From positions 1-42,438 of the forward strand of contig CABYIF010000011.1 in NCBI GenBank assembly GCA_902518985.1: a DNA stretch of 42,438 nucleotides. The letters are read 5' to 3'. Under the pieces are notes generated by a model. That model had not been told where the DNA came from. It worked only from the letters and a program-made list of their open reading frames with translations, and made no database searches. Positions within the stretch are counted from its first letter, which is position 1. The number at the start of each line of letters is the position of its first letter. The translations under genes and the position numbers were made by a program. Of the stretch, positions 1 to 42,438 are shown piece by piece. The stretch is from an uncultured Alphaproteobacteria bacterium. Its GTDB lineage: Bacteria; Pseudomonadota; Alphaproteobacteria; HIMB59; GCA-002718135.

Positions 1-1
1 A

Positions 2-1867
2 ATAATTGGGCTCTTGCTTATTGTCCTGTTTAATCTTTTTCAAGGCACTTCAACAAATAAAAATAGCTCAAAAATTTCCTTCTCTGATTTTATGGCTGCA
101 ACTGAAAGTGGAACTGTATCAGAAGTCAATATAAGTGGAAATAGCGTCACTGGTTTTTTAAATGATGGAAGAGCATTTAATACTTACGCTCCTAATTATC
201 CAAATCTAGTTGATAAATTAAATGAGAGAGGTGTAAAAATTACAGCTGAGCCATCAGAAAGATCTATGCATCCACTTTTAAGTGTTTTGTTATCCTGGTT
301 TCCAATGCTTTTACTGATTGGAGTTTGGATATTTTTTATGCGACAAATGCAATCAGGCGGTGGCAAAGCAATGGGTTTTGGTAAATCAAAAGCAAAGCTT
401 TTAAATGAAGCTGTTGGAAAAGTTACTTTTGATGATGTAGCTGGAATTGATGAAGCTAAACAAGAACTTGAAGAGGTAGTTGAGTTTTTAAAAGATCCTC
501 AAAAATTTTCTAGATTAGGTGGCAAAATTCCAAGAGGTGCTCTTTTAGTTGGGCCACCTGGTACTGGTAAAACATTACTTGCTAGAGCAATTGCTGGAGA
601 AGCAAACGTTCCTTTCTTCTCAATATCAGGTTCGGATTTCGTAGAAATGTTTGTTGGTGTTGGAGCAAGTAGAGTAAGAGATATGTTCGATCAAGGTAAA
701 AAAAATGCTCCATGTATAGTTTTCATCGATGAAATTGATGCAGTTGGTCGTCACAGAGGAGCAGGCTTAGGTGGTGGAAATGATGAAAGAGAGCAAACTT
801 TAAATCAACTTCTTGTAGAAATGGACGGATTTGAAGCAAATGTAGGAGTGATAATTGTTGCTGCAACTAATAGACCAGATGTACTTGATCCAGCTTTATT
901 ACGACCAGGAAGATTTGATAGGCAAATAACAGTATCTAAGCCTGATGTAATGGGTAGAGAAAAAGTTTTAAAAGTTCATATGAAAAAGGTAAAAATTTCA
1001 CCAAAGGTTGATGCAAAAACTATTGCTAAAGGAACTCCTGGCTTCTCTGGTGCTGATTTAGCAAATTTAGTCAATGAGGCAGCTCTTCTTGCTGCTCGAA
1101 AAAATAAAAGAATGGTTACTCAAGATGATTTCGAAGCCGCTAAAGATAAAGTTCTTCTTGGAGCCGAAAGAAGGTCAATGGTGATGACTGAGGATGAAAG
1201 AAAGCTTACAGCTTATCATGAAGCTGGACATGCTGTTGCAACTTTACATTCTCCAGAGTCTGACCCAATCCATAAATCAAGTATTATTCCTACTGGAAAT
1301 GCGCTTGGGTATGTAATGAGATTGCCTGAGAAAGATGAGCTAACAAGTAGATTAGATAAAATAAAAGCAAATCTAGTTATAGGTATGGGGGGAAGAATTG
1401 CAGAAGAAATGATTTTTGGTAAAGATAAAATTACTAACGGAGCTACTGGAGATATACAAACCATCACTTTTTATGCAAAAAAAATGGTAACAGAATGGGG
1501 CATGAGTGATAAATTAGGAACTGTTTTATATAATAACGATAGTCAGGAAGTTTTTTTAGGTCATTCCGTTGCTCAATCCAAAAATGTGTCAGATGCAACA
1601 GCAAAGTTAATTGATGATGAGGTAAGATCAATTATTGATGAAGCTACTAATAAATGTAAGGATATATTAACTGAAAATATTGAACAAGTTCATATAATTG
1701 CTAAAGGATTATTAGAATACGAAACTTTATCTGGTGTTGAAATCAACGATTTGATCAAGGGAATTAAGCCATCAAGAGATGACTTAGATAACGATATCGA
1801 TACACCAAAAAATACTGCTCCTTCTGTCCCAAAAACTGGTGGTTCAGCTACAGCTCCAGCTAACTAA
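2..1867 (+). CDS. ftsH: ATP-dependent zinc metalloprotease FtsH (5' partial)
   Basis: Membrane-anchored AAA+ protease that extracts and degrades misfolded membrane proteins and unstable regulators, including RpoH in many proteobacteria. The reading frame is open from the window edge, so the first dozen or so residues of the N-terminal membrane helix are missing; a TTG at 14 is an internal Leu codon, not the start. Numbered from that TTG, a second membrane helix lies near 88-108, Walker A (GPPGTGKT) near 180-187, Walker B (FIDEID) near 238, the arginine-finger region RPGRFDR near 297, the zinc motif HEAGH at 402-406 and the third zinc ligand Asp in ATGD near 480. The C-terminal tail is Thr/Ser/Pro-rich and variable, as is usual. 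glmM follows after 47 bp with no clear terminator between them, so cotranscription is likely. Confidence 0.97.
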
Positions 1868-1914
1868 TTTTATAAACACTTCACTTTATTTATTTTTTTG
1901 AATAAAAGACTTAA

Positions 1915-3262
1915 ATGTCTAAAATTTTTGGCACTGATGGAATAAGGTGCTTAGTCAATAAAGAGCCTCTTACAGCTGAAACTTGCTTAAAAATATCAAA
2001 GTCGGTTGCCTATATTTTGAGAAATAAAGGCAATAACAATAGTAGAGTAGTTGTATGTAAGGATACAAGATTATCTGGCTATCTATATGAGCCACTGGTA
2101 ACAGCTGGTTTTATTTCTATGGGATTGGAAGTGATATTGGTAGGGCCGCTTCCAACACCAGCGGTTCCATTAATGATTAAAACATTAAGAGCAGATATAG
2201 GTGTAATGATTACAGCTTCTCATAACACATATGAGTATAACGGTTTAAAATTTTTTGATAGAAATGGTTTAAAACTAAATCAAAAAATTGAAAGTAAGGT
2301 TGAAAAGTTAGTTTTAAGCTCAACTGAATATTCTAAAATAGCTAACAAATCATTTATTTCTGGTAAGGCCAGAAGATTAGAAGATGCTTCAGGAAGATAT
2401 TCTGAATTTTTAAAAAATTGCCTATCAAAAAACTATATTAAGAAAAAGCTTAAAATTGTTTTAGATTGTGCCAATGGGGCAACTTACAGTATTGCTCCAA
2501 ATTTATTTTGGGAACTAGGTCATGAAATTACTACAATTAATAATAACCCAAATGGTACTAATATTAATAAAAATTGTGGAGCAGTAAATACTCAAAATTT
2601 ATCAAAAAAAGTAATCCAGAAAAAAGCTGATATCGGATTTGCATTTGATGGAGATGGAGATAGAATTATAGTTGTTGATGAACGTGGTGTCGAAGTCGAT
2701 GGAGATAAAATTATAGCTTTATTCTGTAAAAATTTTTTAAAACCAAAAAAAATACCTGATCAATTTGATGTTATTATAACAGTTATGTCAAATATGGGAT
2801 TAGAAAAATATCTGACTGACAAACTAAATCTAAAAATTAAAAGAACGGCTGTAGGCGATATAAATGTAATAAATCAAATGAAAAAGTCTAAATGTTTAAT
2901 TGGTGGAGAGCAATCGGGACATATCATAATGTCTAAATTTTCAAATTCTGGAGATGGTATATTAGCTGCTTTAAAAATTACAGAAATTATCTCAAAGAAT
3001 AAAATGATAACAAGTAAACTTTTTGATTTATATAAAGAATACTATCAAGAAAAAATAGATTTATTTTATAAAAATAAAAATAAAAATATGATAAATATTA
3101 TCGATGCATTAAATAAAGATAAATCTTTAAACAATAAAAATATAAGATCACTAATAAGACTTTCTGGTACTGAACCCGTTCTCAGAATTTTAGTAGAGGG
3201 AGAAAGTAAAAGTTTAGTAAAAGCAAATAGTAAAAAAATAAAAAATATAATTAGGCCATATC

Positions 3263-3270
<8 letters not shown>
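1915..3270 (+). CDS. glmM: Phosphoglucosamine mutase GlmM
   Basis: Cytoplasmic enzyme that interconverts glucosamine-6-phosphate and glucosamine-1-phosphate on the way to UDP-GlcNAc for peptidoglycan and lipopolysaccharide. The phosphoserine loop TASHN (Ser about 102) and the metal-binding loop DGDGDR (245-250) are intact, and the C-terminal phosphate-binding stretch SGTEP is present near 418. At 451 residues it has normal family length. The ATG start gives the expected N-terminus (KIFGTDGIRC). The ftsH-glmM neighbourhood is a common alphaproteobacterial arrangement without the intervening folP seen in enterobacteria. Its last 8 bases overlap the start of hisZ, which suggests translational coupling. 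Confidence 0.96.
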
Positions 3271-6495
<3,225 letters not shown>

Positions 6496-6525
6496 AGATT
6501 GCCTATAACATAAATAATTAAAAAA

Positions 6526-7497
6526 TTAATATTTAACCAATAAATCAATCAAATTCTTAAAATCTTGAGGTAAATCAACATCAAAATCCATTCTTTTCTT
6601 TAATGAAGGATGATTAAATCCAAGATGATAAGCATGTAAAGCTTGCCTTTCAAAATTTTTTAAAATCATAAATTTGTTTATTGTCTTTTTATCTTTACCG
6701 TATTGATTAACTTTACTCTTTCCATAAATTTTATCTCCCACAACTGGTGAATTTTTTGATGTTAGATGAACTCTGATTTGGTGGGTTCTCCCAGTATGTA
6801 ATTCACAATCTACCATACTTGCAATTTCATATGACTCCTCAAGTTTGATAATTGTTTTTGAAAATTTGCCATTACCTTTATTATTCATGCTCATTTTTTT
6901 TCTATTTTTCTTATTTCTTTCGATATAACCATGAATTTCTTGATTATTTGGGTTTCCCCAAACTATAGCTTTATATTTTCTTGTGATTGAATGATCCTTA
7001 AATTGATCAGATAGTTTTGCATGAACATCATCTTTTTTTGCAATAACAAGTATACCACTGGTATCTTTATCAAGTCTGTGTACAATTCCTGGTCTTGATG
7101 TGTCATTCAAATTACTTAAATTATTCTTTGTATAATGCATTAAAGCATTAACTAAAGTGCCACTTTCATTTCCAGGAGCAGGATGCATTACTAAATTAGG
7201 AGGTTTGTTTATTATCAATAGATCCTCATCCTCATAAACAATATCCAAATCAATATTTTCTGGCTGATGAGTAATATTTTTTTTTATAAAAATATTTACA
7301 GAGTAATTTTCATTTTCTTTAGTTATGTAAGAAGGATCAGTGATTTTTATATTATTTTTAAGTACATTGCCATTTAATATAAGATTTTTAATTTGTGTTC
7401 TTGAATATTTTTCTAAAGATGAGCTAAGAGCTTTGTCCAATCTTTGTGAACTTAATTCTTTATTTATATATAATTTGAGATTATAAAAATCATTCAT
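6526..7497 (-). CDS. rluD: Ribosomal large subunit pseudouridine synthase, RluD type
   Basis: Converts uridines of 23S rRNA to pseudouridine; RluD acts on helix 69 and supports ribosome assembly. An N-terminal S4 RNA-binding domain (about 17-65) is followed by the RluA-type catalytic domain with the active-site Asp in HRLDKDTSG (Asp 143) and the conserved HTGRTHQIRVH segment near 238. The length of 323 residues and the rpoH neighbour favour RluD over RluA or RluC, although these paralogues are hard to separate by eye. Its ATG lies in a CATG tetramer that also holds the ATG of the divergent membrane-protein gene. Confidence 0.93.
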   Translation of the reverse strand: MNDFYNLKLYINKELSSQRLDKALSSSLEKYSRTQIKNLILNGNVLKNNIKITDPSYITKENENYSVNIFIKKNITHQPENIDLDIVYEDEDLLIINKPPNLVMHPAPGNESGTLVNALMHYTKNNLSNLNDTSRPGIVHRLDKDTSGILVIAKKDDVHAKLSDQFKDHSITRKYKAIVWGNPNNQEIHGYIERNKKNRKKMSMNNKGNGKFSKTIIKLEESYEIASMVDCELHTGRTHQIRVHLTSKNSPVVGDKIYGKSKVNQYGKDKKTINKFMILKNFERQALHAYHLGFNHPSLKKRMDFDVDLPQDFKNLIDLLVKY

Positions 7498-7786
7498 GTC
7501 AAAAAAAATTCTTCAGTTTATTGTGGCTTTCTTAGCTTTATTAATTTTATTATGTTTTTTAGCCCTAATTTATGGTTTGTACATAAAAATAGGAAAAAAT
7601 CAGAGTAATTTAGAGACTAAAGATATTACCTATAATCTAAACTTAGAGGATGGGCATGAAATTACAGACATAGATTTAATAGAGGATAAAAAAATCTTAT
7701 TTACAATTAAAAATAATAATAAAATTTATGCTATAATTTATGATATAAATACTGAAAACATAACAAGGATTGAGCAAGTAAAATGA
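7496..7786 (+). CDS. Small single-pass membrane protein of unknown function
   Basis: A 96-residue protein with one strong membrane helix (about 7-31) after a short positive N-terminus, then a hydrophilic domain of about 60 residues with alternating beta-like segments. This suggests an inner-membrane protein with its C-terminal domain outside the cytoplasm. I do not recognise a catalytic motif. A small membrane protein beside rluD/rpoH is seen in other alphaproteobacteria (DUF6476-type annotations), and this may be the counterpart; that link rests on position, not clear similarity. It starts inside the CATG shared with rluD and ends in an ATGA overlap with xseB, so it is probably translated with xseB. 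Promoter signals for it must lie inside the rluD coding region. Confidence 0.8.
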   Translation: MSKKILQFIVAFLALLILLCFLALIYGLYIKIGKNQSNLETKDITYNLNLEDGHEITDIDLIEDKKILFTIKNNNKIYAIIYDINTENITRIEQVK

Positions 7787-8004
7787 CAAAATATAAAGAT
7801 AGCTTTGAGTCTAATCTAAACAAACTTGAAGAAATAGTTGATAAGCTAGAAAATGGAGAAGTTGATTTAGAAGAGTCTGTAAAGTTATATGAAGAAGGTA
7901 TGAAACTCAAAAAAATTTGTGAGGAAAAATTAAAAAGTATTGAGAGTCAAATTAAAAAAATTAAACATGATAATAATAAAATTACAAAAGAAGATTTTAG
8001 CTAA
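7783..8004 (+). CDS. xseB: Exodeoxyribonuclease VII small subunit
   Basis: Small subunit of exonuclease VII, which degrades single-stranded DNA together with several copies of XseA for each large subunit. The 73-residue, Glu/Lys-rich helical protein carries the family signature around FESNLNKLEEIVDKLENGE, followed by VDLEESVKLYEEG. It is joined to the previous gene by an ATGA overlap and to tlyA by 12 bp. xseA is not in the window. In many alphaproteobacteria xseB is followed by ispA and dxs before tlyA; here tlyA follows directly. Confidence 0.94.
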   Translation: MTKYKDSFESNLNKLEEIVDKLENGEVDLEESVKLYEEGMKLKKICEEKLKSIESQIKKIKHDNNKITKEDFS

Positions 8005-8016
8005 TATTATTTAAAA

Positions 8017-8757
8017 TTGAAAAAAAAAATAAAAATCAGACTAGATCAGCTATTAGTTGAAAAAAAATTAGTAGAATCAAAAAGTAAAGCTCAATCCATT
8101 ATTATGGCTGGCCAAGTCAAGGTTAATGATAAAATAATTACAAAAAGTGGAAACGCTTTTGATTTAAATTCAAAAATTATTATTACACAACTTCAACCAA
8201 CATGGGTATCAAGAGGTGCACTAAAACTTTTGAAAGCAATTGAATTTTTTGAAATTAATATAAAAAATAAAGTTTGTTTAGATATTGGCTCCTCAACAGG
8301 TGGCTTTACTGAAGTCTTACTTAAAAATAATGCAAAAAAAATTTTTTCAATCGATGTAGGAACTAACCAATTACATGAAAAATTAAAAAAAATAGATAAT
8401 ATAATAAGTATTGAAAACTTTAATGCAAAATATTTAAATGACTCAATCATTAAAGAAAAAATAGATATGATAGTGTGTGACGTTAGTTTTATAAGTTTAA
8501 AAAAAGTAATTTATCCCAACTTAAAACTTCTAGCAAAAAATGCAGAAATCATTGCTTTGATAAAACCACAATTTGAAACTGAAAAAAAAAATTTACGTAA
8601 AGGAGTAGTTACTGATGTTTCGATTCATAATCAAATATGTGAAGATATTAAAAGTTGGTTTATTAATATATGTAAAGTTAATGTTATAGGAATTACCCAA
8701 AGTCCAGTTAAAGGGCCAAAAGGAAATATAGAATTTTTAATTTACTGTAGTTTATAA
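8017..8757 (+). CDS. tlyA: TlyA family rRNA 2'-O-methyltransferase / hemolysin-like protein
   Basis: TlyA proteins methylate 2'-O positions of rRNA (C1409 of 16S and C1920 of 23S in mycobacteria). Here an N-terminal S4 RNA-binding domain (about 6-65, [19 protein letters not shown]) is followed by an FtsJ-like methyltransferase domain with SAM loop DIGSSTGGF (89-97). Catalytic-type residues are visible in SRGALKL (Lys 70), CDVSF and IKPQFE. Length 246 is typical. The start is a TTG without an obvious ribosome site; no in-frame ATG lies near the conserved N-terminus. Its stop region overlaps the convergent aroC stop by 6 bases. The rRNA target in this organism is inferred from the family. Confidence 0.92.
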
Positions 8758-9822
8758 ATATCTCAAACAATGGTCAGCAATTGTGGTTGCTACCATCGCT
8801 TCTCCCACTGGAACAGCTCTTATCCCTACACAAGGATCATGACGTCCTTTGGTAGAAATTGTGGTTTCTCTCATTTTAGTATTTATGGTTTTTTTTGTTG
8901 AAAGTATGGAACTTGTTGGCTTTACAACAAATCTACAAATTAGATCTTGACCAGTTGTAATTCCTCCAAGTATTCCGCCATTATTATTTGATAAAAAAAT
9001 TGGTTTTTTATTTTTGATACGCATTTCATCAACGTTTGATATTCCTTCTTCATTAACACTATCAAAACCCTTACCAATCTCTACTCCTTTTACAGCATTA
9101 ATTGACATTAAAGCTTTTGCAATGTCAGAGTCAATTTTTTCATAGACCGGATCACCTAAACCCGCAGGCAATCCTTTGACTCTTATTTCTATAATAGCAC
9201 CTAAGGAAGATCCATTTTTTCTTGCATTATTTATCTGTTTTTCCCATATTGGTACAATTTTTTTATCAGGGCTCCAAAAATTATTTTTAATTATATAACT
9301 ATCGCTCCAATTTGAATAATTAATTTTTTCTTTACCGATTTGAGTTAAAGCACCTGTAATAATAACTTTATTATTTAGTTTTTTTTCAATTACTTTTCTT
9401 GCAACAGCACCTGCGGCTACTCTCATTGCAGTTTCTCTTGCACTTGATCTACCACCACCTCTATAATCTCTTATTCCATACTTAGCCCAGTATGTGTAAT
9501 CAGCATGTCCTGGTCTAAATTTGTATTTAATATCTTTATAATCCTTTGATTTTTGGTCTTGATTGTAAATTATAAGTGAAATGGGATGTCCAGTTGTTTT
9601 ACCTTCAAAAGTTCCAGACAATATCTCAATGGCATCCTTTTCTTTTCTTTGTGTTGTGAATTTTGATAACCCAGGTTTTCTTTTATCTAGGTATGGTTGG
9701 ATATCTTTTTCAGATAGTTTAATGTTTGAAGGTACTCCATCAATTACACAACCAATTGCTCTACCATGGCTTTCTCCCCATGTTGTAAAACTAAAAATTT
9801 TTCCTAAAGTATTAAATGTCAT
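8752..9822 (-). CDS. aroC: Chorismate synthase
   Basis: Last step of the shikimate pathway: converts EPSP to chorismate using reduced FMN. Signature stretches are intact: [14 protein letters not shown] near 16-29, the [19 protein letters not shown] stretch near 120-138, and the C-terminal [18 protein letters not shown]. Length 356 is normal. The ATG overlaps the fabI stop in an ATGA arrangement, so fabI and aroC form a coupled minus-strand pair read from the fabI-pdxH intergenic space. Confidence 0.98.
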
Positions 9823-10646
9823 TTTTTTGAATTTTTAAATTCTGCTAATAACTCAGAGACATTTTCACTCTCATCAACAGCAACCATTCCAACTGTGTGG
9901 TAGCCACAATCAACATGTTGAATTTCTCCAGTAACAGCACTTCCAAGATCACTAAGTAAATATAATGCCGAATTACCTACATCTTGCTGATTAACATTTC
10001 TTTTTAGAGGAGCATTTAATTCATTCCATTTTAAGATAAATCTAAAATCTCCAATTCCTGAAGCAGCTAACGTCTTTATAGGCCCGGCACTTATTGCATT
10101 AACTCTTATATTTTTTTCACCAAGGTCTACAGCGAGATACCTTACACTTGCTTCAAGAGCAGCTTTTGCAACCCCCATCACATTATAATGAGGCATTACT
10201 TGTTCAGCCCCATAATAAGTTAAAGTTAATATTGAACCTCCATTATTCATTAAGGGCTCAGCTAATTTACATGACTCAGTAAATGAATAACAAGAAATAT
10301 GCATTGTTTGTCTAAAATTTTCTGAGGATGTGTTATAATACTTTCCTCTCAATTCATCTTTGTTTGAAAAACCTATCCCATGAACAAGAAAATCTAACTC
10401 CCCCCATTTATTATTTAATGTTTCAAAAACATTTTTCATACTATCTGAATCTGAAACATCACATGGTATTATAATTGATGAGTCAATTTCTTTAGCAAGA
10501 GGCTCAACTCTTTTTTTGAGAGCTTCACCTTGATAAGTAAGTGCAATTTGAGCACCTTGTTCAGCTAATTTCTTAGCAATACCCCAAGCAATTGATCTAT
10601 CATTTGCAACTCCCATGATAAGACCCTTTTTATTTTGCATTAACAT
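9819..10646 (-). CDS. fabI: Enoyl-[acyl-carrier-protein] reductase (NADH), FabI
   Basis: Reduces trans-2-enoyl-ACP in each cycle of type II fatty-acid synthesis. It is a short-chain dehydrogenase-type fold with the FabI-specific N-terminal nucleotide site ([18 protein letters not shown], 8-25) and the catalytic Tyr-x6-Lys as YNVMGVAK (Tyr 154, Lys 161). The preceding YYGAEQV segment is also FabI-like. At 275 residues it is a typical FabI. The annotated start gives MLMQNKKG; the Met at residue 3 is an alternative start. The divergent 70-bp gap to pdxH is strongly AT-rich and probably holds promoters for both directions. Confidence 0.97.
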
Positions 10647-10716
10647 ATTGTAAATCAGTGTTTTTTTTTAAATATAGTTATATATACTTATAAATATTAA
10701 TAATCATATCTCAAAT
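10647..10716. promoter_or_regulatory. Divergent promoter region fabI / pdxH
   Basis: A 70-bp gap between two divergent starts, made almost entirely of A and T, with a run of T and several TATA-like hexamers (TATAGT, TATATA, TATAAA). It is the only non-coding space from which fabI-aroC and pdxH can be transcribed. No single -35/-10 pair stands out, so exact promoter positions are not assigned. Confidence 0.5.
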
Positions 10717-11322
10717 ATGTCTAATGAGTCAAATTTAATAAATTCTAAGATAAATCCACTTTCTTTATTTGAAGAATGGTTTGAGGATGCAAAAAAAAGT
10801 GAAATAAATGACCCTAATGCCATGAATTTAGCAACCATTTCTAATGATGGCAAACCAAGTTCAAGAATAGTTTTACTTAAATCTTATGATGAGCAAGGAT
10901 TTATATTTTTTACAAATTCTAATAGCAAAAAAGGTAAGTCTATGGAAGATAATACAAATGTAGCTTTAAACTTCCACTGGAAATCATTACAAAAACAAAT
11001 AAGAATTGAGGGCACTGTTTCTATAATAGTAAAAGCTGAAGCTGATGAATATTATAATACAAGACCATTAGGAAGTAGAATAGGAGCTTGGGCTTCTAAG
11101 CAATCTGAAGAGTTAGATAATAGACACTCATTATTAAATAGAGTTGATGAATATGAAAAAAAATTTAAAAATACTAATATTAGTAGACCACCACATTGGA
11201 ATGGATACCTTGTTAATCCAAGTTTAATAGAATTTTGGCAAGACATGCCATTTAGATTACACGATAGAGTTGAATTCAGAAAGCAAGAAAATAAATGGAT
11301 TTCAAGAAAATTATATCCTTAA
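10717..11322 (+). CDS. pdxH: Pyridoxamine 5'-phosphate oxidase
   Basis: FMN-dependent oxidation of pyridoxine/pyridoxamine 5'-phosphate to pyridoxal 5'-phosphate. Family stretches are clear: MNLATISNDGKPSSRIVLLK near 30, the FMN-site region FFTNSNSKKGKSM near 66, NFHWKSLQKQIRIEGTV near 88, and the C-terminal RLHDRVEFR...W...RKLYP. Length 201 is usual. It is a single plus-strand gene flanked by minus-strand genes, and its stop codon overlaps that of the downstream convergent gene by 4 bases. Confidence 0.97.
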   Translation: MSNESNLINSKINPLSLFEEWFEDAKKSEINDPNAMNLATISNDGKPSSRIVLLKSYDEQGFIFFTNSNSKKGKSMEDNTNVALNFHWKSLQKQIRIEGTVSIIVKAEADEYYNTRPLGSRIGAWASKQSEELDNRHSLLNRVDEYEKKFKNTNISRPPHWNGYLVNPSLIEFWQDMPFRLHDRVEFRKQENKWISRKLYP

Positions 11323-11753
11323 TTATTTTCTTTCCATTTTTTTAAAATCCAAGAACTAGAATTTGATTTATTTTCTCCACCTATTCCCCACAACGTTTCT
11401 ATATTGTTTTCTTCACAGAATAACGACTCAGGAGTAGATTTATTATTTCTATCTCCACCATTTGCAAATTTGATTTTATAATTAGCATATTTCTTTATTA
11501 CCTTTTTCATACCATCAATACACGTATTATCATACTCACCACATTCAATTACATCAATAACGTTCTTTAGAGCATTCATAATTATTTTTCTCTCTTCAAA
11601 AGGAAGAAAAGATTTACCTTTCTTATTATGCAACCATCCATCAGAATTTAAAAGTACCACAACATTTCCATATTTGCTTGCTTCTTCTATTAATTTAATG
11701 TGACCACTATGAACTGGATCAAATCCACCACTGACTAGCACTATACTATCCAT
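11319..11753 (-). CDS. Cytidylyltransferase-like nucleotidyltransferase
   Basis: A 144-residue nucleotidyltransferase of the TagD/RfaE2-like alpha/beta phosphodiesterase superfamily. The nucleotide-binding motif GGFDPVHSGH (9-18) is the family's GxxDxxHxGH signature, and a Ser-rich C-terminal stretch (NKSNSSSW) sits where relatives carry the second nucleotide-binding motif. The central FANGGDRNNKSTPE segment is also typical of RfaE2-like members. The substrate (heptose phosphate, glycerol phosphate, phosphopantetheine-like or another) cannot be decided; no heptose kinase lies nearby. It overlaps pyrE by 8 bases and is the last gene of a long minus-strand run. Confidence 0.82.
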   Translation of the reverse strand: MDSIVLVSGGFDPVHSGHIKLIEEASKYGNVVVLLNSDGWLHNKKGKSFLPFEERKIIMNALKNVIDVIECGEYDNTCIDGMKKVIKKYANYKIKFANGGDRNNKSTPESLFCEENNIETLWGIGGENKSNSSSWILKKWKENN

Positions 11754-12381
11754 TTTTTTCTCTCCAATCTTGTGGATTGCTCAAAAATTTTTTTAAGCTA
11801 TCAATCTCTGACTCACTATAAACATTATTTTTTTCAAGATATGTAACTATATCCCTCCAAGTACACAGTGAATGTATTTTTACATGTAATTTTGATAAAT
11901 TAGATTTTTCAAAATCAAAAATATCATAATAAAAAATTACAAATATATCTTTTACTAATAATTCAGCTTCACGAATTGCATTAACAAAAGTTATTTTACT
12001 TCCACCATCTGTTGCCAAATCTTCTACTAGAAGTGTAGATTGATTTTTTTTAAATTCACCTTCAATTTGTTTATTGATACCAAATCCTTTTGGTTTTTTT
12101 CTAATATAAATCATTGGTTTTTTTAATTTTTGAGAAATAAATGCTGCATATGGAATTCCTGCAGTTTCTCCTCCAGCTATTAATTCACTATTTATTCCCT
12201 TATCATTTAAATATTTAATTGCTTTATCAATTATAAAATCTCTTTCCTCTGTAAATGAAATAATTTTCCTACAATCAACATAAACTGGGCTTTTTAAACC
12301 AGATGTGAGAGTAAAATAATTTGTAAATGAAAAGTTAACAGATTTAATATCAACTAGTATTTTTGCAATTTCCTCAGACAT
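11746..12381 (-). CDS. pyrE: Orotate phosphoribosyltransferase
   Basis: Adds ribose 5-phosphate from PRPP to orotate in UMP synthesis. The PRPP-binding loop VEDLATDGGSK (119-129) is intact, and TSGLKSPVYVDCRK near 26-39, AGGETAGIPYAA near 69 and YIRKKPKGFG near 92 match the OPRT family. Length 211 is normal. Translation appears linked to neighbours: 3 bp separate it from the upstream stress-protein gene and its last 8 bases overlap the nucleotidyltransferase gene. A general PRTase annotation is the fallback, but the orotate-type motifs favour PyrE. Confidence 0.92.
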   Translation of the reverse strand: MSEEIAKILVDIKSVNFSFTNYFTLTSGLKSPVYVDCRKIISFTEERDFIIDKAIKYLNDKGINSELIAGGETAGIPYAAFISQKLKKPMIYIRKKPKGFGINKQIEGEFKKNQSTLLVEDLATDGGSKITFVNAIREAELLVKDIFVIFYYDIFDFEKSNLSKLHVKIHSLCTWRDIVTYLEKNNVYSESEIDSLKKFLSNPQDWREKNG

Positions 12382-12384
12382 CTT

Positions 12385-12858
12385 TTAAGTTATTTGAGCT
12401 ATGTGCTCTATTGAAAAATTACCTGGAACTATCATTACAGGAACCCTTAAGTTAGTAATTTCATTTGTAACAAGTGAATTTATTATAGGTCCTGGATCTT
12501 TACTATTTGGATCAGTTTTTGCAGCCAGAACAAGTACATTAATTGTTTTTTCCTCATCTATTAATTTTTTTAATTCTGATATTGTTTCACCTTCTCTTAT
12601 TGATAATGCAGGAAGGTCCCCAGTTTTTTCTCTAACAAACGAAGCAGCTTTTTTTAAAGCCCTTTCAGCTTCTTCCCTCGCTTCTTCTTTCATTATTTCT
12701 GAAACTCCCTTTGTAGTCAGAACCTCAGGAGGTTCGATAAAAGTAGCAATTATAATTTTTCTTCCTGTTTTTTTTGATCTTGCACAAGCATATTCTAATG
12801 CTACGTGCATTTCTTCCGAATTATCTGCAATTACTAGAATATATCGCTCTTTACTCAT
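12385..12858 (-). CDS. Universal stress protein family (UspA-like)
   Basis: A single Usp domain of 157 residues: N-terminal beta strand YILVIADNSEEMHVALEYA, a long charged helix (about 55-78), and C-terminal strand VPVMIVPG. The usual ATP-binding G-2x-G-9x-G(S/T) motif is not clearly present; the corresponding stretch reads KDPGPIINSLV, so ATP binding is uncertain. Its ATG shares a base with the stop of the TIGR02186-family gene (TAATG), placing it in the same transcript as the membrane set upstream. The role is unknown; such proteins usually act in stress or energy-state responses. Confidence 0.85.
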   Translation of the reverse strand: MSKERYILVIADNSEEMHVALEYACARSKKTGRKIIIATFIEPPEVLTTKGVSEIMKEEAREEAERALKKAASFVREKTGDLPALSIREGETISELKKLIDEEKTINVLVLAAKTDPNSKDPGPIINSLVTNEITNLRVPVMIVPGNFSIEHIAQIT

Positions 12859-13604
12859 TATACCCTCCTAAACAAAGTGGCCGCAATTAAACCAGATAGT
12901 ATAGAAAATATTATGACAAATACCCCATAAGTAGCAGCCCTATTTCTAGCAAATTTATATATATCACTGCCAATACCTGTTTTTTTAACAGTAATTTTTT
13001 TTTGATCTTTATTCATAATTGTATTGTGCTTTATATAATAAATATCAACATAATAAATACCGGGAATTGTGTTTGGTGGAAAAAATACACTTGTTTGAAA
13101 TAACTTATCTTTAAATGTTTTCATTTCAAATTCCTTATAAAACAATTGTTTCTTTTTGATTCTTACGAAATTTTCATTCCAATCTTTTTGATCATTTTCA
13201 AATATAAAGTTTTGATCAAAAGTTTTATTATTTAAAATTTTATCAAAATTTAAATCGTCATTTATTTGAATTGAATTTGGTAAAATATCATCAATTTTTG
13301 AAGAAGATGATAAAAAGAATAAAGTTGGAATGTTAGAATAAATAATTTGCTTATTGTTTATCCAAACTCCTAAATATCTTTCTTTTTTTTGTATTTTCAT
13401 CTTAGACCTAGGTCCTTTAATTGTTAAAAGCGTATCATAGTCATCTTGCAACAATCCAAAAATTATTATTTCTTTACCATCAAAATCTGTTTTAATTTCA
13501 ATATTATCTTCAGATAAATCAAAATATACTTCTTCAGCATTAACACTAAAAAAATTGAATATTATAGCATATAAAATAATTAAATATTTATACGATACTT
13601 TCAT
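12858..13604 (-). CDS. TIGR02186-family (Alph_Pro_TM) exported membrane protein
   Basis: A 248-residue protein with an N-terminal signal peptide (about 1-23, predicted cleavage after VNA), a periplasmic beta-rich domain, and one C-terminal membrane helix (about 222-242) ending in a short Arg-containing tail. This layout, with the repeated SxDxIEIxxDFxGxxI-type start of the mature part, matches the alphaproteobacterial family TIGR02186, usually found next to a TauE/SafE transporter, as here two genes upstream. The biochemical role is not established. ATGA-type overlap with the upstream 130-residue gene and one-base overlap with the stress-protein gene indicate tight coupling. Confidence 0.85.
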   Translation of the reverse strand: MKVSYKYLIILYAIIFNFFSVNAEEVYFDLSEDNIEIKTDFDGKEIIIFGLLQDDYDTLLTIKGPRSKMKIQKKERYLGVWINNKQIIYSNIPTLFFLSSSSKIDDILPNSIQINDDLNFDKILNNKTFDQNFIFENDQKDWNENFVRIKKKQLFYKEFEMKTFKDKLFQTSVFFPPNTIPGIYYVDIYYIKHNTIMNKDQKKITVKKTGIGSDIYKFARNRAATYGVFVIIFSILSGLIAATLFRRV

Positions 13605-13993
13605 TTATTAGATTTACTTTCTAAAATAAAAAACTCTAAATAAAAACCTATCAGTGAACATACAAATACTAATAAAAAAGATACTTTTTCTATGAATACA
13701 TTTATTACTAAGCTATCTTTTTGATAAATCATATAAATGGGAATTACAATTGATAATATAAAAATACTTAATCTTATAAAACTGTAATTAAATAAAATAA
13801 TATTCAAATTTTGTTTCTTTGTAATATTAGAATAATACCAATTGTATAATTTTATTGATAAATTTATTAGAATTAGAGAAACTAATAAGTACTCAAATTC
13901 TTTTTTCACTGTTTCAATGTTAATAAAAATAAAATATATAAATATTAAAAATAAATTTAGTAAATTAACATAATAATTATAACGATATATCAT
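13601..13993 (-). CDS. Unrecognised four-helix membrane protein
   Basis: A 130-residue protein, very rich in Ile, Leu, Phe, Tyr and Asn, with about four predicted membrane helices (near 7-26, 34-52, 66-88 and 98-122) joined by short loops. I recognise no family or catalytic residue. It overlaps the TauE/SafE gene upstream by 4 bases and the TIGR02186-family gene downstream by 4 bases, both in stop/start arrangements, so all three are likely made together and may form one membrane assembly. Its start is an ATG. Being held in frame between two recognised genes with coupled starts argues that it is a real gene. Confidence 0.8.
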   Translation of the reverse strand: MIYRYNYYVNLLNLFLIFIYFIFINIETVKKEFEYLLVSLILINLSIKLYNWYYSNITKKQNLNIILFNYSFIRLSIFILSIVIPIYMIYQKDSLVINVFIEKVSFLLVFVCSLIGFYLEFFILESKSNK

Positions 13994-14904
13994 AGTATTA
14001 CTAAAGAAAATAAATCATTAGGTTGTAAAACAAGGTCAGTAAAAATCTTCCCACATACAGCCAAAACTAATATTGCAAGGATTCCTCTTAGATATTCTGC
14101 TTTTAGTCTCGAACCAAATATTACTCCAATTTGAGCTCCTATAACACCACCAAATATCATTAATGCTGATAGAACAACATCTACATTATAATTAATATAT
14201 GATTGAAAAAAAGTTGCATTGGCGGTAACAAATATAATTTGAAATAAAGATGTGCCAATCACAACACTTGTTGGCATACCTAAGATATAAACCATTGCTG
14301 GAATCATTATAAATCCTCCTCCAACACCCATCATTGCTGACATTACTCCAACCACGAAACCAATAAGAACAGGAGGTATTGCACTAATATATAATTTAGA
14401 ACGATGAAACCTAACTTTAAATGGAAGACCGTGAAACCAAGAATGTTGATGAAGTTTTTTTCTTTTTGAGCTTCTTGCTCTGTATTGTTTTATAGTTGTT
14501 CTGGCACTTTCAAATGCCATACTGAATCCAACAAAGCCTAAGAAGAAAACAAATAGTAATTGAATGACCAAATCTATCTGGCCATAACTTTTAAGATAAT
14601 TGAATAAATTTACTCCAACTGTTGATCCAATTAAGCCACCACTCAAAAGAAAAATACCCATCTTAATATCTACATTTTTTTTTCTCCAATGCGCTATTAC
14701 TCCCGAAACAGATGTTGCTAAAACGTGCGGAGCTTCAGATCCTACTGCAACAACTGGAGGTATGCCTAAAAAAATTAGGAGAGGTGTCATTAAAAATCCA
14801 CCACCTACACCAAAAATTCCTGAAAGAATTCCTATACTCATTCCAATAAAAATTATTAAAAAAATATTTACATTCATTTCAGCTATTGGGAGATATATTG
14901 ACAT
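13990..14904 (-). CDS. TauE/SafE (TSUP) family permease, probable sulfite/organosulfur exporter
   Basis: A 304-residue polytopic inner-membrane protein built from two similar halves. Each half begins with the same signature, GVGGGFLMTPLL near 32-43 and GVGGGFIMIPAM near 193-204, which is characteristic of the TSUP/TauE/SafE family. The halves are joined by a basic, His-rich loop (about 134-172). Members move anions such as sulfite, sulfoacetate or thiosulfate; the substrate here is inferred from family and from nearby tusA and YeiH-type genes. It starts the coupled TauE - 130 aa - TIGR02186 set. A 66-bp gap separates it from the upstream YeiH-type gene and may hold its own promoter. Confidence 0.9.
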   Translation of the reverse strand: MSIYLPIAEMNVNIFLIIFIGMSIGILSGIFGVGGGFLMTPLLIFLGIPPVVAVGSEAPHVLATSVSGVIAHWRKKNVDIKMGIFLLSGGLIGSTVGVNLFNYLKSYGQIDLVIQLLFVFFLGFVGFSMAFESARTTIKQYRARSSKRKKLHQHSWFHGLPFKVRFHRSKLYISAIPPVLIGFVVGVMSAMMGVGGGFIMIPAMVYILGMPTSVVIGTSLFQIIFVTANATFFQSYINYNVDVVLSALMIFGGVIGAQIGVIFGSRLKAEYLRGILAILVLAVCGKIFTDLVLQPNDLFSLVIL

Positions 14905-14970
14905 TTTATGGTTTAATTTTTTATATAATTATTAGAACATAAGTACAAATTATATTTGCTTCTAGTAAAA

Positions 14971-16065
14971 CTAAATAAAATGACTCAAAAAGATAATTCC
15001 AATATAGCTTACAAAACCAACACAAATTGCTGCTGAGAAACCCACATAAAATGGCCTTACACCTAAGCTTCTTAATGATACTAAGTTTGTACTTAAACCA
15101 ATTGCGGCCATAGCTACTGCTAAAGAGAACTCAGCTAATAATTTTATATAGTTAATTATTGATTGCCATTGATCAATCAAAAATACCCCAAAGGCATGAT
15201 CAGAACTTTGAATACCCCAGTCACCAATTGACCTGATAAATCCCATGATTATGAAACCAATAATGAATATGGGAAACATTGATAGTATTGATGGTTGGGT
15301 ATTTTTTTTATCTATATTTTTTTTTAAGTATAAGTAACTAATAAATGGAATTACAATTATCATACTAACATTCCTTACAAGTTTTGTAACTGTTGCTATA
15401 TCCATAGTGGTAGGAGAGTTGTATTGCTCTGAATAAATTAATCCCGCACCAGCTACTTGCGCAGTTTCATGAATTGATGTACCCAAAAATAATCCTATAG
15501 AAAGTTCATCACCATTAAATAAATAATGTGCTATAAATGGATAAATAAACATAGCTATAATTCCAAATATGGTAATGTTGGCAATTGCATATGTAACTTC
15601 TTCTTTATCGGCGTTAATTGCCGGGCTTGTTGCAACTATAGCTGAAGCACCACATATACTTGTACCAACGGCAATTAGAGAACCTATTTTTGAAGAAACT
15701 TTTAAAAACTTACAAAGATAATTAACAATTAAAATAGAAATAATAATACAAGCTATAATTAAGGGAATACCAATAATTCCTACTTTCAAAATATCCAAAA
15801 GCCCCAATCTAATCCCAAGGCAAATTATTCCTAATCTAAGAATAAATTTAAGAGAAAATTTTATTCCTTCAGAGAACATTGAAGGAATTTTAAAAATATT
15901 TCCAATCAACAGGCCTATTATTATTGAGAGCATAATTGGAGAAATTGGGCTTTTACTTAAATTTAATATTTCATTACCAATAAAGCCGCTTAAATATATT
16001 CCAGCGTATGCGATTATGAAACTAAAAAAAATACCTGGAAAAATTCTATATATTGTAAAATGCAT
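14971..16065 (-). CDS. YeiH-family putative sulfate/sulfite exporter
   Basis: A 364-residue membrane protein with about ten helices belonging to the YeiH / Cons_hypoth698 (PF03601) family, often annotated as putative sulfate exporter. Typical stretches are the GTSICGASAIVATSPAI segment near 132-148, FLGTSIHETAQVAGAG near 193-208, and the C-terminal AMAAIGLSTNLVSLRSLGVRP segment. Function is known only by annotation tradition and weak evidence. It lies in the minus-strand run between the TauE/SafE gene and mobA, with 45 bp to mobA. Start is an ATG with no strong ribosome site. Confidence 0.88.
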   Translation of the reverse strand: MHFTIYRIFPGIFFSFIIAYAGIYLSGFIGNEILNLSKSPISPIMLSIIIGLLIGNIFKIPSMFSEGIKFSLKFILRLGIICLGIRLGLLDILKVGIIGIPLIIACIIISILIVNYLCKFLKVSSKIGSLIAVGTSICGASAIVATSPAINADKEEVTYAIANITIFGIIAMFIYPFIAHYLFNGDELSIGLFLGTSIHETAQVAGAGLIYSEQYNSPTTMDIATVTKLVRNVSMIIVIPFISYLYLKKNIDKKNTQPSILSMFPIFIIGFIIMGFIRSIGDWGIQSSDHAFGVFLIDQWQSIINYIKLLAEFSLAVAMAAIGLSTNLVSLRSLGVRPFYVGFSAAICVGFVSYIGIIFLSHFI

Positions 16066-16110
16066 TATATTATCATTTTTATAGAAAAAAATAATTATTC
16101 AAATACATTA

Positions 16111-16722
16111 TTAAATATTTATTTTCTTAGCACTATTTAAATCTTCTTTAGTGTTTATATTAAAAAAATTATTTTCTTGTTCGTCATCAAATTCTACAAA
16201 CTTATATCTATGCTTTTTTACCCAGAGCATAATTTTACTATTATTTGATATTAATTCGTTTTCTAAGCTTTTTAAAAGAGATACACGCCACATTGCAATA
16301 ACTGGATGATGTCTTTGATTTGATCTCGCTATGAATATATCTTTATCTGATGAATATGATAATAAAAATACATCAAGTAAATTATTTGGTAAAAAAGGTG
16401 TATCGCTTGGTACAGTAAATATCCATTCTTTTTCATTATTATAGTTTTTTTTTGCCCATAACATTGAGGCATGAATACCTGCCAAAGGACCGAGGAAACC
16501 TTCAATTTGATCTTTAACTACTGGATAATTTAAATTTCTAAATTCATCTAAATTATTTGCATTTATAATTATGTCACTACTAAAATTACTCAATGTTTTT
16601 ATAATTTGATTTAATATTGTTGTACCACTGATTTTAGTAAAAGTTTTAAACCCTCCGCCAAACCTTTTCGATTGACCTCCTGCTAAAATTGCAAATAAAA
16701 TCTTTTTTTTAACTATACTCAA
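16111..16722 (-). CDS. mobA: Molybdenum cofactor guanylyltransferase
   Basis: Transfers GMP from GTP to the molybdenum cofactor to give the bis-MGD form used by DMSO-reductase-family enzymes such as formate dehydrogenase. The GTP-binding signature LAGGQSKRFGGG near 14-25, the EGFLGPLAGI segment and the VPSDTPFL motif are typical. Length 203 is normal. The start is a TTG supported by AGGAG about 9 bases upstream inside the fdhD 3' end; the genes overlap by 14 bases. It sits between fdhD and the YeiH-type gene, and together with mobB and moeA supplies the cofactor for the nearby fdsA product. Confidence 0.94.
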   Translation of the reverse strand: MSIVKKKILFAILAGGQSKRFGGGFKTFTKISGTTILNQIIKTLSNFSSDIIINANNLDEFRNLNYPVVKDQIEGFLGPLAGIHASMLWAKKNYNNEKEWIFTVPSDTPFLPNNLLDVFLLSYSSDKDIFIARSNQRHHPVIAMWRVSLLKSLENELISNNSKIMLWVKKHRYKFVEFDDEQENNFFNINTKEDLNSAKKINI

Positions 16723-17527
16723 TTCTTTTTTCTCCTGAAAGGACTAAATATTTTTTTCCTTTTGCTCTTCCAATTAATGTGAGGTTAGATTCTTTTGCCA
16801 ACTCTACACCCCAAGCTGTAAAACCAGATCTAGATATTAAAATAGGTATTCTCATTTTAATAGTTTTAATAACCATCTCACTAGTAAGTCTACCTGTTGT
16901 ATAGAATATTTTATTTGATGAATTTATTTTTTTTAAAAACATATATCCAGCAATTTTATCTACAGCATTATGTCTGCCAACATCCTCCATATATATTAAT
17001 GGTTTATTATTTTGAATAATAGCACAGCCATGAATTGCACCTGCTTCTAAGTATAGACTTGGAGTTAAAGTAATTTTTTTTGAAATTTCATAAATCCATT
17101 TATGTTTTATTTTCTTATTTGTTTTTATTTTAGTTTTTTTTATTTCATCATATATATCACCAAAAATTGTACCTATCGCACAACCGCTAGTTGTAATTTT
17201 TTTTTTTAATTTATTTTCATAATTAGTTTTTCGTTTTGTCCTTACAACTACAACATTTAATTCTTTATCTATTTCTACTCTTCTAATTTTATCACTTTTT
17301 TTTAACATATTTTGATTGAGTAAATATCCAATTGCAAGATATTTTGGATGATCGCCTATGGACATTAGGGTAACTATTTCCTGATTATTTAAAAATATTG
17401 TAAGAGATTTTTCGTTTATTACTTTTGATTTAATTCTTTTGCCAGTTTCATCTATACCTTTTAGCACAGTTATAAGGGATTTATCTTTAATATTGGGTGA
17501 TACTAAATATTTCTCTTTTTTTTTCAT
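16709..17527 (-). CDS. fdhD: Formate dehydrogenase accessory sulfurtransferase FdhD (FdsC-like)
   Basis: FdhD hands a sulfur atom from a cysteine desulfurase to the bis-MGD cofactor, giving the sulfido ligand needed for formate dehydrogenase activity. Characteristic motifs are EDVGRHNAVDK (181-191), TGRLTSEMVIK near 216 and SRSGFTAWGVELA near 233. The conserved cysteine region reads SGCAIGT with Cys 116 only; the second Cys of the CxxC pair known from E. coli FdhD is absent, as in some other family branches. Length 272 is normal. It is divergent from the TupB-like gene by only 26 bp and overlaps mobA. Confidence 0.94.
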   Translation of the reverse strand: MKKKEKYLVSPNIKDKSLITVLKGIDETGKRIKSKVINEKSLTIFLNNQEIVTLMSIGDHPKYLAIGYLLNQNMLKKSDKIRRVEIDKELNVVVVRTKRKTNYENKLKKKITTSGCAIGTIFGDIYDEIKKTKIKTNKKIKHKWIYEISKKITLTPSLYLEAGAIHGCAIIQNNKPLIYMEDVGRHNAVDKIAGYMFLKKINSSNKIFYTTGRLTSEMVIKTIKMRIPILISRSGFTAWGVELAKESNLTLIGRAKGKKYLVLSGEKRIEYS

Positions 17528-17553
17528 ATGTAGTAAATAAACTAATATCTTAT

Positions 17554-18246
17554 ATGAACATATTAGAAATTTTTATAAATTCTATACAATTAATCATTTC
17601 ATTTGACTCAGAATTATGGGACATAATAATTTTATCCTTATTTGTGAGCTTTACAGCTCTTGTTGTGGCTTCAATTTTGGGTTTTTTTATAGGTTATTAC
17701 TTAGCACTTTATAATTTTTTTCTAAAAAGAATTTTACTAGTTTTATTAAATTCATTAATGGGTATCCCACCAGTAGTTGTAGGTTTAATTGTGTATTTTA
17801 TTTTTGCTTCAGGAGGACCTTTGGGAGTTCTACAATTGTTGTATACACCCTCTGCTATGATCATTGCTCAAACAATCATAATATTCCCAATTGTTGTTTC
17901 TTTATCTCATGAAATATTTGCAAAGAATTGGTTTGAATTCAAAGATCAGATAAGATCTTTAAATATTCCTTTTTTGGGTTCGGCTAAACTTTTATTTAAT
18001 CATAGTTATTTTTTATTAATAACAACATTATTATCAGCATTTGGGAGAGCTATTTCTGAAGTGGGTGCTGTTATGATTGTAGGGGGTAATATTGATCACT
18101 ATACACGAGTAATGACAACGGCCATTTCTCTTGAAACTAGGATGGGTAATTTAGAATATGCCATGGCTTTGGGACTGGTTCTTATATTAATAACAATAAT
18201 TATTTATTCTTGTGTATATTTGTTAAATAATAGATCAATTAAATGA
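17554..18246 (+). CDS. tupB: ABC transporter permease, tungstate/molybdate TupB-like
   Basis: Integral membrane permease with about five to six helices and the ABC-permease cytoplasmic loop carrying GRAISEVGAVMIVGG, followed by TRVMTTAISLETRMG, a combination typical of TupB/WtpB-type tungstate and molybdate permeases. From the ATG chosen here it has 230 residues, the usual family length; a GTG 57 bases earlier would add 19 residues and reach into fdhD, and is less likely. No ATP-binding or substrate-binding partner gene lies within the window. It overlaps mobB by an ATGA, so the permease belongs to the cofactor operon. Choice of tungstate or molybdate as substrate is not decided by the sequence. 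Confidence 0.88.
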   Translation: MNILEIFINSIQLIISFDSELWDIIILSLFVSFTALVVASILGFFIGYYLALYNFFLKRILLVLLNSLMGIPPVVVGLIVYFIFASGGPLGVLQLLYTPSAMIIAQTIIIFPIVVSLSHEIFAKNWFEFKDQIRSLNIPFLGSAKLLFNHSYFLLITTLLSAFGRAISEVGAVMIVGGNIDHYTRVMTTAISLETRMGNLEYAMALGLVLILITIIIYSCVYLLNNRSIK

Positions 18247-18725
18247 AAATTATTGGCATAGTTGGATGGAAAAATTCAGGTAAAACATATTTTGCCAGTA
18301 AAATTATTAAAAAATTAAAAATTAAAAATTATCGTGTCGCATCAATAAAACATGCCCACCATGAATTCGATATTGATTACAAAAATACAGATAGTTTTAT
18401 TCATCGAGAGTCAGGATCTTCTCAAGTAATAGTTAGCTCATCAAAAAGATGGGTAAAAATTACTGAGCTTAACAATTCTGAGGAGTTAAGTTTACAAGAC
18501 TTAATAAATCAATTAAGTGAAACTGATATTGTGATAGTAGAAGGATTTAAGAACGAAGATCATCCAAAAATTGAAATAATTAAAAATGCTAGTAACAATT
18601 ATTTATTTAAAAAAATTTCAAATATAAAGGCAATTATTTCAGATGAAAAAATTAGTACTAATTTAAAACAATTTAAAAAAAATGATATTGATAATATCGT
18701 TAATTATATTTTAGAACACATGTAA
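18243..18725 (+). CDS. mobB: Molybdopterin-guanine dinucleotide biosynthesis protein MobB
   Basis: GTP-binding partner of MobA that aids MGD synthesis. The P-loop GWKNSGKT (8-15) is followed by SIKHAHHEFDIDYKNTDSF, the MobB-type segment with its HxxHH-like cluster, and a DIVIVEGFKNEDHPKIEI stretch near 97. At 160 residues it is a normal stand-alone MobB. It overlaps the permease gene by 4 bases and moeA by one base (TAATG), so the three are translationally linked. Confidence 0.95.
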   Translation: MKIIGIVGWKNSGKTYFASKIIKKLKIKNYRVASIKHAHHEFDIDYKNTDSFIHRESGSSQVIVSSSKRWVKITELNNSEELSLQDLINQLSETDIVIVEGFKNEDHPKIEIIKNASNNYLFKKISNIKAIISDEKISTNLKQFKKNDIDNIVNYILEHM

Positions 18726-19939
18726 TGAATAAATCACCACTTACAAAAAAACAAATAATTGAAATTTTTAAGAAACAAGAAAATGTAGTTGTAAAGTCAG
18801 AATTAGTAAATTTAGAGAATTCTTTGGGAAGATTTTTATATGATGATTTAAAGAGCAAAGTAAATTTACCTCCATTTAATAATTCTGCTGTTGATGGTTA
18901 CGCATTATTAAAAAAAGATTTAAATAAAAAAACACTCTTCTATTGTAACAGTAGAATAGCTGCTGGGGATAAAAAAAATATTAAAATAAAATCAGGTGAG
19001 GTAGTAAGGGTATTTACAGGGGCCAAAATGCCCTCAAATTCCTCAACAATAGTTATGCAAGAAAATACATTAGTAAATGATAAAAAAGTTGAAATTTTAA
19101 AAGTTCCGCTCTTGGGTGAAAATTACAGACTAAAAGGTGAAGACATTAAAAAGAATCAAAAAATTTTAACAAAAGGGTCAAAAATAAATCAACAAAATAT
19201 CAATTTAATAGCTGCTTCAGGTATTAGAAAAGTTAAAGTATATAGAAAAATAAAAATTGGTTTTTTTACAAGTGGTAATGAATTACGCAAACCAACTAAA
19301 AATTTAAAAAATTCAGAAATTAACAATTCAAATTTTTTTGCACTAAATTCATTATTAGATCAAAAATTTATTTCAAAAAAATATTTTGGAAATCTCAAAG
19401 ATAACTTAAAAATTGTAAAAAATAATTTATTACGTGCTTCAAAAAACAACGATATTATTATTACTGCTGGAGGCGCTTCAGTAGGTGAGGAGGATCATTT
19501 GATCGATGCATTATCATACTTAGGTGATATATTTTTTTGGAGGGCAGCAATAAAACCAGGTAGACCTATTGCAATAGGAAAAATTAATAATTGTTATGTT
19601 ATTTGTTTACCTGGCAATCCTGTATCTGTGCAATTATTATATGCAATGTTAATTAACCCATTGGTAGTAAAACTGTCAGGAGGAAAATTTAGATTACCAA
19701 ATTCAAAAAAGATTGTTGCTAATTTTAGCATGAAGAAAAAAACCCAAAGAATGGAATGGCTAAGAATAATTAAAAAAACAATAAATAATCAAGATTTGGC
19801 TTATAAATACCCAAAGCAAGGATCTGGCATGATTAGCTCTGTTTCATACTCGGATGGCATTATAGAGATTGGGGAAGACGTTTCTGAGATTAAAAAAGGT
19901 GATATATTTGATTTCTATGATTTCGAGACTCTTTTTTAA
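18725..19939 (+). CDS. moeA: Molybdopterin molybdenumtransferase MoeA
   Basis: Inserts molybdate into adenylated molybdopterin. Conserved stretches are present in order: NSAVDGYAL near 51, GEVVRVFTGAKMP near 92, the MoaB-like domain with TAGGASVGEEDH near 243, the KPGRPIAIG segment near 277 and CLPGNPVSV near 292. Length 404 is normal. It ends the tupB-mobB-moeA set; its stop codon overlaps the stop of the convergent tusA gene by 4 bases. Confidence 0.96.
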   Translation: MNKSPLTKKQIIEIFKKQENVVVKSELVNLENSLGRFLYDDLKSKVNLPPFNNSAVDGYALLKKDLNKKTLFYCNSRIAAGDKKNIKIKSGEVVRVFTGAKMPSNSSTIVMQENTLVNDKKVEILKVPLLGENYRLKGEDIKKNQKILTKGSKINQQNINLIAASGIRKVKVYRKIKIGFFTSGNELRKPTKNLKNSEINNSNFFALNSLLDQKFISKKYFGNLKDNLKIVKNNLLRASKNNDIIITAGGASVGEEDHLIDALSYLGDIFFWRAAIKPGRPIAIGKINNCYVICLPGNPVSVQLLYAMLINPLVVKLSGGKFRLPNSKKIVANFSMKKKTQRMEWLRIIKKTINNQDLAYKYPKQGSGMISSVSYSDGIIEIGEDVSEIKKGDIFDFYDFETLF

Positions 19940-20187
19940 ATTTGTTTCTTAAATTTATAACGAATTATAATTTTTTCACTATCTTTGGTACAATCTAAAT
20001 ATTCAAATTTTGATTGTTTGCAATAATGCTCAAAATCTGCCTCTGCTAGAGGATCTGTTGCTATAACTTTAATTACAATATCATTTGTTAGTTCCGAGGC
20101 TAGTCTTCTAGCTTTTAGGACAGGGATAGGACATTCTGTACCACTGGTATCAAGTACTATTTCTTCATTTTCAATTAAATCTTTCAT
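19936..20187 (-). CDS. tusA: TusA-family sulfur carrier protein
   Basis: Small persulfide carrier of 83 residues. The active-site motif CPIP has its Cys at position 19, followed by the family's helix VLKARRL and the DPLAEADFEHYC stretch. TusA proteins relay sulfur from cysteine desulfurases to tRNA thiolation, to sulfur oxidation systems and, in some bacteria, toward molybdenum cofactor enzymes. It lies head to head with the formate dehydrogenase genes across a 45-bp AT-rich gap and tail to tail with moeA, which suggests a role in sulfur supply to FdhD and FdsA; that role is an inference from context. Confidence 0.93.
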   Translation of the reverse strand: MKDLIENEEIVLDTSGTECPIPVLKARRLASELTNDIVIKVIATDPLAEADFEHYCKQSKFEYLDCTKDSEKIIIRYKFKKQI

Positions 20188-20232
20188 GACTTTCTGTTAC
20201 TTAATATATATTATAAAAAATGGAACGCTAGA
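20188..20232. promoter_or_regulatory. Divergent promoter space tusA / fdsGB
   Basis: A 45-bp gap between divergent starts, rich in TATA-like hexamers (TATATT, TATAAA). It is the only non-coding DNA upstream of both the formate dehydrogenase genes and tusA, so at least the -10 elements of one or both promoters should lie here. No clear operator repeat is visible. Confidence 0.45.
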
Positions 20233-21936
20233 ATGGATAAATTTGTTTCTCAAACAGAAACTTCTCTAAAAAAAAAGAAGAGAAGATGGTCGCCTAAAGG
20301 AAGACAAGTTGATGATAATTACTTAAATGAGGTCTCCAAACTATTTATTGGAACGAAATTTAAACGTGATGAACTGATTGAATATTTACATATATTGCAA
20401 GACAACTTTGGAGTCTTATTTGATAAGCATCTCGTAGCCCTGTCAATTTTAACAAATTTACCACTTACTGAAATTTATGAAGTAGCAACATTCTATGCAC
20501 ATTTTAACATAGTAAAAAATAGTGAAAATTATAATCCCATCAAAGTTGTAAGAGTGTGTGAAAGTTTGACATGTGAGCTGTTTGGTGCACATAAGTTACT
20601 TAAAGATCTAAAAAATTTACAAGATCAAAACATTAAAGTTGTGCCTGGTCCATGTATGGGAAGATGTCAGGTTGCTCCTACAGTATGTGTTGGTAAAAAT
20701 TATGTCGATAGAGCTAATCTAACAGATGTAAAAAAGACAATAGAAGATAAAAAATTTGATCCAATTATTCCAAAATACATAGATCTTAATGAATACAAAA
20801 AAAAAGGTGGTTATTCAGTTTCTGCTAAGATTAAAAATGAGGAAATTACTAAAAAAGAAATATTGTATGCATTAAATGAAAGTGGCTTAAAGGGTAAGGG
20901 AGGTGCTGGTTTTCCTACTGGAAAAAAATGGGAAATTGTCTCCAGCTACAAAGGTCAAAAATTTGTTGCTGTAAATGGTGATGAAGGTGAGCCAGGTACT
21001 TTCAAAGATAGGTCATATCTTGAGAGAGATCCGCATAGATTTTTGGAAGGGGCATTAATTGCATCTAGTTTCATTAATGCTGATAAAGTATATATTTATA
21101 TGAGGGATGAATATCCAGCGGTTATTAAAATTTTAAATGATGAAATAATGAAATTAGAAAAAGAATATATAATTCCTAAAAATCATTTCATAGTTAGAAG
21201 AGGAGCTGGCGCATATATTTGTGGTGAAGAATCTGCAATGATTGAAAGTATTGAAGGCAAACGAGGCCTTCCAAGACATAGACCGCCTTATGTTGCGGAA
21301 ATAGGGTTATTTGGACGCCCAACATTAACTAATAATTTGGAAACACTATACTGGATCAGAGATATAATTGAAAAAGGACCAAAATGGTTTGCCAATCAGG
21401 GTTATAGTGGAAAAAAAGGTTTTCATAGTTTTTCAGTTTCTGGCCATGTAAAAACGCCAGGAGTAAAAGTCGCACCTGCAGGAATTACAATCCAAGAGTT
21501 AATTGATAATTATTGTGATGGTATGGAAGAAGGACATGTATTCAAGGGATATCTTCCTGGTGGAGCTTCAGGTGGAATTTTACCTGCCTCAATGAATAAT
21601 ATTCCCTTAGATTATGGTTCCAAAGAATTAACTGAAGCCGGATGTTTTCTTGGATCTGCAGCAATAGTTGTTTTATCTGATAAAGATAATATTAAGGATG
21701 TGGCACTAAATTTACTTAGATTTTTTGAGGAAGAAAGTTGTGGTCAATGTACACCATGCAGGGCTGGAACTGAAAAAACAGTTAAACTTATGAGAGAAAA
21801 AAATTGGAATAAAGAAAAGTTAGCAGATTTATCACAAGTTATGTCTCAAGCTTCAATTTGTGGATTAGGCCAAGCTGCAACTAATCCACTGAACTCGGTT
21901 CTTAAATATTTTGACAACGAGATTACGTATGAGTGA
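20233..21936 (+). CDS. fdsB: NAD-dependent formate dehydrogenase, fused gamma-beta subunit (FdsG-FdsB, NuoE-NuoF like)
   Basis: Diaphorase part of a soluble NAD-linked formate dehydrogenase, passing electrons from iron-sulfur centres through FMN to NAD+. Residues 1-150 form a NuoE-like [2Fe-2S] thioredoxin fold with ligands Cys 109, 114, 141 and 145. The rest is NuoF-like: FMN/NADH site GLKGKGGAGFPTG near 218, NGDEGEPGTFKDR near 248, and a [4Fe-4S] site with Cys 503, 506, 509 and 543. In Rhodobacter- and Cupriavidus-type enzymes gamma and beta are separate genes; here they are one 567-residue chain with a linker near 160-195. The 3' end overlaps fdsA by 8 bases. Electron bifurcation cannot be judged from sequence. 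Confidence 0.94.
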   Translation: MDKFVSQTETSLKKKKRRWSPKGRQVDDNYLNEVSKLFIGTKFKRDELIEYLHILQDNFGVLFDKHLVALSILTNLPLTEIYEVATFYAHFNIVKNSENYNPIKVVRVCESLTCELFGAHKLLKDLKNLQDQNIKVVPGPCMGRCQVAPTVCVGKNYVDRANLTDVKKTIEDKKFDPIIPKYIDLNEYKKKGGYSVSAKIKNEEITKKEILYALNESGLKGKGGAGFPTGKKWEIVSSYKGQKFVAVNGDEGEPGTFKDRSYLERDPHRFLEGALIASSFINADKVYIYMRDEYPAVIKILNDEIMKLEKEYIIPKNHFIVRRGAGAYICGEESAMIESIEGKRGLPRHRPPYVAEIGLFGRPTLTNNLETLYWIRDIIEKGPKWFANQGYSGKKGFHSFSVSGHVKTPGVKVAPAGITIQELIDNYCDGMEEGHVFKGYLPGGASGGILPASMNNIPLDYGSKELTEAGCFLGSAAIVVLSDKDNIKDVALNLLRFFEEESCGQCTPCRAGTEKTVKLMREKNWNKEKLADLSQVMSQASICGLGQAATNPLNSVLKYFDNEITYE

Positions 21937-24682
21937 AAATAAAATTAAGTTTTATTTAAACAATAAAAAGGTTGAAGCCAATCAAGAAGAAACAATTTGG
22001 CAGGTTGCAAATAGACTAGGAACTGAAATACCACATTTATGTTATGCTAATAAACCAGGTTACAGAGCAGATGGAAATTGCAGAGCCTGTATGGTTGAAA
22101 TTGAGGGTGAAAGGGTACTTGCAGCATCTTGTATTAGAAAACCAACTAATGAAATGAGGGTAAATACATCTTCAGAAAAGGCAAAAAAGTCAAGAGAACT
22201 TGTTTTTGAATTACTATTGTCAGATCAACCGGAGAGAAATATTGCTCATGATGATCAGTCTAAATTTTGGAATTGGATTGACAAAGTAGAAGTAAAAGAA
22301 AGCAGGTTTCCTAAAAAAACACCATGTCAATCTGATACATCACACCCAAGTATGGCTGTAAACTTAGACGCATGCATTCAGTGTAACCTATGTGTAAGAG
22401 CTTGTAGGGAAGTTCAAGTTAATGATGTTATTGGAATGGCTTATAGAGGGGAAAATTCTAAAATTGTTTTTGATTTTGATGATCCGATGGGAGACAGTAC
22501 ATGCGTTGCTTGTGGAGAATGTGTTCAAGCTTGCCCAACAGGAGCTCTTATGCCTGCTTCAGTTGTTGATAAACATGGTATTGGGCATAGTAATGTAGAT
22601 AAAAAAGTTAATAGTATTTGCCCATATTGTGGTGTTGGATGTCAAATTGAATACAATGTTAAAGATAATAAAATTAAATATGTTAATGGAATTGATGGAC
22701 CAGCAAATAAGAATAGACTTTGTGTTAAGGGAAGATTTGGTTTCGATTATGTAAATAATCCAGAAAGGTTAACAAAACCATTAATTAGAATCAAAGATAA
22801 AAAGAAAGATCTACATCCTAGTATTAATTTTGCAAATATTCATGAATATTTCAGAGAAGTTTCTTGGGAGGAGGCAATTAATTATGCAGCAGAGGGTTTT
22901 TTAGAATTAAAGAAAAAAAGAAATGGGAAAAGCAATCTAGCTGGCTTTGGATCAGCTAAGTGCTCAAATGAAGAGGCCTATTTATTTCAAAAGCTCATAA
23001 GAACTGGTTTTAACACAAACAATGTTGATCATTGTACTCGACTTTGTCATGCTTCATCGGTAGCTGCATTGTTAGAAACGATTGGCTCAGGTGCTGTTAC
23101 AGCTCCTTTTTATGAAGTTGAACATTCTGATGTAATAATCGTAATTGGTGCTAACCCTACTGAAAATCATCCAGTCGCAGCAACTTTTTTTAAAAATGCA
23201 GCTAAAAAAGGATCAAAGCTTATTGTTATGGATCCTCGTGGCCATGCATTAAAAAAACACGCAACTCATATGTTACAGTTCAAGCCAGGTTCTGATGTGG
23301 CGTTACTTAATGCAATTATGAATGTAATTATTGAAGAAAATTTATTTAACACTGAATATATAAAAAAACAAACTGAAGGTTTTGACAAACTAAAAAAACA
23401 TTTAAAAAATTACTCTCCTGATATTATGGAAAACGAAACAGGTATTCCTGCTGATCTAATAAGGGAGGTCGCGCGTTTATATGCTAATACCGATAAAGGT
23501 ATAATTTTTTGGGGAATGGGAGTTTCACAACATGTACATGGTACAGATAATGCAAGATGTTTAATTTCATTAGCTTTAATGACTGGAAATGTTGGAAAAA
23601 GAGGTGCTGGCTTACATCCATTAAGAGGACAAAACAATGTTCAAGGCGCCTCTGACGCAGGATTAATACCAATGATGTATCCAGATTATCAGCTGGTAGA
23701 AAAAAATAATAATAAAGATTTTTTTGAAAAATTTTGGAATACTCCATTAGACGATAAAAAAGGCTTAACTGTAGTCGAAATAATGGATGCAATACATGAA
23801 AAAACAATAAAGGGAATGTATATTCTTGGAGAAAATCCAGCAATGTCAGATCCTGACCTTAATCATGCTAGGGAAGCATTACAAATGTTAGACCATTTAG
23901 TAGTTCAAGATATTTTTCTTACTGAAACAGCAACTTATGCCGATGTTATTTTCCCAGCTTCTGCATGGCCTGAAAAAAATGGAACCGCAACAAATACAAA
24001 TAGACAAGTACAAATGGGAAGAAAAGCTATTGACGCGCCTGGGTATGCCAAAGAAGATTGGTGGATTACTAATGAGTTAGGAAAAAAAATGGGTTTAGAT
24101 TGGAATTATAATCATCCAAAAGATATTTATGATGAAATGGCCTTAACAATGCCCTCATTAAATAATATTTCTTGGGATAGGCTTAATAATGAAAATTCAG
24201 TTACATACCCAAGTAAATCACCAACAACTCCTGGAGAAGAAATAGTTTTTGGTGATAAATTTCCAAATGCAACTGGTAAAGGTAAGTTTGTTCCAGCAAG
24301 TGTGACATCACCAAACGAAGTCCCCGATAGGGATTTTGAGATGATTTTAACCACAGGAAGACAATTAGAGCACTGGCATACAGGAGCAATGACAAGAAAG
24401 GCATCAAATCTTGATGCTATTGAACCAGAACCATCAGTGTCTATTTCACCAAGTGATATATTAAAAAATGATATGAAACCTGGTGACAAAATAAAAGTCT
24501 CAACAAGAAGAGGGTCACTAAATATAAGAATTAGACAAGACAGAGCAATTCCTGAGGGCGTTATATTTATACCTTTTTGTTACAACGAAGCTGCGGCAAA
24601 TCTTTTAACCAATCCAGCATTAGATCCTTATGGGAAAATTCCTGAATTTAAATATTGTGCTGCAAAAATTGAGAAGTTATAA
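21929..24682 (+). CDS. fdsA: Formate dehydrogenase catalytic alpha subunit FdsA
   Basis: Catalytic subunit oxidising formate to CO2 at a bis-MGD molybdenum (or tungsten) centre. Domains in order: N-terminal [2Fe-2S] ferredoxin (Cys 38, 51, 54, 68), a NuoG-like linker, two [4Fe-4S] clusters (Cys 149/152/155/159 and Cys 192/195/198/202), then the molybdopterin domain with its own [4Fe-4S] (Cys 231, 234, 238, 265). The metal-ligand Cys 373 lies in RLCHASS, next to His 374, so this is a cysteine rather than selenocysteine enzyme. A C-terminal dinucleotide-binding domain follows. The ATG chosen, giving 917 residues, overlaps the fused fdsG-fdsB gene by 8 bases; a TTG 18 bases earlier is less likely. 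No FdsD-like delta subunit gene follows. Confidence 0.95.
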   Translation: MSENKIKFYLNNKKVEANQEETIWQVANRLGTEIPHLCYANKPGYRADGNCRACMVEIEGERVLAASCIRKPTNEMRVNTSSEKAKKSRELVFELLLSDQPERNIAHDDQSKFWNWIDKVEVKESRFPKKTPCQSDTSHPSMAVNLDACIQCNLCVRACREVQVNDVIGMAYRGENSKIVFDFDDPMGDSTCVACGECVQACPTGALMPASVVDKHGIGHSNVDKKVNSICPYCGVGCQIEYNVKDNKIKYVNGIDGPANKNRLCVKGRFGFDYVNNPERLTKPLIRIKDKKKDLHPSINFANIHEYFREVSWEEAINYAAEGFLELKKKRNGKSNLAGFGSAKCSNEEAYLFQKLIRTGFNTNNVDHCTRLCHASSVAALLETIGSGAVTAPFYEVEHSDVIIVIGANPTENHPVAATFFKNAAKKGSKLIVMDPRGHALKKHATHMLQFKPGSDVALLNAIMNVIIEENLFNTEYIKKQTEGFDKLKKHLKNYSPDIMENETGIPADLIREVARLYANTDKGIIFWGMGVSQHVHGTDNARCLISLALMTGNVGKRGAGLHPLRGQNNVQGASDAGLIPMMYPDYQLVEKNNNKDFFEKFWNTPLDDKKGLTVVEIMDAIHEKTIKGMYILGENPAMSDPDLNHAREALQMLDHLVVQDIFLTETATYADVIFPASAWPEKNGTATNTNRQVQMGRKAIDAPGYAKEDWWITNELGKKMGLDWNYNHPKDIYDEMALTMPSLNNISWDRLNNENSVTYPSKSPTTPGEEIVFGDKFPNATGKGKFVPASVTSPNEVPDRDFEMILTTGRQLEHWHTGAMTRKASNLDAIEPEPSVSISPSDILKNDMKPGDKIKVSTRRGSLNIRIRQDRAIPEGVIFIPFCYNEAAANLLTNPALDPYGKIPEFKYCAAKIEKL

Positions 24683-24688
24683 ATAATT

Positions 24689-24811
24689 ATGATAAAAAAA
24701 ATAATAATAGTTGTATTTCTAGCTTTCAGTCCAATTACTGCATGCTCTACATTAAGTGAAATTAATGAGAGAGTTAAAGGTGATGGAGTACCTTATATTC
24801 CTGGTATTTAG
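24689..24811 (+). CDS. Predicted 40-residue lipoprotein
   Basis: A short frame 6 bp behind fdsA with an ATG start: Met-Ile-Lys-Lys, a hydrophobic run of about 13 residues, then the lipobox-like ITAC at 16-19 with Cys 19 as the lipidation site. The mature part is only about 22 residues, STLSEINERVKGDGVPYIPGI. The combination of charged N-terminus, hydrophobic core and lipobox is the standard lipoprotein signal and unlikely by chance, but the frame is short. There is no clear ribosome site beyond weak purines; translation may depend on the upstream gene. I do not recognise the protein. It does not resemble FdsD. Confidence 0.65.
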   Translation: MIKKIIIVVFLAFSPITACSTLSEINERVKGDGVPYIPGI

Positions 24812-24861
24812 ATTATAAAATTCTTGTTGATTTTTTAATTTAATTGTAAATGCAATTATCC

Positions 24862-24937
<76 letters not shown>

Positions 24938-24953
24938 TCAAAAGTTTATTTAG

Positions 24954-25715
24954 CTAAATTTTATAGTATTCATGCAGAGCTATCGAGGTAGCATTAGAAA
25001 CATTTAAGCTGTCTATTTGAAATTTAGATACATCCTGAGTTTTTAGTTTTACAAAAATATCACATTCTTTTTTAATTAAATCTCTTATGCCCTTACCCTC
25101 TGAACCAAAAACTAAAACTGATTTTTTCTCAAATTTTAAATCTGATTTACTATTACTTGAACCATCAAATCCATAAATCCAGTAACCTTTTTTCTTAAAA
25201 TTTAATAAACTTCTCCTTATATTTGTTTCTTTAAAGTAATTAACTATCTCAGCTGCTCCCGAGGCAGCTTTTAATAATGATGGAGTTAGTTCTGGGGAAT
25301 TATCTTTTGAGACAACTATACCTTTGCAATCAAATAATGCACACGATCTCATAATTGAACCTATGTTTTGCGGATCTGTAATTTGATCCAACACTAAAAT
25401 TATTGATTTATTTTTTTTATTTTCAATTTGTAAGAATTCTTCCAATGAGGGTCTTAGAAAATCTTCAGTAATTAGTACAACACCCTGTGTTGACTGCTCA
25501 TTTCCGAACAGTTTCTTAAATTGTTTTTGATCAAGAAGTTTAATTTTTTTGATGTTAGATTTAAATTTTTCTATGGGAAAATTAATATTTTCTTGTAAAA
25601 TCAACTCTTTATGAGTTCTTTTTTTGTTTAAAAGAGCAGCTTTGACTGAATGAATTCCAAAAATTACTTGGTTTTTTGATGTTTTATTTGGATTTTTGGA
25701 GTATTTTTTACTCAT
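24954..25715 (-). CDS. rlmB: 23S rRNA 2'-O-ribose methyltransferase RlmB (TrmH/SpoU family)
   Basis: Methylates the 2'-O of G2251 in 23S rRNA in E. coli. An N-terminal substrate-binding domain starts with IFGIHSVKAALLN near 19, and the SpoU domain shows its three motifs: LDQITDPQNIGSIMRS near 109, VFGSEGKGI near 201 and SLNVSNATSIALHEY at the C-terminus. Length 253 fits RlmB. It is the only minus-strand gene of this region, lying between tRNA-Thr and tRNA-Tyr, an order retained in many alphaproteobacteria. TrmH is the alternative, but the N-terminal domain and context favour RlmB. Confidence 0.92.
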   Translation of the reverse strand: MSKKYSKNPNKTSKNQVIFGIHSVKAALLNKKRTHKELILQENINFPIEKFKSNIKKIKLLDQKQFKKLFGNEQSTQGVVLITEDFLRPSLEEFLQIENKKNKSIILVLDQITDPQNIGSIMRSCALFDCKGIVVSKDNSPELTPSLLKAASGAAEIVNYFKETNIRRSLLNFKKKGYWIYGFDGSSNSKSDLKFEKKSVLVFGSEGKGIRDLIKKECDIFVKLKTQDVSKFQIDSLNVSNATSIALHEYYKI

Positions 25716-25801
25716 TTTACTATATCACAGATTTATTCAATAAATACAATCTAGATATATACAAATTAGCAATTTTTGTCTAAAAGGCCGTTGCTTTAAC
25801 G

Positions 25802-25815
25802 AATATACGTATATT
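25802..25815. repeat. 14-bp perfect palindrome upstream of the tRNA-Tyr operon
   Basis: AATATACGTATATT reads the same on both strands. It lies in the 170-bp gap between the divergent rlmB and tRNA-Tyr genes, about 26 bp before the TTGACA box. It could be a protein-binding site or chance in AT-rich DNA. Confidence 0.5.
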
Positions 25816-25840
25816 GCAAAGGTGAGGTTGCTGTTTTAGA

Positions 25841-25869
25841 TTGACATATGTACTAATTTATTAGTATTT
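25841..25869 (+). promoter_or_regulatory. Likely sigma-70 promoter of the tRNA-Tyr/Gly-tuf operon
   Basis: A perfect TTGACA -35 box (25841-25846) is followed after 17-18 bp by a weak -10 (GTATTT or TATTTG), ending about 17 bp before the tRNA-Tyr gene. The perfect -35 ahead of a translation operon supports the call; the weak -10 leaves doubt. Confidence 0.6.
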
Positions 25870-25885
25870 GCCAGTTTCTTCATAT

Positions 25886-25971
25886 GGAGGGGTGGTCGAG
25901 TGGTTAAAGGCAGCGGACTGTAAATCCGCCCGCGTGAGCGTACGTAGGTTCGAATCCTACCCCCTCCACCA
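25886..25971 (+). tRNA. tRNA-Tyr (anticodon GUA)
   Basis: An 86-base class II tRNA with long variable arm, acceptor stem GGAGGGG/CCCCTCC, T-arm GTTCGAATC, discriminator A and encoded CCA. The anticodon GTA is at 25920-25922. Confidence 0.97.
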
Positions 25972-26030
25972 AAATGGAGGTATAAGGATTAAAGCAAAAA
26001 AGTTGAGTGTGTGAAGCAGTCAGTTTAGTT

Positions 26031-26104
26031 GCGGGTGTAGCTTAGTGGTAAAGCTCCAGCCTTCCAAGCTGGCTACGAGGGTTCGATTCCCTTCACCCGC
26101 TCCA
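26031..26104 (+). tRNA. tRNA-Gly (anticodon UCC)
   Basis: A 74-base tRNA with acceptor stem GCGGGTG/CACCCGC, T-arm GTTCGATTC, discriminator T and encoded CCA. The anticodon TCC is at 26063-26065. It lies 28 bp upstream of tuf and is likely processed from the same transcript. Confidence 0.97.
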
Positions 26105-26132
26105 TAACAAAAAAATTATTGGGGTAAAAAAA

Positions 26133-27323
26133 ATGGCTAAAGCAAAATTCGAGAGAAATAAACCGCATTGTAATATCGGTACCGTAGGTCACGTTGACCA
26201 TGGTAAAACTACATTAACAGCAGCTATCACAAAAGTTTTAGCTGAATCAGGTGGGGCAGAATTTACTGCTTATGATCAAATTGACAAAGCACCTGAAGAA
26301 AAAGAACGTGGTATTACAATTTCAACTGCGCATGTTGAATATGAAACAGATTCTAGACACTATGCTCACGTAGACTGTCCTGGTCACGCTGACTATGTTA
26401 AGAACATGATAACTGGTGCCGCACAAATGGATGGAGCAATACTTGTTGTTAACGCAGCTGATGGACCAATGCCTCAAACTAGAGAACATATTTTATTAGC
26501 AAGACAGGTTGGCGTTCCTGCCCTAGTTGTCTATATGAATAAAGTTGATCAAGTAGACGATAAAGAATTAATTGACTTAGTTGAAATGGAAGTTAGAGAG
26601 CTACTAACTTCATATGAGTTTCCTGGTGATACTACCCCTATCATTAAAGGATCAGCTCTTGCCGCTGTTGAAGGTCGTGATGATGAAATTGGAAAAAATT
26701 CTATCATGGAATTAATGAAGGCAGTCGACGAACATATACCACAACCTGACAGACCTAAAGATAAACCTTTCTTAATGCCCGTTGAAGATGTTTTCTCAAT
26801 TTCAGGCAGAGGAACAGTTGTTACTGGTAGAATAGAGCAAGGTATAATTAAAGTAGGAGAAGAAATTGAAATACTCGGAATTAGAGATGCTCAAAAGACA
26901 ACTTGTACTGGAGTTGAAATGTTTAGAAAACTATTAGATTCTGGTGAAGCTGGAGATAACGTAGGTGTTTTATTAAGAGGTACAAAAAGAGAAGAGGTTG
27001 AGAGAGGCCAAGTCTTAGCTGTACCAGGTTCAATTAAACCTCACACAAAATTTAAAGCTGAGGCCTATGTGCTCAAAAAGGAAGAGGGAGGAAGACATAC
27101 CCCTTTCTTCTCTAATTATAGACCTCAATTTTATTTTAGAACGACTGATGTAACTGGAACCATTAAACTTCCTGAGGGAACAGAAATGGTAATGCCTGGT
27201 GATAATATTGCTATGGAAGTTACTCTTTTGTCACCTATTGCAATGGATAAAGGATTAAAATTTGCAATTAGGGAAGGTGGCAGAACAGTAGGTGCTGGAG
27301 TTGTTGCTGAAATTATTGAATAG
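26133..27323 (+). CDS. tuf: Elongation factor Tu
   Basis: GTPase that brings aminoacyl-tRNA to the ribosome. The G1 loop GHVDHGKT near 19, DCPGHADY near 81 and NKVDQVD near 136 are intact, and the three-domain length of 396 is standard. Codon choice is visibly more C/G-rich at third positions than in neighbouring metabolic genes, as expected for a highly expressed gene. It stands in the tufB-type location between tRNA-Gly and tRNA-Trp/secE; no second copy occurs at the fusA-rpsJ junction. Confidence 0.99.
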
Positions 27324-27365
27324 TTTTAGAGACGGTCCTATTAGTTGAAACACATTTTACAATAA

Positions 27366-27441
27366 AGGAGTGTAGCTCAACTGGTAGAGCACCGGTCTCC
27401 AAAACCGGGGGCTGCGGGTTCAAGTCCTGCCACTCCTGCCA
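27366..27441 (+). tRNA. tRNA-Trp (anticodon CCA)
   Basis: A 76-base tRNA with acceptor stem AGGAGTG/CACTCCT, T-arm GTTCAAGTC, discriminator G and encoded CCA. The anticodon CCA is at 27399-27401. It lies between tuf and secE, the classic position. Confidence 0.97.
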
Positions 27442-27455
27442 AATTGAAAAAAAAT

Positions 27456-27671
27456 ATGAATATTGAAAAGAAAAAAACCTCGCCAGCTCTTTTTGTAAGA
27501 CAAGTTAGGCAAGAATTATTAAAAGTTACATGGCCTCAGAGAAGAGATACATTCATTTCATCTGCAATTGTAATAGCCTTGATAATTCTATTTTCTTTAT
27601 TTTTTTTGCTTACAGATCAAATTTGGTCTTTTTCAATAAAAAAAATTATTCAAATTGGATCAGGACTTTAA
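27456..27671 (+). CDS. secE: Protein translocase subunit SecE
   Basis: Essential small subunit of the SecYEG translocon in the inner membrane. At 71 residues from the chosen ATG it is the short single-helix form: the conserved amphipathic segment FVRQVRQELLKVTWPQRRD (14-32) is followed by one membrane helix (about 36-58). A TTG 12 bases earlier would add four residues and touches the tRNA-Trp 3' end, so the ATG is preferred. It begins 14 bp after tRNA-Trp and ends one base before the nusG start. Confidence 0.94.
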   Translation: MNIEKKKTSPALFVRQVRQELLKVTWPQRRDTFISSAIVIALIILFSLFFLLTDQIWSFSIKKIIQIGSGL

Positions 27672-27672
27672 T

Positions 27673-28206
27673 ATGTCAAAAACAAGATGGTATGTTTTGC
27701 ACGCTTATTCTGGATACGAAAAAAAGGTAGCTGACAGTATTATGGATCAAGCTCAAAAACTTGGAGTGCATGAACATATTGAAGACATATCTGTTCCTAC
27801 ACAAAATATCGTAGAAGTTAAAAGAGGTGTAAGAGTAAATACTGAAAGAAAAATTTTTCCTGGTTATATTTTAATTAAGATGAACTTAAATGATGATACT
27901 TGGCACATAATTAAAACTACTCCAAAACTAAGTGGGTTTCTTGGTAACAAAGGTAAACCAATACCTATTAGTAATTCTGAAGCAAAGAGAATATCTCAAC
28001 AAGTGGTTGATGGTGAAGAAAAAGTAAGACCGGCAATAATGTATGACATTGGTGAGCAGGTAAAGGTTATAGATGGTCCTTTTGCCTCATTTAATGGAGA
28101 AATAGAACAAATAGATGAAGATAAAGCTAGATTAAGAGTAGCAGTATCTATATTTGGGAGATCAACTCCTGTTGATTTGGAATATTCACAAGTAGAGAAG
28201 GTTTAA
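27673..28206 (+). CDS. nusG: Transcription termination/antitermination factor NusG
   Basis: Binds RNA polymerase and links it with Rho or the ribosome. The NGN domain (RWYVLHAYSGYEKKVADS at the N-terminus; FPGYILIKM near 55) and the C-terminal KOW domain (VKVIDGPFASFNGEIEQID near 128) are present. From the ATG chosen the length is 177, the usual value; an upstream in-frame TTG would overlap secE and is unlikely. rplK follows after 3 bp. Confidence 0.97.
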   Translation: MSKTRWYVLHAYSGYEKKVADSIMDQAQKLGVHEHIEDISVPTQNIVEVKRGVRVNTERKIFPGYILIKMNLNDDTWHIIKTTPKLSGFLGNKGKPIPISNSEAKRISQQVVDGEEKVRPAIMYDIGEQVKVIDGPFASFNGEIEQIDEDKARLRVAVSIFGRSTPVDLEYSQVEKV

Positions 28207-28209
28207 ATT

Positions 28210-28638
28210 ATGGCAAAAGAAATTTTAGGTTTAATAAAATTACAAATACCGGCAGGCGGAGCTAACCCATCCCCACCAGTTGGCCCTGCTCTCGGACAAA
28301 GAGGTTTAAACATCATGGATTTCTGTAAAGCTTTTAATGATAAAACAAAAAATATGGAAAAAGGAGCTCCTATTCCAGTTGTAATAACAGCTTATAAGGA
28401 TAGAAGTTTTGACTTTCAGACAAAACTGCCACCAGTAAGTTATTATCTAAAAAAAGCAGCTAAAATAAAAAAAGGTAATTCCACTCCAGGTAGATCATTA
28501 GTTGGTAAAGTTACAATATCTGACATTGAAAATATTGCTAAAGAAAAAATGGATGACTTGAACGCAATTGATTTAAAAGGAGCCGTTAATATGGTTAAAG
28601 GGTCCGCTGTCTCAATGGGTATGGAGGTAGTAAGTTAA
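28210..28638 (+). CDS. rplK: 50S ribosomal protein L11
   Basis: Part of the GTPase-associated centre on 23S rRNA. It shows the L11 signature [20 protein letters not shown] near 10-29 followed by [13 protein letters not shown], and the C-terminal RNA-binding domain. Length 142 is standard. Its stop shares a base with the rplA start (TAATG). Confidence 0.98.
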
Positions 28639-29330
28639 TGAAAATAAGTAAGAATAGAAAAAAAATATTAGAAAATCTTGACTCTGCAAAAATTTATGAA
28701 CCTATGGACGCAATTAAATTACTCAAAGAAAAAACATTTGTAAAGTTTGATGAAACCATAGATGTTTCTATAAATTTAGGAATTGACGCTTCTAAAACAG
28801 ATCAAAATATTAAGGGTGTAATTAATCTACCTAAAGGTACTGGTAAAAAAATTGTGGTTGCAGTAATTACAACTGAAGACAAACAAAACGATGCAAAAGA
28901 TAATGGCGCAGATTTATTTGGAGGAGCAGAGTTAATAGACTCAATTTCTTCAAATAAAATTGAATTTGACCTATTAATTGCTTCTCCTGATATGATGCCA
29001 GCCCTTGGTAAAGTTGCAAAAATCCTAGGTCCAAAAGGATTAATGCCAAACCCAAAACTAGGTACAGTAACAAATGATATAGCAAAGGCTGTGAAAGATG
29101 CAAAATCGGGCCAGATTAAATATAAAAATGATAAGGCTGGAATAATTCATGCAGGAATTGGTAAAATTAGTTTTAGTGAAGATAATATTTTAGAAAATTT
29201 AAAAACTTTATATTCTTCAATTGTTAAAAGTAAACCTGATACTTACAAAGGTGGAACTTTTATTAAAAAGGTTACCATAGCTTCAACTATGGGAATTGGG
29301 CTTCAAATTAACCAGACTAGTCTGCGTTAA
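28638..29330 (+). CDS. rplA: 50S ribosomal protein L1
   Basis: L1-stalk protein and, in enterobacteria, the translational repressor of rplK-rplA. The family segment LGPKGLMPNPKLGTVT near 130 and the preceding SPDMMPALGKVAKI are intact. Length 230 is standard. It is coupled to rplK by a one-base overlap and is followed by the structured leader of rplJ. Confidence 0.98.
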   Translation: MKISKNRKKILENLDSAKIYEPMDAIKLLKEKTFVKFDETIDVSINLGIDASKTDQNIKGVINLPKGTGKKIVVAVITTEDKQNDAKDNGADLFGGAELIDSISSNKIEFDLLIASPDMMPALGKVAKILGPKGLMPNPKLGTVTNDIAKAVKDAKSGQIKYKNDKAGIIHAGIGKISFSEDNILENLKTLYSSIVKSKPDTYKGGTFIKKVTIASTMGIGLQINQTSLR

Positions 29331-29341
29331 TGAGGTTCATC

Positions 29342-29360
29342 GATAGTTCTTAGAGCTATC
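29342..29360 (+). promoter_or_regulatory. Hairpin just after rplA
   Basis: An 8-bp stem (GATAGTTC with GAGCTATC, one G-U pair) closed by a TTA triloop, starting 11 bases behind the rplA stop. There is no T tract, so it is not a classic terminator; it may protect the rplKA message or be the first element of the rplJ leader. Confidence 0.5.
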
Positions 29361-29361
29361 A

Positions 29362-29439
29362 CCTGTCAAAGACTGCAGGGGCTTTTTGCTTAATATCCTG
29401 CATAGACTGAAGCGAGTCATAGATTTGCTTCTTGACAGG
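29362..29439 (+). promoter_or_regulatory. L10-type ribosomal protein leader RNA
   Basis: An 8-bp closing stem CCTGTCAA (29362-29369) with TTGACAGG (29432-29439) encloses two hairpins: TGCAGG with CCTGCA (29374-29379, 29397-29402) and GACT with AGTC (29405-29408, 29415-29418). This three-way junction between rplA and rplJ matches the position and general shape of the known L10 leader, where the L10-(L12)4 complex binds and represses rplJ-rplL translation. The assignment is by structure and place. Confidence 0.82.
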
Positions 29440-29441
29440 CT

Positions 29442-29472
29442 TAAAGTTAATTTGATGGGCAAATTAACTTTA
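29442..29472 (+). promoter_or_regulatory. 12-bp hairpin before rplJ
   Basis: TAAAGTTAATTT pairs without mismatch with AAATTAACTTTA around a 7-base GATGGGC loop, directly behind the L10-type element and 41 bases before the rplJ start. A second, shorter odd palindrome (TTAGATTT-T-AAATCTAA) follows near 29482-29498. They may form part of the regulatory switch or an RNase III-type site. Confidence 0.6.
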
Positions 29473-29513
29473 GCTAACATTAGATTTTAAATCTAATTAA
29501 AACCGAGGTTGAC

Positions 29514-30035
29514 GTGAAACGTTCTGAAAAAAAAGATTTCGTAGAAAAAATAAAAGAAGAAATTAGCAATTCTTCTTCGGTTATTGTTGCTCACTATTCT
29601 GGTATGACTGTCAGCGAGTCTGAAAGTCTCAGAAAAGAAATGAGAGATAATGGCGCGAAATTTAAGATTACAAAGAACAGACTCACTAAACTTGCTATTG
29701 CTGACACTCAATTTAAGGATATTTCAGATCTTTTTGTAGGGCCAACAGCTATTGCTTACTCAACTGATCCAGTTGCGCCAGCAAAAGTTGCTGTTAGTTT
29801 TGAAAAAAAACTTGGAAACTTTAAAATCATTGGAGGTGGTTATAACGGTGAGAAAATAGATAAAGATAAAATTGATTTTCTAGCCAAACTTCCCTCTTTA
29901 GACGAGTTAAGAAGCACACTTATTGCTCTTGTTTCAACTCCAGCTCAGAAGATCGCTACTATTGCATCTGAACCAGGTAGTAAAATTGCAAGATTAATAA
30001 GCTTAAACAGTAGCAATTCAAAAGAGTCGAACTAG
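29514..30035 (+). CDS. rplJ: 50S ribosomal protein L10
   Basis: Base of the L7/L12 stalk; with L12 it also represses its own operon in studied bacteria. The N-terminal RNA-binding domain carries SVIVAHYSGMTVSESESLR near 22-40 and the KITKNRLTKLA motif near 52; the C-terminal helix that binds L12 dimers follows. Length 173 is usual. The start is GTG, supported by a GAGG ribosome site 5 bases upstream; no ATG is available in place. Confidence 0.97.
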   Translation: MKRSEKKDFVEKIKEEISNSSSVIVAHYSGMTVSESESLRKEMRDNGAKFKITKNRLTKLAIADTQFKDISDLFVGPTAIAYSTDPVAPAKVAVSFEKKLGNFKIIGGGYNGEKIDKDKIDFLAKLPSLDELRSTLIALVSTPAQKIATIASEPGSKIARLISLNSSNSKESN

Positions 30036-30054
30036 GTTAAATAAGGAGAAGTAA

Positions 30055-30429
30055 ATGGCTGATTTAAATAAAATTGTTGATGATTTATCTGCCTTAACCG
30101 TTCTTGAAGCAGCAGAATTGAGTAAATTGCTTGAAGAAAAATGGGGTGTTTCTGCAGCTGCACCAGTAGCAGTAGCAGCAGCTCCAGCAGCTGGTGGCGA
30201 TGCTCCAGCCGAGGAAAAATCAGAATTTGATGTAGTACTTGCTGAAGCTGGTTCAAACAAAATTGCAGTAATTAAAGAAGTTAGAACAATTACTGGTCTT
30301 GGACTTAAGGAAGCTAAAGATCTTGTTGAGGGAGCACCAAAACCTCTTAAACAAGGTGTAAAAAAAGAAGATGCTGAAACTATGAAAAAGACTTTAGAAA
30401 CTGCTGGTGCAAAAGTTGAATTAAAATAA
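30055..30429 (+). CDS. rplL: 50S ribosomal protein L7/L12
   Basis: Stalk protein present in several copies per ribosome, needed for factor GTPase action. An N-terminal dimerisation domain (1-35), an Ala/Pro-rich hinge (about 36-55) and the C-terminal domain with [17 protein letters not shown] near 82 are all present. Length 124 is standard. A strong AAGGAG site precedes the ATG. Ala-rich codons make its reverse strand look open, but those frames are shadows. Confidence 0.98.
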
Positions 30430-30434
30430 TGAAT

Positions 30435-30454
30435 AAGCCTCTAATTAGAGGCTT
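30435..30454 (+). terminator. 20-bp palindromic hairpin between rplL and rpoB
   Basis: AAGCCTCTAATTAGAGGCTT is a perfect inverted repeat located 5 bases after the rplL stop, followed by ACTAATTTTT, a weak T-rich stretch. It probably acts as an attenuator or RNA-processing site that lowers rpoBC expression relative to rplL, as in the E. coli rplL-rpoB gap. A full terminator is unlikely because rpoB has no other obvious promoter. Confidence 0.75.
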
Positions 30455-30478
30455 ACTAATTTTTGAAAAGGAATATTA

Positions 30479-33400
30479 ATGAGTCTAGATCACATAAATA
30501 CAAAAAAAATTAGAAAATCTTTTGGTAAAATACCTCTTGTAACTTCTTTACCTAATTTAGTTGAAGTTCAAAAAAGATCATATGATAGTTTCTTACAGTT
30601 GAGAGTTGATCCTGACAAAAGAGAAGACATTGGACTACACGCAATATTTAAATCAGTATTCCCAATTCACGACTATACTGAAAGAGCAACAGTTGATTAT
30701 GTTAGTTATGAATTAGGGGTACCAAAATATGACGTTGATGAATGTTCACAAAGAGGCATGACTTATGGAGCGCCATTGCAAGTTAGTTTTCGATTAATTA
30801 TTTGGGACATTGATGAAATTGCTGGTACCAAATCTGTGAGAGATATCAAAGAACAAGAAGTTTATATGGGAGATATTCCTTTGATGACTAAAAATGCAAC
30901 TTTTGTGATTAACGGAACTGAGCGTGTAGTTGTTAGTCAAATGCATAGATCACCAGGAGTATTTTTTGATCATGATTTTGGTAAAACACATACTAGTGGT
31001 AAATTTTTATTTAATGCTAGAATAATTCCTTACAGAGGTTCATGGTTAGATTTTGAGCACGATGCTAAAAATAATATTCACGCAAGAATTGATAGAAAAA
31101 GAAAATTTCCAGTAACAACACTCCTTAAATGTCTTCTTGGCAATATGTCTGAAGATTATATAAAAGAATGTGAAACTAACAAAATTGAACCTGATCCAAA
31201 AAAAATATTAGGTATGACAAGTGAAGAAATATTAAGTACTTTTTACAGTAATACAGTATATAAAAAAAATGAGTATGGATGGCAGTTTAAGGAAGAATTA
31301 TCTTTCTTTAAAGCTAAAATTTTAAATTACGACTTACTTGATACTAAAAATGGTAAAATATTAGTTAGTAAGGGCACAAAAGTAAATCAGAAAATAATTA
31401 ACGATCTTAAAAAGAAAAATATATCAAGCATAACTATAGCTAAAGAGTCATTGATTGGACACTTTCTTGCCTCCGATATAATTGATGAAAAAACTGGTAA
31501 GATACATTTTGAGGCTGGATATGAAATTGAAGAGAACTTCTTGGACTTTGTGGATGAACATAAAATCAGTAAAGTTGACTTACTAAAAGTTGACAATATA
31601 GAAATTGGTTCTTACATCAGAAGTACTTTACAACTAGACAAAGCTAGATCCAGAGAAGAAGCTTTATTTGAAGTGTTTAAAATTCTAAGACCAGGAGAAC
31701 CGCCTACAATAGAAACTGCTGAAACTCTTTTCAATAACCTTTTCTTCAACAAAGATAGATATGATCTATCTTCAGTTGGAAGACTTAAGATAAGTGCTAA
31801 ATTTAAAAAGAACACTCCTGTTGAACAAAGGATTTTAGATAAAAGCGACATCATTGATGTAGTCAAACACATGCATAATTTAATAGATGGTAAAGGTGAA
31901 ATTGATGATATAGATCATTTAGCTAATAGGAGAGTAAGGTCCGTTGGTGAGCTTTTAGAAAATCAATATAGAATTGGTTTACTCAAGATGGATAGGGCAA
32001 TTAAAGAAAGACTTAGTTCTCTTGAGGTAGACAATATTATGCCTCAAGATATTGTAAATGCCAAGCCAGTAGTCGCATCTATTAAGGAATTCTTTGGCTT
32101 AAGTCAATTAAGCCAATTTATGGATCAAACCAATCCACTAAGTGAAATTACACATAAAAGACGTGTATCCGCGCTTGGGCCCGGAGGACTTAATAGAGAA
32201 AGAGCAGGCTTTGAAGTACGTGATGTACACCAAACTCATTATGGAAGAATATGTCCAATTGAAACACCAGAAGGCGCAAATATTGGATTGATTAATAGTT
32301 TAGCTTCTTACTCTAGAATCAATAAATATGGTTTCATCGAAACTCCATATAGAATAGTTAATAACTCCAAGGTTTCAGATAACGTAGTGTATTTAAGTGC
32401 TATCGATGAAGAGGATTTTGTTATTGCTCAAGCAAATGCTGAAGTTGATGACAAAGGTAAATTTATAAATGAAATTGTTAGTTGTAGAAAAAATGGTGAG
32501 TTCATCAATGCAAATACTGATGCAATTGATTTAATGGATGTATCACCTCAACAGTTAGTTTCAGTAGCTTCATCTTTAATTCCTTTTCTTGAAAATGATG
32601 ATGCTAACAGAGCTCTTATGGGATCTAATATGATGAGACAAGCTGTTCCTCTAATAAAACCTAAAGCCCCATTAGTTGGCACTGGCATGGAATATACTGT
32701 TGCAAAAGATAGTGGATCAACTTTAGTTGCTAAAAGAGAAGGTATAGTTGATCAACTAGATGCTAATAGAATAGTTATAAGGGTAACAGATAAAAATGAT
32801 AATTCATTAAATAAAATTGATATTTATAATCTTTTAAAATTTCAAAGATCGAATCAAAATACTTGTATAAGTCAAAGACCATTAGTGAGTGTTGGAGATA
32901 AGGTCTCTAAAAATCAAGTCATTGCTGATGGGCCAGCTACAGATTTAGGTGAACTTGCTCTTGGAAGAAATGTTCTTGCAGCATTTATGCCTTGGAATGG
33001 TTATAATTTTGAAGACTCTATATTGATATCGGAAAAGGTCGTTCAAGATGATGTATTCACGTCAATTCATGTTGAAGAATTTGAAGTAATGTCAAGAGAT
33101 ACTAAGCTTGGTCCTGAAGAAATTACTCGAGATATTCCTAATGCAAGCGAGGAAATGTTAATTAACCTCGATGAGACTGGCATTGTTTATGTTGGTGCAG
33201 AAGTGTCATCAGGAGATATACTTGTTGGTAAAGTTACTCCTAAAGGTGAGTCACCAATGACTCCAGAAGAAAAATTATTGAGAGCAATATTTGGAGAAAA
33301 AGCTGCAGATGTTAAAGATACCAGTTTGCGAGTTCCGCCAGGAGTTAAGGGCACTATAGTTGAAATAAGAGTTTTTTCTAGAAGAGGAATTGAAAAAGAC

Positions 33401-34684
33401 GAACGTGCAATAAGTATTGAAAACCAGCAAATCGAAGTTATTGCAAGAGACAGGGATGATGAACTTGAAATTTTAGAGAAGAGTTTTGGCAATCATTTAC
33501 GTGATCTTTTATCTGGAAAAACATATATCTCTGGCAATGATAACTTTAAGAAAAACAGTTCAATTTCATATGATTTAATAGAAAATCTATCTTTAAATGA
33601 GTTACTTAAAATTAATGTAGTTGAAGATAAAACAACGCAACAAATCGATGCTTTAGTTAAAAATTATGAAAATCAATTAGGCAATATTAATCAAAAATTT
33701 GAAAACAAAATTGATAAGATTCAAAGTGGCGACGAACTATTACCTGGTGTATTAAAATTGATTAAAGTATTCATAGCGGTTAAAAGGAAGCTGCAGCCAG
33801 GTGATAAAATGGCAGGTAGACATGGAAACAAGGGTGTTATTTCTAAGATATGTCCCGTAGAAGATATGCCTTACCTAGAAGATGGTACTCCAGTTGATAT
33901 TGTTTTAAATCCCCTTGGTGTTCCTAGCAGAATGAACATAGGCCAAATTCTTGAAACACATTTAGGTTGGGCTTCTGCATCTCTTGGAAGGCAAATAAAT
34001 GAAGTAATAAGCAAGATGCAAAAAGAAGGTCAAACTAAAGATATCAAAGATAAGTTATTAGATATTTATGATCTTAAAGATCATCAAAAGCTCATTGGTA
34101 AGATGAATGAAGATCAAGTATTGGAATTAGCTGAAAACCTAAAAGAGGGTATTCCTTTCGCCACTCCTGTATTTGATGGTGCAAAAGAAAAAGATATTTC
34201 AAATCTTTTAGAAAAATCTGGCGTTTCAATAACTGGACAAGAAACTCTATATGATGGAATTACTGGACAAAAATTTGAGAGACCTGTTACTGTTGGATAT
34301 ATGTATATGTTAAAGTTACATCACCTAGTTGATGAGAAAATACATGCAAGATCAATAGGCCCTTACAGTTTAGTCACCCAACAACCATTGGGTGGTAAAG
34401 CTCAATTTGGTGGTCAAAGATTTGGTGAAATGGAAGTATGGGCTCTTGAAGCGTATGGAGCAGCTTATACATTACAAGAAATTCTTACAATTAAATCTGA
34501 TGACGTTGCTGGTAGAACTAAAGTATATGAATCAATAGTAAAAGGAGATAATAATTTTGAGTCAGGCACTCCAGAGTCATTCAATGTAATGGTAAAGGAG
34601 TTAAGGTCATTAGGTTTGAATTTAGAATTTAAAGAAAATCTTAAAGATAACAATTTAACAAATTTAATAGGTAGCAATGAATAA
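30479..34684 (+). CDS. rpoB: DNA-directed RNA polymerase beta subunit
   Basis: Catalytic core subunit of RNA polymerase. Typical landmarks are [12 protein letters not shown] near 158, the rifampicin-pocket segment [19 protein letters not shown] near 543-561 in its sensitive form, [15 protein letters not shown] near 841, the [19 protein letters not shown] segment near 1105 and the C-terminal [20 protein letters not shown]. Length 1401 is slightly above enterobacterial RpoB and within the alphaproteobacterial range. The ATG has an AAAGGA site. Its last 8 bases overlap the start of rpoC. Confidence 0.99.
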
Positions 34685-37600
34685 GGAACTTTCAAATATT
34701 TTTAATCAAAACTTAGGTGTTCAAAATTTTAATAGTCTAAAAATATCTATAGCAAGCCCAGAAGATATTAGGTCATGGTCATTTGGAGAAATAAAGAAGC
34801 CAGAAACGATTAATTATAGAACATTCAAACCTGAGAAAGATGGCCTTTTTTGTTCCAGAATATTTGGACCTGTAAAAGACTATGAATGCTTATGTGGAAA
34901 ATACAAAAGGATGAAATTTAGAGGAATTATTTGTGAAAAATGTGGTGTTGAGGTTACTCTTTCAAAAGTTAGAAGAGATAGAATGGGCCACATTGAACTA
35001 GCTGCACCTGTCTCCCACATTTGGTTTATGAAATCTCTTCCTAGTAGAATTGCAACTTTACTAGACATGACAATCAAAAATTTGGAAAAAGTTTTATACT
35101 TCGAGCAATTTATTGTTGTAGAACCAGGTCTTACTGATCTCAAAAAAGGTGAAATTATATCTGAGGAACAATTTATAGATTACCAAGATGAATATGGTGA
35201 GGATTCTTTTACAGCTGCAATAGGAGCTGAAGCCATTGAACAGATGCTTTTAAATATCGACCTAGAAGCTGATTATAAACAGATGAAGATTGATTTATCT
35301 GAAACTAAATCTGAACTTAAAAAAACTAAAATAACAAAAAGATTAAAATTGATTGAGTCATTTATTGTTTCTAAGAACAAGCCAGAATGGATGATACTAA
35401 GAGTTCTCCCAGTAATTCCTCCAGAATTAAGACCTTTAGTTCCACTTGATGGAGGTAGGTTTGCTACAAGCGATCTCAACGATTTATATCGAAGAGTTAT
35501 AAATAGAAATAATAGACTGAAAAGACTTATAGATTTGAGAGCTCCAGATATAATAATTCGAAATGAAAAAAGAATGCTTCAAGAGTCCGTTGACGCGCTC
35601 TTTGATAACGGAAGAAGAGGCAGGGTAATAACATCAACAAATAAAAGACCCTTAAAATCATTGTCAGATATGCTTAAAGGTAAGCAAGGTCGTTTTAGAC
35701 AAAACTTGTTAGGTAAGAGAGTTGATTATTCCGGTAGATCAGTAATTGTTGTTGGTCCAAACTTAAAATTACATCAATGCGGAATACCAAAAAAAATGGC
35801 ACTTGAATTATTTAAACCTTTTATTTTTCATAAACTTGATATTTATGGATGGGCTAATACAATAAAAGCCGCAAAAAAATTAGTTGAAAAGGAAGATCCG
35901 CGTGTTTGGGATATATTAGAAGAAGTTATTAGAGAACATCCAGTATTACTAAATAGAGCCCCAACTCTTCATAGGCTAGGTATTCAAGCATTTGAACCAA
36001 TGCTTATAGAAGGTAAATCAATTCAGCTTCATCCTTTAGTGTGCACAGCTTTCAATGCTGACTTTGATGGCGATCAAATGGCAGTTCACGTTCCGCTTAG
36101 TCTTGAAGCTCAGCTAGAAGCAAGAGTTTTGATGATGAGTACAAATAATATTTTATCCCCATCAAGTGGAAAGCCGATTATTGTCCCATCACAAGACATT
36201 GTTTTAGGAATATATTATTTATCAATTGAGAGAGAAAATCAAAAAGGACAGGGTAGATACTTTATTGATCTAAATGAAATATTAAAAGCACTAGAAAATA
36301 AAGATATTTCTCTTCACACAAAAATTTATACAAGAGTTAAAGATGTTGACGGCAGTTTTTCAAAAGTGGAAACTACACCAGGAAGAATGATACTAGGAGA
36401 TAAATTACCAATTAATAAGCAAATTAAATTTGATATGGTTAATAAAGTTCTTACAAAAAAAGAAGTTAGTAACATTATTGATACTGTTTACAGATTTTGT
36501 GGTCAAAAAGAGACTGTAATATTTGCGGATCATTTTATGCAAATTGGTTTCAAATATGCAGCAATAGCAGGAATCTCTTTTGGTAAAGATGATTTAATTA
36601 TACCAAGTGATAAACAAAACTTATTAAATACAACTCAAACAAAAGTTCAAGAATACGAAAGTCAGTACCAAGATGGCTTAATTACTCAGGGTGAAAAATA
36701 TAACAAAGTTGTTGATGCTTGGTCGGAATGTACAAATAAAGTCGCTGACAAAATGCTCGAAGTCATATCAAACCCTTCAGATGATCAGCCAATTAATTCT
36801 GTTTACATGATGGCTCACTCAGGGGCTAGAGGATCGGCAGCCCAACTTAAACAGCTATCTGGTATGAGAGGGTTAATGGCAAAACCATCTGGAGAGATAA
36901 TTGAAAACCCAATCAAATCTAACTTTAAAGAAGGTTTATCTGTACTAGAATATTTTACTTCAACTCACGGCGCTAGAAAAGGACTTGCTGACACAGCCCT
37001 TAAAACTGCAAGCAGTGGTTATCTAACCAGACGATTGGTTGATGTAGCACAAGATGCAGTCATAAGAGAAGACGATTGCAAAACTGTTAATGGGGTTTTA
37101 GTTGAGGAAATTATTGAGTCAGGAAACATAACTTCCCCTCTTTCTGAAAGAATATTGGGTAGAACACCGGTTAAAGATATAGTAGATCAAAATGAGACCA
37201 CAATTGTTCATGCCGGGGACATTATTTCTGAGCAACATCTAGAAAATATTACTAAATCTGGAATTAGATCTCTTAAAATTCGCTCAGTATTAACATGCGA
37301 AACAGAAGATGGAATATGTGCTAAATGTTATGGACGCGATTTAGCAAGAGGAACCTCCGTTAATATAGGAGAAGCTGTTGGAATTATAGCTGCTCAATCT
37401 ATAGGAGAACCAGGTACCCAGCTTACAATGAGAACATTTCACATAGGTGGTGCAGCCAGCTCTTCAGTAGAGCAATCTAATGCTATAGCACCTATTGATG
37501 GTGAAATTAAATTGGAAAATGTTAAAATAATTAAAGATAAATATAATAGTAAAATTGTTTTAAGTAGAAATGCAAAAATCAAAATTATAAATAATAACGA

Positions 37601-38801
37601 AGAAAAATTTTCTTCCAATATACCTTTTGGAGCAAGAATTTTAGTCGAAGATAATGACAAAGTTAAAATTAACCAAACTTTAGCAGATTGGGACCCATAT
37701 ACTCTTCCAATCATTTCTGAAAAAAATGGTTATGTTAATTACATTGACTTAAAACAAGGAGTATCTTTCAGAGAGTCAATTGATGATACTACTGGAATAT
37801 CTAGTAAAATAGTAATAGACTGGAGCCAAAATTTAAAAAGCAAAAACTTTAAACCAGCAATTAACATCCAAGACTCTATCTCAAATACTGATGAAGATGA
37901 TGTCAATTTTTTAAATTACCCAATGTCCATTGACACAATCTTAAGTGTTGAAGATGGACAAGAAGTATTTGCAGGTCAAGTACTTGCAAGAATTCCAAAA
38001 GAGTCATCTAAGACTAAAGATATAACAGGAGGATTGCCTAGAGTAGCAGAGCTCTTTGAAGCAAGAAAACCTAAAGATCCGGCAATTATGTCTGAAATTG
38101 ATGGAAAAATTTCTTTTGGTAAAGATTATAAAAATAAGAGAAGAGTAATCATAACAAGTTTAGACGAGAGCGAAAGTTTTGAACTTTTAATACCTAGATC
38201 TAAATATCTTAATGTTCAAGAGGGAGATTTTGTAAAAAAAGGAGACATACTTGTTGAGGGAACTCCTGTTCCACATGATATTTTACGAATATTGGGCGTA
38301 GAAGAGTTAGCCAGATATTTAGTTAGGGAAGTACAAGCTGTTTATAAGTTGCAAGGTGTATATATAAATGACAAGCACATTGAAACTATTGCAAGACAGA
38401 TGCTTCAGAAAGTTTTAATTAAAAATCCTGGAGACTCAAATTTAATTGCAGGCGAACAAATACAAAGAAGAGATGTTTTAAAATTAAACAAATTATTAGA
38501 GGCAGATGGAAAAGAATTAGTTAAATTTGAACCAGTTTTATTAGGCATTACTAAAGCTAGTCTTCAGACCAATTCTTTCATATCAGCAGCATCGTTCCAA
38601 GAAACTACTAAAGTTTTAACAGACGCTGCAACATTAGGTAAAGTTGACACTCTTAACGGTCTTAAAGAAAATGTAATTGTGGGTAGATTAATACCTGCTG
38701 GTACTGGAAAAATGACTACAGAGTACGAAAAAATTGCATCTGAAAGAGACAAGGTCAAATTAGATCAAAAACAAGCGGAAAATTTGGAAAATTCTGAATA
38801 A
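34677..38801 (+). CDS. rpoC: DNA-directed RNA polymerase beta' subunit
   Basis: Catalytic subunit holding the active-site magnesium. The N-terminal zinc site has Cys 71, 73, 86 and 89; the Mg motif NADFDGDQ places Asp 462, 464 and 466; the second zinc site with [17 protein letters not shown] lies near 874-890; the bridge/trigger region [16 protein letters not shown] lies near 909. Length 1374 is normal for alphaproteobacteria. The start ATG lies within the rpoB 3' end, which is unusual compared with the spaced enterobacterial genes and suggests coupled translation. Confidence 0.99.
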
Positions 38802-38815
38802 TATAAGATATTTCC

Positions 38816-38844
38816 TTGACTTTAGCTGCATGAATTTATAAAGA
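38816..38844 (+). promoter_or_regulatory. Possible promoter of the rpsL operon
   Basis: In the 100-bp gap behind rpoC, TTGACT (38816-38821) is followed after 15-17 bp by TATAAA or TAAAGA. With this spacing it resembles a sigma-70 promoter feeding rpsL-rpsG-fusA. About 57 bases of leader would remain before rpsL, including weak inverted repeats (GACC with GGTC). Confidence 0.5.
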
Positions 38845-38901
38845 CCCGCTACGATTGTTAAAGGTCGTGGATTAATTCCAAACACTTAACTAAAGGGGTA
38901 T

Positions 38902-39273
38902 ATGCCAACAATAAACCAACTTGTTCGTAAAGGTAGGACTAGCGTTAAAAAGAGAAACAAAGTTCCAGCCTTAGATCAAAGTCCTCAAAAAAGAGGTGTC
39001 TGTACAAGGGTATACACAACAACGCCAAAAAAACCGAATTCAGCTCTCAGAAAAGTGGCTAGAGTTAAATTAACAAACGGACAAGAAGTTTCAGCTTACA
39101 TACCTGGTGAGGGACATAATCTTCAAGAGCATTCAGTTGTTCTTATTAGAGGTGGAAGAGTTAAGGATCTACCTGGAGTTCGATATCATATATTAAGGGG
39201 CACACTTGATACCCAAGGAGTTAGTGCTCGAAAGCAAAGAAGATCACTTTACGGAGCAAAGAAACCTAAGTAA
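38902..39273 (+). CDS. rpsL: 30S ribosomal protein S12
   Basis: Decoding-centre protein of the small subunit. The near-invariant stretches [18 protein letters not shown] near 40-57 and the [19 protein letters not shown] segment near 84-102 are intact, with the streptomycin-sensitive Lys residues at both usual places. Length 123 is standard. An AAAGGGG ribosome site precedes the ATG. Confidence 0.99.
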
Positions 39274-39275
39274 TT

Positions 39276-39746
39276 ATGTCTAGAAGAAGAGCAGCAGAAA
39301 AAAGAACTATATTACCAGATCACAAATATAAAGATCTAGTTCTAGCAAAATTTATGAACAGAATTATGGAAGATGGTAAGAAATCAGTTTCTGAACGTAT
39401 AGTATATGGTGCCTTTGACATAGTTTCAAAAAAAACTGACAAAAGTCCAATAGATTTTTTTCATGAAGCTCTCAATAATGTTAAACCTTCACTCGAAGTT
39501 AGATCAAGAAGAGTTGGTGGAGCTACATACCAAGTTCCAATGGAAGTTAGACCAAAACGAGCTCAAACTCTTGCTATGAAATGGATTGTAGACTCTGCTG
39601 TTAAAAGAAATGAAAAAACAATGAGAGAAAGAGTTGCAAATGAAATTGTAGATGCCTTTAATAATAAAGGTAACGCAGTAAAAAAAAGAGAAGAAACGCA
39701 TAAAATGGCTGAGGCCAATCGAGCTTTTTCTCATTTTAGGTGGTAA
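39276..39746 (+). CDS. rpsG: 30S ribosomal protein S7
   Basis: 16S rRNA-binding protein that nucleates the 30S head; regulates the str operon in E. coli. The N-terminal SRRRAAEKR, the [24 protein letters not shown] segment near 72-95 and the C-terminal [10 protein letters not shown] are typical. Length 156 is standard. Only 2 bp separate it from rpsL, so the E. coli-type regulatory hairpin between S12 and S7 has no room here. Confidence 0.99.
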
Positions 39747-39752
39747 AAATAT

Positions 39753-41831
39753 ATGTCCAGGTCGCATCCACTAGATAAATATAGAAATATTGGTATCATG
39801 GCACATATAGACGCTGGCAAGACCACAACAACAGAACGCATATTATATTATACTGGTAAATCACACAAAATTGGTGAAGTTCATGATGGTGCCGCTACAA
39901 TGGATTGGATGGAGCAAGAACAAGAAAGAGGAATAACAATAACATCAGCGGCAACAACTTGTTTTTGGAATGATCATAGAATTAACATTATCGATACACC
40001 AGGACATGTTGACTTTACAATCGAGGTAGAACGTTCACTAAAAGTATTGGATGGTGCAGTGGCAGTATTTGATGGAGTTGCTGGAGTTGAGCCTCAATCT
40101 GAAACTGTTTGGAGACAAGCTGATAAATATAAAGTTCCAAGAATGTGTTTTATTAATAAACTTGATAGGACCGGAGCTAATTTTTTTATGTGTGTTGATA
40201 TGATTACAGAAAGACTTGGTTCCTACCCTCTTGTATTGCAGCTACCAATTGGTATTGAAAGCAATTTAAAAGGTGTCGTGGACTTAGTTGCAAATAATGC
40301 AATTGTTTGGAAAGATGAAAGTTTGGGAGCAAAATTTGATGTAGTTGATATACCTGAAGATTTAATAGATAAATCAAAAGAGTATAGAGAAAAACTTATA
40401 GAAAAAGTTGTCGAAGAAGATGACAAAATAATGGAAAATTATTTAGATGGAAAAGAGCCTAGTGTTGAAGAACTAAAAAAATGTATCAGGACTGGAACGC
40501 TTAAAGGATCCTTTGTACCTGTTTTAACTGGTTCTGCTTTTAAAAATAAAGGGGTTCAACCTTTATTAGACGCGGTAATTGATTATATGCCATCTCCAAA
40601 AGATGTTGCTAGTGTTAAAGGAACGGACGTTAAAGATGATAACATTGAGTTATCAAGAAAATGTGAAGATGAAGAACCTTTTAGCGCATTAGCATTTAAA
40701 ATTATGACAGATCCATTTGTTGGGAGCTTAACATTTACGCGGATTTATTCTGGAACTATTAATACCAAGGACTCTGTTCTTAATTCAAACTCAGGAAAAA
40801 AAGAAAATATTGGAAGAATGCTTTTGATGCATGCAAATAACAGAGAAGAAATTAAAACAGCAAATGCCGGTGATATAGTTGCCTTGGTAGGATTAAAAGA
40901 TGTTACTACTGGTGAAACACTTTGTGATACAAACAAACCAATAGTTCTAGAAAGGATGGATTTTCCTGATCCGGTTATTGAAGTTGCTGTTGAGCCGAAA
41001 ACAAAAGCAGATCATGAAAAAATGGGTCAAGCACTTGGTAGACTTGCTCAAGAAGACCCAAGTTTTAGAGTTACAACTGATCATGAAAGTGGACAGACAA
41101 TAATCAAAGGTATGGGTGAACTTCACTTAGAAATCTTAGTTGATAGAATGAAGAGAGAGTTTAAAGTTGAAGCTAATGTAGGTGCACCGCAGGTTGCATA
41201 CAGAGAAACAATTTCTTCAAACTTTGATGTTGATTATACTCATAAAAAGCAATCAGGTGGTGCAGGTCAATTTGCAAGAGTAAAAATTAAATTTGAACCA
41301 GGTGAACCTGGAAGTGGTTATCAATTTGTCAACCAAATCAAAGGTGGAAACATACCAACAGAACATATTCCAGGTGTTGAAAAAGGTTTAATAGCACAAC
41401 AGCAAACAGGGGTTATAGCTGGCTTTCCTTGTATAGATTTTAAAGCTGTTTTGTATGATGGAGCATATCACGATGTTGACTCAAGTGTTCTTGCTTTTGA
41501 AATAGCAGCTAGAGCTGCTTTTCGAGAAGGTATAGCAAAAGCTAAGCCAGTATTACTTGAGCCGATGATGAAAGTTGAAGTTGTAACTCCTGAGGAATAC
41601 ATGGGTGATGTGATTGGAGATTTAAATAGTAGGAGAGGTCAAGTTCAAGAAATGTCTACTAGAGGAAACGCAAATGTAGTTGATGCTATGGTCCCTTTAG
41701 CTAACATGTTTGGTTACGTTAATAATTTAAGATCACTCTCTCAGGGAAGGGCAAACTACACGATGCAGTTTGATCATTATGAACAGGTACCATCTAATGT
41801 TGCAGATGAAGTGAAGGCAAAGTTAGCATAA
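39753..41831 (+). CDS. fusA: Elongation factor G
   Basis: GTPase driving translocation. G1 [19 protein letters not shown] near 17-35, G3 DTPGHVDF near 81 and G4 NKLDRTGA near 135 are present, followed by domains II-V ending in the conserved [16 protein letters not shown]. Length 692 is standard. The stop shares a base with the rpsJ start (TAATG). tuf, which often follows fusA, is missing at this point. Confidence 0.99.
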
Positions 41832-42139
41832 TGGAAAATCAAAACATAAGAATAAGACTAAGAGGCTATGACAACTCTTTATTAGACAGCAGCACTCTTG
41901 ATATAATTAATACAGCTAAAAGAACTGGCGCAAAAGTTAGGGGTCCAATTCCTCTGCCTACTCGATTTGAGAGATTTACAGTTAACAAATCACCACATGT
42001 TGATAAAAAAAGCAGAGATCAACTTGAAATTAGAACACATAACAGATTATTAGACATAATTGATCCAACACCTCAAACTGTTGATGCATTGATGAAGCTT
42101 GATCTATCAGCAGGTGTTGAAGTAGATATTAAAATATAA
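41831..42139 (+). CDS. rpsJ: 30S ribosomal protein S10
   Basis: 30S head protein and, as NusE, partner of NusB in antitermination. The segments [14 protein letters not shown] at the N-terminus and the [22 protein letters not shown] stretch (38-59) are typical. Length 102 is standard. It is joined to fusA by a one-base overlap, merging the str and S10 operons. Confidence 0.99.
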
Positions 42140-42140
42140 A

Positions 42141-42438
42141 ATGATGAGAACTGGACTTATAGCAACAAAATTAGGAAATAGTTCTTATTTCAATGATAAG
42201 GGATCACCAGTTCCAGTGACTGTATTAAAGATTGATGATTGCACAGTTTCTTTAGTAAAAACTAGAGAAAAACATGGATATAATGCAGTACAACTTGCAT
42301 CTATAGAAACTAATAAAGATATTAATAAAATTAACAAAGCTCAAAGAAAAATTTATTCTTCAATTAACCTAAAGCCAAAAAAAATTTTAAAAGAATTCAG
42401 AGTTGATAGTGATAACATTTTAGAGGTTGGAACAGTTC
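42141..42438 (+). CDS. rplC: 50S ribosomal protein L3 (3' partial)
   Basis: Early-assembly 23S rRNA-binding protein; only the first 99 codons are in the window, running off the right edge. The N-terminus RTGLIATKLGNSSYF and VPVTVLKIDDCTV, plus VKTREKHGYNAVQLA near 40, match L3 of alphaproteobacteria. Two adjacent ATG codons (42141 and 42144) are possible starts; the second gives the more typical MRTGLIA beginning. It lies one base behind rpsJ, the S10-operon order. Confidence 0.95.
   Translation, partial: MMRTGLIATKLGNSSYFNDKGSPVPVTVLKIDDCTVSLVKTREKHGYNAVQLASIETNKDINKINKAQRKIYSSINLKPKKILKEFRVDSDNILEVGTV

What the first reader, a model, noticed from the sequence alone, without database searches (positions are those of the whole stretch)
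16111..24682. Compact formate dehydrogenase module that includes a TusA sulfur carrier
fdhD, mobA, a TupB-like permease, mobB, moeA, tusA, fused fdsG-fdsB and fdsA lie within 8.6 kb. tusA shares a 45-bp divergent space with the formate dehydrogenase genes and a stop overlap with moeA. FdhD is known to deliver sulfur from a cysteine desulfurase to the cofactor; the placement suggests this TusA is the dedicated relay between desulfurase and FdhD. That step is my inference.
Basis: partly seen in the sequence, partly recalled or inferred. Interest (0 to 1): 0.55.

Follow-up and report, generated by a model that had tools for sequence, protein, structure and literature searches.

The report
Sulfur carrier in tungsten-type formate dehydrogenase module
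A compact marine-bacterial gene block for a probable tungsten formate dehydrogenase carries the only TusA sulfur carrier found in the genome, and two relatives with a metal-free enzyme at that site still keep TusA beside the metal-insertion gene, which points to cofactor synthesis in general rather than to the FdhD helper alone.

Summary
In detail: mobA, fdhD, a TupB-like permease, mobB, moeA, tusA, fused fdsG-fdsB and fdsA fill 16111-24682, with the stated 45-bp gap and stop overlap. The enzyme is nearest to tungsten FDH1 of Methylorubrum extorquens, not FdsGBA. The tusA-FDH link is not unique: in 150 genomes of the order, 110 of 110 same-contig tusA/fdsA pairs are divergent and close, and no assembled genome shows a second TusA.

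In G082 and G084 the locus lacks fdsGB, fdsA, fdhD, mobA and mobB and holds a metal-free NAD formate dehydrogenase; tusA, moeA and tupB stay intact. Both genomes keep a Mo hydroxylase (xanthine dehydrogenase in G082). In another family tusA abuts mobB-moeA, away from fdhD. Eleven class genomes have FdhD without detected TusA.

Best explanation: a Mo/W-cofactor sulfur carrier feeding molybdopterin synthesis, as TusA does in E. coli, where that role needs no TusBCDE (TusBCD was not found here either). The sulfur donor is open: only a SufS-type desulfurase was strong, yet E. coli TusA does not bind SufS. A further hand-off to FdhD is not excluded.

The parts
16111..16722 (-). mobA, molybdenum cofactor guanylyltransferase (203 aa)
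   Evidence: TIGR02665 161.6 bits over cut-off 151.85; PF12804
16709..17527 (-). fdhD, bis-MGD sulfurtransferase/chaperone (272 aa), motif SGCAIG: first Cys of CXXC present, second replaced by Gly
   Evidence: PF02634 246.2 bits, TIGR00129 over cut-off; sequence, motif alignment of relatives
17497..18246 (+). TupB-like tungstate/molybdate ABC permease (listed from a GTG; a later ATG is likelier by inspection)
   Evidence: NF038017 213 bits; NF041773 TupB 144 bits, below its 320 cut-off
18243..18725 (+). mobB (160 aa)
   Evidence: TIGR00176 150.2 bits over cut-off 76.2
18725..19939 (+). moeA, Mo/W insertase (404 aa); only PF03453 match in the own genome
19936..20187 (-). tusA sulfur carrier (83 aa), catalytic Cys19 in ECPIP (codon 20131-20133)
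   Evidence: PF01206 50.9 bits; aligned to E. coli TusA 1dcj/3lvj
20188..20232 (.). 45-bp divergent spacer between tusA and fdsGB
20233..21936 (+). fused FdsG-FdsB, FDH1-type beta subunit (567 aa)
   Evidence: PF01257, PF01512, PF10589 in one ORF
21911..24682 (+). FDH alpha subunit (listed 923 aa from a TTG; ATG near 21929 likelier, since many relatives' matches begin at residues 5-7)
   Evidence: TIGR01591 768 bits; 7vw6 W-FDH1 1339 bits

Best explanation
The block is an FDH1-type, probably tungsten-using, NAD formate dehydrogenase with its metal-cofactor maturation genes. TusA is the sulfur carrier of cofactor synthesis: it takes persulfide sulfur from a cysteine desulfurase on Cys19 and passes it to the MoaD step that makes the molybdopterin dithiolene. 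[quoted passage not shown] TusA thus serves every Mo/W enzyme of the cell (FDH, and xanthine dehydrogenase where present). Shown: gene identities, conserved linkage, no second TusA found, TusBCD not found, tusA and moeA intact where the FDH, FdhD, MobA and MobB genes are missing from the locus. Inferred: direction of sulfur flow, MoaD as acceptor, tungsten as metal, and the donor (a SufS-type desulfurase is the strongest candidate present, but see evidence against).
For: Conserved tusA-FDH linkage, 110 of 110 same-contig pairs. G082/G084: fdsGB, fdsA, fdhD, mobA, mobB absent from the locus, NAD-FDH there instead; tusA, moeA, tupB intact; dN/dS 0.015/0.089 (tusA) and 0.019/0.131 (moeA), in the range of the kept neighbours yeiH 0.017/0.116 and tupB 0.019/0.125. 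Both keep a PF02738 Mo hydroxylase, xanthine dehydrogenase in own genome and G082; G084 keeps MoaE. tusA divergent from mobB-moeA with no FDH or fdhD match near in G279 and G380. DsrE family in 2 of 28 genomes only. E. coli: IscS and TusA feed MoaD (PMC5372717, passages), and tusA but not tusBCD/tusE is needed for Mo enzymes (PMC3831636, passages). M. extorquens precedent for moeA1-mobB-tupBCA with FDH1 (PMC13197769).
Against: In E. coli TusA does not bind SufS (PMC11446229, passage) and sufS is not needed for Mo enzymes (PMC3831636, passage), so a SufS donor would be a departure. tusA abuts FDH, moeA or mobB genes, and the own-genome MoaE locus, of which part was scanned, showed no tusA. In family f2 (10 genomes tested) no PF02738 enzyme was found, so there TusA could be FDH-only. 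moaD and moeB were not searched for. fdhD/mobA/mobB elsewhere in G082/G084 was not tested, and both are 79% complete. MoaE was not found in G082. tusA dN/dS rests on 83 codons without a significance test.
Confidence: 0.53

Rival explanations
1. One reading: this TusA is the dedicated relay between the cysteine desulfurase and FdhD, for the terminal sulfido ligand of FDH.
For: Strict tusA-FDH linkage in the order and the same divergent tusA/fdsGB layout in two other families (G205, G349). FdhD here lacks the second Cys of CXXC, so an extra carrier is conceivable. No PF02738 enzyme in 10 of 10 f2 genomes tested.
Against: tusA outlives fdhD at the locus in G082/G084; the CxxG FdhD also occurs with fused FDH that has no tusA nearby (9 such loci); 11 class genomes have FdhD without detected TusA; E. 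coli FdhD is thought to take sulfur from IscS itself (PMC6239281, passages).
Confidence: 0.2
2. TusA has a general role (tRNA 2-thiolation or housekeeping sulfur traffic) and its place beside FDH is incidental or only co-regulated.
For: It is the only TusA found; among the 42 class genomes G150-G191, all 5 FdhD-lacking genomes over 2 Mb still have TusA (read by hand).
Against: DsrE family absent in 26 of 28 genomes; linkage conserved in two families and seen again elsewhere; among G150-G191, TusA goes with FdhD (21/22 against 8/20), though genome size confounds this.
Confidence: 0.14
3. TusA steers desulfurase activity (competition with Fe-S assembly) when the Fe-S-rich FDH is made, rather than carrying sulfur to the cofactor.
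For: E. coli TusA competes for IscS and shifts Fe-S supply (PMC5372717, PMC11446229, passages).
Against: tusA stays with moeA after the Fe-S-rich FDH is gone from the locus.
Confidence: 0.08

Closest known systems
Methylorubrum extorquens FDH1 and its W-specific maturation genes (moeA1-mobB-tupBCA, fdhD, mobA; PMC13197769)
   Same: Alpha subunit nearest by sequence (7vw6/8j83); heterodimer, like the fused beta subunit here; mobB-moeA with a Tup-type permease
   Different: Here enzyme, fdhD, mobA, mobB, moeA, permease and tusA sit in 8.6 kb; tusA is added; family f1 genomes show one MoeA match each where M. extorquens has five; the paper has no occurrence of 'tusA' (listing)
E. coli IscS-TusA-MoaD branch of molybdopterin synthesis (PMC3831636, PMC5372717)
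   Same: TusA family, catalytic Cys19 aligned, link to Mo-cofactor genes, no need for TusBCDE
   Different: No IscS-type protein among the desulfurases classified here; SufS-type is the strongest; tusA sits beside FDH and moeA
Rhodobacter capsulatus fdsGBACD operon (PMC6239281)
   Same: NAD-linked FDH with its own FdhD-type chaperone
   Different: Separate FdsG and FdsB; FdhD beside such operons in the class sample has CXXC, here CXXG; no tusA in the fetched flanks of the 17 such loci
AEGEAN-169/HIMB59 clade genomics (PMC10308909)
   Same: Reports a tungsten transporter and proposes W-FDH in this clade (assigning the window to it is my inference)
   Different: No occurrence of 'tusa' or 'molybd' in the main text

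Membership tests
TusA (PF01206) | Family profile over curated cut-off | tested here: met
   50.9 bits vs 28.6
TusA (PF01206) | Conserved Cys in CPxP aligned with E. coli Cys19 | tested here: met
   Alignment to 1dcj/3lvj
TusA equivalog NF001423 | Score over NCBIfam cut-off | tested here: not met
   40.8 vs 78 bits
TusA of the tRNA TusBCDE relay | TusBCD (DsrE family) partners in the genome | tested here: not met
   PF02635: none in the own genome; 2 of 28 genomes at 23-24 bits, just over the 22.7 cut-off. TusE not searched
FDH1-type W formate dehydrogenase | Alpha subunit nearest to FDH1, with fused FdsG-FdsB beta subunit | tested here: met
   7vw6 1339 bits vs 6tg9 565; fusion; the two types split at a branch with SH-aLRT 100, quick tree
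FDH1-type W formate dehydrogenase | Tungsten in the active site | not testable with these tools
   Metal content needs the protein
FdhD with CXXC motif | Both cysteines of CXXC | tested here: not met
   Window FdhD reads CAIG; CxxG in 19 of 19 fused-type loci; CxxC in 17 of 17 separate-type loci, 15 by pattern and 2 read by eye in the output
Sulfur relay to FdhD | TusA-FdhD contact or transfer | not testable with these tools
   Complexes cannot be folded here
Metal-free NAD formate dehydrogenase (gene at the G082/G084 site) | D-2-hydroxyacid dehydrogenase family and nearest solved chains are NAD-FDH | tested here: met
   PF02826 164.7 bits; 2go1 663 and 2nac 657 bits

The most novel reading that the evidence does not exclude
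In these streamlined marine bacteria TusA has shed its tRNA role and become a Mo/W-cofactor-only sulfur carrier fed by SufS rather than IscS, supplying both the dithiolene step and, through a single-cysteine FdhD, the terminal sulfido ligand.
Probability: 0.2. Interest if true: 0.65.

Novelty: new variant of a known kind. Interest (0 to 1): 0.45.

Why it matters
The source of sulfur for tungsten/molybdenum FDH outside E. coli is open: the PLoS One 2018 paper says the desulfurase for R. capsulatus is unidentified and that organisms without CXXC may differ (PMC6239281, passages). Here is a lineage in which the carrier is tied to the enzyme by position, with no second copy and no TusBCD partner found, plus two natural replacements of the enzyme that separate 'FdhD helper' from 'cofactor carrier'. 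One deletion can decide it. If the donor proves to be SufS, that would differ from E. coli, where TusA does not bind SufS (PMC11446229, passage).

Tried and rejected
Co-occurrence of tusA and fdsA over the order (Fisher p 9e-11) was rejected as evidence: of 19 genomes with neither gene I checked 16 for the neighbouring EF-Tu gene (E <= 1e-150); 14 lack it too and 2 have it near a contig end, so the region is mostly unassembled rather than lost. Of 12 fdsA-only genomes, in 11 the expected tusA position lies off or at the very end of the contig (read from coordinates and contig lengths) and one (G131) is rearranged with a truncated fdsA; of 7 tusA-only genomes, 5 are contig ends and 2 (G082, G084) are real.

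The broken-looking tusA of G008 and G099 differs from relatives in the length of an A-run, taken as sequencing or slippage. G106 is cut by the contig end.

TusA trees: too few columns. Order TusAs form one clade; whether they join the G205/G349 TusAs is unresolved (AU p 0.33), or those plus G279/G380 (p 0.07; that set was named after seeing the loci). One long row (L124) was left out.

FDH tree: the first script failed at the display step; rerun by the quick method without the mixture model. tusA-linked FDHs are not one clade within the fused type, so one ancestral linkage against repeated gain is open. 'Fused' was called where no separate FdsG match was found, not by inspecting each protein.

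Promoter scan: 46 sites against 55.7 expected, nothing to use.

The class count rests on capped lists: 8 of the 155 FdhD genomes were not listed (4 more are of the order), and several fetched contigs end within a few kb of fdhD. The 11 genomes with FdhD and no TusA include incomplete ones (G303 79%, G247 84%).

Full report
OBSERVATION. tusA (19936-20187, minus strand) overlaps the end of moeA by 4 bp and is 45 bp from the fused fdsG-fdsB. It is the only PF01206 match in the own genome, 54 contigs and 70% complete.

WHAT THE ENZYME IS. The alpha subunit matches the tungsten FDH1 chains 7vw6, 8j83 and 7e5z at 1339 bits; chain 6tg9 (R. capsulatus FdsA by recall) scores 565. The beta subunit is one fused protein; FDH1 is a heterodimer (PMC13197769, outline). 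In a quick tree of 43 FDH alpha chains, 26 rows with no separate FdsG match split from 17 rows with one at a branch of SH-aLRT 100. The same 2026 paper shows that moeA1, mobB and fdhD are needed for FDH1 in M. extorquens and that moeA1-mobB-tupBCA form a cluster (outline, passages and discussion read). The window block is therefore best named an FDH1 module with its W/Mo maturation genes. The metal itself was not tested.

CONSERVATION IN THE ORDER. Of 150 genomes, 119 have TusA, 124 have fdsA, 112 have both. On one contig: 110, all divergent and close; in 2 the genes lie on different contigs. No genome shows a second TusA; double rows in G008 and G099 are pieces of one gene. In the f2 genome G002 a LysR gene lies between tusA and fdsGB. 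No TupB match was found in the f2 loci mapped, nor in G003 of f1. Real exceptions are three: G082, G084 and the rearranged G131. Shared absence is mostly an assembly gap, because the neighbouring EF-Tu gene is missing too.

THE NATURAL REPLACEMENT. In G082 and G084 the site holds tauE, yeiH, tupB, moeA and tusA, but fdhD, mobA, mobB, fdsGB and fdsA are gone from it; a 398-aa NAD formate dehydrogenase of the D-2-hydroxyacid dehydrogenase family lies beyond tusA. No fdsA match exists in either genome at E <= 1e-100; both are 79% complete. The 80 best of 192 loci with this enzyme were kept; the other 78 are 83-90% identical, mostly labelled Pelagibacteraceae, and carry no tusA in the fetched flanks. 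In the order the enzyme occurs in 9 of 150 genomes; G056, G102, G137, G057 and G089 also have fdsA, and G095 has fdsGB with fdsA cut by the contig end, which looks like an intermediate state. Between G082 and G084, dN/dS values are 0.015/0.089 (tusA), 0.019/0.131 (moeA), 0.019/0.125 (tupB), 0.017/0.116 (yeiH), 0.013/0.175 (tauE), 0.016/0.378 (NAD-FDH): all look constrained, though tusA has only 83 codons and no test was made. So here tusA goes with moeA, not with fdhD.

OTHER MO ENZYMES. A PF02738 Mo hydroxylase is found in 15 of 29 genomes tested: 15 of 19 in family f1, including own genome, G082 and G084, and 0 of 10 in family f2. In own genome and G082 it is xanthine dehydrogenase, both subunits over the NCBIfam cut-offs, in a purine-degradation cluster with XdhC; the G084 one was not classified. 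MoaE is present in 14 of 16 genomes, among them own genome and G084, not G082 or G007. A cell without this FDH thus still needs molybdopterin and a metal insertase, but (from general knowledge) not bis-MGD or FdhD for xanthine dehydrogenase. Other Mo-enzyme families were not searched for.

SULFUR SOURCE. PF00266 matches in 16 of 16 genomes. Own genome's strongest is SufS-type (TIGR01979 471.9 bits, just under its 475.1 cut-off), next to a SUF-associated gene (TIGR02945 132.7 bits, under its 143.4 cut-off); a second kind, classified on the G001 copy, is VC1184-type desulfurase-like (302 bits, under 352). Only these two proteins were classified; neither is IscS-type. Against SufS as donor: E. 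coli TusA does not bind SufS (PMC11446229, passage), and sufS and csdA are not needed for Mo enzymes there (PMC3831636, passage). The donor is therefore open. The DsrE family, which holds TusB/C/D, is absent in own genome and just over the cut-off in 2 of 28. This fits a Mo role: in E. coli, tusBCD and tusE deletions leave Mo-dependent activities intact while tusA loss does not (PMC3831636, passage). TusE and MnmA were not searched for.

THE CLASS. Of 289 genomes, 182 have TusA and 155 FdhD. Of 143 listed FdhD genomes outside the order, 2 (G205, G349) have TusA within 15 kb of fdhD, 69 do not by listed position, 11 show no TusA, and 61 were opened by fetching the fdhD region: no TusA there, with several regions short because contigs end. 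G205 and G349 show the same divergent tusA/fdsGB layout, followed by fdsA, fdhD, mobA, mobB and moeA. Among the 30 best-scoring class TusA loci, two (G279, G380, one family) have tusA divergent from mobB-moeA, with no FDH or fdhD match within about 9 kb; in both, fdhD lies beside mobA elsewhere. A third (G150) lies near an ORF matching the FDH alpha profile, not identified further. TusA thus clusters with different parts of the cofactor path.

FDHD. With fused-type FDH, FdhD has CxxG in 19 of 19 loci; with separate FdsG/B it has CxxC in 17 of 17 (two of the 17 were missed by the pattern and read by eye). The PLoS One 2018 paper lists other CXXC variants (CC, only second Cys, CXXXCXC, none) but not this one in the passages read, and finds the cysteines non-essential in its assays (PMC6239281). 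CxxG also occurs in 9 fused-type loci without tusA nearby, so it does not by itself call for TusA.

READING. Its second refutation (grouping with tRNA TusA and no second copy) could not be judged: no second copy was found, but the tree is too weak and the tRNA partners are missing. The stronger claim, a dedicated FdhD relay, is not supported by the replacement genomes. E. coli work makes TusA the sulfur carrier to MoaD (PMC3831636, PMC5372717; passages); that accounts for linkage to FDH1, to mobB-moeA, and for survival after FDH replacement. I put 0.53 on this and 0.2 on the FdhD relay. In family f2, where no PF02738 enzyme was seen, TusA may in practice serve FDH alone.

IN PRINT. Full-text searches for TusA with formate dehydrogenase and FdhD, with gene neighborhood, with FDH1/M. 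extorquens and with fdhD/fdsA gave no listing that names a tusA-FDH linkage; most hits were judged from listings only. The library lacks many subscription papers, so absence is weak. The AEGEAN-169/HIMB59 paper notes a tungsten transporter and suggests W-FDH (PMC10308909, passages).

Noticed in passing
L076:10829-12025, L077:10965-12161: Metal-free NAD formate dehydrogenase sits where the FDH1 genes are in relatives; 83-90% identical copies occur in records mostly labelled Pelagibacteraceae, and five order genomes carry both enzyme types.
   Followed up: partly
window:16709-17527 and 118 aligned FdhD sequences: FdhD with CxxG goes with fused FDH1-type enzymes (19 of 19 loci), CxxC with separate FdsG/FdsB types (17 of 17); this 'first cysteine only' form was not among the variants in the paper passages read.
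   Followed up: partly
window:20131-20136: Glu precedes the catalytic Cys of TusA in 35 of 35 distinct order sequences and in none of 32 others.
   Followed up: no
window:13990-14904 and 14971-16065: A TauE/SafE-family exporter is on the mobA side of the module in both families; a YeiH-like gene lies between in some genomes of the genus (G001, G082, G084) but not in G127.
   Followed up: no
L062:9103-9984: A LysR regulator lies between tusA and fdsGB in the f2 genome G002, divergent from tusA.
   Followed up: no
L245:16276-17848: Many f2 genomes have a second, about 380-aa MoeA paralogue, next to moaC, trpC and lexA matches in G014.
   Followed up: no
L072:9437-12566: In G131 fdsA lacks its first ~262 residues and unrelated ORFs (sugar-catabolic by eye) abut it; rearrangement or assembly fault.
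   Followed up: no
L081:8674-8875, L243:6560-6860: tusA of G008 and G099 is frame-broken in an A-run.
   Followed up: yes
L248: Record AG-337-I02 is titled Pelagibacteraceae although its contig is the order's G082 with this order's module: probable label error.
   Followed up: no
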